Shown here: positions 1-64,000 of the stretch, in pieces
Layout: the number at the start of each line of letters is the position of its first letter
Position numbering within the stretch: position 1 is the stretch's first letter
Assembly: GCA_947504725.1 (NCBI GenBank)
Contig: CANNHN010000013.1
Location: 1 to 64,000 of the forward strand
Direction: 5' to 3'
Origin: Bacteroidota bacterium
GTDB taxonomy: Bacteria; Bacteroidota; Bacteroidia; 2-12-FULL-35-15
DNA length: 64,000 bases
Notes under the pieces: generated by a model
What the model was told of the DNA's origin: nothing
What the model saw: only the letters and a program-made list of their open reading frames with translations
The model's database searches: none
Translations under genes and position numbers: made by a program

Positions 1-128
1 AAAGAGAACGAATAAAACAAAATTGTATTAGGAGCAGAAAAATGGAATACGAAAAATTAAAATTGAAAAACAAAAAAAATAACTTAGCTTTGAATTAACA
101 ATAAACACTCCTTAATGAAAAGTTCAAA

Positions 129-518
129 TTACTTTGAAGACATACACTTAGAAAGAAATGTGTTCAACTCTTTTCTTAATTCATTAAATATTTTATCAAA
201 AGTTTCAATTTTTTCATTTTCATCTTTGTGAGCTGGAAATTTTCTGTGGTCAACTGCTGTTTCGTTTTTATTTACTTCCTTCTCTAATGCTTGTTCATGC
301 AATTTAATTTCATGAGAAATAATATCAATTTGCTCTTTTTGTATGATAAATTGATTTTGAAAATGTTCTACATTCGCTAATATTTCCTTAGCGGAATTTT
401 TTTGTGCAATTTCAGAAATTCTGTTTTGCATGATTACTAACTCATCTTTGTAAAAATTTAAGTTATTTAACCACTGTTTGTGTTCTTCATGTAACTGATA
501 TAAACCTTTCGTTTCCAT
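129..518 (-). CDS. Hypothetical coiled-coil protein, 129 aa
   Basis: I do not recognise a family. The protein is hydrophilic, has no signal peptide or membrane segment, and is rich in Lys, Glu and Gln with long helical stretches (about residues 20-85), which suggests a cytoplasmic coiled coil. A His-Arg-Lys-Phe-Pro-Ala-His segment near residues 91-97 interrupts the helix. It stands alone: about 200 bases separate it from the tRNA-like sequence at 724, and nothing complete lies downstream before the window edge. Frame and start (ATG at 518) look sound, but function is unknown. Confidence 0.6.
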   Translation of the reverse strand: METKGLYQLHEEHKQWLNNLNFYKDELVIMQNRISEIAQKNSAKEILANVEHFQNQFIIQKEQIDIISHEIKLHEQALEKEVNKNETAVDHRKFPAHKDENEKIETFDKIFNELRKELNTFLSKCMSSK

Positions 519-723
519 AATTTTTGTTTTAATTTAATTATAATACAAAGCTATAGTGATATTGCCCCATTAATTATGATTAATATCCATTACGGAAAGT
601 GATTTTGGTCATGTTTTGATGAATAATTTGAATGTTTTAGGCAATAAACAAACGTCTTATTGAAAGAAGCTGATAAAACTGAGCAGTCTAGAATGGAATC
701 AACTGATGAATTGAGAATATGTG

Positions 724-774
724 GTGACCCCATTTGGATTCGAACCAAAGGCCTATCCCGTTAGCTAACGGGAT
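724..774 (-). pseudogene. Truncated tRNA-Arg copy with a palindromic anticodon arm
   Basis: Positions 724-755 repeat 1054-1085 exactly (32 bases), covering the acceptor 3' strand and T arm of tRNA-Arg. Where the anticodon arm should follow there is a perfect 20-base palindrome (755-774), giving a 5-bp stem with a 10-base self-pairing loop instead of 7. The 5' acceptor strand is absent, so it cannot be a working tRNA. The GIY-YIG gene ends inside the palindrome, its TAG stop lying at 765-767. Confidence 0.75.
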
Positions 775-1025
775 TGCTCAATTAGCATTGCAATTAACCA
801 CTCAATATATTTTCTGCTTTTTTTTGCTTTTATTTCTCTTTCTCTCCTTATAGCTAGCAGTTCGGTTTCAAGTTTTTCAAAATATACTAATTTCCAAGGT
901 AGTCCTTTACTGGTAAATGTTTCACACCCTTGATTATGAAGGGTCAGGCGGTCTTCAATGTTTTTTGAATATCCGACATAGTATTTATTTATTTTTTCTG
1001 AGAAAAGAATGTAGACAAAAAACAT
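765..1025 (-). CDS. Small GIY-YIG nuclease family protein
   Basis: A single-domain GIY-YIG protein of about 86 aa. The VYIL and YYVGYSKNIEDRL segments near the N-terminus correspond to the GIY and YIG parts of the catalytic sheet, followed by the conserved Arg helix and the W-KLVYFE strand; a conserved Glu lies in the RREREIKAKKSRKYIEWL segment. This is the YhbQ/UvrC-N family, which cuts one DNA strand. I start at ATG 1025, since upstream codons run into the tRNA terminator. The gene lies between tRNA-Arg and a duplicated tRNA-Arg 3' end, suggesting a small mobile or homing cassette. Length matches stand-alone Bacteroidota members. Confidence 0.85.
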   Translation of the reverse strand: MFFVYILFSEKINKYYVGYSKNIEDRLTLHNQGCETFTSKGLPWKLVYFEKLETELLAIRREREIKAKKSRKYIEWLIAMLIEQSR

Positions 1026-1030
1026 AATAA

Positions 1031-1054
1031 AAAAAGCCACTGGTGGTGGCTTTG
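1031..1054 (-). terminator. Intrinsic terminator after the tRNA cluster
   Basis: On the minus strand a 6-bp stem (AGCCAC/GTGGCT, 1035-1051) with a 5-base loop is followed by a run of T directly after tRNA-Arg. The T-run leads straight into the GIY-YIG start codon at 1025, so that gene probably depends on read-through or its own promoter. Confidence 0.6.
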
Positions 1055-1128
1055 TGACCCCATTTGGATTCGAACCAAAGGCCTACGGTTTAGAAAACCG
1101 TTGCTCTATCCAGCTGAGCTATGGGGTC
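1055..1128 (-). tRNA. tRNA-Arg (TCT)
   Basis: A full cloverleaf of 74 bases: acceptor stem GACCCCA/TGGGGTC with discriminator A, D arm, anticodon loop TTTCTAA giving TCT for AGA codons, and a T arm with GGTTCGAATCC. CCA is not encoded. It is the third of three tRNA genes on this strand. Its last 31 bases (1055-1085) recur at 725-755. Confidence 0.96.
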
Positions 1129-1207
1129 AATTAATATGAAAAAAAAAGGTTAACGATGAATATGTTATAAGTAAGATATAACAAATAACCATTAACCATT
1201 TATTTTG

Positions 1208-1281
1208 TCGGGGCGGCAAGACTCGAACTTGCGACCTCCTGGTCCCAAACCAGGCGCGATAACCAACTACGCTACGCCCCG
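1208..1281 (-). tRNA. tRNA-Pro (TGG)
   Basis: 74 bases with acceptor stem CGGGGCG/CGCCCCG, discriminator A, and anticodon loop TTTGGGA giving TGG. It lies between tRNA-Ser and tRNA-Arg on the same strand. A TACATTTG box sits 30 bases upstream (1311-1318). Confidence 0.96.
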
Positions 1282-1310
1282 AACTATTATAAAGAACTTA
1301 AAAGCGGATG

Positions 1311-1318
1311 CAAATGTA
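1311..1318 (-). promoter_or_regulatory. -7 box upstream of tRNA-Pro
   Basis: TACATTTG on the minus strand matches the Bacteroidota -7 consensus TAnnTTTG. A TTTG lies 22 bases upstream (1341-1344), slightly beyond the usual 19. The adjacent tRNA-Ser promoter uses the same -7 octamer. Confidence 0.5.
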
Positions 1319-1374
1319 CTATTATTTTTAATCTACCAAGCAAAAAAATAGCTTTTTGTTGCTCAGTCTAGTGG

Positions 1375-1463
1375 CGGAGAGAGAGGGATTCGAACCCTCG
1401 GTACCGGTTTCCCAGTACGACAGTTTAGCAAACTGTTCCTTTCGGCCACTCAGGCATCTCTCC
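1375..1463 (-). tRNA. tRNA-Ser (GCT)
   Basis: A class II tRNA of 89 bases with a long variable arm, acceptor stem GGAGAGA/TCTCTCC, discriminator G, and anticodon loop TTGCTAA giving GCT. It is the first gene of the minus-strand tRNA cluster. Confidence 0.96.
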
Positions 1464-1484
1464 ATACCCTTTTTCAAGGGGATG

Positions 1485-1515
1485 CAAATGTAAAAAAAAG
1501 ATTTCCCATTGCAAA
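1485..1515 (-). promoter_or_regulatory. Consensus Bacteroidota promoter for the tRNA cluster
   Basis: On the minus strand TTTG (1512-1515), then exactly 19 bases, then TACATTTG (1485-1492). This is a perfect match to TTTG-N19-TAnnTTTG used by the Bacteroidota primary sigma factor. The predicted start lies about 15 bases before the tRNA-Ser 5' end at 1463. Confidence 0.75.
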
Positions 1516-1601
1516 ACAAAATTCCATTATTCCACTCCTTATTATCCTGTCAATTTTGGGTATTCTACTCATATTTTAATAGAATTATCCCTTTCGAATG
1601 C

Positions 1602-1609
1602 TATATTTG
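1602..1609 (+). promoter_or_regulatory. -7 box before the solute-binding protein gene
   Basis: TATATTTG fits the Bacteroidota -7 consensus and would start transcription about 26 bases before the ATG at 1642. No TTTG is found at the expected -33 spacing, so support is partial. Confidence 0.4.
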
Positions 1610-1641
1610 TAATGGAATAATTAGTACAAATCTAGCAGTAT

Positions 1642-3522
1642 ATGTTTACCAATAAAAGGCTATTCTTCTTGCTCATTAACTCTTTTGCTGTTTTTTTTAC
1701 AGCCTGCGGTGATGGGGAATCATCCGAAACTAAAACAAACGAACATAGCAATAATATTTCTGCAGATCAAACGAAGTTTATAGAAATTGAAGATGCTTCT
1801 AGTTTTTTGCCAACTTGGTCGAAAGAGAATGTTCTTGTTTATAATGTTATAGGTGAACCCGATGAAATGCACCCTACCAATGGAATAATGGTTTATCGTG
1901 GCGAAATTATGGGATACACGCAAGTGTACTTGATTGGGACAGATTTTCAAACATTGACTTTACGACCTATTGCTGTTAAAGCTATGCCAACCATTTCTGA
2001 AAATGGGAAAGAATATACCTATGAAGTTCGTAATGACATAAAATTTGATGATGGCAGTATATTGTCTGTAGAAGACATCGTTTATACATATAAAGCTAAT
2101 AAATGCCCATTAACCAATAACCCAAGTGCAAAATCATATTTGGAAAATATGCTGGATATTGTAGTAGACAAGAACAATCCGAATGTATTTACTATTATTA
2201 TGAAAGAGAAATACATTCAAAATATTAGTTTGTTTAATGAATTTCCAATTATGCAACGTAGTTTTTTTGATCCTAAAAATGTACTTTCGAAATACACTTT
2301 TGCTCAATTTAACGACAAGAATTTTAAAGCTGAAGGCTTCAAAGATTTAAACGATTGGGCTACGGAGTTTAATAGTGCGAAATACAGTCGCGATCCAAAA
2401 TTTACTGTAGGAGCAGGTCCCTACAGAATGGAGAAATGGGAGGCTGGACAAAGTATAACTTTAGTTAAAAAAGAAAATCATTGGACAAAAGAAACTGACA
2501 AAATGTATTACACTTCTTTTCCTGATAAAATTATTTTCAAATTAAACAAAGAACCAAACTCTCAAATGCTTGAATTTAAAGCTCAAACATTTGATGCTTC
2601 TACATCCATGTCAACTAAAACAGTTATAGAACTGCAATCGGATAGTAACTTTAATGCGAATTATAATTCACGCTTTACGGATACATACAATTATGGATAC
2701 ATTGCCATGAATATGAAACCTGATGGTGTTAAAAATAAAAAATTGTTTGTCGATAAAAAAGTAAGAAGAGCAATGGCTTTGCTTGCTCCATTAGATGAAA
2801 TGAATCGTATACAAAACAAAGGAAAAAACAAACGTGTAACCGGACCCGTTTCGTTTTTGAAACAAGAATACAATACTGATTTGAAATTAATTCCATTGGA
2901 TGTTGAAGCAGCAAAAAAAATGTTGGATGAGGCTGGGTGGAAAGATAGCGATGGAGATAATATCCGTGATAAAATGATAGATGGTGAAAAAGTAAAAATG
3001 GAATTTATGTTGGGCTATTTCAGTACTTCCCCTGAATGGAAAGAGTTGGCTAAAATGATTTCAGAACAAATGTATAAAGCAGGTGTTGTTGCTATTCTCA
3101 ATCCACTCGATCCTTCAGTTATGGTTGAGCAGGCTTCCAATCATAATTTTGATATGTTTATTGCTTCTTGGTCTGGAAATGTTTTTCCTGAAGATTATAC
3201 GCAGCTTTGGCATTCATCTTCTTGGGCTTCAAAAGGTTCAAACTTTACAGGTTTTGGGAATGCAGAATCGGATGCTTTGATAGATTCAATAAAATATACA
3301 CTCGACCCATCTATATCAGTTCCTATGCTGAAACGCTTTCAAGCAATCGTTTATGATGAACAACCTTATATATTTATGTTCGCTGGTGTAAGAAGAAATG
3401 TTATTCATAAACGATTTGGAAATCAAGAAATGTATTTCGAGCGCCCAGGAGTTTGGTTAAGTAATCTTCGCTTATTATCTGGTGATGGTACTTCAATGAA
3501 AGTTTCTGCAGATCCAAATTAA
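1642..3522 (+). CDS. Family-5 (peptide-type) ABC solute-binding lipoprotein
   Basis: A 626-aa extracytoplasmic binding protein of the OppA/DppA family (SBP_bac_5), expected to capture peptides or similar solutes for ABC import. A lipobox at residues 19-22 (FTAC) follows a hydrophobic signal, so Cys22 should be lipidated. Family hallmarks are visible: the domain around ISENGKEYTYEVRNDIKFDDG, the VGAGPYRMEKWEAGQSITLVKKE segment, and the C-terminal region before GFGNAESDALID. It is long for the family (usually 500-560 aa). It leads an apparent operon with the two permeases at 3576 and 5039; no ATPase gene is present, so the substrate and energising subunits must be inferred or come from elsewhere. 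Confidence 0.9.
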   Translation: MFTNKRLFFLLINSFAVFFTACGDGESSETKTNEHSNNISADQTKFIEIEDASSFLPTWSKENVLVYNVIGEPDEMHPTNGIMVYRGEIMGYTQVYLIGTDFQTLTLRPIAVKAMPTISENGKEYTYEVRNDIKFDDGSILSVEDIVYTYKANKCPLTNNPSAKSYLENMLDIVVDKNNPNVFTIIMKEKYIQNISLFNEFPIMQRSFFDPKNVLSKYTFAQFNDKNFKAEGFKDLNDWATEFNSAKYSRDPKFTVGAGPYRMEKWEAGQSITLVKKENHWTKETDKMYYTSFPDKIIFKLNKEPNSQMLEFKAQTFDASTSMSTKTVIELQSDSNFNANYNSRFTDTYNYGYIAMNMKPDGVKNKKLFVDKKVRRAMALLAPLDEMNRIQNKGKNKRVTGPVSFLKQEYNTDLKLIPLDVEAAKKMLDEAGWKDSDGDNIRDKMIDGEKVKMEFMLGYFSTSPEWKELAKMISEQMYKAGVVAILNPLDPSVMVEQASNHNFDMFIASWSGNVFPEDYTQLWHSSSWASKGSNFTGFGNAESDALIDSIKYTLDPSISVPMLKRFQAIVYDEQPYIFMFAGVRRNVIHKRFGNQEMYFERPGVWLSNLRLLSGDGTSMKVSADPN

Positions 3523-3575
3523 TAAGGAGCGTGATAGAAGGGTAAACCGAAAATATTTTTTGATATCGATAGGAT

Positions 3576-5042
3576 ATGCTTCAATACATTCTAAAACGAG
3601 TCTTCATTTTTATTCCCACCCTTATTGCGATTACGCTTTTAGGATTCATAATAAGCGTAAATGCTCCTGGTGACCCCGTTGAACGTATGGTGAGGTCTTC
3701 AATTGAAGACAACGCAAGATCATCAAATGTTGTTGAAGAAAAACGAGCTTGGCGCGAAAAACTTGGTTTGGATCTCCCCGTTTTTTATTTTTCTTTAACA
3801 TCTCTTTCTCGACCAGATACACTTTATAAAATTGAAGACAGAAACGAAAGAGAAGCACTTGATAGACTTATTTCTATTTATGGAAATTGGGATGCAATTC
3901 AAGTTTACCACCAATCTTTAAGTAAGTTTTATCTTTCACAGCTTTCGTTTGTTGCTGATACCAATCAGTTAAAAGAATACGATAAAAATGCTGTGCTCGA
4001 AACACTCAATCAGCTTAAGTTTGAAGCGTCTGCTATTCAAGGAACCTATGATAAGGCAGTGATTGATGTGAAGATGATTAAAATCACAACACTTTTATCT
4101 ACTTATCCTTTTCTGGAAAAATTCAAATTGGAATTTGAAATGGTGAAGCAAAATTTTTCAGCTATTGAAAAAACTGGGACTTCTTGGAAAAATTATGTTC
4201 CACGAATTGCATTCTATGGATTTAAAAATCAATATCACCGTTGGTTGTTTGGTGATGGAAAATTTTCAAAAGGATTGTTGCTTCATGGCGATTTTGGAAC
4301 ATCTTATGTAACTCGTCAACCCATTTCAGATGTTATTTATTCAAAAATAGGATGGTCGTTCTTTTTCTCAATGCTCTCCGTTCTTTTAGCGTATTTAGTG
4401 AGTATACCTATTGGCGTGAGAGCAGCAGCAAAACGCGGTTCTCGCTTTGATAAATCATCTTCTATTGTTTTATTTTTACTGTATTCGATGCCGTCATTCT
4501 GGTTAGCAACGCTCTTGTTAATGACTTTTTCGAATACAGATGCTTTAGCTTGGTTGCCTGCATCGGGCGTAAAACCTGCTTTGGGTTATCCTGATGGTGC
4601 TTCTTTTTGGGAGATGGTGAAAATATCTTTCCCTTATATTATTCTTCCTGCGATTTGTTATACGTATAGTTCGTTTGCATTTTTATCACGTACCATGCGT
4701 GTTGCTATGTTGGATGTTGTCAATCAAGATTATATTCGCACAGCACGTGCAAAAGGTTTACCCGAAAATAAAGTAATTTGGAAGCACGGATTTAGAAATG
4801 CTTTACTTCCCATCATTACTGTTTTTGCAAATGTTTTTCCGGCTGCTATCGGTGGCTCAGTTATTATTGAAAGTATTTTTACTATTCCAGGAATGGGTTC
4901 CGAAGCCATTTATGCTATTCAGACAAATAATTACCCGATGATTATTGCCATACTAACGATCACCGGATTTTTAACACTGGTTGGTTATTTGATTTCAGAT
5001 ATTTTGTACGCTATTGTTGATCCACGTATTTCTTATAAATGA
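3576..5042 (+). CDS. DppB-type ABC transporter permease with large periplasmic insert
   Basis: Inner-membrane permease of the peptide/nickel (DppB/OppB) family, 488 aa against about 310-340 for classic members. TM1 is at residues 9-28. The core begins near residue 255, with the remaining helices and the cytoplasmic EAA loop at about 386-410 (RTARAKGLPENKVIWKHGFRNA), which docks the ATPase. The extra length is about 200 polar residues between TM1 and the core, predicted periplasmic. It lies 53 bases after the binding-protein gene and overlaps the next permease by ATGA. Family assignment is firm; the substrate is unknown. Confidence 0.9.
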   Translation: MLQYILKRVFIFIPTLIAITLLGFIISVNAPGDPVERMVRSSIEDNARSSNVVEEKRAWREKLGLDLPVFYFSLTSLSRPDTLYKIEDRNEREALDRLISIYGNWDAIQVYHQSLSKFYLSQLSFVADTNQLKEYDKNAVLETLNQLKFEASAIQGTYDKAVIDVKMIKITTLLSTYPFLEKFKLEFEMVKQNFSAIEKTGTSWKNYVPRIAFYGFKNQYHRWLFGDGKFSKGLLLHGDFGTSYVTRQPISDVIYSKIGWSFFFSMLSVLLAYLVSIPIGVRAAAKRGSRFDKSSSIVLFLLYSMPSFWLATLLLMTFSNTDALAWLPASGVKPALGYPDGASFWEMVKISFPYIILPAICYTYSSFAFLSRTMRVAMLDVVNQDYIRTARAKGLPENKVIWKHGFRNALLPIITVFANVFPAAIGGSVIIESIFTIPGMGSEAIYAIQTNNYPMIIAILTITGFLTLVGYLISDILYAIVDPRISYK

Positions 5043-6367
5043 TGGAAGAGCAAAAAATAAATAACGATTTTAAGAAATTTGCGTGGAAACAATTCAAGCA
5101 AAATAAACCTGCATATTATTCATATAAGATTTTAGTTTTTCTTATTGTTTTGTCGGTCCTTTCTCCAATAATAGCAACGGATCAGCCACTTTATTGCAAA
5201 TACAAAGGAGTGAGCATGTTCCCTGCCTTTTCGTTTTCTAATTCCTGCGATATAAAAAATGAAGACGGAACAGTTGAAAAGATTCAATACGACATCGCTG
5301 AATGGAAACAGTTGGATGCATCAACAATTATTTTTGCTCCCGTTGCATACGCTCCAAATAAAACTGATTACAACAATGCCGATTATGTTTCTCCAGGTAG
5401 TAAACAGATTTTTGTAGACAAAGAAGGAAATGAAAAATCAATGCCAACAAAATTTAGACATTGGTTGGGAACTGGAAAAGGAGGAGAGGATGTGCTTTCG
5501 GGATTGATTAATGGGACGCGTATTTCTTTGAGCATCGGAATTATTTCTATGCTGATTGCTTCTTTCTTAGGAATTATATTAGGAGCAATGGCAGGATATT
5601 TCGGAGATAAAAAAATGCAGACCAGTCGTGGTTCTTTTTGGACAGTACTTGTCGGAGTTGTATTTGCTTATTATTATGGATTTTCTGTTCGTTTGTATGA
5701 CATTGCAGATGCTTTTGCTGATTCAGGTTTTGCTGTTTTGCTACAGTTAATTATTAGCCTAGTTATATTTTCCATTGTTGTGTTTCTGTTTTATATCTTA
5801 GGAAAACAAATAGGCAAAATTTCGTTTTTGAGCACACGTGTTTTTATTCCAGTCGATTCAATTGTTTCCAGATTGATTGAAATTTTAATTTCCATGCCTT
5901 TGTTGATTTTAATTATCTCCATTTCCGCAATTGCGAAAGAAAAATCTATGATTAATTTGATGGTAATTATTGGTTTAACAGCATGGACAGGAATAGCCAG
6001 GTTAACAAGAGCAGAATTTTTGCGCATTAGTAATTTGGAATACATCCAGGCAGCAAAATCAATGGGCTTGAAAGAATTTCGGATAATGTTTAAACATGCA
6101 TTACCCAACGCTTTGGCTCCAGCATTGGTAGCGATAGCATTCGGAGTTGCTTCTGCCATTCTGATTGAATCGGCATTGTCTTTTCTGGGTGTAGGCGTTC
6201 CTCCAACAACAGTTACTTGGGGCTCACTTCTGAATGCAGGAAGAGAACAATTTAGCGCCTGGTGGTTGGTTGTTTTTCCAGGATTAGCCATCTTCTTAAC
6301 AGTAACAATCTATAACCTCTTAGGTGAAGGACTAAGAGACGCTTTGGATCCCAAGTTGAAAAAGTAG
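5039..6367 (+). CDS. DppC-type ABC transporter permease
   Basis: Partner permease (DppC/OppC family), 442 aa, longer than the usual 290-330. An N-terminal OppC-like segment (residues 1-45) includes TM1, followed by about 95 polar periplasmic residues and the RHWLGTGKGGEDVLSGLI motif that begins the core. An extra hydrophobic hairpin sits between core helices at about 195-260. The EAA loop (AAKSMGLKEFRIMFKHALPNA) lies near 337-360. Start ATG 5039 overlaps the upstream stop by 4 bases, consistent with translational coupling. Its stop abuts the stop of the convergent gene at 6368 with no spacer. Confidence 0.9.
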   Translation: MMEEQKINNDFKKFAWKQFKQNKPAYYSYKILVFLIVLSVLSPIIATDQPLYCKYKGVSMFPAFSFSNSCDIKNEDGTVEKIQYDIAEWKQLDASTIIFAPVAYAPNKTDYNNADYVSPGSKQIFVDKEGNEKSMPTKFRHWLGTGKGGEDVLSGLINGTRISLSIGIISMLIASFLGIILGAMAGYFGDKKMQTSRGSFWTVLVGVVFAYYYGFSVRLYDIADAFADSGFAVLLQLIISLVIFSIVVFLFYILGKQIGKISFLSTRVFIPVDSIVSRLIEILISMPLLILIISISAIAKEKSMINLMVIIGLTAWTGIARLTRAEFLRISNLEYIQAAKSMGLKEFRIMFKHALPNALAPALVAIAFGVASAILIESALSFLGVGVPPTTVTWGSLLNAGREQFSAWWLVVFPGLAIFLTVTIYNLLGEGLRDALDPKLKK

Positions 6368-7192
6368 TTATTCTGCCTTTCCAAATGTGAATTTCACGCC
6401 AATATTTGCTCCCCAACAACTATAAGGTAAATAAATTTTTAAAGATTTATTGTTTTGGTGAGGTTCGATATTAACGTTTGGGTCATAACTATCTACAAAT
6501 TCTATTACCTTATCTCTTTGATCCAATGTTGCGAGTTGATCAACTCCATTAACGGTATAGCTTATTGTTTCTATTTTCTTTGGAGCCCAAGCTTGAGAAA
6601 TAAAATTCACCTCCGCAAATACTGCTAATTTATTTGTTAAGTTGAAATCCATTCCTAAATTACCTTTCATTCCAATTGACATTCCTCCACTAAAAACAGC
6701 TGTTTCCTCGATTTTATCAAAACTTCCTCCCAACAAAGAATTGTAGGAAACCGATTTATCTGTTAGTGTTGTTCCTAACCCAATTACACATCCTATTTTA
6801 GCATATGGTTTTAGTTTCTTTTCTCCGGCCGAAAATTTTAATGTAGGAATTGCTCTAAACATTTTTCCTTGCAGTGTTTCTGTCTCTTTTGGAGTATAAG
6901 GATTAGACGAATCAGTAAACTCAACTTTACCTCCTAAAAGATAACTGATATTGATTTCAGCTGAAATATTACTTGAAAAATGATAACCAATCCCAAAACC
7001 CAGATCTATTCCTTTTCCAAACGAACTTCTAACTGATTCTATTTTGTTTGGTGAATAGTTGGCGCTGATATTCATTGGTGCCATCGAAAATGCATAAGTT
7101 GATATAGAATTTACATATAACTTTTGAGCATTTAACTTGTAGCTCGAAAAAGCTATAAGTGTTATAAGAGAAAGTGTAAGTTTTTTTTTCAT
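6368..7192 (-). CDS. Outer-membrane beta-barrel protein
   Basis: 274 aa with a signal peptide (residues 1-22, cut after LNA). Alternating polar/aromatic strands separated by Gly/Asn turns, such as IGYHFSSNISAEINISYLLGG, TLKFSAGEKKLKPYAKIGCVIGLG and the terminal GANIGVKFTF ending, indicate an 8-10-stranded porin-like barrel of the outer-membrane beta-barrel family common in Bacteroidota. No enzymatic motif is seen. It is convergent with the permease gene and divergent from mpl; an 8-bp inverted repeat lies in the intergenic region. Localisation is well supported, role unknown. Confidence 0.8.
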   Translation of the reverse strand: MKKKLTLSLITLIAFSSYKLNAQKLYVNSISTYAFSMAPMNISANYSPNKIESVRSSFGKGIDLGFGIGYHFSSNISAEINISYLLGGKVEFTDSSNPYTPKETETLQGKMFRAIPTLKFSAGEKKLKPYAKIGCVIGLGTTLTDKSVSYNSLLGGSFDKIEETAVFSGGMSIGMKGNLGMDFNLTNKLAVFAEVNFISQAWAPKKIETISYTVNGVDQLATLDQRDKVIEFVDSYDPNVNIEPHQNNKSLKIYLPYSCWGANIGVKFTFGKAE

Positions 7193-7308
7193 TTTACAAA
7201 TGGTTGATTTCGTACAAGTATAGTAACAATCAATTGTTCAAAAAATGATATTCATCATTTTAGATTCAATCAATGTTTGTTGTAGGTTTATAAGTAAATA
7301 AATTATTG

Positions 7309-8679
7309 ATGATGAACGTACATTTTATTGCAATTGGTGGAAGCGCAATGCACAATATGGCCATTGCCATGCACAAGAAAGGTTTTAATGTCACTGGTTC
7401 GGATGACGAGATTTTTGAACCATCTAAAAGTCGTTTAGCCAAACTTAATTTGCTTCCTGCTAATGAAGGTTGGGATGTAAATAACATTCACGAGGGTTTG
7501 GATGCAGTTATTTTGGGAATGCATGCACGCATTGATAATCCCGAACTGATTAAAGCTCAGGAATTGGGATTGAAAATATATTCTTACCCTGAATACATTT
7601 ACGAACAAACGAAAGATAAAATTAGAGTAGTGGTAGGAGGCAGTCATGGTAAAACGACTATTACTGCTATGATTCTCCATGTTTTAAATTTCCATAAGAT
7701 AGATTGTGATTATTTAGTAGGAGCACAGCTGGAAGGTTTTGATACGATGGTGAAACTTACAAAAGAAGCTAAAATAGCTGTGATTGAAGGAGATGAATAT
7801 TTGAGTTCGCCAATTGATCGTAGACCGAAATTTCATTTATACAAACCCAATATTGCTATTTTAAGTGGAATTGCTTGGGATCACATAAACGTATTTCCAA
7901 CATTTGATTTTTATGTAGAACAGTTTCAAATTTTTGTAAACCAAATAGAGCAGGGTGGGAGCTTAGTTTATTGTGAATTAGATAAAGAAGTGAAAAAAGT
8001 TTGTGAAGGAGCAAGAGTAGATATTAAAAAATTCCCGTATTCCGTTCCAATTAATAGAATTGAAAATGGGTCAACGTTTATTGCACATACTGAATTAAAA
8101 AGCAAGGAAACAGAACTGAATATTTTCGGGGACCATAATTTAATGAATTTGACTGGTGCTCGTTTAGTCTGCAATCAGCTTAATATATCTGATGAGCAAT
8201 TTTACGAAGCCATTCAAAGTTTCAAAGGTGCTGCAAAACGATTGGAATTAGTTAAAAGAAATACTGTTACGGCTATGTATAAAGATTTCGCACATTCGCC
8301 TTCCAAATTAAAAGCAACGACTCAGGCTGTAAAAAAACAATTTCCGAATCGTAAATTAATTGCTTGTATGGAGTTGCACACATTCAGCAGTCTGACTGAA
8401 GAGTTTTTAAAAGAATACAGAGGTTCTATGGAATTAGCGGATGATGCTATTGTTTATTTTAATCAGCATACCATTGAACATAAAAAATTGAAACCAATTA
8501 GCGAAGAACAAGTGAAAAATGCTTTTGGCGGAAATAATATTCGTGTTATTACCAATACTCAGTTATTACAAGAGGAATTGCTGAAAATGAATTTCGAACA
8601 TAAGAACCTACTTATGATGAGTTCAGGGAATTTTGATGGAATTGATTTTAAAGCGTTAGGGGAGAAGGTTGTGAATTAG
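7309..8679 (+). CDS. mpl: UDP-N-acetylmuramate:L-Ala-gamma-D-Glu-meso-DAP ligase
   Basis: Cytoplasmic Mur-ligase-family enzyme that joins recycled murein tripeptide to UDP-MurNAc with ATP. The N-terminal Rossmann motif (HFIAIGGSAMHNMAIAMHKKG), the P-loop GGSHGKTT near residue 109, the central-domain HNLMNLTGAR and the C-terminal DFAHSPSKLKAT motif are all present and in order. At about 456 aa it has normal family length. Two consecutive ATG codons (7309, 7312) follow an in-frame TTG at 7306; I take the first ATG. The HNLMNLTGA and DFAHSPSK motifs favour Mpl over MurC. No other murein-recycling gene is adjacent. Confidence 0.93.
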   Translation: MMNVHFIAIGGSAMHNMAIAMHKKGFNVTGSDDEIFEPSKSRLAKLNLLPANEGWDVNNIHEGLDAVILGMHARIDNPELIKAQELGLKIYSYPEYIYEQTKDKIRVVVGGSHGKTTITAMILHVLNFHKIDCDYLVGAQLEGFDTMVKLTKEAKIAVIEGDEYLSSPIDRRPKFHLYKPNIAILSGIAWDHINVFPTFDFYVEQFQIFVNQIEQGGSLVYCELDKEVKKVCEGARVDIKKFPYSVPINRIENGSTFIAHTELKSKETELNIFGDHNLMNLTGARLVCNQLNISDEQFYEAIQSFKGAAKRLELVKRNTVTAMYKDFAHSPSKLKATTQAVKKQFPNRKLIACMELHTFSSLTEEFLKEYRGSMELADDAIVYFNQHTIEHKKLKPISEEQVKNAFGGNNIRVITNTQLLQEELLKMNFEHKNLLMMSSGNFDGIDFKALGEKVVN

Positions 8680-8698
8680 CATCCGTGAGAGATTGTTG

Positions 8699-9202
8699 CT
8701 ATGGATATAGATATGGCTCTTTATTCTCCGTCATTCTCCGGATGTTCTCTAAAACTCTTCCCATATATATCTTCCAAAACGTTTTTGCAAATAACCAATT
8801 TAAAGGGTATAACAAAGTAACATTAGAATGTAGAGTATAGGTATATTCAATTAAAATTTTGTTTGCTTCAAGTTCTGTTGTTTGCCATTCACCCACAAAT
8901 TTTGTAAATCCTAGCATCCAAGATTGAAAATTACTAACCTCAATTTTCCAATATTTATTTTCTTCACGTTCAATTACAGTATCATTGGATACCCATCCTC
9001 CTTTTTGTGTGAGTGATTTTGCAGCAAATACTTTTTTGCTATAACCAGGTTTTCCCCAATTTTCATCATTTGTGCAATGAGTCACTTTAGGCATGATAAA
9101 ATAACCCGTGTGAACTTTTGAAATATCGCAAAGCATGGGAGTCTTAAAAGCTCTTTCAAGCGAGCAATTGTAGATAGTTGTAACTCTAATATTAGATTCC
9201 AT
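8699..9202 (-). CDS. SRPBCC (START-like) superfamily protein
   Basis: 167 aa with no signal peptide. The pattern of an N-terminal strand (RVTTIYNCSLERAFKTPM), a central strand set with Trp-rich segments (KYWKIEVSNFQSWMLGFTKFVGEWQTTELEANKILIEYTYTLHS) and a long C-terminal helix (FWKIYMGRVLENIRRMTENKE) is that of polyketide-cyclase-like SRPBCC proteins, which bind hydrophobic ligands. No catalytic residues can be assigned. It runs opposite to mpl and is 21 bases downstream of the DUF4199 gene, probably in one transcript with it. Confidence 0.7.
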   Translation of the reverse strand: MESNIRVTTIYNCSLERAFKTPMLCDISKVHTGYFIMPKVTHCTNDENWGKPGYSKKVFAAKSLTQKGGWVSNDTVIEREENKYWKIEVSNFQSWMLGFTKFVGEWQTTELEANKILIEYTYTLHSNVTLLYPLNWLFAKTFWKIYMGRVLENIRRMTENKEPYLYP

Positions 9203-9223
9203 ATCTATGTATTGAAGATGTTG

Positions 9224-9736
9224 CTAATTATCTTCTAATGGAGCATCTGGATTCTTTCTTCTAAACATAGCGCTAGCTAATAATGAAGAAATTAATCCGA
9301 AAAAAAGTACAGGAGGAACTAATTTAAATGAATTAAACGTGCTCCTTTCAGCGACTAAAAATTGATTTAATTCATCGGCTTTTAGATTTTTTGCAAAATC
9401 AGATTTTTTTGCTTCACTTAAAAAGAAATCAATTGTATCGGGAGTAATGTATTTGAAATAAACGTAATTGAAGATTCCAATTATAAGAGCCAGCATTAAG
9501 CTGTATAGTACGCCAGATCTAAGTCCTTCGCTAAATTCTAAAAATCCACTTTTGCTTTTTCTAGTAAGAAAAATACTTAAAAAGATTCCAATAATTAAAA
9601 CAGCTAGCGTGACATAGTTTCTGTAGATATAAACTTCAACTGAATAAAATCCAAGAGATTTCGCAAATGCATACCATGCAACGCAATTAATCAGTCCTGC
9701 TAATATTCCTAGTTTAATGCTTATTCCAAATTTCAT
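9224..9736 (-). CDS. DUF4199 family membrane protein
   Basis: 170 aa with four predicted membrane helices: about 8-26, 40-60, 73-95 and 140-160. The KFGISIKLGILAGLINC start, FLEFSEGLRSGVLYSL centre and IDFFLSEAKK loop fit DUF4199, a Bacteroidota family of unknown function. It is followed by the SRPBCC gene and preceded by rho on the same strand, with 56 bases between. Confidence 0.8.
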   Translation of the reverse strand: MKFGISIKLGILAGLINCVAWYAFAKSLGFYSVEVYIYRNYVTLAVLIIGIFLSIFLTRKSKSGFLEFSEGLRSGVLYSLMLALIIGIFNYVYFKYITPDTIDFFLSEAKKSDFAKNLKADELNQFLVAERSTFNSFKLVPPVLFFGLISSLLASAMFRRKNPDAPLEDN

Positions 9737-9792
9737 ACTCTTTTAACTGTATATTTTTTATTGTCTACTTTCTTCTTTGACTTTAAACTTTT

Positions 9793-11418
9793 CTAACCAT
9801 TCATAGAGATAAGAAACTCCTCATTTGTTTGAGTGTTCTTAATTCTGTCTTTCATAAATTCCATCGCTTCCACCGGATTCATATCCGACAAATGTTTACG
9901 CAAGATCCAAACACGTTGTTGTGTTTCTTTATCCACCAATAAATCATCTCTACGCGTACTTGATGCAACAATATCAATTGCAGGGTAAATACGTTTGTTT
10001 GCGATTTTACGATCCAATTGAATCTCAGAGTTACCTGTTCCTTTAAATTCTTCAAAGATTACCTCATCCATTTTAGAACCAGTCTCTGTCAAAGCCGTTG
10101 CAATAATAGTTAATGAACCACCACCTTCAATTTTACGTGCAGCTCCGAAGAATCTTTTCGGTTTGTGTAATGCATTTGCATCCACACCTCCAGATAATAC
10201 TTTTCCAGATGCTGGTTGTACAGTATTGTAAGCACGTGCTAAACGTGTAATTGAATCCAATAAAATACAAACATCGTGTCCACACTCAACCATACGTTTT
10301 GCTTTTTCCAAAACAATGTTTGCGATTTTTACGTGGCGGTCAGCTGGTTCATCAAATGTAGAAGCAATAACTTCTGCTTTAACACTTCGAGCCATATCTG
10401 TTACCTCTTCCGGACGTTCGTCAATCAATAAAATGATTAAGTATGTTTCTGGGTGGTTTGCAGAAATTGCATTAGCGATATCTTTTAGTAATACTGTTTT
10501 ACCAGTCTTCGGTTGTGCAACAATTAATGCACGTTGTCCTTTTCCAATAGGGGTAACCAAATCAACAATTCGAGAAGAAAGGTTTTGTTGAGCATGCCCT
10601 GTTAAATTAAATTTTTCATATGGAAATAATGGTGTCAAATAATCAAATGGAACTCGGTCACGCACAAAGGCAGGTTCGCGACCATTTATTTTTTCTACTT
10701 TAATTAATGGGAAATATTTTTCTCCTTCTTTTGGCGGACGGATAGTTCCTCTTACTGTATCACCCGTTTTTAAACCAAATAATTTGATTTGCGACTGTGA
10801 TACATAAATATCATCAGGAGAATTTAAATAGTTGTAGTCCGAGGAACGTAAAAATCCATATCCATCAGGCATGATTTCCAAAACACCTTCACTGGAAACA
10901 ATTCCATCAAAGTTGTAAATATCGGAAGCACGAGCATTGTTGTATTTTGAGCGATTTTGGTTATCTCGGTTGTCAGAGTTGCCATTAGAACTATCTTGAT
11001 TCGAGTTGTCTTGACTTTGATTTTCTTGAGGAGCCTGATTCTCATTTTGACTGGTAGTTGTTTCTGAAGTTGTTTCTGAAACAATGGGGGTGATTTCGTT
11101 TACTGTGGTAGATGATTCGGTTTTGTGAGAGTTAAAATCATCGTCATTAAAAATTGTAGCTGGTTGTTGTTCTTCTTGTTTTACAATCTTTGGTTCGTTA
11201 TCTGTGCTTTCTGGTCTGTTTTTTCTTGGACGAAGAATGCGTTCATCCGATTTTGTATTTGGAGTTTTATTTTCCGAAGGCTTGATAGCCTGTTGATCTA
11301 AAATTTTATAAATCAATTCTTGTTTTTTTAAAGCTTCATACTTGGGAATATCTAAGCTTTTTGCAATGTCTCTTAGTTCACCAACAAGTTTGTTGTTCAA
11401 TTCAATAATGTCGTACAT
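9793..11418 (-). CDS. rho: Transcription termination factor Rho with disordered insert
   Basis: Hexameric RNA helicase that ends transcription. The Rho_N domain is residues 1-45; a Gln/Asn/Ser/Glu-rich low-complexity insert spans about 50-165; the cold-shock RNA-binding domain begins near 170 ([15 protein letters not shown]); then the RecA-like ATPase with P-loop VAQPKTGKT and Walker [11 protein letters not shown]. At 541 aa it is much longer than E. coli Rho (419 aa), entirely because of the insert. Inserts of this type are common in Bacteroidota. A long leader (about 280 bases to the next gene) contains an inverted repeat at 11521-11538. Confidence 0.97.
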
Positions 11419-11520
11419 AGGTTGTTTGTTTGGTTAATACATCAATTCGAATGATTGATAATTTAGGATAGGATGTGAAAATAATTTGTGTTTTTGTTCG
11501 ATAAAATTCTGATTGTCTTT

Positions 11521-11538
11521 GTTATGTGAATACATAAC
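11521..11538. repeat. Inverted repeat upstream of rho
   Basis: A 7-bp inverted repeat with a 4-base loop (GTTATGT-GAAT-ACATAAC) about 105 bases before the rho start. It could be an operator or leader hairpin. There is no T-run, so it is not a normal terminator. Confidence 0.35.
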
Positions 11539-11627
11539 AGCGAAACGCACTACAATAATACAAAGAAATTTTAATATACAAGTAATAATACAGAAATATT
11601 ATACATTTATCACCCAGAAGTCAAACA

Positions 11628-11680
11628 CTTCGACTCCGCTCAGTGTGACATTTTGGGCGTCAGTATGAGCGGAGTCGAAG
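11628..11680. repeat. Palindromic repeat element, cttcgactccgctc type
   Basis: Two inverted arms, 11628-11649 and 11659-11680, agree in 15 consecutive outer bases and again at the inner TGAC. The core cttcgactccgctca recurs in part at 54329-54374, and cacttcgactccgctc recurs inside the gene at 45094-47586. It sits between the phosphoesterase stop and the rho leader, so it may act as a transcript-end hairpin. Its GC content is well above that of the flanks. Confidence 0.75.
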
Positions 11681-11698
11681 ACTTTATTTTATTAACTA

Positions 11699-12196
11699 TC
11701 AGGCTCGTTTTCCTAGTTCAACTACCTCCAAATCTTTAATCTTCTCTCCATCAATTGTAAATCGAACCATCGTTTTTACATTATGAAATCCATGATTTCC
11801 AGCAGCTCCCGGATTGATGTGTAGTAATTTATATTTATCATCGTACATTACTTTTAATATATGAGAGTGTCCGCAAATGAATAGCTGTGGTTTGTTTTCT
11901 TGGATTTCTTTTAATGCTTCAGCTGAATACCTATTTGGATAACCTCCAATATGTGTAATAAAAACTTTCACGTTTTCACACATGAAAGTTTGATTTAATG
12001 GATAGACTTTTCTTACATCTGTTCCATCAATATTTCCATAAACAGCAATAACTGGCTTTATTTTAGAAAGCTCATCCGTAACTGATATTGTTCCAATATC
12101 TCCTGCATGCCATATTTGATCACATGAATCAAAATATTTGAAAATTTTCGGATCTAAATAATTGTGTGTGTCTGATAAGAGTGCAATACGAAGCAT
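11699..12196 (-). CDS. YfcE/MJ0936-type metallophosphoesterase
   Basis: 165-aa cytoplasmic phosphodiesterase of the calcineurin-like superfamily. All metal-ligand motifs are visible: LSDTHN (residues 7-12), WHAGDIG, YGNIDG, THIGG and CGHSH. Size and the SDTHNYLDPKI opening match the YfcE subfamily, which hydrolyses phosphodiesters with divalent metals; the physiological substrate is unknown. It lies upstream of rho on the same strand, separated by the palindromic repeat at 11628. Confidence 0.88.
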   Translation of the reverse strand: MLRIALLSDTHNYLDPKIFKYFDSCDQIWHAGDIGTISVTDELSKIKPVIAVYGNIDGTDVRKVYPLNQTFMCENVKVFITHIGGYPNRYSAEALKEIQENKPQLFICGHSHILKVMYDDKYKLLHINPGAAGNHGFHNVKTMVRFTIDGEKIKDLEVVELGKRA

Positions 12197-12213
12197 GTTG
12201 CAATATTAAATAA

Positions 12214-12246
12214 AAAATGTCCAGAGCGAATACTCTGGACATTTAA
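12214..12246 (-). terminator. Intrinsic terminator of the SprB-repeat protein gene
   Basis: On the minus strand a strong hairpin (TCCAGAG/CTCTGGA core extended by TG/CA and AA/TT pairs, 6-base loop) ends in a run of six T. It lies 20 bases after the stop at 12265 and before the phosphoesterase start. Confidence 0.8.
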
Positions 12247-12264
12247 AATTTCAATTAAAAATTT

Positions 12265-15200
12265 TTATTTAACGATGGTAACTGTACCAGTGTATTTATG
12301 TCGTTTACCTAAATTGTCTTTTACTTCAATAGCATAAACATAAACATCTTGTTGTGCAACTTCTGCTTTACCTTGTACTTTTCCATCCCAACCTTCATTT
12401 ACGGCTGTAGATCTAAAAATTTGATTTCCCCAACGATCAAAAATGCGCATCGTAAATTCTACAATGTTTTGTCCTTTAGGAGCAAAAACTGAATTTAATC
12501 CGTCATCATTAGGTGTGAATCCGCTAGGAATATAAAAGGTGTATTCTGGCTCAACAACTAAGCAGTTAGTAACAGAATCACTACATCCACCTAAACTCTG
12601 AACAACTAACGTTACACAATAAGTTCCTTCATCTGTGTAAGTGTGCGATGGATTTGTTTGATTACTAATGTTTGGCTCATAAAGGTTTGTTGGGTCACCA
12701 AAGCTCCAAGACCATGTTGTTGCATCAACAGATAAATCAGTGAAGTTGATGGTTGCATTTTCTGTTGTTACAGGTTGAGGTCCAAAAATAAATTGAGCAA
12801 CTGGTTGAGGATAAATTGAGATCATGTTATTGATCGTACTTGTACTTACACATCCACCATTTGAAGTAACGGTTAATGTTATATCATACAATCCTGAACT
12901 GTAACATACAGGAGCTGGTGATTGTAAACTGGATGTTGTTCCGTTTCCGAAATTCCAACTCCATCCGGTAGCCGTTCCACCAGCAACTGTTGAAGCATCT
13001 GTAAAAGTTACGCAAATTGGCTCACAGCCATTAGTGACATTTGAGTTAAATATTACAACTGGTAAAGATAATACGGTTACCGTTACAGTACCTGTAGCAG
13101 GTAAAGTTGTACAACCATCAGTTATGGTAATTGTATATGTTGTTGTTGCAGCGGGAGTAACAGAGAATGTACTAGCTCCTCCAGCTCCAGGCATCCAGCT
13201 ATATGTATAAGTTCCGTTTCCACCTGACGCAACAGAAGATAATGTTGTACTAGCACCTGGACAAATTGAAACGTTTGCAGAAGGAATAACTGCTAATGCA
13301 GGATTTACCGTTACTGTAACTGTTTGAGGACTTTGTGACAAACATCCAGCTGTATCTGTAGCAACAACCGTGTAAGTTGTTGTTGCAATTGGTGATACAG
13401 TGTTGCTAGCGCCTGTAAAAGCAGGAGCCATCCAGTCAAACGTATATCCTCCTAATGGATGTCCGCCTGTTGCAGAAGCCATTAGTGTTGTGCTTTGTCC
13501 AATGCAAATAGTTACTGGAGCAATGGCATTTATTAAAATAACCGGTGGTTGTGTAATTGTCGCACTTGCTGTTATTGTACATCCACTAGCATCTGTAATA
13601 GTACAAGTGTATAAACCTGGACATAATCCTGTTATCGCTGGTGTAGTTTGTCCACTAGACCATGAATAAGTATATGGTGCAAGCCCTAAACTAGCAGTTA
13701 CCGTTGCTGTTCCATCACATAAACCATTACAAGTTACAACAGAGGAAGCAATAGTTGCAGTTACGCCAGGAGTGTTGGATACAGTTAAACAAATGCTGTC
13801 GAAACAACCATTTGCATCTGTAACAGTAATACAATATAACCCCGGGATTAAATTTGTTGCTGTAATTGTTGTTTGTCCCCCAGGAGACCATAAATAAGTG
13901 TATGCACCTGTTCCGCCAGAAGCAACAACTGTTGCAGAACCATCGGGCTGATTACAATTGGAAGTTACGGTTGAACCCGTTAAAACAATTTGAGTGGGCT
14001 CAGTTACAGTAATTGCATTCGTTGCAGTACATCCTAGTAAATCGGTTACTGTTACATTATATGTTGCAGCACAAAGACTATTAATTACTGTACCGGTTGA
14101 TCCCGTTGTCCAACCAAAAGTATATCCTCCAAAACTTCCTGAAGCTGTCACGCTTCCTGTTCCATTACAAGCAGCAAAGCAGCTCGCTGGTGTTACGTTT
14201 ACGGTTGCTACTAATGGAGAACCAACAGTTATCATAACTGCATCAGTTCCAGTACATCCGAATGCATCAGCAACAGTTACGGTATAAGTAGTAGTTGCAG
14301 CAGGTGTAACGTTTGGTGTTGCACTTGTTGAGAATCCAATTGCTGCTGGAGCATCCCATGAATAAGTATAACCAGCACCTGATGGTAAAGCACCTAAAGT
14401 ATAAGAAGTACCTGAACAAATGCTATCATCAACTCCTGCGTTTGTTGTTAGACTTGGAGCAACAGTTACAGTAACCGCTGTTATTGGACCCGTACAGCCT
14501 AAAGCAGTTGTTTGAACATAATAACTTGTTGTTACAGTAACTGGTGGAGTAGTGTAAGAAGCTCCTGTTCCTAATAATGTTCCCGCTACTGGCGCATTGT
14601 ACCATTGGTAAGTTGCACCTGATCCACTTGCAGTTAATGTTGCAGTCAACCCAAAACAAATATTTTGATTAGCAGCTGTTGGTGCTATAGGTGTTGGGTT
14701 TACAGTGATATTAACAGTTCCTGCTAAACTTGTACACCCTGCTGCAGATGTTGCAGTAACAGAATATACTCCAGAAGCTCCTGTTGTTGCAGCTGTAATA
14801 GAAGGATTTTGCAATGTAGATGTAAATCCACCTGGACCTGTCCAGTTCCAAGTTGGACCAGTTGAGGTGGTTGTTAAATTTAACGTTGCTCCTGAACAAA
14901 TAGGAGTTGTTCCTGCCGCTGCTGGAGTAGCGGGAACAGGATTGATTGTAACTGTTGTTGTTGCTGCAGTTCCCAGACATCCTGCTAAAGTTGGTGTAAC
15001 AGTATATACTCCTGAGTTACCGACAGCCGAAATTGGTATAGTTGGGTTTTGTGCGGTTGATGTAAATCCACCTGGACCAGTCCAAGCATAAGTTGCTCCC
15101 GGAATGCCAGGAAGGGCTGTTAAATTCAAAGCTGCGCCTTCACATAATGGTCCATTGTTAGCTGCTGTAATAGCTGGAACAACAGTTTGAAGAACAACAA

Positions 15201-16110
15201 CCGTATCTGTACTTGTTGTAGCTCCACAACCAGAACCTCCAGTTATTTGTGCATAGTAAGATGTACTTGGAGCACCAAAAGGAGGTGTAACTGTTATTGG
15301 TGAACCTGTTCCAACCAAAGTGTTTGAAGGCAATACATACCAACTAATTACTGGAGCAAAAACTCCATTTGGAGTATATCTCCAGCCTTCGTTAGTAGCA
15401 GTCCAGGCTGTACTGTTTCTTCCAGGTACTGTAAATGCAACTGTTCCTGCAGCATTGTGCAATCCTTGAACAGCAGTACCAGCTGACCAAGCTAAACATG
15501 CTGGTTTGTTTTGAATATAATTTTCAATTACGTTAGTAGATTCATAAAGAACTATTTGAAAAGTACCTAAGTTGGCAGTACAGCTGAACATTGGACAAGC
15601 ATTCCAAGAAACCACCAATCTTCTGTTTGGAATTACTCCAAGTGTTTGATAGCGAATATTAGAAGCAGCAGGCAGCCAATCTTGCCAAGGCCCCATAACG
15701 CAGTTTTTAGGAATTGTAGCACCCGTATTCGGAATAGCAGCAGAAGCGTAAGTAGTTGTTTGAGGAGAAAAAGCTACCCAACCATTTGAACCAATATAAA
15801 ATTGTGTATAACACGTACCAAAATATGAAAAACTGAAACCAATAGGAAAGGGTCCATGCTGCGTATCGTCTGATGAAGGCACTACAGTACCAGTTGTATA
15901 TGAATTTGGAGCATACCCAATGCTACTAATTGCATAACTAGTTGTAGGTAAGCTGCTTGTCGGGCTAGCCACAACAACGGCAGTTAATGTAGCAGAACCT
16001 CCAGAACAAATTGTTTGAGTTTCAGGAGAAGCATCAACTATTTGTGCAATCGATGCACTCGAAATAGATAATAATGCTAAAAAGTGTATAATTTTTGGGT
16101 ATTTCATCAT
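12265..16110 (-). CDS. T9SS type B cell-surface protein with Ig-like, SprB and PKD repeats
   Basis: 1281 aa. Signal peptide residues 1-23; a lectin- or peptidase-associated-like N-terminal globular region to about 265; several Ig-like repeats of about 75 aa (roughly 290-630) with recurring GPGGFTST motifs; three SprB-like repeats near 640-880 with TV-DA-GC and SWSSGQTTP elements; further Ig-like repeats; two PKD-type domains (about 1020-1190) with the SWNFGNGTTS and WSWSFGD signatures; and a C-terminal gliding-motility-associated domain (YIPSGFTPNDDG, FDRWGNQIF). The last is the type B signal for export through the type IX secretion system. The role is probably adhesion or surface coating; no catalytic domain is seen. 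Confidence 0.9.
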   Translation of the reverse strand: MMKYPKIIHFLALLSISSASIAQIVDASPETQTICSGGSATLTAVVVASPTSSLPTTSYAISSIGYAPNSYTTGTVVPSSDDTQHGPFPIGFSFSYFGTCYTQFYIGSNGWVAFSPQTTTYASAAIPNTGATIPKNCVMGPWQDWLPAASNIRYQTLGVIPNRRLVVSWNACPMFSCTANLGTFQIVLYESTNVIENYIQNKPACLAWSAGTAVQGLHNAAGTVAFTVPGRNSTAWTATNEGWRYTPNGVFAPVISWYVLPSNTLVGTGSPITVTPPFGAPSTSYYAQITGGSGCGATTSTDTVVVLQTVVPAITAANNGPLCEGAALNLTALPGIPGATYAWTGPGGFTSTAQNPTIPISAVGNSGVYTVTPTLAGCLGTAATTTVTINPVPATPAAAGTTPICSGATLNLTTTSTGPTWNWTGPGGFTSTLQNPSITAATTGASGVYSVTATSAAGCTSLAGTVNITVNPTPIAPTAANQNICFGLTATLTASGSGATYQWYNAPVAGTLLGTGASYTTPPVTVTTSYYVQTTALGCTGPITAVTVTVAPSLTTNAGVDDSICSGTSYTLGALPSGAGYTYSWDAPAAIGFSTSATPNVTPAATTTYTVTVADAFGCTGTDAVMITVGSPLVATVNVTPASCFAACNGTGSVTASGSFGGYTFGWTTGSTGTVINSLCAATYNVTVTDLLGCTATNAITVTEPTQIVLTGSTVTSNCNQPDGSATVVASGGTGAYTYLWSPGGQTTITATNLIPGLYCITVTDANGCFDSICLTVSNTPGVTATIASSVVTCNGLCDGTATVTASLGLAPYTYSWSSGQTTPAITGLCPGLYTCTITDASGCTITASATITQPPVILINAIAPVTICIGQSTTLMASATGGHPLGGYTFDWMAPAFTGASNTVSPIATTTYTVVATDTAGCLSQSPQTVTVTVNPALAVIPSANVSICPGASTTLSSVASGGNGTYTYSWMPGAGGASTFSVTPAATTTYTITITDGCTTLPATGTVTVTVLSLPVVIFNSNVTNGCEPICVTFTDASTVAGGTATGWSWNFGNGTTSSLQSPAPVCYSSGLYDITLTVTSNGGCVSTSTINNMISIYPQPVAQFIFGPQPVTTENATINFTDLSVDATTWSWSFGDPTNLYEPNISNQTNPSHTYTDEGTYCVTLVVQSLGGCSDSVTNCLVVEPEYTFYIPSGFTPNDDGLNSVFAPKGQNIVEFTMRIFDRWGNQIFRSTAVNEGWDGKVQGKAEVAQQDVYVYAIEVKDNLGKRHKYTGTVTIVK

Positions 16111-16271
16111 ATATAATTTTAAAACAAAAAATTAAGCATGTTGTTCAATTATAAAATAGATACTAAATGAATAGAAAAGGTTGCATCGGTATCTGATTTT
16201 TTTAAAAACATGAAGATTTTGTTAAAAAGTAGGATAGTATTGAGATGTAATACTATTAAATAGAAGAAAAA

Positions 16272-17042
16272 TTATATTTTTTCGATTAAAGTAGACTTAA
16301 TCCAACCTACATTTCCGTTAGCAATTTTTATCTCAATCCAGTCGTTTTGTTCTTCCGTTATAATCACTTTTGTTCCTTCGTGTAAAATAAACAATTTTGT
16401 GCCTTTTTCGTTTGGGGAACCTGTTATAGTTGCTGTGCTGGAAATGATTACAGCGTCTGTGCTGTTAATTGTAGACTCATATTTATTTTTCGCGATGAAA
16501 AATGTGAAAACGGAAACTATCAAAATGATTATGCCGCCAAAGAATCCGATTTTTTTTAATAGATAATTTTGAGAAACAATGTAAACACCAATTAAGCATA
16601 ACGACAATGCGAATAACAATATGCAAATGATGGACCATGTTCTTTCGTCAAAAATATCAACAATCCCATTTTTCCATTCAGATAAAAAAAGTTGAGGAGC
16701 TGCATCTATTTTGTCTTCGGCTTTTTGATTGGCGATTTTTAAATTCATATTTAAATCCTCGTCATCTGGATTTAATTTTTTAGCTCTTTCATAATTTAAA
16801 ATTGCTAAACCAATATTATTGCTTTTGTAATGAGCATTTCCTAAATTATAATAAAGTTCAGATGATGATAAATTAGAATCTGTTAAGCTATCATACAATA
16901 CAATAGCTTTTTTGTAATTACCACTTGCGTATGCGGCATTAGCACTATCGAAAGTGGAATTGTTTTGAGTTGCAAAAGATAAGTTGCTAGTCAAAAGTAC
17001 TATACTAAATACAAATACTATTTTTAGTTTATACAATTTCAT
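16272..17042 (-). CDS. batE: BatE: TPR plus SH3 membrane protein
   Basis: Last gene of the Bat operon. Signal peptide residues 1-25, TPRs around 30-115 (SSELYYNLGNAHYKSNNIGLAILNYERAKKLNPDDEDL), two membrane helices near 135-180, and a bacterial SH3 domain at the C-terminus (LHEGTKVIITEEQNDWIEIKIANGNVGWIK). The start is taken at ATG 17042, because upstream codons lie inside batD; the genes overlap by 14 bases. Bat proteins are linked to stress tolerance and cell-envelope functions in Bacteroidota and spirochaetes, but the biochemical role is unsettled. Confidence 0.85.
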   Translation of the reverse strand: MKLYKLKIVFVFSIVLLTSNLSFATQNNSTFDSANAAYASGNYKKAIVLYDSLTDSNLSSSELYYNLGNAHYKSNNIGLAILNYERAKKLNPDDEDLNMNLKIANQKAEDKIDAAPQLFLSEWKNGIVDIFDERTWSIICILLFALSLCLIGVYIVSQNYLLKKIGFFGGIIILIVSVFTFFIAKNKYESTINSTDAVIISSTATITGSPNEKGTKLFILHEGTKVIITEEQNDWIEIKIANGNVGWIKSTLIEKI

Positions 17043-18834
17043 CTTCAATTTTTGTAATGAGTTCAACTGTATTGTTATAAATTTCATTTAAATCGCCAGA
17101 TACAGAGCTAGGAGCATATCTCGCAAATTCACAATTGTCGAGAGTTACATTTAATTTTTCAATAATAGCCTGAGAAACTGCTCTGTTTTTTAAAGTCATT
17201 GAAATATGTTCTTTGTTTAAATCAACTAATGGGATGTTTAGCTTGTCTCTAATGTATCCATAAAGTGCTTTAAATATTTCGATGTAAAATAATTCTTTGT
17301 TGTTCGATTTCAAATGCTGTTCTGCCACAGATAATCGCTTTCTAGCCATTTTTGTAGCTTTTCTGCTTTTTAAAGCAACTCCATCTTTATTGATTGAAAT
17401 GTTTTTTCTGCGAATAATGATAAAAGAAATAAAGCAGAGAAGAGGTGTTATGAGTAAAATATAAAATACTAAAGAGTTGAAAAAGAATATGTTTTTCTCA
17501 TTTAAAGATGTGCTTGTTTTAATATATCGAATGTCGTCTCCTAATACTTTGAGGTCTTCTTTAGCGTTTGTTCCTCCCACAACTGATGCTGAGGTGCCAG
17601 TGCCTTTGTCAACATGTAATTTAAATTCTGGAGAAGGAAGTGTAATGTATTCTTTTTTTGACGGATCAAAATAGCTAAAATTTAAAGCTTCAATCGTGTA
17701 GTCTCCTTCATGACGAGGAATAAACATATAATCAAATGTTTTTGTTCCACTAATTCCACTTCGAGTTACTGAAATATTTTCACTTGTTTTTGCATCATAC
17801 GTTTCAAAGTCTTCTGGTAAATTTATTTTTGTTGGTTCTACCAATTTAATGTTTCCATTTCCTGTTAAGGTTAGCGTGATATTAACTGCATCATCTGCTG
17901 TAACACTTTCTTTCGACATAACAGCCTTGTAATTGAAATTCCCAACAGCACCAGAAAACCCAGGTGGTTTTCCAGCTTCAGGTAAAGCAATTGCTTCAAT
18001 ACTCACAGGTGAACTTTTTAATGGATAGGGAACGTCTTCATAGCCAACTCCCATCATTTGTTCAAATATATCTCTAGGTTTTCGTTTTGATTTTTGACGA
18101 ACAACACATTCTACTTCAAATGGATCAATGGTTAACTTTCCTGTTTGTTGTGGAATGATATATGTTTTATATATTTCTCCAACTACATAAGTAACTCCAT
18201 TGATTGTTTCGTTTGTTTGTTTGGTTTGCTCATTCGTTTTAATATTCTGAACAAAAAAACCATCGTAAGAAGGAATCTTTGAAATATTTCGCATTTGCAT
18301 TTCTAATCGGGTGTATACTTTGAAAGTAACTTCAATTACTTCACCCACATATGCTTTTGATTTACTTACATTGGTTCTTACAAAAACATTGTCGCCAATT
18401 TCTGAGGTTGTAGGCTTTGTAACATTTTGTCCGCTCGAATTATTGTTCTGAGTAGCACCTGTACTTGCTCCTTTTGATACATCTATAGAAACAGGATTCG
18501 ATTGAATAGTTTTTCCATTAGAAATAACGGTAGCTGCTCCAATAGTTAATTTGCCTTCTTTTTTTGCTGAAACAACATATGTTAATGAAGATGATTGAGT
18601 AACAGTTCCATTATTAACAGACGTGCTTGATGATTGATAAGGTCCTTCAAGTACATCCATTTCTGACATAGGAGGTAGTTTGAAATTTTTGCCTGGGCCA
18701 CTCAATGAAAATTGTATTTGGAAAGCTTCTCCAACAGCAACTTTAGTAGTGCTTACTGAAGTTGTTAAGGTTTGTGCTAACAAACAATTTGTCAGTACGA
18801 ATAAGGTAAATAATATGTTAATTGCTTTTTTCAA
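17029..18834 (-). CDS. batD: BatD: oxygen-tolerance family membrane protein
   Basis: 601 aa with a signal peptide (1-20), a long periplasmic region of Ig-like strands (LTTSVSTTKVAVGEAFQIQFSLSG start; VFVRTNVSKSKAYVGEVIEVTFKVYTRLEM; YNYK/AVMSKESVTADDAVNITLTLTGNGN repeats), one membrane helix at about 455-477, and a cytoplasmic tail ending with a helical domain. This is the BatD family layout and length. It lies between batC and batE with short spacers, and the start overlaps nothing. The periplasmic domain is likely the partner of the VWA proteins BatA and BatB. Confidence 0.9.
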   Translation of the reverse strand: MKKAINILFTLFVLTNCLLAQTLTTSVSTTKVAVGEAFQIQFSLSGPGKNFKLPPMSEMDVLEGPYQSSSTSVNNGTVTQSSSLTYVVSAKKEGKLTIGAATVISNGKTIQSNPVSIDVSKGASTGATQNNNSSGQNVTKPTTSEIGDNVFVRTNVSKSKAYVGEVIEVTFKVYTRLEMQMRNISKIPSYDGFFVQNIKTNEQTKQTNETINGVTYVVGEIYKTYIIPQQTGKLTIDPFEVECVVRQKSKRKPRDIFEQMMGVGYEDVPYPLKSSPVSIEAIALPEAGKPPGFSGAVGNFNYKAVMSKESVTADDAVNITLTLTGNGNIKLVEPTKINLPEDFETYDAKTSENISVTRSGISGTKTFDYMFIPRHEGDYTIEALNFSYFDPSKKEYITLPSPEFKLHVDKGTGTSASVVGGTNAKEDLKVLGDDIRYIKTSTSLNEKNIFFFNSLVFYILLITPLLCFISFIIIRRKNISINKDGVALKSRKATKMARKRLSVAEQHLKSNNKELFYIEIFKALYGYIRDKLNIPLVDLNKEHISMTLKNRAVSQAIIEKLNVTLDNCEFARYAPSSVSGDLNEIYNNTVELITKIEDEIV

Positions 18835-18882
18835 TCGACAATGTTTTTCTTCTTTTAAATTGTTTTCTATTAGTTTATGTAT

Positions 18883-19626
18883 CTACCAATCTTTTTCGAT
18901 ATCAACTTTTACTCCTTTACCTTTAATTTTCTTCATTTTATCTTGAAGATTCTTTTCGTCATTTTGCAAGGCTTCTAATAAACGTTGAGCGTCTTCTTTC
19001 GAAATTTTATTTTTTTGTTCTTCAGGTTTGTCTTTCTTTTCTTTTTCTTCTTTTTTCTCTTTTTCCTTTTCCTCTTTTTCTTTTTTCTCGTCTTTTTTCT
19101 CGTCTTTCTTTTCTTTATCTTTTTTCTCTTCTTCCTTTTTTTGTTGTTCTTGTTGTTTTTTTAAATATTGCTGAGCGTAGGCTAAGTTATAGCGTGTATC
19201 AAGATCATTCGGGTTGTTCTTTAAGGAGTTCTTGTATGCATCTACACTTTCTTGATATTTTTTTGATTTTAATAAAGAGTTTCCAAGATTATGAAAAGCC
19301 TTTGCTAGTGTGTCTTTTGACGTTGCTCGGTGTGTTAATAATTGATATTGGTTGGCAGCTTCTTCGTATTTCCCTTGTTTGTAATAAGCATCACCTAAGT
19401 TGAATGTCGCTTTATATGAATCTTTGTTTTTACCCAAAGCTTTGTTGTATTCCTTTTCTGCTGCAACGTAATCCGACTTTTTATAAGATTCATTTCCATC
19501 TTTCAAATGTTTTTTTTCAGATTGAGCAAAACTAATAAATGGGAATACGAAAAGTATGACAAGTAGAATGTTACTTATACAATAGTGATTTAAAATACTA
19601 TTTTGCTTATTTCTTCTCATTTCCAA
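18883..19626 (-). CDS. batC: BatC: TPR protein with Lys/Glu-rich tail
   Basis: 247 aa: an N-terminal signal or anchor helix (about 16-36), three TPR units (DGNESYKKSDYVAAEKEYNKALGKN onward, residues 43-150), a highly charged K/E stretch (about 155-205) and a short C-terminal segment. It overlaps batB by 20 bases when started at 19626 (ATG 19620 is an alternative). The charged tail is encoded by a polypyrimidine/polypurine tract at 19020-19160. The protein is predicted periplasmic. Function beyond the Bat complex is not known. Confidence 0.85.
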   Translation of the reverse strand: MEMRRNKQNSILNHYCISNILLVILFVFPFISFAQSEKKHLKDGNESYKKSDYVAAEKEYNKALGKNKDSYKATFNLGDAYYKQGKYEEAANQYQLLTHRATSKDTLAKAFHNLGNSLLKSKKYQESVDAYKNSLKNNPNDLDTRYNLAYAQQYLKKQQEQQKKEEEKKDKEKKDEKKDEKKEKEEKEKEKKEEKEKKDKPEEQKNKISKEDAQRLLEALQNDEKNLQDKMKKIKGKGVKVDIEKDW

Positions 19627-20647
19627 ATAAGTTCAAACGTTGGTATAGTTTACTTTTTCGCTCCGTTAATAACGTTTCAATTAGCAACAATAAAAATGCT
19701 CCCGCAACAAACCATTGGAAACGATCTTCGTAATCACTATACATTTTACTTTCAAATTGTTTCTTCTCTAATTTATCGATTGCATCTAAAATGTTATTCA
19801 AGCCAGCATCAGAATTTGTTGCTCGTACATAAATTCCATTTCCAGCTGCTGATAATTCTTGTAGCATTTGTTCGTTCAATTTAGTAACGACAGTATTTCC
19901 ATCTTTGTCTTTTTTAAATCCTTCTCTTACATTTCCTTTATAAATAGGTATTGGAGCACCTTCTGCTGAACCCATTCCTATGGTATGAATTGTAATGCCT
20001 TTTTCTACAGCGGATTCTGCTGCATTAATTGCATTTTGGTCGTGATTCTCTCCATCAGTAATGATTACAATCGCTTTGTTTTTTCCTTCATCTTTTCCGA
20101 AAGAAGTCAATGCCATATCAATTGCTTTTCCGATGTCTGTTCCTTGTGTTGGAATGAGGTCGGTGCTGATGCTTTCTAAAAATAATTTAGCAGCAGAGTA
20201 ATCAGTTGTAATTGGTAATTGAACGTAAGCATCTCCTCCAAAAACGATTATTCCAATTCTATCTCCTTCTAGCTTGTCAATTAATTTTGAAAGCGCTTGT
20301 TTTGATTTTTCTAAACGATTCGGTGATAAGTCTTCCGCTTTCATGCTGTTGGATACATCCAAACAAATCATCAAATCGGCTCCTTTTCTTTTTACTTCTT
20401 CAAGCTTGCTTCCAACTTGCGGATTGATTAATCCTATGATTACTAAAATAAATGCAACGAGATATAAAATAGTTTTCCAAACACGTTTTGTTTTTGAAAC
20501 GTCAGGAAACAATTGTTGGATAATTTTTATGTCGCCAAAAGAATTCAACGCCTTTGTTCTCCATCGACTAACAAGCCATAGGATAACTAATAGGATTGGA
20601 ATGATTCCAAACGCATAAATGAAATATGTGTTTTCTAATTGAAACAT
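19607..20647 (-). CDS. batB: BatB: von Willebrand factor A membrane protein
   Basis: 346 aa with membrane helices at about 8-26 and 55-77 and near the C-terminus (about 310-328), flanking a VWA domain. The metal-ion-dependent adhesion site is complete: DVSNSM (about residues 95-100), the T in TTDYS/QGTDIG, and D in IIITDGENHD. It is downstream of batA by 52 bases and overlaps batC. It is probably a membrane-anchored protein-interaction platform together with BatA. Confidence 0.9.
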   Translation of the reverse strand: MFQLENTYFIYAFGIIPILLVILWLVSRWRTKALNSFGDIKIIQQLFPDVSKTKRVWKTILYLVAFILVIIGLINPQVGSKLEEVKRKGADLMICLDVSNSMKAEDLSPNRLEKSKQALSKLIDKLEGDRIGIIVFGGDAYVQLPITTDYSAAKLFLESISTDLIPTQGTDIGKAIDMALTSFGKDEGKNKAIVIITDGENHDQNAINAAESAVEKGITIHTIGMGSAEGAPIPIYKGNVREGFKKDKDGNTVVTKLNEQMLQELSAAGNGIYVRATNSDAGLNNILDAIDKLEKKQFESKMYSDYEDRFQWFVAGAFLLLLIETLLTERKSKLYQRLNLFGNEKK

Positions 20648-20699
20648 TTTATATTTTTTAACCTTTAGTTCTTTCTCGATTTGAAAAAGATAGTAGTGG

Positions 20700-21710
20700 T
20701 TATGGTATACTTTTAAATAATGTGTTTTTAATTAAAAATTCTAGTAACAATAAAATAGATGCTGCAATTGCAAATGGTAAAAAATGTTCTGATTTATTGG
20801 TGAAATTTTTCTCTTCAAAAATTGTTTTTTCTAAACGATCAATTTCTTTATAAACGTCCTTTAGCTTGTCGTTGTTTGTTGCTCGGAAGTATTGTCCACC
20901 TGTCATGTTCGCTATGTCAGTCATGGTTTTTTCATCAATCACAACATCTGCCCATTCATATGCATAACTTCCATCAGGATAAATTCCCGCAAAGGATAAT
21001 GCTTTCCCCATTGATCCTAATCCAATTGTATAAACACGAATGCCAAATGCTTTTGCAATTTCTGCAGCAGTTATAGGAGCAACTGAGCCTTGATTGTTAA
21101 CGCCATCGGTTAAAAGAATTACTACTTTGCTTTTTGCTTTGCTATCTTTAATTCTTGTTACAGAAGTCGCTAAGCCATTTCCAATGGCCGTTCCATCAGC
21201 AAGCATTCCAAGTTTTATCCCTGAAAACAAATTTTTAATTACATCATGATCGGAAGTGAGCGGACATTGTGTGAAACTTTCACCACTAAAAATAACTAAG
21301 CCGATTCTATCGTTGGGTCTGCTGTCGATAAAGTTTGTAGCTAATTCTTTTGCCGCATCTAGTCTATTTGGTTTGAAATCTTTCGCCAACATACTTGATG
21401 ATATATCAAGCGCAATTACAATATCAATTCCTTCAGTTTTTACATCTTTAAAGCTCGAACGTGATTGTGGACGCATTAATACAAGAATCAAACAAGACAA
21501 CGTTGCTAATCGAATTACAATTATAATATGTCTCAAATATTGCTTGTAGGATGTTTTTATTTTATCGAAACCAGAAAGTGATGACGTTTTTAATTCAGGA
21601 TTTAATGTTTTGTTTTTTAGAATATACCAAACGATAATTACAGGAATCACGAGGAATAACCATCGTAATTCTTTGTTTGCAAACGTGATATCGTTAAAAA
21701 AATCAAACAT
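20700..21710 (-). CDS. batA: BatA: von Willebrand factor A membrane protein
   Basis: 336 aa, same layout as BatB: two N-terminal membrane helices (about 15-32, 58-82), a VWA domain with MIDAS residues DISSSM (about 103-108), the DGTAIGNG loop and VILLTDGVNN, and a C-terminal helix (about 308-328). It follows the BatD-like gene by a single base, so it is clearly in one operon. Confidence 0.92.
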   Translation of the reverse strand: MFDFFNDITFANKELRWLFLVIPVIIVWYILKNKTLNPELKTSSLSGFDKIKTSYKQYLRHIIIVIRLATLSCLILVLMRPQSRSSFKDVKTEGIDIVIALDISSSMLAKDFKPNRLDAAKELATNFIDSRPNDRIGLVIFSGESFTQCPLTSDHDVIKNLFSGIKLGMLADGTAIGNGLATSVTRIKDSKAKSKVVILLTDGVNNQGSVAPITAAEIAKAFGIRVYTIGLGSMGKALSFAGIYPDGSYAYEWADVVIDEKTMTDIANMTGGQYFRATNNDKLKDVYKEIDRLEKTIFEEKNFTNKSEHFLPFAIAASILLLLEFLIKNTLFKSIP

Positions 21711-21711
21711 C

Positions 21712-22713
21712 TTATTTGGTTTTTTGTTTATTGCCTTTTTCTAACTCTTCTTCTTCTCTTTTTGTCCCATCAATAAACCCGTAACTATTACTCATGCTCA
21801 TGTCATTTTCTGTTGGCATGGGTTGCTCTTTTGCAAACTTTACTAAATCTGCTAAAATTAATATTTGCTTAAGTTTTGCTTTGCTGTCATCATCAATTGA
21901 AACATTTCTGAATCCAAATAAAATTTCATCTGTAGTTTGTTCCAATGCTTGAATTTTGAAACGATTTTCAATGTATTCACGAACAATATCAGTCAACTGA
22001 ATATGATATAATTTTAGTTTGCCATTTTGCCATAAATTTTCTGACTTTAATTTATCAAGCTTTTCGAAAGCGATAATGTGAGCAGGTATTTTAGGGACTT
22101 CTACTTCAATCATCAATGGTTCTATTTTTCTTGTGTATTTGAAAATCATGAAAAGAATTACAATTATAAGCAAGGCGCCCAGAGTTACCCAAAGTACAAG
22201 CATGTTGTCTTTAAGCCAATCAAGCCAAGTGTAGGTTTCTTCGTAAGGTTCTTTAATATCTTTAATTGCTATTGTTGTATCAACTGCCATAGTACTTACT
22301 TGAAGTAAAAGAGGATCTGTAAAAACTCCATTCGTATCTCCTGCTAAAAACTTAAATGGTGGTATTGCCCAGTATCCAGAATCAAAAGAAGTAATGCTTA
22401 ATATTTGTGTTTGAGTAAATAAATAGGGATCATTTTTGTCAACGATAGTATCTATTTTACTTTGACTAACAATTTCAACTTCTTTTCTGATTGTATCTGC
22501 GATTTCAGGCCACAAAACTTGAATTCGTTTTCCTCCATCAACACGGTATTGAATACTTAATTTCAAATTTACTTGCTGTCCAATCTGTATTTCATTACTA
22601 TCAAGTTTCGCTGTAGCTTTTATTTGTTGTGCAGTCGTAGAAAGTGGAATAGCCAACACAATCAGCAAAATGAGAGCTGAAAATATATTTTTATATGTTG
22701 GTTTTGTTTTCAT
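21712..22713 (-). CDS. BatD-like/DUF4381-like membrane protein of the Bat operon
   Basis: 333 aa: signal peptide (1-28), a periplasmic Ig-like domain (IKATAKLDSNEIQIGQQVNLKLSIQYRV to about 150), one membrane helix (about 174-194), and a cytoplasmic helical domain (IIAFEKLDKLKSENLWQNGKLKLYHIQLTDIVREYIENRF) resembling DUF4381. This conserved position between the DUF58 and batA genes is usual for Bacteroidota. It probably links the DUF58/MoxR cytoplasmic side to the membrane VWA proteins; that is inference from gene order and topology. Confidence 0.75.
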   Translation of the reverse strand: MKTKPTYKNIFSALILLIVLAIPLSTTAQQIKATAKLDSNEIQIGQQVNLKLSIQYRVDGGKRIQVLWPEIADTIRKEVEIVSQSKIDTIVDKNDPYLFTQTQILSITSFDSGYWAIPPFKFLAGDTNGVFTDPLLLQVSTMAVDTTIAIKDIKEPYEETYTWLDWLKDNMLVLWVTLGALLIIVILFMIFKYTRKIEPLMIEVEVPKIPAHIIAFEKLDKLKSENLWQNGKLKLYHIQLTDIVREYIENRFKIQALEQTTDEILFGFRNVSIDDDSKAKLKQILILADLVKFAKEQPMPTENDMSMSNSYGFIDGTKREEEELEKGNKQKTK

Positions 22714-22726
22714 TGTGTATGCAATT

Positions 22727-23590
22727 TTATCTGCGCTTAAATAAATTAGTTAAAGGAATAATGTAAGACTCTTCTGTATTGATATTTGCTGTATCAACAC
22801 CGCTCTTATTAAATAGTTCTTTTAAATTTGCTTCGTGTTTTTTTGCATTAACAATAAATTGAGTTCTTGTGTTTTTGTCAGAAGTATCTACCCATTTTAA
22901 CTTTCCAGTTTCTGCATCTATAAGTTTAAGTAAGCCAACGTTTGGCAATTCTTGTTCTCGTTTATCATAGATGCGAAGTGCAACTATGTCGTGTTTTTTA
23001 TTAGCAATTTTTAAAGCATCATTAAAGTTTGTATCCATAAAATCGGAAATGACAAAAGCGATGCTTCTTTTTTTAATGACACTGGTTAAATATTTTAAAG
23101 CCAGTTCAATGTTTGTTTTTTTATGTTCAGGTTTGAACTCAATCAAATCGCGTATAATTCTCAATACATGCGTTTTTCCTTTTTTAGGTGGTATAAATTT
23201 TTCTATTTTATCTGTAAAAAAGATTACCCCAATTTTGTCATTATTTTGTATAGAGGAGAAGGAGAGAACGGCACAGAGCTCCGTAATTAAATCTTGTTTT
23301 AATTGTTTGCGAGTTCCAAATTCTCCTGATGCACTTATATCTACTAAAATCATTACGGTCATTTCGCGTTCTTCTTCAAACACTTTTACAAAGGGTGTAT
23401 TGAATCGTGCTGTAACATTCCAGTCAATTGAACGAATGTCGTCTCCTGGCTGATATTCGCGAACTTCAGAAAAAGTCATACCACGGCCTTTAAAAGCACT
23501 ATGATACTCTCCTGAAAAAATTTGGTTGGAGAGACCACGTGTTTTTATTTCAATCTTTCTTACTTTTTTTAATAATTCTGCTGTTTCCAT
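22727..23590 (-). CDS. DUF58 domain protein, partner of MoxR
   Basis: 287 aa, cytoplasmic. It has the DUF58 signature (GRGMTFSEVREYQPGDDIRSIDWNVTAR, residues 35-62) followed by a VWA-like half with DISASGEFG. It lies between the moxR-type ATPase and the BatD-like gene, 13 bases from the latter. DUF58 proteins are generally found with MoxR AAA+ ATPases and are thought to be their substrates or adaptors. Confidence 0.92.
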   Translation of the reverse strand: METAELLKKVRKIEIKTRGLSNQIFSGEYHSAFKGRGMTFSEVREYQPGDDIRSIDWNVTARFNTPFVKVFEEEREMTVMILVDISASGEFGTRKQLKQDLITELCAVLSFSSIQNNDKIGVIFFTDKIEKFIPPKKGKTHVLRIIRDLIEFKPEHKKTNIELALKYLTSVIKKRSIAFVISDFMDTNFNDALKIANKKHDIVALRIYDKREQELPNVGLLKLIDAETGKLKWVDTSDKNTRTQFIVNAKKHEANLKELFNKSGVDTANINTEESYIIPLTNLFKRR

Positions 23591-23593
23591 TAT

Positions 23594-23693
23594 TCAATTT
23601 GAAAATGTGCCAATTCGATAATTTGAAAATTGAGATTTTTGGACGAATATATTTTCATTTCCAAATTGACTAATTTCCAAATTTCCAAATTAC
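23594..23693. repeat. AT-rich aatttgaaaat/atttccaaatt repeat inside the moxR operon
   Basis: The 103-base gap between the MoxR and DUF58 genes is filled with repeats: caatttgaaaatg and aatttgaaaattg on one side, and tttccaaatt three times on the other, with partial inverted symmetry between them. The other gaps between genes of this operon are 1 to 53 bases. It looks like an inserted short repeat element. Confidence 0.6.
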
Positions 23694-24680
23694 CTAAGGT
23701 ACTTCAACCGTATTTAAAATCTCATTAATAATCATTTCAGTAGTAATGTTTTCCGCTTCTGCTTCGTATGTTAATCCGATACGGTGACGCAATACATCAA
23801 TACAAATAGCTCGAACATCTTCTGGTATTACATAACCTCTACGTTTTATAAATGCATAGGCTTTTGCAGCCATTGCTAAGTTGATGCTTGCACGTGGAGA
23901 ACCACCAAAGCTAATAAGACCAGCAAACTTGTCTAATTTATATTCTGCTGGAAATCTTGTAGCGAAAACGATGTCGACAATGTATTTCTCAATTTTCTCA
24001 TCCATATAAACGTCTTTCACCACTTTTCTTGCAGCTAAAATGTCTTCTGGTTTTAAAATTGGATTTACCGAAGGATACTCATTCGCTAAATTGTAATGAA
24101 TGATTTTGCGTTCATCTTCCTTGCTTGGATACCCGATTACAACTTTCAGCATAAAACGATCTACTTGTGCTTCAGGAAGAGGATAAGTTCCTTCTTGTTC
24201 AACAGGATTTTGAGTTGCTAAAACTAAAAATGGATTTGGCAATTTAAAGGTTTGTTCACCAATTGTTACTTGTTTCTCTTGCATGGCTTCAAGTAAAGCA
24301 CTTTGAACTTTTGCTGGAGCACGGTTAATTTCATCTGCTAAAATAAAGTTAGCGAAGATGGGCCCTTTCTTAACAGAAAATTCTTCTTTTTTCTGACTAT
24401 AGATCATTGTTCCTACTAAATCCGCAGGAAGCAAATCGGGCGTAAATTGGATGCGGTTAAAATCAGCATGGATACAACTTGCTAGTGATTTAATAGCTAA
24501 CGTTTTTGCTAATCCAGGAACACCTTCTAATAGAATATGTCCATTTGATAGAAGTCCAATTAATAAACGTTCAACCATGTGTTTTTGTCCTACAATCACT
24601 TTGTCCATTTCCATGGTAAGTAAGTCGACAAAGGCACTTTCTTTCTGAATGCGCTCGTTTAATTCTTTAATATCAGTCAT
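23694..24680 (-). CDS. MoxR family AAA+ ATPase
   Basis: First gene of the Bat operon; 328 aa, cytoplasmic. Walker A is GVPGLAKT (residues 53-60), Walker B FILADEINRAP, and sensor 1 LATQNPVEQEGTYPLPEAQ, followed by the MoxR C-terminal lid domain. It is expected to act as a chaperone for the DUF58 and VWA proteins encoded next. A short TCCCG/CGGGA inverted repeat sits about 20 bases upstream of the start. Confidence 0.95.
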   Translation of the reverse strand: MTDIKELNERIQKESAFVDLLTMEMDKVIVGQKHMVERLLIGLLSNGHILLEGVPGLAKTLAIKSLASCIHADFNRIQFTPDLLPADLVGTMIYSQKKEEFSVKKGPIFANFILADEINRAPAKVQSALLEAMQEKQVTIGEQTFKLPNPFLVLATQNPVEQEGTYPLPEAQVDRFMLKVVIGYPSKEDERKIIHYNLANEYPSVNPILKPEDILAARKVVKDVYMDEKIEKYIVDIVFATRFPAEYKLDKFAGLISFGGSPRASINLAMAAKAYAFIKRRGYVIPEDVRAICIDVLRHRIGLTYEAEAENITTEMIINEILNTVEVP

Positions 24681-24697
24681 TTGTTAGATTTTTTTAG

Positions 24698-24713
24698 TCC
24701 CGAACATACGGGA
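24698..24713. repeat. TCCCG-N6-CGGGA inverted repeat before moxR
   Basis: A 5-bp GC-rich stem with the loop AACATA, in otherwise AT-rich DNA 18 bases before the MoxR start. Similar hairpins occur at 755-774 and 36172-36186. Confidence 0.45.
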
Positions 24714-24912
24714 TTGTTTAGCATTTTTAGTGGGTGTAAAATTAATACAAACCAACGCTAATAGCTGATTAGGGCTGTTAAAAATTGTTAAACCGAACGG
24801 CAAAATCAATCTAATATAAAGCATTAATTTTCTTACATTTGTCCTCCTGAATAAGAGTAATAAGAAGAGGATTTTCTGCTTCGCTCTAAATAACTAAGGT
24901 CTTGATATGTTA

Positions 24913-25677
24913 ATGAAACGTTATTTCATTCAGCTTTCTTACAATGGAACAGCTTACCACGGTTGGCAAGTTCAGTTGAATACCGTTTCGACTATTCAAC
25001 AAGTAATTAATGAAATGCTTTCGAAATTGTTAAATGAGGGAGTATCAGTAATGGGATGTGGGAGAACAGATACAGGTGTGCATGCAACTGATTATTATGC
25101 ACATTTTGATACGTCAGTTGATTTGTTAGCCGATAAAGCAAAGTGGATTTTTAAATTTAATCATGCTTTACCCGCTGATATTGCAATTCATGATATTTTG
25201 AAAGTAAACGAAAAAGCGAATGCACGATTTGATGCTGTTGCTAGAACATATCAATACATAATTAATAAAAAGAAAGATCCATTTCGAATTGATAGCGCTT
25301 GTTTTATTTATGGTGATTTGAATGTGAACGAGATGAACAAAGCTTCTCAGGTGTTATTTAATTATTCAGATTTTTCTGCATTTGCAAAAAGTAATACGCA
25401 GACTGGTTCTAATATTTGTAAATTATACAAAGCTGAATGGCGAGAAGAAAATGATTTGTTGATTTTTACTATTTCGGCAGATAGATTTCTTAGAAATATG
25501 GTGAGAGCAATTGTTGGAACGATGTTGGAGATAGGAAAAGAGAAGAAAAATATCGATGATTTTAAAGAAATTATTGAAAGCAAAATTCGATCTAATGCAG
25601 GATTGTCAGCACATGCCTGCGGTTTGTATTTAATAAAAGTTGATTACCCTGTAGACTATTTTAATAAAATCGAATGA
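24913..25677 (+). CDS. truA: tRNA pseudouridine(38-40) synthase TruA
   Basis: Cytoplasmic enzyme that makes pseudouridine in the anticodon arm of tRNAs. The RYFIQLSYNGTAYHGWQ opening and the catalytic motif GCGRTDTGVHA (nucleophile Asp) are present, as is the late RFLRNMVRAIVGTMLEIG motif. At about 254 aa it has normal length. Two in-frame ATGs exist (24907 and 24913); the second gives the usual N-terminus. A TACATTTG -7 box lies at 24834-24841. The gene overlaps the following ABC exporter gene by 4 bases. Confidence 0.95.
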   Translation: MKRYFIQLSYNGTAYHGWQVQLNTVSTIQQVINEMLSKLLNEGVSVMGCGRTDTGVHATDYYAHFDTSVDLLADKAKWIFKFNHALPADIAIHDILKVNEKANARFDAVARTYQYIINKKKDPFRIDSACFIYGDLNVNEMNKASQVLFNYSDFSAFAKSNTQTGSNICKLYKAEWREENDLLIFTISADRFLRNMVRAIVGTMLEIGKEKKNIDDFKEIIESKIRSNAGLSAHACGLYLIKVDYPVDYFNKIE

Positions 25678-27449
25678 GCGTAGAAAAGAAAAAGACCGCT
25701 ATTGGAAAAGCAGTAGATTTTGCCATTCTTAAGAGGATATTTGTATATGTAAAACCATACAAAAGAAATTTTATTCTAGCCGTTTGTACCACAATTTTCC
25801 TAGCATTCCTTTCGCCTGTTCGTCCTATATTAATTCAATATACTTTTGATCATTTTGTTTTTGTACCCAATGCTTCAATGTTATTAATAATGACATTTGT
25901 TTTGGTAGGCTTACTTATTTCAGAAGCACTTTTTCAATTTGTTGATTCTTATTTGACAAATAGTTTAGGACAAAAGGTAATAAAAGATATTCGCGTTCAG
26001 CTTTACCAACACATACTCAATTTACGTTTGAAATATTACGATAACAATCCAATTGGAATGATGGTAACGCGTGCTGTATCTGACATTGAAGTTATTGCAG
26101 ATGTTTTTTCAAATGGGTTGATCGTTATCATAGGTGACATATTAAAGATTATAGTGATTGTAGTTGTTATGTTTTTTATTAACTATAAGTTAACTCTTAT
26201 TGCCTTGACAACCATTCCATTGTTGTTAATTGCAACTTATGTTTTTAAAAAATCGGTGCAAAAATCATTTCAGGATGTAAGAACTCAAGTGGCCCGATTA
26301 AATTCATTTGTTCAAGAGCATATCACAGGAATGAACATTATTCAGATCTTTAATCGTGAAAATGCAGAATACAAAAAGTTTGATGCGATAAATGAAAAAC
26401 ACCGCAATGCAAATGTGGATTCAATTATGGCCTATTCGATTTTCTTTCCAATTGTTGAAATTTTGTCTTCACTTGCTTTGGCATTGATTGTTTGGTGGGG
26501 TGGAAAAGGTGTATTAGAAGGGGAAACGACTATTGGTCAATTGATGTCGTTCATTATGTTCTTGAACATGATGTTCCGTCCAATTCGTCAATTGGCTGAT
26601 CGTTTTAATACTTTGCAGATGGGAATGGTTTCATCAGAACGTGTTTTAAAGGTGTTGGATACGGTTGAGATAATCGAAAACAGTGGGACTAAAGAAGCAA
26701 ATGCAATAGAAGGGAAAGTTGATTTTAAAGATGTTTGGTTTGCATACAATGATGAGGATTGGATAATTAAGAATATTTCTTTCTCAGTGAATAAAGGCGA
26801 AACTGTAGCATTGGTTGGCGCAACAGGAGCTGGGAAATCATCCATTATTAATTTGCTTAACCGTTTTTATGAATATAATAAAGGGGCAATTGTAATTGAC
26901 GGAACAGATGTGAGAGATTATGAATTAACCTCTTTGAGAAAAAATATTGGAGTTGTTTTGCAAGATGTGTTTTTGTTTTCTGATACGATTGCAAATAATA
27001 TTTCTTTAAACAATCCGGAAATTTCAAGAGAGAAAATTATTGAAGCCGCAAAAATGGTAGGAGCACACGAGTTTATTAGCAACCTTCCAGGCACTTACGA
27101 CTATAATGTAATGGAGCGGGGCGGGATGCTGTCTGTTGGACAACGACAACTTATTTCATTTATAAGAGCGTATGTTTATAATCCGAAAATATTAGTCTTG
27201 GACGAAGCAACATCTTCCATTGACACCGAATCAGAAAAGCTTATCCAAAATGCAATTGATATTTTAACAAAAGGAAGAACATCCATTGTTATTGCTCACC
27301 GATTAGCAACCATTCAAAAAGCTGATAAAATTATTGTGATGGACAAAGGTGAAATCATTGAAATGGGTAATCACCAGGAATTGCTGAAGAAAAACGGACA
27401 GTATAAACGTTTGTTTGAATTGCAGTTTAAGGAAGATGGAGTGGTTTAA
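25674..27449 (+). CDS. MsbA/MdlB-like ABC exporter (fused membrane and ATPase domains)
   Basis: 591-aa type I ABC half-transporter that should work as a dimer in the inner membrane. Six membrane helices span about 35-310, including the FSNGLIVIIGDILKIIVIVVVMFFINYKL region. The ATPase domain has Walker A VGATGAGKSS, Q-loop, signature LSVGQRQL (variant of LSGGQ), Walker B ILVLDEATSSID and H-loop IAHRL. It is likely to move lipid or a hydrophobic drug-like compound, but the substrate is not readable. The ATGA overlap with truA suggests cotranscription. Confidence 0.93.
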   Translation: MSVEKKKTAIGKAVDFAILKRIFVYVKPYKRNFILAVCTTIFLAFLSPVRPILIQYTFDHFVFVPNASMLLIMTFVLVGLLISEALFQFVDSYLTNSLGQKVIKDIRVQLYQHILNLRLKYYDNNPIGMMVTRAVSDIEVIADVFSNGLIVIIGDILKIIVIVVVMFFINYKLTLIALTTIPLLLIATYVFKKSVQKSFQDVRTQVARLNSFVQEHITGMNIIQIFNRENAEYKKFDAINEKHRNANVDSIMAYSIFFPIVEILSSLALALIVWWGGKGVLEGETTIGQLMSFIMFLNMMFRPIRQLADRFNTLQMGMVSSERVLKVLDTVEIIENSGTKEANAIEGKVDFKDVWFAYNDEDWIIKNISFSVNKGETVALVGATGAGKSSIINLLNRFYEYNKGAIVIDGTDVRDYELTSLRKNIGVVLQDVFLFSDTIANNISLNNPEISREKIIEAAKMVGAHEFISNLPGTYDYNVMERGGMLSVGQRQLISFIRAYVYNPKILVLDEATSSIDTESEKLIQNAIDILTKGRTSIVIAHRLATIQKADKIIVMDKGEIIEMGNHQELLKKNGQYKRLFELQFKEDGVV

Positions 27450-27452
27450 ATT

Positions 27453-30383
27453 TTAAAGTGATTTCAACTTTCCCTTCAAATACTCTCCAGTATAAGAACC
27501 TTTGCATTTTATTAAACCTTCTGGAACACCTTCAAACATAATAGTTCCACCATCAGTTCCACCTTCTGGACCTAAATCAATGATCCAATCTGCACATTTT
27601 ATTATTTCTGCGTTGTGTTCAATGATAATAAGTGAATGTCCTTGTTTAATTAATGCGTTGAATGCATAAAGTAATTTGGAGATATCATGAAAATGCAATC
27701 CTGTTGTTGGCTCATCAAAAATAAAGAGAGTAGGAGTGTTGCTGTTTTGTCCTATTCCAAGAAAGGATGCTAATTTGATACGTTGTGCTTCTCCGCCACT
27801 CAATGTGCTGGATGGTTGTCCTAAGTGAACATAACCCAAGCCAACATCCGAAAGTGGTTGTAATTTTTGTACAATCTTTTTTTCTGTGTTTGTTGGTCGT
27901 TGTGGTAAATTGAAAAAATCAATTGCATCATCAACGGTCATGTTTAAAATATCAGAAATGTTTTTTTCTTGGTAGGTAATATCTAAAATATCTTGTTTGA
28001 AACGCTTTCCATTGCAAGATTCACAAACCAAATGAATATCCGCCATGAATTGCATTTCAACGGTTACTTCACCTTCTCCTTCGCAGACTTCACATCTTCC
28101 TCCATCAACGTTAAAAGAAAAATGGGATGGTTTGTAGCCTCTATTTTTTGCTAATTGCTGGTCGGCATACAATGCGCGAATTTCATCATACGCTTTTACA
28201 TACGTTACAGGATTGGAGCGTGACGATTTACCAATTGGATTTTGGTCAATCATTTCCACTGCAGCGATGCTTTTGTAATCACCGTTTAGTTTTTCAAATG
28301 TTCCTGTAGCTTCACCAAATCCTCCGTGAATCTTTTTCAATGCAGGATATAATACTCTTTTTACCAAAGATGTTTTTCCAGAACCACTCACACCTGTCAC
28401 AACGGTCATTACGTTTAAAGGAAATTTTACATTAACTCCCTTTAAATTATTTTCACGAACACCAGTAAGTTCAATCGATTGATTCCAATTTCTTCTGGAC
28501 GAAGGAACAGGAATGCTTTCTTTACCTGTTAAGTATAATGCAGTTAAACTTCTTTCTTCCGTTGCTAAATCTTTATGCGTTCCTTGGAAAACCAATTCGC
28601 CACCATGCGTTCCGGCAAGCGGACCGATATCAATCAATTGATCGGCAGCACGCATAATTTCTTCATCGTGTTCAACTACAATTACTGTATTTCCAATATC
28701 GCGTAAAGAATTCAATACTTTAATTAAACGTTCCGTATCACGAGAGTGCAAACCAATACTTGGTTCATCCAAAATATACATCGAACCAACTAAGCTACTT
28801 CCTAAGGATGTAGCCAAGTTTATACGTTGTGATTCTCCACCTGATAAAGTATTTGATAAACGATTCAATGTTAAATAACCCAATCCCACATCATCTAAAA
28901 ACTGCAAACGGTTTTTTATTTCAACCAAGATTCGTTTTGCGACTTCTGTTTCGTAAGCGGTTAATTTTATTTTCGAAAAGAACTCCAATGAATCTTTGAT
29001 AGGCATTAACACAACATCATTGATGGAATGTTCCGCTACTTTTACATACGTTGCATCCTTGCGGAGACGTGTTCCTTGGCAATCGGGACAAGCCGTTTTT
29101 CCTCTATAACGAGAAAGCATTACACGGTATTGAATTTTATAGGCTTGTGCTTCTAGGTGTTTGAAAAAATCTGTTAATCCTTGAAAATATTTATTTCCCG
29201 TCCAAAGTAATTTTTTTTCTTTTGGAGTTAAATCATAAAACGAACGATGAATCGGAAAATCAAATTTATGCGAGTTGTTTACCAATACATTTTTCCATTC
29301 ACTCATTTTCTCACCTTTCCAGCAAACAATCGCGTCTTCAAAAACAGAAAGGTTTTTATTTGGAATAACTAAGTCTTCATCAATTCCAATAACACTTCCA
29401 AAGCCTTCACAAAGTTTACAAGCACCAATTGGATTATTGAAACTGAAGAAGTTAGTTGTTGGTTCTTCGAAAATCATTCCATCTAATTCAAACTTATTTG
29501 AAAAAGACATCACCCCGGCCCTCTCCAAAGGAGAGGGTGTTGGCTTCGGTTCTAAATTTTTCTTTGGTTTTTTGGCTTTTGCTTCGCTAGATGAAGGGCT
29601 TGTTGTAGCGATTTTTATTTCTTCGCCCATTATTTCAATTGAGCAATCTCCTGCACCTTCATAAAAGGCAGTCTGCACCGAATCAGAAATACGATTTTCA
29701 TTGTCTTCGTCTTCTGGTCGAACTGTTAAACGATCTACAACAATATAAATTTGTTCTTTTTCTGAAAACTTTTTGGAAATGAAATCTTCTATTTTGGAAA
29801 CTTCTCCATTTTGTTGAATACGGGTAAAACCTTGTTGTGCTAAAAGTTCTAGTTGCTTCTTGAATGTTTTATCAGCTTGTTTTTTGATTGGAGAAAGCAC
29901 AAGAATTTTAGTTTCTGGAGCCAATGAGTTGATGTATTTAGAGACATCGTCAACTGTATCACGTTTTACTTGATTCCCAGAAACGGGCGACATCGTTCTT
30001 CCAATACGAGCGAATAATAATTTTAGGTAATCATAAATTTCAGTAGAAGTACCAACAGTTGAACGTGGGTTTCGTGAATTTACTTTTTGTTCGATTGCAA
30101 TTGCTGGTGAAATGCCTTTGATATAATCCACTTCGGGTTTGTCAATCCGACCAAGGAATTGACGTGCGTAGGAGGAAAGACTTTCAACATAGCGTCTTTG
30201 TCCTTCGGCATATAAAGTATCGAAAGCCAATGAAGATTTTCCTGAACCCGATAATCCGGTTATAACAATTAGTTTATTGCGAGGAATGGCAACATCAATA
30301 TTCTTTAGATTGTGTACTCGGGCTCCTTTAATGAGGATATATTCTTTCGAATTAAGGTCTTCTATGTTTTTAGGCTTAGCCAT
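27453..30383 (-). CDS. uvrA: Excinuclease ABC subunit A with a repeat-derived insert
   Basis: 976 aa, damage-recognition ATPase of nucleotide excision repair. It has two ABC-type ATPase halves: Walker [17 protein letters not shown] (41-56), signature [10 protein letters not shown], and the second [11 protein letters not shown] and [10 protein letters not shown]. Zinc-binding Cys pairs are seen in [25 protein letters not shown] and CESCNGKR. It is slightly longer than usual (about 940) because of a low-complexity segment near 258-292. Positions 29510-29537 of this segment form a perfect short palindrome encoding [10 protein letters not shown], which looks like a repeat element captured in frame. 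Convergent with the ABC exporter. Confidence 0.97.
29510..29537. repeat. In-frame palindromic repeat inside uvrA
   Basis: A GC-rich unit whose core is the 19-base palindrome ccctctccaaaggagaggg (29519-29537) followed on the minus strand by ccggggtga. It encodes residues 283-292 in a non-conserved loop of UvrA. Composition differs sharply from the surrounding gene. I recall the same unit as a common dispersed repeat in Bacteroidota genomes. Confidence 0.65.
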
Positions 30384-30860
30384 AATGTGATTTCAGTGCG
30401 TGTTGGTTTTAAAAATTTTAACACATAGAGACATAGTTTTTATGTACTGTGTGTTTTCATATAGAAGCAAGCTTCTTTCACATTAGAGAGTTTCCCTCAA
30501 TCATAATTTATCCTTACCCCATAACTCAACAAAATCCTACAAAAATCCCTTTTTATCATAAAAATCATAAAAAATCTGCGTTCCTATGAGGATATTTGTT
30601 TCGGAGCCTGCAAAATTAATCAATTTACCTTTGTTTTTAGGGATATATAGTGTATATTTGTTTAAGCAAAAGAAATTATTTGGATTTATTTTTAAGTTCA
30701 TGCAACATTTGAATAACTTCTGCGTTAAACTCAACATATTTCAATTTATTATTCACCCAAGGCGATTTAGCAAAATTTGTGAAAGCCTTTAAAAACTGAA
30801 GAAACATAAGGAAAAACTCTACTTTTTTATTTTAAGTTTTACATAAAAAAAGGAGGCCCT
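30384..30860. other. 477-base intergenic region between uvrA and the ECF sigma gene
   Basis: AT-rich divergent region. It holds the uvrA leader, a consensus promoter at 30630-30660 on the plus strand, and a leader of about 190 bases before the sigma gene. A 68-codon open frame (30586-30792) lacks any recognisable feature and I do not call it. No RNA family was recognised. Confidence 0.5.
30630..30660 (+). promoter_or_regulatory. Consensus Bacteroidota promoter of the ECF sigma gene
   Basis: TTTG (30630-30633), 19 bases, TATATTTG (30653-30660): a perfect match to the housekeeping consensus. Transcription would start near 30667, giving about 190 bases of leader before the ATG at 30861. Confidence 0.65.
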
Positions 30861-30863
30861 ATG
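30848..30863 (+). promoter_or_regulatory. Strong Shine-Dalgarno sequence
   Basis: An AAAGGAGG run ends five bases before the ATG at 30861. Clear Shine-Dalgarno sites are rare in Bacteroidota and in this window, so its presence here is notable and also fixes the start codon. Confidence 0.7.
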
Positions 30864-31463
30864 CCAATTCAACAGTTTGTAGACGACCAAGAGCTCGTTA
30901 ATCAGTACATCAAGGGTGATGAATCAGCACTTTCAACCTTAATCACACGGCACAAACGTAGAATTTTTAGCTACATTATGTTAACTGTTAAAGACAGAGC
31001 ATTGGCTGAAGATGTATTCCAAGACACCTTTATTAAAGTGATTAATACCTTGAAAAAAGGTCATTATAACGAAGAAGGTAAATTCTTGCCTTGGGTACTC
31101 CGTATTTCTCACAACCTTATTATTGATACGTTCAGACGTGATAAGCGTATGCCGACTATCAGCGGTGGTACAAATGATGAAGGTGAAGCGTTCGACATCT
31201 TTAGTGTGTTGGGAGTGTATGATAAAACTGCTGAAGAAGAGATTATTCAGTCTCAAGTTCGTAAAGACATCCGCAAACTAGTAGAAGCTTTACCTGCAGA
31301 GCAACGAGAAGTTTTAATGATGCGTCATTACTACGATATGAGCTTTAAAGAAATATCAGAACAAACCAATGTGAGTATTAATACTGCTTTGGGGCGTATG
31401 CGTTACGCTTTAATCAATCTCCGTAAGATGATAGAGGAGAAGGAGTTAGTTATAAGTCTTTAG
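30861..31463 (+). CDS. ECF-type RNA polymerase sigma factor
   Basis: 200 aa. Sigma region 2 is at residues 15-85 (FSYIMLTVKDRALAEDVFQDTFIKVINTL) and region 4 at about 140-190 (LPAEQREVLMMRHYYDMSFKEISEQTNVSINTALGRMRYAL). There is no adjacent anti-sigma gene, unlike the pair at 57.8-59.8 kb, which suggests a constitutive or otherwise regulated group. It has its own promoter, a strong ribosome site and a terminator, so it is monocistronic. Target genes are unknown. Confidence 0.93.
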   Translation: MPIQQFVDDQELVNQYIKGDESALSTLITRHKRRIFSYIMLTVKDRALAEDVFQDTFIKVINTLKKGHYNEEGKFLPWVLRISHNLIIDTFRRDKRMPTISGGTNDEGEAFDIFSVLGVYDKTAEEEIIQSQVRKDIRKLVEALPAEQREVLMMRHYYDMSFKEISEQTNVSINTALGRMRYALINLRKMIEEKELVISL

Positions 31464-31489
31464 TTAATTGGGTTAATTAAGTTATTAAG

Positions 31490-31524
31490 GGAGGGTTATT
31501 TCGAAAGAAGTAGCCCTTCTTATT
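31490..31524 (+). terminator. Intrinsic terminator of the ECF sigma gene
   Basis: A 10-bp stem GGGTTATTTC/GAAGTAGCCC (31493-31516) with a GAAA tetraloop, followed by TTCTTATTT. It begins about 27 bases after the stop codon at 31463. Confidence 0.75.
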
Positions 31525-31553
31525 TGCTGAAAGGCTCACTAGAACTGTCGTAT

Positions 31554-31619
31554 CGACTTTCATTTATTTGTCATTTTCGACCTTCATTTATTTGTCATTT
31601 CGACCGTAGCGGAGAAATC
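31554..31619. repeat. Tandem 23-24-base direct repeat
   Basis: Units at 31554-31577 and 31578-31600 read cgac-ttcatttatttgtcattt with one substitution and one extra T. A third, divergent unit (31601-31619) reads cgaccgtagcggagaaatc. The composite tcatttcgaccg-agcggagaaatc resembles a dispersed intergenic repeat of Bacteroidota. No promoter or ORF is seen in it. Confidence 0.7.
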
Positions 31620-31695
31620 TTTTATATTTTCACCCCCTCATACAATAATCTCTATTCCCCTCCGTTATCCTATCATAAACCTCTAAACAAACTGA

Positions 31696-31884
31696 ATGAA
31701 TAGAACATCTACTAAAAAAATTATTGAACCAAAGAGTACCGAAATGAATGAGAAACATGATGACAGCAAAGAATTTCCTTATGAACCAGGAGACAATGTC
31801 ATCAACAACATTCTAAACTATTCAAAAGCTCTCTCCATCCGCAAATCAAAAAGCGGTGAACATTTTGAAATGGTACTAAACTAA
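31696..31884 (+). CDS. Small hypothetical protein, 62 aa
   Basis: Hydrophilic, no signal peptide, no recognised domain. The N-terminal half is Lys/Glu/Ser-rich and probably disordered; the C-terminal half (YEPGDNVINNILNYSKALSIRKSK) looks helical. An ATG start and a strong terminator 20 bases after the stop argue for a real gene. Function unknown. Confidence 0.6.
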   Translation: MNRTSTKKIIEPKSTEMNEKHDDSKEFPYEPGDNVINNILNYSKALSIRKSKSGEHFEMVLN

Positions 31885-31901
31885 GGTCAAAAGAATTTGA
31901 A

Positions 31902-31939
31902 AACGCCTTTCCGATATATTCGGAAGGGCGTTTTTTTTT
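31902..31939 (+). terminator. Strong intrinsic terminator
   Basis: An 11-bp stem (31904-31914 with 31920-31930, one G-T pair), loop TATAT, then nine T. It ends the 62-aa gene. The T-run overlaps the putative TTG start of the next gene. Confidence 0.9.
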
Positions 31940-32696
31940 GATTATATTTGATTGGATAAAACAAAATCGCGTGAAACGTATTAATGACTATTTTATTGGC
32001 GAATTACTCTCAAAAACGGAGGATGCCTTTGAGCATGCTCGGATTCATTTTATGTTGCGATTAGCATTCATTTTCACAATATTATTCTCTTTCCCCGTGA
32101 TTTTTGATTATTTACTCGGCTATGAAAAAGCTGTGATTCTTCATTCTGTTGGGTTTTTAGGAATTATTTTAATGCCTTGGATAATTAAGAAGCAACAAAA
32201 CATCGACAAAACAATTAACTTATTCTTTTCAATAGGTTGCTTTGTAGAAATAGGTACTACTATGATGATAAACCCAGAAAAGATTGATCCAATGGTCATT
32301 TCCTGGGCAATGTTTTTTATGATTTTGAGCGCATTGATTCAACGTGGTAAAGTAAGACTATTGTTTTCCTGCTTTTTGTTTTGGCTGCCAATTATATATC
32401 TTATTCTAAACATATCCTTAAAAGGACAGCTAAATGTAAACTGGATCATTCAAGAAGGCGCTGAAAATCCACCTATTGTTTTAATGTTTTTCCCAATAAT
32501 ATTATCCATTTATTCTATTTGGTCTCATACAATCACAATCGGAGAAGCACAGCAAACAATTATAGAACAAAAGCATATTATCGAAGAAAAAAACAAGGAT
32601 ATTACAGATAGCATTCAATACGCTAAACGTATTCAAAACTCATTATTGCCTACAGAGAAATATATTGACAAATCATTTAAAAGATTGAAAAAATGA
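31938..32696 (+). CDS. Membrane protein with a SpoIIE-linker-like C-terminus but no phosphatase domain
   Basis: 252 aa: about six membrane helices (residues 40-205) followed by a coiled coil (EAQQTIIEQKHIIEEKNKDITDSIQYAKRIQNSLLPTEKYI). That coiled coil is the segment that precedes the SpoIIE/PP2C phosphatase domain in many Bacteroidota sensors; here the protein stops at once and no phosphatase follows. The only possible start without losing the N-terminus is TTG 31938 (or a nearby non-ATG codon), which lies in the upstream terminator T-run; the first ATG is at codon 39. It overlaps the next gene by ATGA. It may be a truncated sensor or a naturally output-less form. Confidence 0.6.
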   Translation: MIIFDWIKQNRVKRINDYFIGELLSKTEDAFEHARIHFMLRLAFIFTILFSFPVIFDYLLGYEKAVILHSVGFLGIILMPWIIKKQQNIDKTINLFFSIGCFVEIGTTMMINPEKIDPMVISWAMFFMILSALIQRGKVRLLFSCFLFWLPIIYLILNISLKGQLNVNWIIQEGAENPPIVLMFFPIILSIYSIWSHTITIGEAQQTIIEQKHIIEEKNKDITDSIQYAKRIQNSLLPTEKYIDKSFKRLKK

Positions 32697-33400
32697 ATAA
32701 AAATCACATCGGTATAATGATATTCGCCTATCTTCTTTCCTCTTGTGGAAACGATGGGATTAAAAACAATATGCCCGATCCTAATGATACCACCGGGCAA
32801 GTATATGTTGCACCTGAACCTCCAAAGCCAAACAGAGATTCTTTACAAATTGATATTTCTAAAAGTTCTTTTGAATGTACGCGTTCCAAAGAGGTAAAGG
32901 AATTTGAGAAAGATGTTAATTTGTTTGGATCTAAAATGTCGATAAAAATGGACAATGCTGCTTTTTCTGCTAATACCAAATTAGATATTAAAAATGCGTA
33001 TTGGTTTATGCTTGATAAAAAGTACGAATGTGGCAAAGTGCTGTTGGATATGAAAAAGGTAGCAGCTCTAAAAATTGGGCAAGGCGATAAAGTAGAAGTG
33101 GGTAATCCTGATTATTTGGAGTCTAAAAAATATCCTACATCCGCGTTAACCATTTTAAGTATTGATTCTATTCCTGATAACAAAAAGAAAATGCTGATAA
33201 ATGCAACTCTTCAAATAAAAGATACAACAGCTAACATTAGCTTCCCTGCTAGGATTGAGTATGCAGATGCTTCAAATCTTACAGTTCCTACAAAACTCAG
33301 TGGTGAGTTTCATATTGATGGAATAAAATGGAAACTCAATCCTAAAAATGCAAAAGTAACAAAAGATGATTTGTTGTTTAAAGTCATATTGGTGAGGTAG
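32693..33400 (+). CDS. YceI-like lipoprotein
   Basis: 235 aa with a lipobox (LLSSC, Cys18) after a short signal. The body resembles the YceI lipid-binding barrel: LQIDISKSSFECTRSKEVKEFEKDV, the VGNPDYLESKKYPTSALTILSI segment and the NISFPARIEYAD strand. YceI proteins bind isoprenoid-type lipids in a lipocalin-like barrel, but no ligand can be assigned here. The start overlaps the upstream membrane-protein gene by 4 bases. Confidence 0.7.
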   Translation: MNKNHIGIMIFAYLLSSCGNDGIKNNMPDPNDTTGQVYVAPEPPKPNRDSLQIDISKSSFECTRSKEVKEFEKDVNLFGSKMSIKMDNAAFSANTKLDIKNAYWFMLDKKYECGKVLLDMKKVAALKIGQGDKVEVGNPDYLESKKYPTSALTILSIDSIPDNKKKMLINATLQIKDTTANISFPARIEYADASNLTVPTKLSGEFHIDGIKWKLNPKNAKVTKDDLLFKVILVR

Positions 33401-33609
33401 TATATTATTTCTCACGTTTCCAAAATTGAATGTTCATTCCAAAGTTAGCGTTATAAGAATAATTTTTGAATGATTCCTTTTGCCATTATTTTACCTATTG
33501 TATGAATTTAGAATTATTTTTGACTTATTATTCCCGTTCTAATTTTTAAACAAAAATAATAATCAATAAATATTTTAGGATATACAATGCATAATTCAAA
33601 CTGAAATTT

Positions 33610-34023
33610 TTATTTTTTCTTCTCGGACATTTTTAAACTCATCATTCCACCCATATAAGCAAAAGGAAGAAAAATAAAAACAGAGCAAATTACAACCCAC
33701 AAGGGGTGAAGTGTTATTAAGCTAAACATACCGACTCCCATAAATATTCCACCCAATGTCATCGCCTGGTTCATTTTTTTATCAATAGCGATTGAGGAAG
33801 CAATTAATCCACCAACAAAACAAGCCAATGCGTAATTTAACAATATTAATAAGTGTAATGAAAAAGGAGAATTAGCAACATGTGCCTTTAAGGCTTCAGT
33901 ATCATTGATGTCAATTGTTGTTGGAAGAGGATTGGCAATATGTACTAATGCTTCGCCAATAATTATAATAATCATACTTGCTATTATGCCAACTACAATT
34001 GCAATTATATTTTTAATTTTCAT
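33610..34023 (-). CDS. Small four-helix membrane protein
   Basis: 137 aa from ATG 34023 (codons further upstream run through the terminator of the neighbouring gene). Predicted helices lie at about 4-24, 48-75, 84-104 and 108-128, with a short polar loop after the first. No family recognised. It follows the terminator of the T9SS protein gene, so it probably has its own promoter. Confidence 0.65.
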   Translation of the reverse strand: MKIKNIIAIVVGIIASMIIIIIGEALVHIANPLPTTIDINDTEALKAHVANSPFSLHLLILLNYALACFVGGLIASSIAIDKKMNQAMTLGGIFMGVGMFSLITLHPLWVVICSVFIFLPFAYMGGMMSLKMSEKKK

Positions 34024-34047
34024 AGAATGTATATTTAATTCAAAGAT

Positions 34048-34078
34048 AAAAAAAGCCCCAAGGAAAACTTGGGGCTCT
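34048..34078 (-). terminator. Intrinsic terminator of the T9SS type A protein gene
   Basis: On the minus strand GAGCCCCAAG, loop, CTTGGGGCT and a run of seven T, about 25 bases after the stop at 34100. Confidence 0.88.
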
Positions 34079-34099
34079 AAAATTTTAATCAATCAAAAA

Positions 34100-36049
34100 C
34101 TATTTTACGATTAATTTTTGGCTATACGTTTTGCCTTCAACAACTGCACTTACAAAATAAATTCCTGAAGTGTAAGAAGTAACATCTAATTGAAAAGTAT
34201 TGTTACCACCAACTAAATTTACAGCAGTAGAAGTAATTGCTTGTCCAACCATGTTGTAAACAGTAAGAGTAGCTTTAGTCGCTTTAGTAGCATTTAAAAC
34301 TAAATTTACATTACCATCAGCAGGGTTTGGGTATAAGTTGATTGCAGAAAGTAAATCATTTTCAGTAATAGAAGCACCGCAAGCTAAATCAGCTACTGGA
34401 ACTTTGTAATAAATAATGTTTGCTGGTCCAACTTGCGGATCAGGATTTGTTGCTCCAACACCGTGTCCTGGTGAACTGTCATCTTGCACAATTACATATA
34501 CATGTGAGTCATTGTCTTTTGCAATTGCACCGTATATCCCTTCATGAAAATCAAATCCTGGAACAGTATAATCAGGTTGAGTTAAGTCAATTGGGTCGCA
34601 CCAAGTTGCACCATTGTCGTCAGAACGCATCAAGTACTGGTGACGGAAACTTTTAGCAACGTTAGTTGGGTTAATTAAAGTTCCAGCAGGACCATATGTT
34701 CCACCAATATCATAACCTTCACCAGCATCATTGATTCCTTCGAAAACTGAACTGTACGTAACAAATAATTTACCGGTAGCATCAATACCTGCACTAGGGA
34801 AAGATGTTACGGAACGCTGGTATGTTCCCATGCCTAAAAGTGTTCCGGCTGGATCTACATAAGTATTTAAAAATCCATCAGAATTGTAATCTTTTGCACC
34901 AGCAATTAAAATAGGAGAATTTGGAAGCATTGATTCGTTCCAATACATTAAACCATCAGTATATGGGAAATAAGATAAAGCTGCGCCATCACCAAGAACA
35001 AGCATTCTTCCGTAAAATACGTGCGCATTGTTACTAGCATCCAAAACTACGTTTACAGAAGCATCTGAAGTTTCAACTGTGTCAGGAGCACCATCAGCAG
35101 GGTTTGTATCACCTGTTGTCATTAATGTAGCATCAAACAAGGGAATAGCAAATTGCTTTACAATTGTTTTTGTCCAAGTGTTTCCGTTATCAGTTGATTT
35201 AATCATAACAACATCCACATCAAATCCACCAGCAACAATAACTACTGTTGAACCGTTTGCGTCAATTGAATAAGAATCTCCACCAAAACCAAGGTAAGAA
35301 GCAGAATCAATTTGAGGAATAACAGTTCTTAATTTATCCCAAGTAACACCACCATCTAAAGAGCGAGAATATGCAATTGCACCATCTTGACCGAAGTATG
35401 GAGTTGTACCAATACCAGATGTTTGAGAAATAACGTGAAGTGTTTGGTTTGTTGGTCCACCAACTGAAACACGAGACCATACATCAGGGAAACCCAACGC
35501 TGATTCTGTCCACGTTCCAGTTCCTTTAACAGGACGTGTCGCAACGTGAATATCACTTGCTTCGTGAGAAACAACAACTTCACCTCCAGTACCAGTTACA
35601 CCAATATTTGTAAAACCCGTTCTAACAGATTCGATACGAACAGTTGGTGAAGCCATCCAAGATGTCCCATCAAAATAGTTGTATCCTGTACCTCTGTCAG
35701 CCCAAGCAGGGTCAGCAGCAAACGTCCACGTTGCAGATATTGTTCCGTCAGCATTTTTTACAAGACGGTTACAAACTGAACAGTTTGTTTGACTTTGATA
35801 TTCTGTTGTGCCAATAACAGCAGAAGTAAATGCTTTGTTTTGAGGTGGTGTTTTTGCTTGTCCACGTAAGCTGTAAACCATTGATTCGAAAGCATCCGTG
35901 CTTCCTCCAACAATTTCCATGTTGGGTACTAGCTTCGTTTGCTTTGCAGCGATAGGGTTAACTTTTTGGAGGGTAAAAGCAGATGGCGCTTGTGCAAAAG
36001 CAGTGCTTCCAACTCCAATAGCTAGCCCAATTAGTAAGTATTTTTTCAT
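34100..36049 (-). CDS. T9SS type A secreted protein with sialidase-like repeats
   Basis: 649 aa. Signal peptide residues 1-19 (cut after AFA); a large beta-rich domain with Asp-box-like repeats (DGGVTWDKL, SDDNGATWCD, TDNGNTWTK) as in BNR/sialidase-fold propellers; and a C-terminal type A sorting domain (NLYPNPADGNVNLVL, VYNMVGQ, YTSGIYFVSAVVEGKTYSQKLIVK) that directs export by the type IX system. Catalytic sialidase residues are not evident, so an enzymatic role is doubtful. A consensus promoter lies just upstream. Confidence 0.88.
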   Translation of the reverse strand: MKKYLLIGLAIGVGSTAFAQAPSAFTLQKVNPIAAKQTKLVPNMEIVGGSTDAFESMVYSLRGQAKTPPQNKAFTSAVIGTTEYQSQTNCSVCNRLVKNADGTISATWTFAADPAWADRGTGYNYFDGTSWMASPTVRIESVRTGFTNIGVTGTGGEVVVSHEASDIHVATRPVKGTGTWTESALGFPDVWSRVSVGGPTNQTLHVISQTSGIGTTPYFGQDGAIAYSRSLDGGVTWDKLRTVIPQIDSASYLGFGGDSYSIDANGSTVVIVAGGFDVDVVMIKSTDNGNTWTKTIVKQFAIPLFDATLMTTGDTNPADGAPDTVETSDASVNVVLDASNNAHVFYGRMLVLGDGAALSYFPYTDGLMYWNESMLPNSPILIAGAKDYNSDGFLNTYVDPAGTLLGMGTYQRSVTSFPSAGIDATGKLFVTYSSVFEGINDAGEGYDIGGTYGPAGTLINPTNVAKSFRHQYLMRSDDNGATWCDPIDLTQPDYTVPGFDFHEGIYGAIAKDNDSHVYVIVQDDSSPGHGVGATNPDPQVGPANIIYYKVPVADLACGASITENDLLSAINLYPNPADGNVNLVLNATKATKATLTVYNMVGQAITSTAVNLVGGNNTFQLDVTSYTSGIYFVSAVVEGKTYSQKLIVK

Positions 36050-36092
36050 AGCATTTAAAATTTTAGATTAATTGAGGGTTAAAACTAGTATA

Positions 36093-36123
36093 CAAATATA
36101 ATGTAATGACAATAATATGCAAA
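36093..36123 (-). promoter_or_regulatory. Consensus Bacteroidota promoter of the T9SS type A gene
   Basis: On the minus strand TTTG (36120-36123), 19 bases, TATATTTG (36093-36100), a perfect match to consensus. The predicted start is about 36 bases before the ATG at 36049. A 7-bp inverted repeat (36129-36146) lies directly upstream and could be an operator. Confidence 0.75.
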
Positions 36124-36171
36124 TATTTGATTGATTCTTATCAATCTTTGTTGATAAATTAGGAGTTGAAC

Positions 36172-36186
36172 CCCGAATGAATCGGG
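36172..36186. repeat. CCCGA-N5-TCGGG inverted repeat
   Basis: A GC-rich 5-bp hairpin in the 273-base AT-rich gap upstream of the T9SS gene. It resembles the hairpins at 755-774 and 24698-24713. The remainder of the gap (36187-36322) holds no ORF that I can support. Confidence 0.4.
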
Positions 36187-36322
36187 ACAGGTGCAAATGC
36201 TGCCAATTAAAAGCATTTTGATTCAGCTTTGGCTGACGATAGAAAAAGAGGAATGTATAGTGTCACACTAAGCACTCTGCGTTGAAACAGACATTATCGA
36301 AGTGTTCTATTGAGAATACCTA

Positions 36323-37126
36323 TTAGGATTTTGCCTTAACAGTAATACTAAAATGCTTTTTTGGAATACTGTTATCTGGAATGTATTCTGCATTCTTTAT
36401 TCCTTTACAATATATAGCACATAATGTATTTGAAACTCTGTAAAGATTGTTGATTTTATCATTTGGTGTTCCGTCTAGTATTCCTCTCAACACATCCCAT
36501 CGAATATCACAAGGATTGTTTCCGTAATCGTGCCATACTATAATTGAGTTTTCATCTTTTAATAATTCAAATGCATTTTTAGTGTCGCTCATCACACTTT
36601 CGTAATGATGGTCGCCATCAATAAAAATCAAATCAAATTTTTGATTCATCGATTTATAATCATAAGTAAGAGAATTGCCCTGAAGGTGCGTTACATTTTG
36701 TAATGATTTTGAAAAATGACGATGCAAATCCACATATTTTTTATCCAAGCCCATCTCTAACATGGTAGCGTCAGGTAAATTTAGTGTCACACAGTTTTTA
36801 GCAACACTTGCAACATTGCTAACACTTTCTCCTCGCCATGTACCAATTTCAAAATAATCACAATTCGGTTTTGATGCCGCTAAGCCTTTTAATAAAGCTA
36901 AGTCGATAGGAGTAGAGCCTCCATCTAGAGCAGCATAAGGTTCAATTGTAATGTCAAGCGTAGGAAGTAATTCTGTTATTTCAACAGCTTTTAGTCCTTT
37001 ATCTAACTTGTATTTTTTAAAAACTTCATTTTTATTAACGTTATCATCGTCCAGTACTTTATTTAAAAGTGCAGGTTGTTTTAATATTAATGAAAGTGCT
37101 TTAAAAAGTTTAGATATTTTGTTCAT
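36323..37126 (-). CDS. SAM-dependent methyltransferase (class I, Methyltransf_24 type)
   Basis: 267 aa, cytoplasmic. The N-terminal 85 residues are family-specific; the Rossmann methyltransferase core has motif I FEIGTWRGESVSNVA (about 105-119) and the DLIFIDGDHHYESVMSD motif typical of Methyltransf_24-like enzymes. The substrate is unknown; association with a glycosyltransferase suggests modification of a glycan or a glycosylated metabolite. Two bases separate it from the glycosyltransferase gene. Confidence 0.8.
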   Translation of the reverse strand: MNKISKLFKALSLILKQPALLNKVLDDDNVNKNEVFKKYKLDKGLKAVEITELLPTLDITIEPYAALDGGSTPIDLALLKGLAASKPNCDYFEIGTWRGESVSNVASVAKNCVTLNLPDATMLEMGLDKKYVDLHRHFSKSLQNVTHLQGNSLTYDYKSMNQKFDLIFIDGDHHYESVMSDTKNAFELLKDENSIIVWHDYGNNPCDIRWDVLRGILDGTPNDKINNLYRVSNTLCAIYCKGIKNAEYIPDNSIPKKHFSITVKAKS

Positions 37127-37128
37127 GT

Positions 37129-38310
37129 TTATATTGTTGCTAAAATTCGCTGATACAAATCAACAAATTTTTCTCCTACTTTTTGGTAACTGAAATTATT
37201 AATTGCATAGTTACTCAATTCTTCCGAATTATATTTTCCTTCTTTAATTTTATCAATGGCTTTGTTTAAGGCATTCAATAAGCCTTCCTCATCCAAAGGT
37301 TCTACCAATATTCCTAAGTTGTCGGTAATGTGCTCGGGTATACCGCCAGCTGTAGACGATACAATTGGAATTCCACTTGCTAAAGCCTCCACCATCACAC
37401 ATGGTAAGTTTTCATAATTGCTAAACAGTAAAAAACAGTTGGCGTTACGCATGATTTTAGCAACTTCAGCAGTTGTTTTTGTGCCATCAAAAAAGGCAAA
37501 TGTTTTATGTATCCCTAAATCAGTCGCAGTTTTAATATGTGGCGTAGCATCACCATCACCAATAAACCAAATTTCAAAATCGTTACGAAGTTTAGAAAGT
37601 TTTTCGGTAGCTCGCAACATCCCTGAAACATTTTTATGTGCATCGTCTAACGTGGAGATGTGAACTATTTTAATTTTTTCGGTTTGATTTTTATCCTTTG
37701 CAGGATGAAACAATTTAGTATCCGTTACATTGTAAATAATTTCATAGTTGCTATCAAATCCATGATTGATCATAGCATCTTGTAAGTCCTTTGATACTGG
37801 AGTAATGCAGTTAGCATTTCGAGCAATCTTTTTGGAAAGGATTTTTTGAATCCAACTCTGGTGTGTGTTTTTAGAAGGTAAGTAACCGGTCCAGTTTTCG
37901 GTAATGATATAAGGAATACCTTTTGATTTTTTTAAATACCAAGCAATTACTCCGGCAGGATATAATATATTGTGATGCACTAAATCAATAGCGTTAAATT
38001 TTTGATTCACAATTTTTAATCCTATCAAATGTGCTTTGATATATCTATTCGCTTTTTGAAGTTGAGACAAAAGCGGAATAGAATGGGTCACTTTTTTATA
38101 ATACACATTTATCGTGTGAACATTATTTAAATCAGATTCTACAATTTCAAATTTCTCTTTGTTTTTGGCATCCGAACATACATATAAAGCAATAACATTT
38201 TGATAAATCGCTACCGCTTCAGCATGCTTTTGAACAAAATTACCAAGCGTAGGCAAAACCCTGTTAGGATACCAGCTAGATAAAAATAAAATATTTAATT
38301 TTTTGTTCAT
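37129..38310 (-). CDS. Glycosyltransferase family 4
   Basis: 393 aa, GT-B fold. The N-terminal SWYPNRVLPTLGNFVQKHAEA opening, acceptor-domain features and the donor-domain motif EALASGIPIVSSTAGGIPEHI (E-x7-E-type, about 315-335) identify a GT4 glycosyltransferase, which adds a sugar from a nucleotide-sugar donor to a glycan or lipid. It overlaps the upstream P-type ATPase gene by 4 bases and is followed by the methyltransferase gene. Confidence 0.9.
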   Translation of the reverse strand: MNKKLNILFLSSWYPNRVLPTLGNFVQKHAEAVAIYQNVIALYVCSDAKNKEKFEIVESDLNNVHTINVYYKKVTHSIPLLSQLQKANRYIKAHLIGLKIVNQKFNAIDLVHHNILYPAGVIAWYLKKSKGIPYIITENWTGYLPSKNTHQSWIQKILSKKIARNANCITPVSKDLQDAMINHGFDSNYEIIYNVTDTKLFHPAKDKNQTEKIKIVHISTLDDAHKNVSGMLRATEKLSKLRNDFEIWFIGDGDATPHIKTATDLGIHKTFAFFDGTKTTAEVAKIMRNANCFLLFSNYENLPCVMVEALASGIPIVSSTAGGIPEHITDNLGILVEPLDEEGLLNALNKAIDKIKEGKYNSEELSNYAINNFSYQKVGEKFVDLYQRILATI

Positions 38311-40451
38311 TTCAATTTCTTAGTCTTTAGTCTGATTGAATTCCCAATCACAATCACATCCGAAAAAGCCATAGCCAACGCACCCACCATAGGATTCATA
38401 AATCCAGCAACTGCAATTGGAATTGCTACAACATTATAGAAGAAAGCCCAAAATAAATTTTGCTTAATAGTGGTTAACGTATGTTTGCTAATTAAATGTG
38501 CTTCTGCCAGAGAAGATAAATCGTTGTGCTTTAACAAAATAATTTGTGCCGATTGAATTGCCACTTGTGTTGCATTACTTAAAGATATTCCTACACTTGC
38601 TTTTGCTAATGCAGGAGCATCATTAATTCCATCGCCTACCATTGCGGTGGCATTTTCGGAGTTTAGTTTTTCTATAATGATTAATTTTTGAGCAGGAGAT
38701 TGTTCGCTGTATACATTTGAAATTCCTACTTTTTCAGCAAGTGCATGGCATTTAGCTTTCGTATCTCCACTTAATAAAATACTATTTATTCCAGCTGCTT
38801 GAAGCGATGCAATGCTTTCTTTTACATTCTCCTTTAGCTCATCTGCTAAATCTAACGTTGCAATTAATTTTCCGTTTTTAAGAATGTATGCGTTGTGTGA
38901 ATTGTCTTCCGTTAATTCTTTTGCAATTTTATAAGAACCAATTTTGTATTCGTTTTTATCAGCATCAACAGCCGTAATTCCTTGTCCTTTTTCTTCGCTG
39001 ATGTTTATAAATGCTTTTGTAACAACTGTTCCTTTTAATTCTTTTACAATCGATTTTGCAATAGGGTGGGAGGAATGCTGTTCCAACTGAAATAAAATTT
39101 CTTTCACTTCTAGTTCAGTTGTATCAAAGCAAGTAATATTTTTAATTTGAAATTCTCCAGTTGTTAGGGTTCCTGTTTTATCAAAAACAATGCTTTTAAT
39201 TTTTGCAAACTCTTCCAACGTGTTTCCACCTTTAATTAAAATACCTCTTTTAGCAGCTCTACCAATTCCCACCATCACAGCAGTTGGTGTGGCTAATCCC
39301 ATGGCACACGGACAAGATATTACAAGTACCGCAATGCTTCTCATAATGGCATCTTGCATGGTTACATGAAATCCAAAATAGGTAACACAAAAAGTAAGAA
39401 TGGAAATCCCTAACACTACAGGAACAAAAATGGCAGATATTTTATCTCCCAATTTTTGAATATTCGGTTTAGCTTGTTGAGCTTTTTTTACAAGATCAAT
39501 AATTTTAGAAAGAGTGGTATCGTTTCCAACTTGTTCAGCACGCATTCTAAAATTTCCACTCAATAAAATTGTTCCGCCAATTACTTTATCGGAAATTGTT
39601 TTTTCAGAAGGAATACTTTCTCCAGTCAACATTGCTTCGTCAATACTAGCTTCACCCGAAATAATTTCTCCATCTACTGGAACTTTGTCGCCAGTATTTA
39701 CTTGTAATAGTGCGCCAACAGGAATGTCTTTGTAATTGATTTCGGTAATCACTTCTTTGCCAAATTGTAATCCTATAATTTTTGCGGTACTTACGCTTAA
39801 AGCGGATAAGTCTTTAATAGCAGAAGTAGTTTGTTTCACCGAACGATGTTCCAACACATTACCTAATAGAACTAGTGTAATAATAGTAGCCGTAGTTTCA
39901 AAAAACAGAAAGTTGTGTGTTTGGTGAGTATCATATAAATACATTCCAGCCAGGCTATATATAAACGCTGCGGTAGAACCAATAAAAATCAAAACATCCA
40001 TATTAGGAACCCCTATTCTTACGGAGCCGAAAGCGCTTTTTCCAAATTGCATGATTCCTATTATAAAAACAGGCAAGCAGAGAGTTAGTTGAACATAAGG
40101 TTGGTTCAAGATAAATCCATGACTAAAGATCATGTGACTAAAAAACAGAACAATGGTAAAAGGCAGGGTAAAGTAAAATCGTTTTTCGATGGATGACATT
40201 TTGCCTTCGTTTTCTTCCTTTACTTTACTGTCAATTACTTTGTAGCCAAGACTATGAATGTCTTTTATCGCAGAAGTAAGCTTGTTTTTGTTTTGAAGGA
40301 AAAAAGTGGCTTCCCCAGTAGCAAAATCAACATGGACATTCTCCATACCACTCTTTTTCAGACTTTTGGTAATCCCCATGGCGCAATTGGCGCAATCCAT
40401 GCCCTCGATATGCAGTATAGTATTTTGTTGGGCAGTGTCCATTTCCTGCAA
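38307..40451 (-). CDS. Heavy-metal (copper-type) P1B ATPase
   Basis: 714 aa, inner-membrane cation pump. One N-terminal HMA domain with GMDCANC (Cys20 and Cys23), eight membrane helices, the TGES actuator loop, the CPC metal-site motif in SCPCAMGLATPT, the phosphorylation motif DKTGT and the GDGINDAPAL hinge. The CPC motif and HMA sequence indicate Cu(I) (possibly Ag) transport. No copper chaperone or regulator is adjacent; instead it is translationally coupled to glycosyltransferase and methyltransferase genes. Confidence 0.92.
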   Translation of the reverse strand: MQEMDTAQQNTILHIEGMDCANCAMGITKSLKKSGMENVHVDFATGEATFFLQNKNKLTSAIKDIHSLGYKVIDSKVKEENEGKMSSIEKRFYFTLPFTIVLFFSHMIFSHGFILNQPYVQLTLCLPVFIIGIMQFGKSAFGSVRIGVPNMDVLIFIGSTAAFIYSLAGMYLYDTHQTHNFLFFETTATIITLVLLGNVLEHRSVKQTTSAIKDLSALSVSTAKIIGLQFGKEVITEINYKDIPVGALLQVNTGDKVPVDGEIISGEASIDEAMLTGESIPSEKTISDKVIGGTILLSGNFRMRAEQVGNDTTLSKIIDLVKKAQQAKPNIQKLGDKISAIFVPVVLGISILTFCVTYFGFHVTMQDAIMRSIAVLVISCPCAMGLATPTAVMVGIGRAAKRGILIKGGNTLEEFAKIKSIVFDKTGTLTTGEFQIKNITCFDTTELEVKEILFQLEQHSSHPIAKSIVKELKGTVVTKAFINISEEKGQGITAVDADKNEYKIGSYKIAKELTEDNSHNAYILKNGKLIATLDLADELKENVKESIASLQAAGINSILLSGDTKAKCHALAEKVGISNVYSEQSPAQKLIIIEKLNSENATAMVGDGINDAPALAKASVGISLSNATQVAIQSAQIILLKHNDLSSLAEAHLISKHTLTTIKQNLFWAFFYNVVAIPIAVAGFMNPMVGALAMAFSDVIVIGNSIRLKTKKLK

Positions 40452-40508
40452 AATTACTAATTATTGATGGCTATTAGGGGAGAAAAGGGTCAAATATTTG
40501 CTTTTAAG

Positions 40509-40539
40509 TTTCGTGCAATTATAAAAAATTCTATCTTTG
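40509..40539 (+). promoter_or_regulatory. Promoter of tRNA-His
   Basis: TTTC (40509-40512), 19 bases, TATCTTTG (40532-40539). One mismatch to consensus at -33 and a perfect -7. The predicted start lies about 11 bases before the tRNA. Confidence 0.6.
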
Positions 40540-40556
40540 CACCCTCAAAATACTAT

Positions 40557-40632
40557 GGTGGCCATAGTTCAGTTGGTTAGAATATCGGTTTGTGGTACCG
40601 AGGGTCGTGGGTTCGAGCCCCATTGGCCACCC
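40557..40632 (+). tRNA. tRNA-His (GTG)
   Basis: 76 bases with acceptor stem GGTGGCC/GGCCACC, discriminator C, anticodon loop TTGTGGT giving GTG, and T arm GGGTTCGAGCCCC. It stands alone between the P-type ATPase gene and a terminator. Confidence 0.96.
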
Positions 40633-40633
40633 T

Positions 40634-40669
40634 TAAAAAAAGCTTTGCATTTATGCAAAGCTTTTTTTT
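40634..40669. terminator. Bidirectional intrinsic terminator
   Basis: A near-perfect 17-bp palindrome AAAAAAAGCTTTGCAT-TT-ATGCAAAGCTTTTTTT with A- and T-runs on either side. It serves tRNA-His on the plus strand and the gene at 40668 on the minus strand, whose stop overlaps its end. Confidence 0.9.
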
Positions 40670-42110
40670 ATGCTTTATTCCCCATCCACTCATGAAAAGG
40701 TATCAATTCAGGACTATAATGTTCCCAGGATGTAGGTTTGCCTTTTATTGATAGGTCTTTTAGCATTTTAGGTATTGTTTTGTTTTCTTTTTTATATGTA
40801 AAGCCATCTTTCTCTAATTCTCTTAATAACTTTACAATCATTATATCTCTATGTTTAATTTCAGAGTTCTTTTCATGTCGTTGAACATATTTTCTTAATG
40901 TTTCTAATAAGCGCGATGCCTCATCAATTTTTCCTAGCTCAATGCATAGCATAATGTTCATGATTCGTAATGAAATATTCCACCTTGATTTTTCTTTTTC
41001 AATTTCAAGGGATTTGTTTAAAAGAGTGTAAGATTGTTTGTATTGCTTTTGAGCAAAAAGCAATGAAGACTTATAGTAAATATATTTTGCTCCAGTAAAT
41101 TGTCCACTATCTATCAATTTGTGTTTTAATAGCTCATTTAAACAAACTGTTGCTTTTTCATATTTTTTATGATAGAAATATATGTGAAATTCTTGATCTT
41201 TCGATAAAAGATAGTTGTTGCTATTTTCTATATAATGTTTTTGTGCTTCTTTAGCGTATTTTGATGCCTCATTAAAATTTTCTGTAAAAGTTTTGTATTG
41301 ACTTAAGTTAATTAAGACGTTTCCTAATCGTTCTTCTCTGTAAACAACGGGAGAGTTTTTTACAATGCTATATAGCGTTTTACAATACTTAGCTGAAATT
41401 GTATATTTTTTTTGTTTCTCAAAATAAAACATTAAAATAATATGTAAATAATAATTTATTTGTTGTGATTTATAGGTTTGATAATCTTCCTTTAGTTGCC
41501 TTATTGCTCTTAGTATGTATTTATGAAAGGCTTTGTTATTATTGAATTTCATCAGATTGTTATTTATAATGATTTTAAAATAACAATCATTAGCAAAATA
41601 GGACCTTTTTTGACACATTTCATAAAATGAAATTTCTTGATCAATTTTCATAAATTGATTCGCACCTTCTTTTAATGCAAATACGTATTTTTTAAGAAGT
41701 AATCCCTCTAGTAATACTTCGTATACTTCATTTTTTTTTGCTTCTGCAATTATTGAATTTAAAAATATTTTGAAAGGTCCTGTTCTGTTTTGGTTTAAAG
41801 TTTTTGAAATAACTCTCGCTAAAAGAATTTTCTTCTTTAATCGAAGTAAGGTTTGATCGTGAGGAGAAAAGTTTCCTTTGTTTTGTATGTGATAATCAGA
41901 AGTAAGTATGTCTGTTATTTGATTAAATGCTCTTGATTTAAGCATTCTGTTTACATTCAAATCGCCTGAATTTGGATTTGCTATATTTTGAATGTACTTG
42001 CAAATAAGTAAATTATCCGAAGAATCGATTATAGAATAATGATTGAGAATTGATTTTCTTTCAGAATCATTTAAATTAAGCATTAAGTCGTCAATATATG
42101 GGAAGGGCAT
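40668..42110 (-). CDS. TPR-like helical protein, 480 aa, unrecognised
   Basis: No catalytic domain, signal peptide or membrane helix is visible. Residues from about 195 to 430 have a helix-turn-helix periodicity with TPR-like spacing (ISAKYCKTLYSIVKN; FTENFNEASKYAKEAQKHYIEN; YKQSYTLLNKSLEIEKEK; GKIDEASRLLETLRKYV), so the protein is probably an alpha-solenoid scaffold. It ends HYSPELIPFHEWMGNKA. It is divergent from the two tandem small-protein genes across a 382-base spacer; whether they act together is unknown. Confidence 0.7.
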   Translation of the reverse strand: MPFPYIDDLMLNLNDSERKSILNHYSIIDSSDNLLICKYIQNIANPNSGDLNVNRMLKSRAFNQITDILTSDYHIQNKGNFSPHDQTLLRLKKKILLARVISKTLNQNRTGPFKIFLNSIIAEAKKNEVYEVLLEGLLLKKYVFALKEGANQFMKIDQEISFYEMCQKRSYFANDCYFKIIINNNLMKFNNNKAFHKYILRAIRQLKEDYQTYKSQQINYYLHIILMFYFEKQKKYTISAKYCKTLYSIVKNSPVVYREERLGNVLINLSQYKTFTENFNEASKYAKEAQKHYIENSNNYLLSKDQEFHIYFYHKKYEKATVCLNELLKHKLIDSGQFTGAKYIYYKSSLLFAQKQYKQSYTLLNKSLEIEKEKSRWNISLRIMNIMLCIELGKIDEASRLLETLRKYVQRHEKNSEIKHRDIMIVKLLRELEKDGFTYKKENKTIPKMLKDLSIKGKPTSWEHYSPELIPFHEWMGNKA

Positions 42111-42492
42111 CTTAGTGTAAATTGATTTATTGTTTCATTGTTGAGTAAAAAGAGTTGTATTGTTTTGTAGTTTCTAATATTTATAAGTGTTTTAGAGATG
42201 TTACACATCCGAATTGTTTGTCCATTGTAAAATAATTTAATAGTATAATCTTTGTAATGTAAAATTAGTTCTTTTTATTAATGCGACCATTGAGTTTTGT
42301 GAGTATTTCTATAGATAAATTTAAACTTATGTAAAAAAATGGCCTTATTTATTAAATAATTGAATAAAATAAGAGCTTTTCAGAATGTTACATAAAGAGT
42401 CAATTTGTCCAAGGTTTTTCTGTTTTTGTTGCCTTACTTTGTCTTATATAAAATTAAGAAATAGTAATCCATAAATTTAAAAATAGAAAATC
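42111..42492. other. 382-base divergent intergenic region
   Basis: AT-rich spacer between the TPR-like gene and the tandem small-protein genes. The word TGTTACA occurs twice (near 42200 and 42385). I find no consensus promoter, hairpin terminator or ORF that I can support, although two divergent promoters must lie here. Confidence 0.5.
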
Positions 42493-42795
42493 ATGAAAAG
42501 TATATTAAAATTAGTAGTTAAAGGAGTATTAGTAATCGTTCTTTTTGCAGGTACATCTATTGCATTATCATCCGCAGGAGTGAAATCAGTAAATGAAGCA
42601 AAAGCGGCCGTATCTTATCAGGTAGTTTATCAATATTTAGTAAGTCGAGGTTACGAAGTAATAAGTTTAAAGCCAATAAATGGTTCAAAAGATTCAGATT
42701 GGATTGCACATACAGTAAAAAATCAAGTTCACTATTGGACAACTGTTGATGTTAGCGGCAATTCAATTATAGGAACCACAGATATAATTATGTAG
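42493..42795 (+). CDS. Small exported protein, member 1 of a tandem pair
   Basis: 100 aa with a clear signal peptide (positively charged start, hydrophobic residues 10-28, likely cleavage near ALSSA or KAAVS). The mature part of about 65 residues, VVYQYLVSRGYEVISLKPINGS onward, has no recognised family. Its C-terminal half is similar to the next gene: shared VYQY, GY-V-S, P--GS, W, TT and G--I-G. It is expected in the periplasm or outer surface. Function unknown. Confidence 0.75.
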   Translation: MKSILKLVVKGVLVIVLFAGTSIALSSAGVKSVNEAKAAVSYQVVYQYLVSRGYEVISLKPINGSKDSDWIAHTVKNQVHYWTTVDVSGNSIIGTTDIIM

Positions 42796-42817
42796 TAATT
42801 AAAATCAAACCAAGATT

Positions 42818-42916
42818 ATGACATTTTTTGAAATTTCGATTTTTGTTTCAGCTGTTTTTCTTGGTATTGCCTCACTTTTATATTCTTTTATATATGCAAG
42901 CAATAAACAAAATTAG
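42818..42916 (+). CDS. Possible 32-aa membrane peptide
   Basis: ATG 42818 opens a frame encoding a hydrophobic helix (residues 3-26, FFEISIFVSAVFLGIASLLY) and ending at TAG 42914. It overlaps the next gene in a different frame. It may be a separate small membrane protein, or the true N-terminus of the following gene if a frameshift lies near 42900-42915. Too short to be certain. Confidence 0.4.
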   Translation: MTFFEISIFVSAVFLGIASLLYSFIYASNKQN

Positions 42917-43136
42917 TTCGGAATTAAATACCACTGCTGCTAGTGTTTTGAGAAAAACAACTTACCGTCAAGTATATCAGTACATTCAGAAAAAGGGATA
43001 TACGGTTTGTAGTGTTACACCATTACACGGTAGTGAAAATTGGTTTGCAGTTTTAAGTGATAAAAAGAATTTTATACTTACAACAATTTTTGCACAAGGT
43101 AAAGAAATTGCTGGCTTTGAAGCGAAAGTGATGTAG
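42894..43136 (+). CDS. Small protein, member 2 of the tandem pair
   Basis: About 80 aa from ATG 42894. The frame can be extended to a TTG at 42828, which adds a hydrophobic stretch (FRFLFQLFFLVLPHFYILLY) like a signal. Residues YRQVYQYIQKKGYTVCSVTP onward resemble the protein encoded at 42493, including a common C-terminal G-I-G pattern and terminal Met. It is unclear whether it is exported through the TTG start, fused to the 32-aa ORF by a frameshift, or cytoplasmic. Function unknown. Confidence 0.6.
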   Translation: MQAINKISSELNTTAASVLRKTTYRQVYQYIQKKGYTVCSVTPLHGSENWFAVLSDKKNFILTTIFAQGKEIAGFEAKVM

Positions 43137-43146
43137 TTTTTTGGGT

Positions 43147-43186
43147 CGCGTGCTAATACGCGCGATGGCGAGTGAAAGCTCGCCAT
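43147..43186. repeat. Pair of GC-rich hairpins
   Basis: CGCGT-GCTAAT-ACGCG (43147-43162) and ATGGCGAG-TGAAAG-CTCGCCAT (43165-43186) lie side by side just after the small-protein gene. Composition differs from the AT-rich flanks. Possibly a dispersed repeat, or a terminator without a T-run. Confidence 0.55.
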
Positions 43187-43361
43187 TAAATAAATGTTAT
43201 TGCATTTTGTTTTAGTAATACCGTTTTGAGCATTTTGACGATTGAGTTAGTCTAGGAGTAGGGTCTACTTTTTCTGTTAGAATGCTTTTTTTTTAAAATA
43301 CTCTGCCTATTTAGCAGATTTATAATATATTTTAAATGTAATTGCTAGATATCTATTTATC

Positions 43362-43754
43362 ATGGAGATTAAAAACCATCAAAATGATTTTAGTTTGCCA
43401 AATAACTTTCAAAGTTATTTGGATAGTTTATTACTTAATGTTAATAGTTCTTCAATTTCGGATACTATTTATAAAACTTCAAAAAATTTCCTTGTAGTTA
43501 TTTCTGATAATGGATGTTTTCAGAAAGTATCTGCTTCTTTCTCTAAAGCGTTGGGTTATTCTGATGCCGAGTTGCTTCCTTTTGTTTCTCCCCAAATTGT
43601 TGTAGAATGAGAATTTATCCTTTCTGATTTAGCAAGTAATTATTATTTTGAAACAACACTGCGTTGCAAGGAAGACAAGCATAAAAAAATTAAATGGCGC
43701 CTGCTTCCATCAGTTAGTCAAGGATCGTATGTTTTTTTGGGCTGGGAAATTTAA
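43362..43754 (+). pseudogene. PAS-domain gene interrupted by an in-frame TGA
   Basis: The first 82 codons encode the front of a PAS domain (ISDNGCFQKVSASFSKALGYSDAELL). After TGA at 43608-43610 the same frame continues for 47 codons with the matching PAS rear half (YYFETTLRCKEDKHKKIKWRLLPSVSQG) and ends at TAA 43752. Removing the TGA would give one 130-residue PAS protein with no kinase or other output. It is best read as a broken remnant of a sensor gene; sequencing error is the main alternative. Confidence 0.75.
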
Positions 43755-43841
43755 TTTTTTAAAATTACGATTTCGAACTAATAATCACCTTTTCGGTTTC
43801 CTTTTGATTTTCTTTTTGTTGCTGTCGTAATTTCTGAATGA

Positions 43842-45089
43842 TTATTTATCTTCACTTTGTTCCTTTTTTAACATGTTGAATGCTGAATATCCAATTACTA
43901 TTAACACAACTCCCTTTACCACCCAAAGCCATACTTTACTTTTGATTAATGGTGCTTGTTTAGTTATAGAGGTAATTTTTACTTGCTCTTCCCCATAATT
44001 TACAGATGCTAATTCATTTGGTATTTTGTCTTTAAAATGAATCAAATCATAATTTGGTGCATTGTCATTTTCTTTCCCATATGTCAAGTAAATACTCTCA
44101 GATTTAGGCAGGTTAGCAACTAACTGACACTGTTCCGCAAAAGCGTAAATTTCATCCAGAAGAACAGGCTCATTATCGTAATTGATAATTTCTATTTTTA
44201 ATTTTTTAGTTTTAGAATTGTTGCAAGAAATTGTATAGCTTTCAACGGATGAAAACACAGATGTGTTAATCATATACCAATTCTCAATATCGCCTTTGCC
44301 AGTTTTGATAGTGCCGGTAGATCCATATATATTTATGTTTCTGTAAAAATCAGACTTTGAATTACTTTTGATAGTAATGTAGTTAACCAAATAGGAGTAT
44401 GGGAAATCAACAATTATTTCGGAAGTTTTTTCTTTTTTATTCTCCGTTTGTTTTTTACCTAAAATTTTTAAATCATTGTATTTCCCTTCTACTAATTTGT
44501 TTTCGAATGCAAAAGCTGCAGAAACATTAATTTTAGGACTTCCATCATCGTCAAATTTTATTCTGAAATAGGTGTATTCAGAATTATTAAAGTTAATAGT
44601 TGTGTAGGAGTAATCTTCCAATGCATTTCTGAAACGAACGATACGCAAATGTTCTTTTATTGAATACCATTCTTTATTATCATTGCTTCCTTCAATTTTT
44701 AAACTTTTATCGAAATTGGAATCAGAAACATTTAATTTAATTTGATTGATGGCTTGTTTTTTTGGAAATTTCAATGTTACATACGAACAGCACTTTTCAT
44801 TGTAGCTGTCATTGATTAATTCAAACGGAATTGACATCTCTTTTGTGTTACTTCCCATCCAATTCATTAGATATGGAATTTCAGAAGTATCATTCTCTAA
44901 TATATCATATATGCGAATGTCGGATAAATCACTTTTGCTTTTAGCAACAACTTCTGGAGACAAAAGAAGTGTATAATAATTCTCTTTATCAACTTTGTTT
45001 AGTTGTCGTTTAAAGGAATAGTTTTCTATTTGTGCAAAAGATGAGAATGCAAAAATTGAAATCGATAGTGTTGAAATGAGTTTGTTCAT
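43842..45089 (-). CDS. DUF3999-like membrane protein
   Basis: 415 aa from ATG 45089: signal peptide (about 1-20), a long exported beta-rich region with two discoidin-like stretches (ITIKSNSKSDFYRNINIYGSTG; LKIEGSNDNKEWYSIKEHLR), and a C-terminal helix (WLWVVKGVVLIVIGYSAFNML) that anchors it. The layout and its position after a DUF2339 gene match the DUF3999 family, whose function is unknown. The start is 5 bases after the DUF2339 stop. Confidence 0.75.
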   Translation of the reverse strand: MNKLISTLSISIFAFSSFAQIENYSFKRQLNKVDKENYYTLLLSPEVVAKSKSDLSDIRIYDILENDTSEIPYLMNWMGSNTKEMSIPFELINDSYNEKCCSYVTLKFPKKQAINQIKLNVSDSNFDKSLKIEGSNDNKEWYSIKEHLRIVRFRNALEDYSYTTINFNNSEYTYFRIKFDDDGSPKINVSAAFAFENKLVEGKYNDLKILGKKQTENKKEKTSEIIVDFPYSYLVNYITIKSNSKSDFYRNINIYGSTGTIKTGKGDIENWYMINTSVFSSVESYTISCNNSKTKKLKIEIINYDNEPVLLDEIYAFAEQCQLVANLPKSESIYLTYGKENDNAPNYDLIHFKDKIPNELASVNYGEEQVKITSITKQAPLIKSKVWLWVVKGVVLIVIGYSAFNMLKKEQSEDK

Positions 45090-45093
45090 ATGT

Positions 45094-47586
45094 CTAGTTG
45101 TTGTCATCGCCAAATATGAATGCTTTAAATTTTTGGTATAAAAAGGATACAATCAATAAGATTACCCCTAGAAGCATATATGCTATTACCTTGTAACCTG
45201 TTGATAAATCCCACGTGTCAAAAGTTAAAAGCTTAATTAATGTTATTCCAAAAAGTGTGATTGCAGATATTCTAATAAGCTGATTTTTTTTATACATACC
45301 TACTGCAATCATTATAAACGAATATATACCCCAAAGAGCAGTGAATCCAAGTTTATAAACAGTATTGTTTTCGTAATAATGATATTGAGCATTTCGTGTT
45401 TCTTGAATAAATACCAATTCATAGCTTAATACAACTAATATGAAAAAATGTATTATAGCTCCAATGTAAATTTTTGAAATTGTAAACTTACTAAAGGTGT
45501 CTGTTTTTAAAATTCTATAATTTAAAAATAGTAGAATTGCAAAAAGAGCATAACATATATATCTTAAATAAGTAAGAGATGTATTTAATGTATAGTATAG
45601 TGATTCTAAATGTAGTTCATGGTCGAAAGTGCTTAATTCTTGTAGACCAGCAGTAATAAAACCAAATGCAATGAGCATATTAATAGAAAAAGCGCTCCAT
45701 CTTATAACTGGAGATTTTAATTTTGAAATACTTAATAGTCCGAATACAATAAAGAAGATCAAATTATAGATGGCTATTACTACTTCTTTCAGTCTTAGAA
45801 TTGTATAGTCTCTTACATCCATTGTTGCTCCAGGTACATCCCACTCATTTGTGGAAGGAACTTTTAGTAAAGATTTCTGGTACAGTGCCTCATAATAATA
45901 GGATAGCTCATTGCTGAAAGTAAAGTAAGTGATCAAAATAATAGAAATGCCCATTCCATAATCAATAAATGTGTTTATCTTGAACGTTTTAGATTCTTCT
46001 TCTACTAATGGTTTTTTACGATTTACATATATCATTGTTCCCATTGCAGCAATAACAAAGAAGGAAGTAAGTAGTGAGATATTCGCAAAAGGTTTTGATG
46101 TAATATATAATTCAGGATAATATCTATATGCATCCGCTAAGGTTGTCCAGTCTTGTAATAAACTTAAGATCGCAAATAAAATCATGGTATACCCGAGCCA
46201 TTCGTAAAAGCGAACAGCTTTGTATCTTCCAATAGAAAAAAGTAAAACAGCTTCAGTTGCCCAGAAAAGTGTAACCCAATCGCCTTCTAATTGAACAGGA
46301 ACAGCAATGGTGATGAAACTCAAGACAAGAGCAATTAGTAAATAAAATAGTTTTCTATCGAGTAATTTGTTTTTAAATACAATGTAAGCGAACGCAAAAT
46401 GGACAAGAGCATTTGCTACAGTATAGATACCTAAGTATTCTCTTGTTGTGCCATGATCCAGCGTTGCATAACCCAAACCGAAAAAGATAAAACTATTGGA
46501 AACAATTCGTACAACATCCCACGCACTGAATTTCTCCTGCTTCACAATTTTATAGGACATGTTGCTGATGTAGAAAATAATGAAGAACAAGAATGCAAAA
46601 CATAACGAAAGCGTTGTGTGTATTTCATAGTTGAACTTTCCTAAAAACCAAGCAAGGAATATCAGCCAAGTGAATCCAAAGGCCAGATGATTTAAGAGTT
46701 GCCAATATTTTTTGAACGATAAAACTAAAATTCCAATGTTTACTATTACCATATAAGAAAACATGACTTCAATTTTGCCTGAACCATCACTCAATAACAT
46801 AGGAACGGCATAAGCGCCAACTAACCCTATAATTCCAATGATTTGTAAATTGTAAATGGTAGCAGCAAAAACAGTAAACATTGTAAACACAACCATAATT
46901 GCAAACGCGGCAATTTGTCCGAACATCCCATACAAACTATATGCAATAAATGTTGTGAAGTAGAGCGAAGCCATTCCGCCACTTAATAGCACAGCGCTAA
47001 ATGCTTTATAATTTATTTTTAGTCTTAAAGCGAGAAACAGCAATATTCCACCAGCAACATAAGCTAATGCAATTCGAGCAATTGGACCTAGCATGTCATT
47101 ATCGATAGCATACTTTACACCAATTCCCAATCCGATTACAAGAATAATAATACCAATGATCGTGATTAATTTTCCACCAACAAAAGCTTCAAAATTAAAA
47201 TCTGATTTAGGTTTTGGTGGAGTAGGAGGAATGTTTTGTTGCTGAACATGAGGAACAGTCGTTTGCTCCTCAACTTTTGTCATTTTTAGTTTGTCATCCA
47301 GAGCGGAGTCGAAGTGCGAAGTTTCTTCAGTTTTAATTTTAGGAGTTTCAATACTAATTTCAGGGAGAACTTCTTTTTTTAATTTAGGAACATTTTCGAT
47401 TATTTGCTCCGGAATATTAACAGCAGGTGGAACAATAATCGGTTGCTTCGAAACACCTTGTTGTAGTGATTCTAATTGAAGTTTTAGTTGAGCAAGTTCA
47501 TTGTGATATTTATCAAGGTTACTAGATAATAGTAAAATCTTTTGACCAATCAGATTAATCTTTTCCTCGTTTGTCATAGGTTTCAT
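45094..47586 (-). CDS. DUF2339 polytopic membrane protein
   Basis: 830 aa. A short N-terminal coiled coil (5-45) and a Pro/Glu/Lys-rich cytoplasmic linker (45-135) precede over twenty predicted membrane helices (about 137-825), beginning FEAFVGGKLITIIGIIILVIGLGIGVKYAID, the DUF2339 hallmark. DUF2339 and DUF3999 genes are frequent neighbours. The DNA for residues 91-96 carries the cacttcgactccgctc repeat in frame, in the non-conserved linker. Start may be ATG 47586 or 47577. Confidence 0.9.
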   Translation of the reverse strand: MKPMTNEEKINLIGQKILLLSSNLDKYHNELAQLKLQLESLQQGVSKQPIIVPPAVNIPEQIIENVPKLKKEVLPEISIETPKIKTEETSHFDSALDDKLKMTKVEEQTTVPHVQQQNIPPTPPKPKSDFNFEAFVGGKLITIIGIIILVIGLGIGVKYAIDNDMLGPIARIALAYVAGGILLFLALRLKINYKAFSAVLLSGGMASLYFTTFIAYSLYGMFGQIAAFAIMVVFTMFTVFAATIYNLQIIGIIGLVGAYAVPMLLSDGSGKIEVMFSYMVIVNIGILVLSFKKYWQLLNHLAFGFTWLIFLAWFLGKFNYEIHTTLSLCFAFLFFIIFYISNMSYKIVKQEKFSAWDVVRIVSNSFIFFGLGYATLDHGTTREYLGIYTVANALVHFAFAYIVFKNKLLDRKLFYLLIALVLSFITIAVPVQLEGDWVTLFWATEAVLLFSIGRYKAVRFYEWLGYTMILFAILSLLQDWTTLADAYRYYPELYITSKPFANISLLTSFFVIAAMGTMIYVNRKKPLVEEESKTFKINTFIDYGMGISIILITYFTFSNELSYYYEALYQKSLLKVPSTNEWDVPGATMDVRDYTILRLKEVVIAIYNLIFFIVFGLLSISKLKSPVIRWSAFSINMLIAFGFITAGLQELSTFDHELHLESLYYTLNTSLTYLRYICYALFAILLFLNYRILKTDTFSKFTISKIYIGAIIHFFILVVLSYELVFIQETRNAQYHYYENNTVYKLGFTALWGIYSFIMIAVGMYKKNQLIRISAITLFGITLIKLLTFDTWDLSTGYKVIAYMLLGVILLIVSFLYQKFKAFIFGDDNN
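47301..47316. repeat. cacttcgactccgctc repeat copy within the DUF2339 gene
   Basis: 16 bases identical to 11626-11641 on the opposite strand. It encodes HFDSAL in the variable linker of the DUF2339 protein. Confidence 0.6.
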
Positions 47587-47608
47587 TTTTCCAGATTCGA
47601 TTTTAAAA

Positions 47609-47643
47609 AAAAATGCTGATTTTATTGAAAATCAGCATTTATA
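47609..47643 (-). terminator. Intrinsic terminator of the HTH gene
   Basis: On the minus strand AAATGCTGATTTT-loop-AAAATCAGCATTT followed by a T-run, about 20 bases after the stop at 47662 and before the DUF2339 start. Confidence 0.85.
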
Positions 47644-47661
47644 TATTTGTATGAACTTGTT

Positions 47662-48054
47662 TTACTTCTTAATTATCTGCGCCTCTAAAGCGTCAACCAA
47701 TAAATCTTTTTGGCGGACTTCAGCACGTAATTCTTCAATTTCCTGACGCAATGCTTTTAATTCAAGAGTGAATTTAGCCTCTTCTTTGCTCCAAATGTTA
47801 ACATTATAATAAGGTTCTTTCTCAAAATCAAATCCTTCAAAGTTCTCACGGAAGAAACTATATAAAGGAATGCGTAGCTCTTTTGAAATTAATTCTAAAG
47901 TACGAATCTCAAGGGTGTTGTTTTCTAAAGCATAATCCAATTCAGATTCAGAAATATTTAAATACGATGCTAAATCAGCATACGTAAATTTTTTCATTTC
48001 TAATACTTGAAGTATTTTTTCTTTCAAGTTCATCATATCGACAACTGTTTTCAT
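47662..48054 (-). CDS. XRE-like helix-turn-helix protein with C-terminal coiled coil
   Basis: 130 aa. An N-terminal HTH_3-like domain (about 9-70: LEMKKFTYADLASYLNISESELDYALENN, then LELISKELRIPLYSFF) is followed by a linker and a long coiled coil (about 95-128). Probably a DNA-binding dimer. The start could be Met1 (48054) or Met7/Met8. It has its own terminator. Targets unknown. Confidence 0.75.
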   Translation of the reverse strand: MKTVVDMMNLKEKILQVLEMKKFTYADLASYLNISESELDYALENNTLEIRTLELISKELRIPLYSFFRENFEGFDFEKEPYYNVNIWSKEEAKFTLELKALRQEIEELRAEVRQKDLLVDALEAQIIKK

Positions 48055-48136
48055 AATTGGTAGGCTAAAATTACACTATTTACGTGTTATACGGGTGTTT
48101 GTCTATAAATGTTATGTATTTAGGAGTGAAATTCGA

Positions 48137-48736
48137 CTATTTACCAGGAAAACCAACGGGCTCTGGGGCCTTAATTTCAGCAACAAAGGTCTTTTGGTAT
48201 TCTTCCCAGGGAGTATCTTTGTATTTTCCGCTCCCGAAATACTTCACAATTGGTTCAAACTGCTCTGCTTGGTGATATCCAACTACGGTTTGAATTTTTT
48301 TTATGTCTTCATTTAAAAATACAACTGAGGGGTAAGAAAGCTTTCCTTCTAGAATCGAAACAGCAAAATCATGAACAGGACGTTGCGTTCCTTCTGGATT
48401 TTTATTGGCAAACACAAATCCATTGAATTTAACACTGTCACGTGTTTCAGCATCAAATTTTACCGGATAATAGTTGTCGTTTAGGTATTTTGCAATGATT
48501 GGATTACCAAAAGTGTTTTTCGACATCATTTTGCAAGGTCCACACCAGCTTGTATAAACATCCACCATAATTGGTTTTGGACTTTTCTTTTGCAAATTGA
48601 CAGCTTCTTCAAAAGTGTACCATTTTACGAGTCCCTTTGTATCATCTTTATCCGAAGATATATTGTTGTCTATAAAACTTTGTGCAATTACGACAATTGT
48701 TGCAAGTCCTAAAGCGAAAAGTATTTTTTTAATCAT
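48137..48736 (-). CDS. Thioredoxin-fold protein, exported
   Basis: 199 aa from ATG 48736: N-terminal signal or anchor (3-22), then a thioredoxin domain with the active site WCGPCKMM near residue 66, and a second half with KNPEGTQRPVHDFAVSILEGKLSYPSVVFL containing the cis-Pro. This is the thioredoxin_7/DUF255-like type in the periplasm, expected to act on disulfides. The gene is monocistronic. Confidence 0.85.
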   Translation of the reverse strand: MIKKILFALGLATIVVIAQSFIDNNISSDKDDTKGLVKWYTFEEAVNLQKKSPKPIMVDVYTSWCGPCKMMSKNTFGNPIIAKYLNDNYYPVKFDAETRDSVKFNGFVFANKNPEGTQRPVHDFAVSILEGKLSYPSVVFLNEDIKKIQTVVGYHQAEQFEPIVKYFGSGKYKDTPWEEYQKTFVAEIKAPEPVGFPGK

Positions 48737-48775
48737 GACTTTAATATTAATAGAGTAAAGGTAAGATATTAATGC

Positions 48776-48814
48776 AAAAAGGTCAAACATTAAACAATGT
48801 TTGACCTTTTTTGT
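48776..48814 (-). terminator. Intrinsic terminator of the POT transporter gene
   Basis: AAAAAGGTCAAACATT-loop-AATGTTTGACCTTTTTT, a 14-16-bp stem with T-run, about 15 bases beyond the stop at 48829. Confidence 0.88.
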
Positions 48815-48828
48815 GAAAAAATAACAAT

Positions 48829-50517
48829 CTAATTAACTCCGTGCATCAATTTTTTAAGAACTGGTTTTAATGCAAATAGTAAGATGGCTGCAATTCCTGT
48901 TAGAATAACAAACACCATGAAGAATTCATATAAGTTATGGATTTCAAATCCTACAAATGAAGGATTTACCGATGCGATTTGATTGGTCGATAAAATCTCA
49001 AGTTGTTCAGGTGTTGCAACTGTTTTTTTATCAAGTATACTTTGTAAATCAATCCCTAATTTTTCAGCTTTAATGAATTTATCACCAGTTGGAGGTAATA
49101 TAGAACCTAAAGTTCCTGCTAAGGCATATCCTGCCGCGTTTGATAAAAAGAAAACACCAAATAATAAAGATGCAAATCGTTTTGGAGATAACTTACCAAC
49201 TAGTGATAATCCTATAGGCGATAAACAAAGTTCAGCGAATGTTTGAATTAAATAAAGTAAAATCAACCATTTGATTCCTAATAAGCCACTGTTACCAAGG
49301 TCTTTTACATTATTTGCAATAATGAAATAACTTACAGCAATTAGTGCCAAGCCAATAGCTTGTTTCACAGGAGAAATAGGTTCTTTCCCTTTTGCTCTTA
49401 ACTTATCCCATAAAATACTAAATGGTAATGCAAAAGCAAATACGAATACTCCATTGAAAACTTGCACCATTGATGGAGGCATGTCCCAACCAAAGAAATT
49501 TAAGTCGGTTTGATTATCAGCGATAAAAGTTAAAGAAGAACCTGCTTGTTCGAATGCTGCCCAAAAGAAGATAACGAAGAATGCAACAATATAGATAACT
49601 ATGATTCTATCTCTTTCAATCTTTGTAAGTGATGAGTCGGAGATAATTAATCCTGCTAATGTAATACCACTAGCATAAATAATCGGATAGATTACTGTTT
49701 TAACAATATTCACACCTTCAGTAAAATAACGGATTCCAAAAAATAAAACAACAAATGAAATGAGTGCAATAATTAATGATTTTGTGGTAAAAACAGCTTT
49801 TTGAGCTTCACCTTCTTCATAATCAGAATCATCATTTTTTGAAGGCAATCCACCTAATGGTTTCCCATCTGGAGTAACAACATATTTGTTTTTTAAGAAA
49901 TAAAATACAAGTGTTCCTAGGACCATTGCAATGGAAGCGGCTAAAAAGCCCCATTTAAAAGCATGGACATCTCTAATTCCAGCAACTTCAACATCTCCAA
50001 TGTAAGGACAAATGGTTTGACCCAAGAATGCCCCTAAGTTAATTCCCATATAGAAAATAGTAAAAGCGGTATCTAACTTGCTTTTTTCCTGCTTCGGATA
50101 CAAGCTACCAACCATACTCGAGATATTCGGTTTGAAAAATCCATTCCCGAAAACGATAACTCCTAAAGCTGTCCACATTAAAGTATTAGCCAAGGACAAA
50201 TTTGTTGAAAAAGTACTTGCACTGAAGAATAATAGTAATTGACCTACTGCCATCATTAATCCACCTAACATGATACAATTTCTATTGCCGAAAAATCTGT
50301 CAGATATAAAACCTCCTAGCATTGGAGTTAAATAACACAAACCAAGAAACCCGCCATACAAAATAGCTGCGTCTTCTTCTTTCATCATTAAAGAATTTAC
50401 CATAAAAAGGGTGAGAATAGCGCGCATTCCATAAAAATTGAATCGCTCCCACATTTCTGTTCCAAATAATACCCATAATCCTTTTGGGTGACTCGTTTTT
50501 GCTGTTTCTGTAGACAT
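48829..50517 (-). CDS. POT family proton-dependent oligopeptide transporter
   Basis: 562 aa from ATG 50517 (earlier Mets precede the usual N-terminus). Major-facilitator fold with 12-14 helices; the POT signature FGTEMWERFNFYGMRAILTLFM (around residues 17-38) and FYMGINLGAFLGQTICPYIGD are both present. It imports di- and tripeptides with protons. Next to it lies a DPP-IV-like peptidase gene, so the two may form a peptide-use pair: exopeptidase outside, transporter in the membrane. Confidence 0.93.
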   Translation of the reverse strand: MSTETAKTSHPKGLWVLFGTEMWERFNFYGMRAILTLFMVNSLMMKEEDAAILYGGFLGLCYLTPMLGGFISDRFFGNRNCIMLGGLMMAVGQLLLFFSASTFSTNLSLANTLMWTALGVIVFGNGFFKPNISSMVGSLYPKQEKSKLDTAFTIFYMGINLGAFLGQTICPYIGDVEVAGIRDVHAFKWGFLAASIAMVLGTLVFYFLKNKYVVTPDGKPLGGLPSKNDDSDYEEGEAQKAVFTTKSLIIALISFVVLFFGIRYFTEGVNIVKTVIYPIIYASGITLAGLIISDSSLTKIERDRIIVIYIVAFFVIFFWAAFEQAGSSLTFIADNQTDLNFFGWDMPPSMVQVFNGVFVFAFALPFSILWDKLRAKGKEPISPVKQAIGLALIAVSYFIIANNVKDLGNSGLLGIKWLILLYLIQTFAELCLSPIGLSLVGKLSPKRFASLLFGVFFLSNAAGYALAGTLGSILPPTGDKFIKAEKLGIDLQSILDKKTVATPEQLEILSTNQIASVNPSFVGFEIHNLYEFFMVFVILTGIAAILLFALKPVLKKLMHGVN

Positions 50518-50620
50518 ATATTGGTTTTTTATAATTAATACCTGCGAATATAAATAAATTAGCATAAAGTACAAACTCTTATGCATTCATATTGCTTTAT
50601 AGTGGTTTATTGTCGATAGA

Positions 50621-52810
50621 TTATAGGTTATTAATGATGAAGTCCGTCATTTTATTATATAAATGGTAGGACGTATTTCCGCCATAAATACTATGATTTT
50701 TATCTGGATAGATGAATAAGTCGAATTGTTTATTCGCTTTCACTAGTGCGGTAATCATTTCCATCGTATTTTGATAATGTACGTTGTCATCCGCACTTCC
50801 ATGAATTAAAAGGTATTTCCCTTTCAACTTATCTACATGATTAATGGGTGAATTGTCGTCATACCCACTTGCATTTTCTTGCGGTAAACTCATAAATCGC
50901 TCTGTGTAGATGTTGTCATAATATCGCCAGTTGGTAACCGGAGCAACTGCGATTGCTGTTTTAAAATAATCAGCTCCTTTGGTGATACATAACGAACTTA
51001 AATAACCGCCAAAACTCCACCCCCAAGTTCCAATTCGTGCTTTATCTACATAAGGTAACGTTCCTAAATATTTTGCCGTTTCAATTTGGTCGGCTACTTC
51101 CAATTTCCCTAATTGCTTGTAGGTGCTATGTTTAAATGCTTTTCCGCGATACATCGTTCCACGGTTATCTACACACATAACGATGTATCCTTTTTGGGTT
51201 AACATTTGGTGCCAAAAATAATTTCTTCCTCCAAAAGAATTATTCACCTGATTGCTTCCTGGTCCGCCATAAAATGTAAGAAAAACTGGATACTTTTTTG
51301 TCGGATCAAAATTTGATGGTTTCATCATCCAGGCATTCAATTCAATGCCTTCAGATGTTTTGAACATAAAAAGCTCTTTCTTGCTCAAATCAAATTCTGC
51401 CATTTTTTTTACTAAGGCTTCATTGTTTTCAAGTATACGAATTTGTTTCCCTTGAGCATTATAAATAGCAATAAAAGTAGGAGCGTTAGCTGACGAATAA
51501 AAATTAATATAATATTTCATGCCTGTACTGAAATCAGGAACGTGTGTGCCTTTTTCAGAAGATATTTTTTTCTTACTACTGCCATCAAATTTTATGGAAT
51601 AGATATCTTTTTCAGTTGCTGTAGTTTCTGACGCAGTATAAAAAATTGTTTTTGCTTTTTCATCAATACCTTGAAAATTGACTACATCCCAATTTCCTTT
51701 TGTGATTTGATTTAATAGCTTGCCCGTCATATCATATCTGTAAATATGATTGAAGCCATCTTTTTCATGTGTTATGATAAAACTACTATTGTCTGATGTA
51801 AAATATACATAATCACCTTGTCCTTCATGGATATCAATATATGTATCACAGCTTTCTGTATATACTATTTTCGATTCGCCTGTTGTTGCATTATTTAACA
51901 ATAACTCTAGTTTGTTTTGATAACGATTCATTCGAACAAGTGATAGAGTGTTCGCGTCCATCGTCCATTTGATTCGAGGAACGTATTGATTCACTTCTTT
52001 TCCTATGTCCATTAACTTATCTTTAGCACTAGCTAAATCATATGTATGAATGGTTACAATAGAATTGTCTTCTCCAGCTTTTGGATATTTGAATTGATAT
52101 GCAGTTGGATAAAGCTGTTTGTTGAATTCGTCAAATGAAAACTCTTTTACTTTGCTCTCATCAAATTTATAGTAAGCAATTTTTTTGCTGTCTGGACTCC
52201 AGAAATAAGCAACTGAAAAAGAAAATTCTTCTTCGTGAACCCAATCCGTTGCACCATTTATTATATTGTTTTGTAAACCATCGGTTGTTACTTGTGTCTC
52301 TTTCCCAGATGCTAAATCTTTTATATAAATGTTGTTTCCTCTAACAAAACCAACCTTATTGCCATCAGGAGAGAAGGTTGCATACATTTGTTTTTCTCCG
52401 CTACTTACTGCTATTAAGGCCTTTGTAGTTCTGTCATATACATAATAATTCTCACGAGTAGAATGGCGGTAAATTTGTTCTGTTCCCGTAGAGATTAACA
52501 TTTTTGTTTCATCTGGACTAAATTGATAACTATCAATTCCAATGGATTTGCTATCCACTTTTAAATCCGCTTCAGTAACTATTGTAACAGGAGTAGAGGC
52601 TTTAGCATATTCATATTGAACAATTTTTCCATCTTCCATTGCTGAGTAGTGAATTCCATCTTTCATAGAAACCAAACCGTAAACACTTTTAGATCCAAAT
52701 GTTCCTATTTTAAAAATATCATCCAGCGTGATATTCTTTGTTTGTGCGTTAGCAATATTAAAAGAAAGAATAGTTGACAAAGCGATAATAAAAAGTCGTT
52801 TCATAATCAT
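50621..52810 (-). CDS. S9 family dipeptidyl peptidase IV-like protease
   Basis: 729 aa. Signal peptide (1-22), N-terminal beta-propeller (DPP IV N-terminal domain, about 40-480, with LYPTAYQFKYPKAGEDNS), and C-terminal alpha/beta-hydrolase peptidase domain with nucleophile GWSFGGY and the Asp and His of DDNVHYQ and DKNHSIY. It removes N-terminal Xaa-Pro/Ala dipeptides, usually in the periplasm. ATG 52810 and 52804 are both possible starts. It lies upstream of the peptide transporter gene on the same strand, 104 bases away. Confidence 0.95.
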   Translation of the reverse strand: MIMKRLFIIALSTILSFNIANAQTKNITLDDIFKIGTFGSKSVYGLVSMKDGIHYSAMEDGKIVQYEYAKASTPVTIVTEADLKVDSKSIGIDSYQFSPDETKMLISTGTEQIYRHSTRENYYVYDRTTKALIAVSSGEKQMYATFSPDGNKVGFVRGNNIYIKDLASGKETQVTTDGLQNNIINGATDWVHEEEFSFSVAYFWSPDSKKIAYYKFDESKVKEFSFDEFNKQLYPTAYQFKYPKAGEDNSIVTIHTYDLASAKDKLMDIGKEVNQYVPRIKWTMDANTLSLVRMNRYQNKLELLLNNATTGESKIVYTESCDTYIDIHEGQGDYVYFTSDNSSFIITHEKDGFNHIYRYDMTGKLLNQITKGNWDVVNFQGIDEKAKTIFYTASETTATEKDIYSIKFDGSSKKKISSEKGTHVPDFSTGMKYYINFYSSANAPTFIAIYNAQGKQIRILENNEALVKKMAEFDLSKKELFMFKTSEGIELNAWMMKPSNFDPTKKYPVFLTFYGGPGSNQVNNSFGGRNYFWHQMLTQKGYIVMCVDNRGTMYRGKAFKHSTYKQLGKLEVADQIETAKYLGTLPYVDKARIGTWGWSFGGYLSSLCITKGADYFKTAIAVAPVTNWRYYDNIYTERFMSLPQENASGYDDNSPINHVDKLKGKYLLIHGSADDNVHYQNTMEMITALVKANKQFDLFIYPDKNHSIYGGNTSYHLYNKMTDFIINNL

Positions 52811-52910
52811 TTTATTTAATTAATTTTGATTGGAACGAAAATAGCAAAATTCGTTTGAAGAAACACTAAAAAAGTGATGAGTGGTCGACTAAACGGATAC
52901 ATCTTTTAAA

Positions 52911-54323
52911 ATGAGTATGAAATACAATAAAATAACACCTTCAATTCTAAAAAAACTTCAAGATATACTTGGAGAGCAATATGTCTTGTTCGACACTGAA
53001 AATTTAAAAAACTACGGTCACGATGAAACGGAGGATTTGTTGTTTCTGCCTGAAGTAGTAGTCAAACCAAGAATAGCAAAAGAGATTTCCGAAATATTAA
53101 AACTTGCTAATACAGAATTGATTCCTGTTACTCCTCGTGGCGCTGGAACCGGATTGAGTGGTGGAGCATTGCCAATTCATTCTGGAATCATTTTATCGAT
53201 GGAACGTTTCAATCAGATTTTACAGATTGATGAACGTAATTTACAAGCAACTGTTGAGCCTGGAGTCATCAATGAAGTATTTCAAAATGCAGTAAAAGAA
53301 TTAGGTTTGTTTTATCCACCCGATCCTGCTAGCAAAGGAAGTTGTTTCTTGGGCGGTAATGTAGCCGAAAGCAGTGGCGGACCTAAATGTGTGAAATATG
53401 GAACTACAAAAGATTATATTTTAAATTTAGAAGTGGTATTGCCTACAGGAGAAATAATAGAAACTGGAGCTAATACATTGAAAAATTCTACAGGATATAA
53501 TTTAACACAGTTGATGGTTGGTAGTGAAGGAACTTTAGGAATTGCTACAAAAATAATTGTAAAATTATTACCCCTCCCAAAATTCGATTTATTAATGTTG
53601 GTTCCTTTCAAAAGCCTAGATGAAGCTTGTGCTGCCGTTAGTGAAGTGTTTCGAGCTGGATTTACACCTAGCGCAATGGAACTAATGGAAAGGGATGCAT
53701 TGGATTGGGTGAGTAAATATGTTCAGAGCAATGTTGTTAAATTGGAAGATGACATCCAAGCTCATTTACTGATAGAAGTGGATGGCAACGATTTAGATGT
53801 GTTAATGAAAGATATGGAAGCGATTTCTGAGTTGATGTCGAACTATAATATTAGGGATATTTTATTTGCTGAATCCGCTTCACAAAAAAATGAATTGTGG
53901 AGACTAAGAAGGGGAATTAATGAAGCTGTGAAGAACAATGCTATCAGTAAAGAACAAGACACGGTAGTCCCAAGAGCTGAGCTTCCTAAATTGGTAAAAG
54001 GAGTGAAAGGAGTGGGAGAGAAGTATAATTTTAAAACAGTTTGTTATGGACATTCAGGTGATGGAAATTTACACATTCGTTTAATTAAAGGTGATTTAAC
54101 AGATGAACAGTGGAATGGTGAGTATATCAAAAAAGCAATAGCTGAAATATTTACGATTTGCAAACAATTGGGTGGAACGATAAGCGGAGAACATGGAATT
54201 GGACTTGTTCAGCAAGAATATATGCATCTTGTGTTTTCAGAAAAAGCGTTGGAAATACAACGAAATATTAAAAAGGTATTTGATCCAAATGAAATTTTAA
54301 ATCCAGGAAAAATGTTTGGATAA
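52911..54323 (+). CDS. FAD-linked oxidase, GlcD-like
   Basis: 470 aa, no signal peptide. FAD-binding type 4 domain with PRGAGTGLSGGALP, FYPPDPASKGSCFLGGNVAESSGG and YGTTKDYILNLEVVLPTG; C-terminal FAD-oxidase domain with CYGHSGDGNLHIRL and the GTISGEHGIGLVQQEYM motif. It oxidises a 2-hydroxy acid such as glycolate or D-lactate. No GlcE or GlcF partner is encoded nearby, so it probably works as a single-subunit D-2-hydroxyacid dehydrogenase. A palindromic repeat follows the stop. Confidence 0.93.
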   Translation: MSMKYNKITPSILKKLQDILGEQYVLFDTENLKNYGHDETEDLLFLPEVVVKPRIAKEISEILKLANTELIPVTPRGAGTGLSGGALPIHSGIILSMERFNQILQIDERNLQATVEPGVINEVFQNAVKELGLFYPPDPASKGSCFLGGNVAESSGGPKCVKYGTTKDYILNLEVVLPTGEIIETGANTLKNSTGYNLTQLMVGSEGTLGIATKIIVKLLPLPKFDLLMLVPFKSLDEACAAVSEVFRAGFTPSAMELMERDALDWVSKYVQSNVVKLEDDIQAHLLIEVDGNDLDVLMKDMEAISELMSNYNIRDILFAESASQKNELWRLRRGINEAVKNNAISKEQDTVVPRAELPKLVKGVKGVGEKYNFKTVCYGHSGDGNLHIRLIKGDLTDEQWNGEYIKKAIAEIFTICKQLGGTISGEHGIGLVQQEYMHLVFSEKALEIQRNIKKVFDPNEILNPGKMFG

Positions 54324-54328
54324 TAAAA

Positions 54329-54374
54329 AACTCCGCTCATTGTGACCAAAAAAGAAGTTACACTGAGCGGAGTT
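54329..54374. repeat. Palindromic repeat or terminator, ctccgctca type
   Basis: Arms AACTCCGCTCATTGTGAC (54329-54346) and GTTACACTGAGCGGAGTT (54357-54374) pair with few mismatches. The sequence shares ctccgctca and gtgac with the element at 11628-11680. It lies 6 bases after the GlcD stop and 29 bases before the stop of the convergent gene, so it can serve as a two-way transcript end. Confidence 0.7.
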
Positions 54375-54402
54375 AAAATATAAGAGAAATATAGCGTAAG
54401 AA

Positions 54403-54834
54403 CTATTTCTTAATCACCACTGAATCTTTCTTCACCATTTTATCCTTACAGCAATCTTTTTTAGCTCCCATTTCACATTCTTCACCATTAATTACAATTC
54501 TTTTTCCAATACACATTTCAGCTCCGCCTTCTTTACACATTTCTTCTCCTTCTTCACACGCTTCCATTCTGCTACAAGATTTTTTGCTTTTTTTCTTCTT
54601 GCAACAATCATCTTTTTTACCACAATGTCCCTGACTTTGGTTCATGCAATGGTTCATGCATTTTTTTGCCAAAAAAATGGTTCCTCCACCGAATAAACTT
54701 AGGAAGCCTGCGAGGATAACAAAATACGAAACGTATTTAAATAAATTTGAAAGGTTTTCTTTCTGAGTTTTTGCTAACAAAAACATACCCGCAATAATTA
54801 CGAGTAAAGACATGGAGGATGCAATTAGTATCAT
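54403..54834 (-). CDS. Cys/Lys-rich membrane protein, 143 aa
   Basis: Two N-terminal membrane helices (about 1-21 and 32-53) are followed by a tail of 90 residues with 12 cysteines in clusters (KKCMNHC, DDCCKKKK, KKSC, KKDCC) and very many lysines and glutamates. The clustered Cys and His suggest metal binding. No family is recognised. It is 53 bases from the DUF2235 gene on the same strand. Confidence 0.65.
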   Translation of the reverse strand: MILIASSMSLLVIIAGMFLLAKTQKENLSNLFKYVSYFVILAGFLSLFGGGTIFLAKKCMNHCMNQSQGHCGKKDDCCKKKKSKKSCSRMEACEEGEEMCKEGGAEMCIGKRIVINGEECEMGAKKDCCKDKMVKKDSVVIKK

Positions 54835-54887
54835 TTTTTTTAAATTAAGTGGATATTTACTTTGCTTATACTACTAATGTACGATAA

Positions 54888-55931
54888 TTATTTATCAACT
54901 TCAATTTCTCTCTTTTCATAACTTAAAATCCAAGAAGAATAAGCTGGCGAATCTGCGTTTGATTGATTTTTAGTTCTCTTTAAAACAGATTCATGAATAA
55001 ACAGAGTTCCATTTGTATTTTCATTCCACGTTCGTGATTTGCTTTTATATAGTTTACCCACAAACCCTATTTGTTCGTTATGCATATGCCCGTCTGCATT
55101 TTTCTTTGTCTTTAACAATTGTTGATATGATGGTGCTCTTTCATAGATTATTAATCCTTTGGCTGTCGCTTCATTGATCATCCACGTTAAAGAAATGTTT
55201 GATAAATCATCTTCTTTATATCCACCACCTAAATCTGTATGTACACCACAAAACCAAACTTGTTTTAAGCGATCTTTCGGTTGGTTTTCAGGCAATCGAT
55301 TCCACAATGTGGGGTGAAATGTTTTTCTTTGGTCATCAATAGAAAGCGCATGCCGTGCGAATTGTACACTATCACTTAATTCAAACGAATGAAATTTATG
55401 AGGAAATATTTTATCTAAAAGTGTGCTAAGTGATTTGTTTGGTAATCCGAGTGCTGCAACCGTATCAAATACACCAACAAATTTTATTTTACACCACATC
55501 GTGTGATGTTTGTCAATAAATTCTGTTGCTTTTTTTTCTCTTTTTTCTTTATCCTTTATTGTATAAATCTTAAAAGCTTCATCTATAATATCGGCTCTAG
55601 AAATAGGCAAAATTCCAAATAAATGAATGAAGCCAGATAAACTTCTAACTGTAGCTGCTCCTCTGCTAAATCCAAATAAGTAAATAGAGTCATCTGCTTG
55701 AAAATTTTCAAAAATAAAACGATAACAATCTAACATGTTTCTAGAAAACCCTCTGCCACCTATTAACCCGGAGATTCCTTCTATTCCTGTTCCAAGACCA
55801 GCATCATAATATGCGATTTGGTTATTAGTTCGATCTTCAATCATGTTGAATAGCTTGTACACATTTGTATTATTATCTATTCCGCCTTTTTGACCTGTGC
55901 CATCTGAAAACACAACAATGTTTTTTCCCAT
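54888..55931 (-). CDS. DUF2235 alpha/beta-hydrolase (Tle1-like)
   Basis: 347 aa. The N-terminal NIVVFSDGTGQKGG, the nucleophile elbow FGFSRGAATVRSL (Ser in G-x-S-x-G), the Asp in GVFDTVAALG and the His in FCGVHTDLGGGY form the expected catalytic triad of DUF2235, a family that includes type VI phospholipase effectors. No signal peptide and no T6SS gene nearby. It could be an intracellular lipase-like enzyme. The upstream gene is 32 bases away. Confidence 0.85.
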   Translation of the reverse strand: MGKNIVVFSDGTGQKGGIDNNTNVYKLFNMIEDRTNNQIAYYDAGLGTGIEGISGLIGGRGFSRNMLDCYRFIFENFQADDSIYLFGFSRGAATVRSLSGFIHLFGILPISRADIIDEAFKIYTIKDKEKREKKATEFIDKHHTMWCKIKFVGVFDTVAALGLPNKSLSTLLDKIFPHKFHSFELSDSVQFARHALSIDDQRKTFHPTLWNRLPENQPKDRLKQVWFCGVHTDLGGGYKEDDLSNISLTWMINEATAKGLIIYERAPSYQQLLKTKKNADGHMHNEQIGFVGKLYKSKSRTWNENTNGTLFIHESVLKRTKNQSNADSPAYSSWILSYEKREIEVDK

Positions 55932-55963
55932 GAAAATGAATTTTAAATACGTAACGATGAAAA

Positions 55964-57124
55964 CTATTCAGCTTCTCTGTTTAATCCTTCCGATAAATTA
56001 CTCAGCTTTAATTTAGGAGTAAACATAAAATATATTTCGGATGAATCTGTGGCATATTTATAAAAAGTTTTTGTAACGGCAGCGAAATTTCTCTTTTCGG
56101 GATACGCTGGAACACCTAATTCCATCATACACCAATACTTAATTGTAATTTGATTTAAATTCATTTCACCTTTTGAATAAGTCTTTATTTCACTTGGAAG
56201 TTTTGATTCTATTGCATCAGAAATGTAAATCACTCCATTGCTAGTGTTGCCCGAGTATAGGTTGTGGGATAAATAGGAGTCCCAAACATTAAAAAAGTTC
56301 AGCAGGGGCATTAAAATAAATAGAGCTGTTACAATCTTTATAGAATTATATTGAAGCATTGTTTTGATCTGTAAAACATCAAATGAATTGTTGTTAAAAA
56401 ACAATATAAATGAAAAACCCATCATTGCAATGTTCCAAGGCCAAACAACTGGGTTGTAATTATGTCCAAATGGACCTAAGACAAATAATATAAAAAGATG
56501 CATGATAAAAAGTAAAACTACTGCAGCTTTTTTCGTAGGTGAAAGAAATAAAGCAATTCCTGTCAACATTTCAATAATAGGAAATGCCTTTCCGAGCCAA
56601 TCAATGCTTCTTATTCCGTCTTGGCTCATGTGGTTTGTAATTGGCTCCATCAACCAAGGATATGTGTCGGAAATAAAATGAGGATTTAGTTTTTGTAAGC
56701 CACTCCAAAAGTATACAGAAGCAATCATTAATTTGAAAATTGTAACGATTGCTAATTGCTGTTTTGTGTCGTCACATCGAAAATTAAAAAATGCTACAAT
56801 GAATAGCATTAGTATATACTGATAAAACCATGGTTGCCATCGATTTTGGTCGAGTATTGCTAAAAGCAATGCACAAATGATAAATGCTATTATAAATTTT
56901 TGTGGATTTCTTAAAAGTGCAATACATACAAGTAGAAGTAAGGTAATACAGAATAAAATAATATCGAATGGGTGATTAACGGAAGGTAAAAAATCTATGA
57001 TTGGTGTTAATGGAAATATTCTTTCGCCCAGCCAAAGCTTATAAGATAGCAGCATGCTAAGTATGCATGCGATTGAAGTAATTCTTGTGATAATTCTTAT
57101 TTGTGAGCAGGAGTTGTCTTTCAT
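55964..57124 (-). CDS. Polytopic membrane protein, DoxX/HTTM-like
   Basis: 386 aa with about ten predicted membrane helices. The central SVYFWSGLQKLNPHFISDTYPWLMEPI and WLGKAFPIIEMLTGIALFLSPTKKAA segments resemble DoxX/MauE and HTTM-type membrane domains, and the C-terminal 90 residues are soluble. Catalytic residues cannot be assigned. Start overlaps the NlpC gene stop by 4 bases (ATGA). Confidence 0.65.
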   Translation of the reverse strand: MKDNSCSQIRIITRITSIACILSMLLSYKLWLGERIFPLTPIIDFLPSVNHPFDIILFCITLLLLVCIALLRNPQKFIIAFIICALLLAILDQNRWQPWFYQYILMLFIVAFFNFRCDDTKQQLAIVTIFKLMIASVYFWSGLQKLNPHFISDTYPWLMEPITNHMSQDGIRSIDWLGKAFPIIEMLTGIALFLSPTKKAAVVLLFIMHLFILFVLGPFGHNYNPVVWPWNIAMMGFSFILFFNNNSFDVLQIKTMLQYNSIKIVTALFILMPLLNFFNVWDSYLSHNLYSGNTSNGVIYISDAIESKLPSEIKTYSKGEMNLNQITIKYWCMMELGVPAYPEKRNFAAVTKTFYKYATDSSEIYFMFTPKLKLSNLSEGLNREAE

Positions 57125-57666
57125 TGCTTTAATCTCCCCGCTTTGTAATAATATTTTTTGTAATAGGCTTCATCCAAATCATCAATCATGACTCCTTTTT
57201 TTGTAGTAGCATGAACAAATTTGTTGTTTTGTAAATAAACTCCAATATGAGAAATCTTATCTCCATCAATTTTAAAAAAAAGCAAATCACCTTCTTCTAG
57301 ATTGCTTTTTGAAACTGTTTTACATTGCTCAAAAATAGAAGAGGAGGAGCCTGATATAGATTTCTTGTAAATGCTGGAATATAGAGTAGCTGTAAAATTT
57401 GAGCAATCAATTCCGCTTTTGTTTTTTCCTCCATATTTATATGGAACGCCATACCACTCGTCAATAAATGAATACAGTTTTATATTTTCGATTTTGCTTT
57501 TGTCAACATTTAAAAGTGTAGCATATTTTCCTATTACTTTTTCCGACTTAGAAACGCTTGTATTTGTAGTAGTTTCTTTACTTGTACGACAAGAAGATGT
57601 GGAGACAGCTGTTGATAGCAGAATACTTACGCAGATGAATTGGAAAGTTCTTTTTAGTGTACACAT
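57121..57666 (-). CDS. NlpC/P60 family cysteine peptidase lipoprotein
   Basis: 181 aa from ATG 57666 (another ATG at 57684). A signal with lipobox STSSC is followed by an NlpC/P60 domain: catalytic Cys in GIDCSNFTATLY, His in SHIGVYLQNNKFVHA. Such enzymes cut gamma-D-Glu-diaminopimelate bonds in peptidoglycan. It overlaps the following membrane-protein gene by 4 bases and lies 77-95 bases after the TonB-hybrid gene, so it may belong to the same transcript. Confidence 0.88.
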   Translation of the reverse strand: MCTLKRTFQFICVSILLSTAVSTSSCRTSKETTTNTSVSKSEKVIGKYATLLNVDKSKIENIKLYSFIDEWYGVPYKYGGKNKSGIDCSNFTATLYSSIYKKSISGSSSSIFEQCKTVSKSNLEEGDLLFFKIDGDKISHIGVYLQNNKFVHATTKKGVMIDDLDEAYYKKYYYKAGRLKQ

Positions 57667-57760
57667 CAAAATAGCTTTTCTCAAAATTACTTTGGAAAAA
57701 GGCTGTTGTGATGCTTTTTAGAAAAGGTTATTAAAGGTGGAATGTTGATAAGGGCAGTTT

Positions 57761-59176
57761 TTATTTTACCTCCAATTGAATGGGTAAATTATAAGAAACA
57801 TTTACTGGAACTCCATATTGCTTCCCTGGTTTCCACTTAGGCATCATTTTAACAACTCGAATGGCTTCTTTATCTAATTCTGGACTTATTCCTTTTACTA
57901 TTTTTGGGTTGATAATATTGCCGTCTTTTCCAACAATAAATTGCACATATATTTTTGTTGCTGTCTGTCCCAATTTTGGGTCAACTTTTTCTGAATAGTT
58001 GAAATTTTTAACAATAAATTTCAACAAGGAGTCTTTTCCACCAGGAAATTCTGGCATTTGTTCTACAAGAGATAAAACTTGAGAAATTGAATCAGTCGTT
58101 ATTGTTGAACTTGTATTTGCAAATACTTCAGCGTTTAACTCATCAGCATCTTGTGACGCACTTTGAGGAGTAGAAATAACTCCAAAAACATTTTTGTCTT
58201 CACTTTTGCTAGATTCTTTCGTTACAACTTGAGCTTTTTTTGCTTTATCTTTTTGTTCAAAAAGTTTTCCATCGGTTCTATATTTTCCTCCTTGGTTGCT
58301 CTCTGATTTTTTTGCCAAGCTGATGTTTTCGCCTGTCGAAACATTATTCGAAGTGTTTTTTTGTTTTTCATCTGGAGCTGTTGTTCCACCATAGGTTCCA
58401 CCGCTTGCTCCTTCAACAGATTTTTCTTCAGCTCTTTTAGAATCATCCAGTTTCTCATTTTTTTCTCTTTCTGGAGCACTTGTTTTGGGAATGGATACGG
58501 TTTCTAATTGATTATTCTTTCTGTCATCTCGAGGTGTAATTGTTGCATCGTATGCGTTATTGTTTCCTGCAATTTCTACTGGAGCTTCCTGATTGCTATT
58601 GTCTCCAGTACCTTTTGAGTTTTTATAATAGCCGGGTTGTTGTACTTCTTCTAAAGTTGTTTCTTGGTCATCAATTTTAGCGGGTTCAGATTCTGAAACA
58701 GTTGAAATAGCTCCACTTTCATCTGTTGATTCAGTAATAGCAGTTCTTGATTCTGCTTCTGAAGAAGGAGGTGGAGGAGGAGAACTTTCGTTTTCTTTTA
58801 ATTGAGCGAGGTCACCGCTCATGCTCGCCTCTTTTAAATTAATTTTATTGAAAAAGAAAACGCCTACAATTAACAATGCAATTGTTGCTGCAACTGAAAA
58901 TGCTATTTTATAATTAAATGAAATAACAACAGCTTCCTTTTTTGCAGATTCTGATATTCTTTTGTTTATAGCTTCTTTAATCAAAGTGATACGATTTCTA
59001 TCTTTAACCAATTCCAACCCTTCTAATGCATCTGAACACATCTCACAATCTAGTAAGTGTTTTTCTACAATATGTCTTTCTTTCTGATTTAACTTATTGT
59101 CGATATAATCGAACAATATCTTTTCAGAAAGACAATCGGTTGGGTTGTAAATAGTATGTTTTAAATCGCTGCTCAT
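57761..59176 (-). CDS. Anti-sigma factor/TonB hybrid protein
   Basis: 471 aa. An N-terminal zinc-finger anti-sigma domain (HIVEKHLLDCEMC, H-x3-C-x2-C, about residues 32-48), one membrane helix (about 92-112), a long Ser/Asn/Lys-rich disordered region (about 120-360), and a C-terminal TonB domain (about 375-471: MPEFPGGKDSLLKFI, TKIYVQFIVGKDGNI, MPKWKPGKQ). It starts one base inside the stop of the ECF sigma gene (TAATG). The cytoplasmic end would hold the sigma factor and the periplasmic end would contact outer-membrane partners. This is an unusual single-chain fusion of two usually separate functions. Confidence 0.85.
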   Translation of the reverse strand: MSSDLKHTIYNPTDCLSEKILFDYIDNKLNQKERHIVEKHLLDCEMCSDALEGLELVKDRNRITLIKEAINKRISESAKKEAVVISFNYKIAFSVAATIALLIVGVFFFNKINLKEASMSGDLAQLKENESSPPPPPSSEAESRTAITESTDESGAISTVSESEPAKIDDQETTLEEVQQPGYYKNSKGTGDNSNQEAPVEIAGNNNAYDATITPRDDRKNNQLETVSIPKTSAPEREKNEKLDDSKRAEEKSVEGASGGTYGGTTAPDEKQKNTSNNVSTGENISLAKKSESNQGGKYRTDGKLFEQKDKAKKAQVVTKESSKSEDKNVFGVISTPQSASQDADELNAEVFANTSSTITTDSISQVLSLVEQMPEFPGGKDSLLKFIVKNFNYSEKVDPKLGQTATKIYVQFIVGKDGNIINPKIVKGISPELDKEAIRVVKMMPKWKPGKQYGVPVNVSYNLPIQLEVK

Positions 59177-59760
59177 TATTTTTTTGCACTTTTATTTTCA
59201 ATGCAAATTTTTAAATTTCGTTTTCCATTTTGAATATAGCTTTTTACATTATTCATGTTATAGCTTGTTAATTCAGTTACTTCTTGATAACTCTTTTCTT
59301 GTAAAAAAAATAGTTCAACACATAATTTTTGCTCCTCGTTCAATCCTTTAATGCATTCTTCCATAAAGGTTAACTGCATTTCTTTTGTGTTCTCGACAGT
59401 AAGATGCACTTCGGGATCTGATTCCATAAACGATGCCAAATCTTTTTGCATTTCTTTTGTTCTCTTTAGTTTAGAAGCGCCAGAGCGCAATTGCATTAAA
59501 CAGAAGTTCTTGCAAACCATATGAAGCCAAGCCTTAAATTGCTGTACTTCATGCTTTTTTAAGTCCACTAAAAGTTTTTCGAAAATTTGCATACTTGCAT
59601 CTTGCGCTTCGTCCTCATCTTTTAAATACTTCATACATACACCAAATATTAAGTGTGTATGCCTTGTATGTAGCTCGCCCACAAACATGCTGTTGCCAGT
59701 TTGCTTGTATTCAGCAACTAGTTGTAAGTCATCAAGTTTTTTTATTTGGGAAGCTTGCAT
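59176..59760 (-). CDS. ECF-type RNA polymerase sigma factor (with anti-sigma partner)
   Basis: 194 aa from ATG 59760 (another ATG at 59775). Region 2 around residues 20-90 (HLIFGVCMKYLKDEDEAQDASMQIFEKL) and region 4 around 140-190 (LNEEQKLCVELFFLQEKSYQEVTELTSYNMNNVKSYIQNGKRNLKICIE). It overlaps the anti-sigma/TonB gene by one base, giving a sigma/anti-sigma pair. Divergent from the DUF4139 gene. Confidence 0.92.
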   Translation of the reverse strand: MQASQIKKLDDLQLVAEYKQTGNSMFVGELHTRHTHLIFGVCMKYLKDEDEAQDASMQIFEKLLVDLKKHEVQQFKAWLHMVCKNFCLMQLRSGASKLKRTKEMQKDLASFMESDPEVHLTVENTKEMQLTFMEECIKGLNEEQKLCVELFFLQEKSYQEVTELTSYNMNNVKSYIQNGKRNLKICIENKSAKK

Positions 59761-59873
59761 ATATAGTATATACAAAAATAGACATTTTATATTTCGTTAT
59801 GGAATTTTTATTTCATATGCATCTTACACTTGAATTCAAAATAAAATAATTCAAACTTTAAAATATAAAAATC

Positions 59874-61568
59874 ATGAAATCTATGACAACATCAATATTA
59901 TCTAGTGCATTTGTGGTAATGTTAGCTAGTAATGTTTCTTTTGGAGCGATAGCTTCTACAGAAAAAAACATCAAATCTAAAATTGAAAATGTTACAGTCT
60001 TTACGCAAGGTGCTCAAATTTATCGTAGTTCTCTTGTGAATGTAAATTCTGGAATTACAACTTTGATTTTCGAAGGATTAGAAGCTACTATCGATTCAAA
60101 AAGTATTCAAGCAAGTGGGTTTGGAAGCTTTGTTATTATGGATGTTCAGCACAGTATTAAATATCCTGAACCAAAAGAAATTGATTTGTCAAAGAATCCT
60201 AAAAATTTGAAACAAATCAAAATGTTACAAGATTCAATAGTGATGATAGATTTTGATATTATGGAAATTGCGGATAAGCAAGCTTCTTTGAATATCGAAA
60301 AAAATACATTGCTTAATAATAGAATTATTAAAGGTGAGACTAAAAAAGACACATTGAATTTAGTAAAAGAAGCCTTGACTTATTTAAGAGAAAAATTAAA
60401 TAACATTAATTCAGAATTGTTGAAATTAAAAAAAGAAGAGTATCGCGTGAGTATTAAAAAACAGCGCATGCAAGCTGATTTACTTGCTTTACAGACATAC
60501 AATTCGAATACAGGCGATGTTATTAAAGATGTAACAAATTATAGAGTTGTAATTACAGTTTCTTCAGATGTTGCAACAAATGGAACAATGAATATTAACT
60601 ACATGTTGCAAGATGCAGGTTGGACTCCTTCGTATGACTTACGTGCAAAAGGAACTGGTGGGAACATGCAATTAACGTATAAAGCACAAGTGTATCAAAA
60701 TACAGGTATAGATTGGAACGATGTAAAATTAACCCTTTCAACTGCAAGTCCGAACCAAAGCAATGTAAAACCTGTTTTAAATACATGGTGGTTGAATTAT
60801 TATAATCCGTATTCTAACAATTACAATAAAAAGCGTTCCGAATATGATAAAGATGATGTTTCTAAACTTTCAATGTCAAGAGGCGCTGGTTCTTATGCAC
60901 CAGTTACAATGGAGGTTGAGGCTTTAACAGCGGCTGATTTTACAGTTGCTCAAGAAAACATAACAACTGTTGAATACGATATCAAATTAGCCTATAATAT
61001 ACCTTGTGATGGTAAAACACATTTTGTTGCAGTTCAAACAAAAGATATTCCTGCTAACTATATTCATTTCGCAGCGCCTAAAATGGATAAAGATGCTTTT
61101 TTAGTTGCCAAAATTACAAATTGGGATGAGTTGAATTTAGCTGCCGGAAGTGCTAACATCTATTTCGATGGAACATTTGTTGGTGAATCCTATATTGACC
61201 CAACTAATTTGTCTGATACATTGGATTTAACTTTAGGAAGAGATAAAAATATGGTTGTAACACGTGTAAAGCAAAAAGATAAAACCAAAGAAAAGTTGAT
61301 TGGTGAGGATAAAGTTAAAACGGTAACGTATGAAATCACTATCCGTAATACAAAATCATCAACTTCAATTTTTAATTTGCAAGATCAAATTCCAGTTTCT
61401 CAGTCAAAAGATATAATTGTGACTTTGGCAGAAGTGTCAGGAGGGGAATTGGACGAGGCAAGTGGAATTGTTAATTGGAAGTTCAATTTGAAGCCAAAAG
61501 AAACAAAGAAAATTACAATTTCCTATACGGTTAAGTTTCCGAAAGATAAAGCTCTGGCTGGTTTATAA
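59874..61568 (+). CDS. DUF4139 (MuiA-like) secreted protein
   Basis: 564 aa with a signal peptide (1-24). The N-terminal DUF4140-like segment (IENVTVFTQGAQIYRSSLVNVNSG, residues about 36-140), a coiled coil (about 130-210), and the C-terminal DUF4139 domain (VVITVSSDVATNGTMNINYMLQDAGWTPSYDLRA onward) match the mucoidy-inhibitor MuiA family. Function unknown; probably periplasmic or outer-membrane. A terminator follows the stop. Confidence 0.88.
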   Translation: MKSMTTSILSSAFVVMLASNVSFGAIASTEKNIKSKIENVTVFTQGAQIYRSSLVNVNSGITTLIFEGLEATIDSKSIQASGFGSFVIMDVQHSIKYPEPKEIDLSKNPKNLKQIKMLQDSIVMIDFDIMEIADKQASLNIEKNTLLNNRIIKGETKKDTLNLVKEALTYLREKLNNINSELLKLKKEEYRVSIKKQRMQADLLALQTYNSNTGDVIKDVTNYRVVITVSSDVATNGTMNINYMLQDAGWTPSYDLRAKGTGGNMQLTYKAQVYQNTGIDWNDVKLTLSTASPNQSNVKPVLNTWWLNYYNPYSNNYNKKRSEYDKDDVSKLSMSRGAGSYAPVTMEVEALTAADFTVAQENITTVEYDIKLAYNIPCDGKTHFVAVQTKDIPANYIHFAAPKMDKDAFLVAKITNWDELNLAAGSANIYFDGTFVGESYIDPTNLSDTLDLTLGRDKNMVVTRVKQKDKTKEKLIGEDKVKTVTYEITIRNTKSSTSIFNLQDQIPVSQSKDIIVTLAEVSGGELDEASGIVNWKFNLKPKETKKITISYTVKFPKDKALAGL

Positions 61569-61589
61569 GGAATTAAATGTTTTAAAGAG

Positions 61590-61628
61590 AAGCACCTGAT
61601 TGTGAAAACAATCGGGTGTTTCTATTTA
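61590..61628 (+). terminator. Intrinsic terminator after the DUF4139 gene
   Basis: A 9-bp stem CACCTGATT/AATCGGGTG with one G-T pair, loop GTGAAAAC, then TTTCTATTT. It starts about 25 bases after the stop. Confidence 0.7.
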
Positions 61629-61696
61629 TAATGGATTATAGTGTGTAAAATTTGAATTTATAGACTAAAATGGCATCTTTTTTAATCAAAATTTCT

Positions 61697-61704
61697 TATA
61701 TTTG
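61697..61704 (+). promoter_or_regulatory. -7 box before the YfiR gene
   Basis: TATATTTG matches the Bacteroidota -7 consensus about 53 bases before the YfiR start. No TTTG lies at -33. Confidence 0.4.
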
Positions 61705-61756
61705 TGTTTTAGTCACAAAACGTGGCTTGTAATTTGATTTGTGCTTTGAATAAATA

Positions 61757-62287
61757 ATGAAAAAACTACTCTTTATATTTGTCTCGGTTTTGCTGCTATC
61801 CTCATGGATGTTGGTTCCTGCCGATCAATCTGAAGAGGCGAATGCTAAAATCAAAGCTATTTACATCTACAACTTTACTAAATACATTGAATGGCCTGGA
61901 ACCTACAAGGAAGGTAATTTTGTAGTGGGCGTTTTAGGAACGAGTGTCCCTTTGGTGAATGAACTAAATAAAATGGCAGGTTCTAAAACTGTTGGAACCC
62001 AGAAATTTGAAATAAAAACGGTAGCAACTGCTGCTGAATGTGCGAAATGTCATATAGTTTATATCCTATCAGATAACTCTAAACAACTTCCTGACGTAAT
62101 AGGTAAAGTAAAAGGGAAAAGTCCTTTGATTGTTACTGATAAATCAGGTTTAGCTACGAAAGGATCGGGTATAAATTTCTTTATTGATGGCAATAAACAA
62201 AAAATCGAATTGAATAGAACTAATATAGAGAAATATAAGCTTAAAGTGGCGTCAACACTAGTGGAGATGTCAGTTCAAATTAAATAA
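61757..62287 (+). CDS. YfiR family protein (DUF4154)
   Basis: 176 aa with a signal peptide (1-20). The AIYIYNFTKYIEWPG motif (about 32-46), VVGVLGTSVPLVNELN, and C-terminal INFFIDGNKQKIELNR segments are typical of YfiR, a periplasmic regulator that in Pseudomonas holds a diguanylate cyclase in check. Here it precedes a TPR protein gene and a HAMP sensor gene, so it probably forms the periplasmic part of that sensor system. The start is 53 bases after the -7 box. Confidence 0.9.
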   Translation: MKKLLFIFVSVLLLSSWMLVPADQSEEANAKIKAIYIYNFTKYIEWPGTYKEGNFVVGVLGTSVPLVNELNKMAGSKTVGTQKFEIKTVATAAECAKCHIVYILSDNSKQLPDVIGKVKGKSPLIVTDKSGLATKGSGINFFIDGNKQKIELNRTNIEKYKLKVASTLVEMSVQIK

Positions 62288-62313
62288 TTTTTTTATTTTA
62301 TATTTAAAAATTA

Positions 62314-63204
62314 ATGTCAAAAATTAAAGGAACAATTATTTTAGGATTTCTGCTATTAATAGCAGTATTCTCGAATGCTCAGCAATCACGTGTGACTGCT
62401 GCTTATGCGTTCTTGCAACAAAGCAAATTGGATAGCGCGAAAGCGAACATCGATGCTGCTGTTGTTCATCCTGAAACACAAACGGATGGTCAGGCATGGT
62501 ATATTCGTGGTTTTGTTTATAAAACGATTTACAATCAAAACGAAAAAGGAAATAAACAATCTAGTGCTAGGATAGAGGCGTTAGTTTCATTTAAAAAATC
62601 AGTTTCAATTGATCCTTCAGAAGAAAACACACAAGAAAACATTAAAAACATCAAGTATTTAGCAACTACACTTTACAATGATGCTGCTGCAAGTTTAGAT
62701 ACAATTGATTATAAAATTGCAATTAAGAATTTCGATCTTTTTAGAGAATATTATCTGTTAGTAGATCCTTCGAAAGAAAATTTCAAACAAAAAGAAATTG
62801 ATTTTTCAAATGCTATGGGTTCTGTTTATACCCGCATTTATGATGGTGATAGAAAAGTTAGACAAGAGTTTTTAGTTTTGGCTAAAGCATCTTACAATAA
62901 GGTTTTAGCAATTGATCCTAACAATATTAGTGCAAATTACAACATGGGTATTTTGTATTATAATCAAGCAGTACACTTAATTAATCAATCTGATTATGAT
63001 TTAGATATCGTTGCTTTAAACGATGTTCAAGACAACTCTATCAACTTATTTAAATCTTCTTTACCTTTTATGGAAAAAGCATATTCACTTGATCCAAACA
63101 GAAGAGAAACATTGTTGGGTTTATCGGGAATCTATTTTAGTTTAAATGAAAAAGAGAAATCGAATGAGTTTAAACAAAAATTAGAACAAATAGGTAACAA
63201 ATAA
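62314..63204 (+). CDS. TPR protein of the YfiR-sensor cluster
   Basis: 296 aa with a signal peptide (1-22, cut after SNA). TPR-like repeats run through the protein (QSRVTAAYAFLQQSKLDSAKANIDAA; AWYIRGFVYKTIYNQNEKGNKQSS; KASYNKVLAIDPNNISANYNMGILYYNQAVHL; ALDPNRRETLLGLSGIYFSLNEKEKS). Probably periplasmic. It lies between the YfiR gene and the HAMP sensor gene with 26- and 27-base spacers, so it is likely a partner of these. Confidence 0.85.
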   Translation: MSKIKGTIILGFLLLIAVFSNAQQSRVTAAYAFLQQSKLDSAKANIDAAVVHPETQTDGQAWYIRGFVYKTIYNQNEKGNKQSSARIEALVSFKKSVSIDPSEENTQENIKNIKYLATTLYNDAAASLDTIDYKIAIKNFDLFREYYLLVDPSKENFKQKEIDFSNAMGSVYTRIYDGDRKVRQEFLVLAKASYNKVLAIDPNNISANYNMGILYYNQAVHLINQSDYDLDIVALNDVQDNSINLFKSSLPFMEKAYSLDPNRRETLLGLSGIYFSLNEKEKSNEFKQKLEQIGNK

Positions 63205-63231
63205 CGATAAACAATTATCCTCAACATTTTT

Positions 63232-64000
63232 ATGAATTTAAGATTTACAATTGGTAGAAAGATCGGATTAGGCTTTGGCGTGATCATTCTATTGGTAATT
63301 GTAGCTTTCTGGCTTACGAATATTACTCTAAACGAAAGTCGTAAAAAAACAGATCAGGTAACTGAAATTTATAACCCATCCGTTGCTTCTCTAAAAGAAT
63401 TGAATTACCTTTTGATTCGTTCAAAATTTTTAATTACAAAATGGTTTTATGTTCAAACGGGAGATGATGCCAGTGACAAAAAGGCATTGCGCGTTTTAAT
63501 TAAAGATGAATATCCTTTATTGAAAACCAAAATCAAAAAATATTCTGTTAACTGGAATAAAGATGAACAAGAGAGTATTGAAGGAATCTTAGCACTTAAT
63601 GAACAAATGTTTAAAAGCTATGAAGACGATGTAATGCTTACTCTTAACTCATTTGAAACATATAATGATGCTGCTATTAAGTTCACAGCTTTAATTCCAT
63701 TTGAAGATCTCGATACGAAGTTTAAGGTTATTAATGAGAACTTAAGTATTCTTATTGATAAGCAAAATAAAAATGCTTCAACGAATTCAGATGAAATGTT
63801 GCTTTCGTTTTCTTCACTTCAACGAATTGTTCTTTGGTTATTTTTTATCTTACCATTTGGCGCGATCGTAATTGCCATTTTTACTGTTAGGACAATCGTT
63901 CGTCCAATTCATCAATTGAAAAAAATATTGGTAATGATGGGAAGAGGAGTGCTTCCAACTGAAAAAATTAAAGATAGAAACGATGAAATCGGTGAAATGT
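63232..64000 (+). CDS. HAMP-domain membrane sensor (partial, cut by window end)
   Basis: The first 256 codons of a longer gene. Membrane helix 1 (about 12-29), a helical periplasmic sensor region (about 32-200, with SLKELNYLLIRSKFLITKW), membrane helix 2 (about 201-223), and the start of a HAMP domain (RPIHQLKKILVMMGRG then RNDEIGEM). The output domain lies beyond 64000; a histidine kinase or hybrid kinase is likely. It follows YfiR and TPR genes in the same direction. Confidence 0.8.
   Translation, partial: MNLRFTIGRKIGLGFGVIILLVIVAFWLTNITLNESRKKTDQVTEIYNPSVASLKELNYLLIRSKFLITKWFYVQTGDDASDKKALRVLIKDEYPLLKTKIKKYSVNWNKDEQESIEGILALNEQMFKSYEDDVMLTLNSFETYNDAAIKFTALIPFEDLDTKFKVINENLSILIDKQNKNASTNSDEMLLSFSSLQRIVLWLFFILPFGAIVIAIFTVRTIVRPIHQLKKILVMMGRGVLPTEKIKDRNDEIGEM

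Follow-up and report, generated by a model that had tools for sequence, protein, structure and literature searches.

A probable homing cassette for bacterial tRNA genes, with a single GIY-YIG nuclease gene in about 0.3 kb

The window, the whole 64,000-nt stretch of Bacteroidota DNA analysed here, contains a small nuclease gene lodged between an intact tRNA-Arg(TCT) and a second, broken copy of the same tRNA. Read along the minus strand, the order is tRNA-Pro, tRNA-Arg(TCT), a terminator-like hairpin, a GIY-YIG open reading frame, a palindrome and a 32-nt copy of the tRNA-Arg 3' end, with the following features:

1207-1463, minus strand: tRNA-Pro(TGG) and tRNA-Ser(GCT), conserved neighbours that served to locate empty sites
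1054-1128, minus strand: tRNA-Arg(TCT), the intact upstream copy (ARAGORN; Rfam RF00005, 71.7 bits), the same in the empty genomes G009 and G027
1029-1053, minus strand: hairpin of terminator type, ending in a T run and separating tRNA from nuclease gene, its stem resembling that at a locus of G009 (L063)
765-1025, minus strand: single-domain GIY-YIG nuclease gene, 86 aa from ATG (PF01541, E 5e-15; AlphaFold pLDDT 92.8)
774-779, minus strand: short left arm GAGCAA, equal to tRNA nt 23-28 and overlapping the 3' end of the nuclease gene
756-773, no strand assigned: palindrome TCCCGTTAGCTAACGGGA in place of tRNA nt 29-43 (anticodon arm), a predicted DNA hairpin
724-755, minus strand: right arm, an exact 32-nt copy of tRNA-Arg nt 44-75 (the broken second copy)

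The 32-nt direct repeat (724-755 and 1054-1085) is exact and has a spacing of 330, and the sole gene detected in this 330-bp unit encodes the GIY-YIG protein; there is no tyrosine or serine integrase gene. These elements, together with the terminator hairpin, the palindrome and the pairing of an intact upstream tRNA-Arg with a broken second copy, had been described at 724-1128 in an initial annotation made from the DNA letters, and all were confirmed. The broken copy proved to include nt 23-28 as well: it reads nt 23-28, palindrome, nt 44-75, and because GAGCAA stands beyond the palindrome, the latter replaces nt 29-43, that is, 15 nt of the anticodon arm. Among relatives sharing the window layout this left arm is mostly 5-16 nt long. 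The annotation had also placed the break at the tRNA 3' end, which has to be corrected, as the break is internal to the tRNA, clade-specific and marked by the palindrome. The nuclease gene extends into the broken tRNA copy, and its stop codon falls within the palindrome.

Matches to TCCCG-N2-12-CGGGA number two in the window versus 0.04 expected; the second (TCCCGAACATACGGGA, 24698-24713) lies far from any tRNA. In G009 the empty tRNA-Arg has a terminator of similar stem behind it, so the upstream tRNA-Arg and terminator of the window look native, and the hairpin at 1029-1053 is probably the native tRNA terminator. Over window positions 1-2000 no intron family in Rfam matched at E<=0.1, and the tRNA is uninterrupted, which rules out a group I intron homing endonuclease.

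Empty tRNA-Arg(TCT) sites, which the annotation had proposed to look for in related genomes, do exist. The tRNA-Arg of G009 and G027, whose neighbouring transporter shows 83-85% identity, matches that of the window at 100% and has no nuclease gene after it; several further genomes of the genus are likewise empty. Relatives lose synteny with the window locus beyond the tRNA cluster, which precluded an exact empty site with both flanks there, and a pair with two conserved flanks was taken instead at tRNA-Pro in the genomes G223 and G764. At trxB-tRNA-Pro(TGG)-prolyl peptidase the cassette is present in G223 and absent from G764, with flanks 86-92% identical, and the cassette gene is missing from 28 of the 30 fetched loci that carry this tRNA-Pro. 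The duplicated stretch in G223 consists of the tRNA 3' half plus a terminator. At the empty tRNA-Pro site of G764 (L264, about 1340-1415) the tRNA and terminator are inverted between otherwise collinear flanks. At Arg and Pro alike, no sequence difference separates the intact tRNA next to a cassette from its counterpart at empty sites, which leaves unsupported a simple homing model with a donor that resists its own enzyme through sequence change. Because the sample holds one genome per species, gain or loss inside a species is not seen.

Searching with the window protein alone, we found a tRNA beside the gene at 21 of the 29 loci that other members of the genus contributed (sample of 36 genomes) and at 21 of 24 loci in named genomes; by our own estimate chance would give about 2%. 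The named genomes comprise Bacteroidota, Ignavibacteria and Melioribacteraceae, Neomarinimicrobiota, Desulfobacteraceae and Patescibacteria. Profile A1 detects such genes (E<=1e-22) in 80/295 genomes of the class and 116/395 of the phylum; it was built from tRNA-associated members, so that its high-scoring group is enriched by design, a bias of which the two counts from the window protein alone are free. Across fetched loci, a tRNA lies within 600 bp of 184 of 240 non-redundant genes, covering 25 tRNA species and invariably on the same strand (184/184). Among relatives scoring 50-60 bits, just 3 of 16 have a tRNA this close. The cassette is thus neither always present at the window locus nor confined to one tRNA, the two outcomes that the annotation had named as fatal to a mobile-unit reading, and its spread over about 25 tRNA species, within Bacteroidota and outside it, bears out the annotation's suggestion to look at other tRNAs.

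An exact copy of at least 14 nt of the local tRNA recurs elsewhere within 700 bp for 163 of these 184 genes, with none in 21; shuffled tRNAs gave no such copy, their longest match being 11 nt. The loci fall into two layouts, one with the intact tRNA upstream and the broken copy downstream as in the window, the other its mirror image, in which the nearest intact tRNA is downstream and the broken piece usually upstream (about a quarter of genes). The duplicated stretch is mostly 17-53 nt, sometimes includes the terminator, and is often the 5' part of the tRNA. At L131, L140 and L169, palindrome-interrupted tRNA pieces flank the intact tRNA on both sides, which suggests several successive insertions at one locus. 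L060 (2808-2975) carries two tandem tRNA-Lys-like copies, labelled tRNA-??? by ARAGORN, in which a TCCCG..CGGGA hairpin stands in for the anticodon arm; a truncated GIY-YIG gene comes after them.

The units can also be amplified in tandem. Ten 457-bp units, 99% identical, follow an intact tRNA-Met in G140, and five 315-bp units follow an intact tRNA-Asp in G575, each consisting of a tRNA 3' piece, terminator, nuclease gene, short tRNA arm and palindrome. The window protein had no match at E<=1e-3 in 50,697 phage records, no relatives were found in viral contigs, and plasmid records gave one weak match. For one relative (L057) there was a weak match to a PHROG homing endonuclease.

The palindrome at the break is a general feature of these loci. 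An arrangement of tRNA arm, palindrome and tRNA arm occurs in 99 of 157 loci, about 6 of which score a natural tRNA arm as palindrome, and 83 different palindromes are represented, the commonest type being TCCCG...CGGGA. Break sites fall per tRNA, in the anticodon arm, in the T arm, or after nt 22 or 38: the gap spans nt 27-30|43-46 in Arg(TCT), Ala, Val, Lys and Pro, 50|59 or 51|60 in Asp and 37-38|48-49 in Met, and at 22|23 in Arg(TCG) the palindrome is a pure insertion. Among 40 distinct TCCCG...CGGGA types, pair 6 is complementary in 40/40 and pair 7 in 35/40, with several pair types, figures somewhat inflated by a detector that favours long stems. As the inner pairs stay complementary with several pair types, the hairpin is conserved while its sequence changes. 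The genome from which the window comes holds 103 TCCCG...CGGGA palindromes versus 1 in a reversed control, and many of these sit in REPs of CGTC type. The solitary ones occur often in REPs, and none was found in tRNA pieces. The palindrome of the window cassette has no CGTC tag.

The protein belongs to the GIY-YIG superfamily by its conserved Y, Y-x-G, R, H, E and K positions, of which Y5, Y16 and G18 are invariant and R26, H30, E62 and K66 nearly so, and the AlphaFold model (pLDDT 92.8) is a confident GIY-YIG fold. The nearest solved folds are UPF0213 and Slx1, then the I-TevI catalytic domain. Lacking a separate DNA-binding domain, the window nuclease resembles Slx1 and UPF0213 at least as much as I-TevI. 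Nuclease clades follow the tRNA more than the host, and a tRNA is kept across host families: the nuclease tree requires 58 changes of tRNA identity versus 116.5 when shuffled (minimum 109), and 96 changes of host family versus 118.6. Jumps between tRNAs occur, such as Val-Glu at 78% protein identity and Arg-Val at 73%, and after a jump the duplicated piece corresponds to the new tRNA. Two adjacent genes at L235, 93% identical and nearest to tRNA-Phe and tRNA-Pro, represent a possible recent tRNA switch. Median dN/dS over 60 usable pairs is 0.12, indicating strong purifying selection.

The other four small GIY-YIG genes of the same genome (L001 1391-1787, L002, L005 and L006) lie between or among REP-like repeats, namely inverted GTCATCCCGTG..CACGGGAT, CCTGAGCGGAGTCGAAGGG, arrays of TTTCGACCGAAGCGGAGAAAT, and CGTCATTGCGAG..GGCAATCTC. 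With REPs around them and no tRNA nearby, they were rejected as further tRNA cassettes. Inverted flanking repeats of at least 14 nt, for example CGTCATCCCGTGCCACGACACGGGATCT, accompany 14 of 23 lower-scoring relatives. Of 12 fetched GIY-YIG genes of plasmid records, seven (from Azospirillum, Rhizobium, two Shinella, Novosphingobium, Sphingobium and Aeromonas) are framed within 150 bp by two outward-facing CGTC-tagged hairpins; control windows taken from three 40-kb stretches of three of these records gave 0 in 2358. The query for this search was a typical proteobacterial GIY-YIG sequence, and the evidence lies in the matches and not in the query. Proteobacterial GIY-YIG genes framed in this way stand at L293, L294, L295, L298, L299, L301 and L304, and the L293 unit sits between sufB and sufC. 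CGTC REPs were reported in 2013 without a dedicated transposase (PMC3733652), and by their sequence context these genes are candidates for the missing partner. The window cassette itself lacks the outward tagged hairpins on both sides that distinguish a CGTC REP unit, and it differs from a REP/RAYT REPtron in that its gene is GIY-YIG and its relatives' hairpins are CGTC, not GTAG.

Given the sister GIY-YIG genes of Bacteroidota and Proteobacteria that stand between outward-facing CGTC REPs, and the palindromes of the window genome, the tRNA cassettes look like a branch of a nuclease-plus-hairpin family, although this link is correlative. A broader proposal, which we find plausible while leaning slightly against it, is that single-domain GIY-YIG nucleases and short hairpins form a general minimal mobile system of bacteria parallel to RAYT/REP, in which one branch would spread CGTC REPs and another would have taken tRNA genes as its hairpin targets and become tRNA-specific cassettes.

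We consider it likely that the unit, about 0.3 kb long, is selfish and autonomous and homes on tRNA genes by means of its one GIY-YIG gene, with clades each specific for one or for similar tRNAs. What the loci show is tRNA specificity, one site both with and without the cassette, a duplicated local tRNA half, a palindrome where the second copy is broken, amplification and purifying selection. As in free-standing homing endonucleases, the gene stands beside its target, the host gene is intact, relatives have empty sites, and target specificity is held across hosts (58 versus 116.5 changes). The annotation's picture of a tiny integrase-less mobile unit that targets tRNA genes and leaves one tRNA intact gains support from the empty sites and from the roughly 25 tRNA species. 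We infer that the nuclease would cut or nick the tRNA gene, or the palindrome hairpin, where the palindrome now sits, and that recombinational repair would copy the cassette between the two tRNA arms; one working tRNA would stay, and the palindrome-broken copy would no longer be a target. Tandem arrays could arise by repeated rounds or by unequal exchange. Often the native terminator lies within the duplicated stretch, and a local duplication or an insertion by single crossover would explain this as well as classical homing would. GIY-YIG cuts leave overhangs of a few bases, against duplications of mostly 17-53 nt and sometimes a terminator, so that a plain target-site duplication by staggered cut was rejected.

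The main rival is a structure-selective nuclease acting on the hairpin, a REP-like element whose GIY-YIG protein would recognise the palindrome and not the intact tRNA, much as RAYT acts on REPs. The donor would be cut at the palindrome, tRNA genes would be used since they too form hairpins, and the tRNA arms would supply homology for repair elsewhere. This would account for palindromes that vary yet stay palindromic (40 types; pair 6 in 40/40, pair 7 in 35/40), for their abundance in the window genome (103 versus 1), for relatives away from tRNAs that lie between inverted REPs (14/23) or CGTC hairpins (7/12 versus 0/2358), and for an intact tRNA without any resistance change; Slx1, moreover, is structure-selective. 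We nevertheless judge it unlikely: the palindromes of tRNA cassettes carry no CGTC tag, their tRNA-specific position fits a tRNA target site better, and GIY-YIG enzymes form no covalent intermediate, which makes RAYT chemistry impossible.

Homing on tRNA genes also has to be set against a domesticated host function in tRNA processing or control, with selection holding the gene next to its tRNA. The dN/dS of about 0.12 and the invariant co-orientation with the tRNA would suit such a role, which patchy presence (80/295 genomes of the class, 116/395 of the phylum), sites that are empty, the variety of tRNA types, tandem amplification and the decay of some copies make quite improbable. That the unit is a remnant or satellite of an integrase element with tRNA attachment sites, carrying the nuclease gene as cargo, is more improbable still: integration at a tRNA classically leaves an intact tRNA and a second copy of its 3' part, but here the break points are internal and clade-specific, the copied piece is often 5', the GIY-YIG gene is the only gene, tRNA type tracks the nuclease tree, and nuclease units form tandem arrays. 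Several loci come from metagenome bins, as an artefact of assembly or annotation, or a chance repeat, might predict; we consider this negligible, as arrays and cassettes also turn up in genomes that form one contig (G575, G459, G223) and across unrelated phyla, and the controls gave no matches.

If the cassette reading is true, a unit of one gene in about 0.3 kb would rank with the smallest autonomous mobile elements of bacteria, attacking essential, highly conserved genes yet leaving one working copy. Between about a quarter and a third of the Bacteroidota-type genomes sampled carry cassettes, as do genomes of several other phyla; the genes are probably listed under the plain names 'GIY-YIG nuclease' or 'excinuclease'. 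For about 25 tRNA targets they supply matching, naturally occurring nucleases. With the REP-framed genes, the question of which enzyme, if any, mobilises CGTC REPs becomes open to direct test (PMC3733652).

Several known systems share parts of this design. Integrase islands in tRNA genes also leave an intact tRNA and a partial copy, whereas the cassette has no integrase, measures about 0.3 kb and breaks inside the tRNA. UPF0213 and Slx1 proteins are the nearest solved relatives by both sequence and fold; Slx1 works together with Slx4, and we know of no link of either to tRNA-gene mobility. In openly licensed articles we found no text joining GIY-YIG with tRNA cassettes of bacterial chromosomes or with REPs, which does not in itself prove novelty. 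REPtrons likewise tie a nuclease gene to high-copy palindromes, but RAYTs are tyrosine (IS200-type) transposases and the partner here is GIY-YIG (PMC3733652, PMC2817692). A related layout with C-terminal gene duplications is found in mobile ORFs of fungal mitochondria (Allomyces atp6; Glomus atp6, atp9, cox2 and nad3), where a free-standing endonuclease ORF lies between the rebuilt host gene and its displaced native 3' part; there the targets are organelle protein genes, the new end is foreign and diverged and no palindrome is present (PMC3630166), whereas the cassette targets a bacterial tRNA gene and its copies are mostly identical.

The closest known system is phage SegB. Passages of the SegB reports (PMC13096335, Nat Commun 2026; PMC2988022) present the T4/T6 enzyme as a free-standing GIY-YIG homing endonuclease that cuts inside tRNA genes and, like the cassette gene, adjoins tRNA genes of many isotypes. 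SegB is phage-borne, whereas the window protein has no counterpart in the 50,697 phage records, and these passages describe neither a palindrome-interrupted second tRNA copy nor a pattern of one clade for one tRNA (PMC13096335; PMC2988022). The SegB authors raise for their own enzyme a question similar to that of how the host of a cassette avoids self-cutting, and they describe tandem amplification of tRNA-segB units, which has its counterpart in the tandem units here and is mediated by microhomology that the 5' end of the tRNA shares with the 3' end of segB (PMC13096335; PMC2988022).
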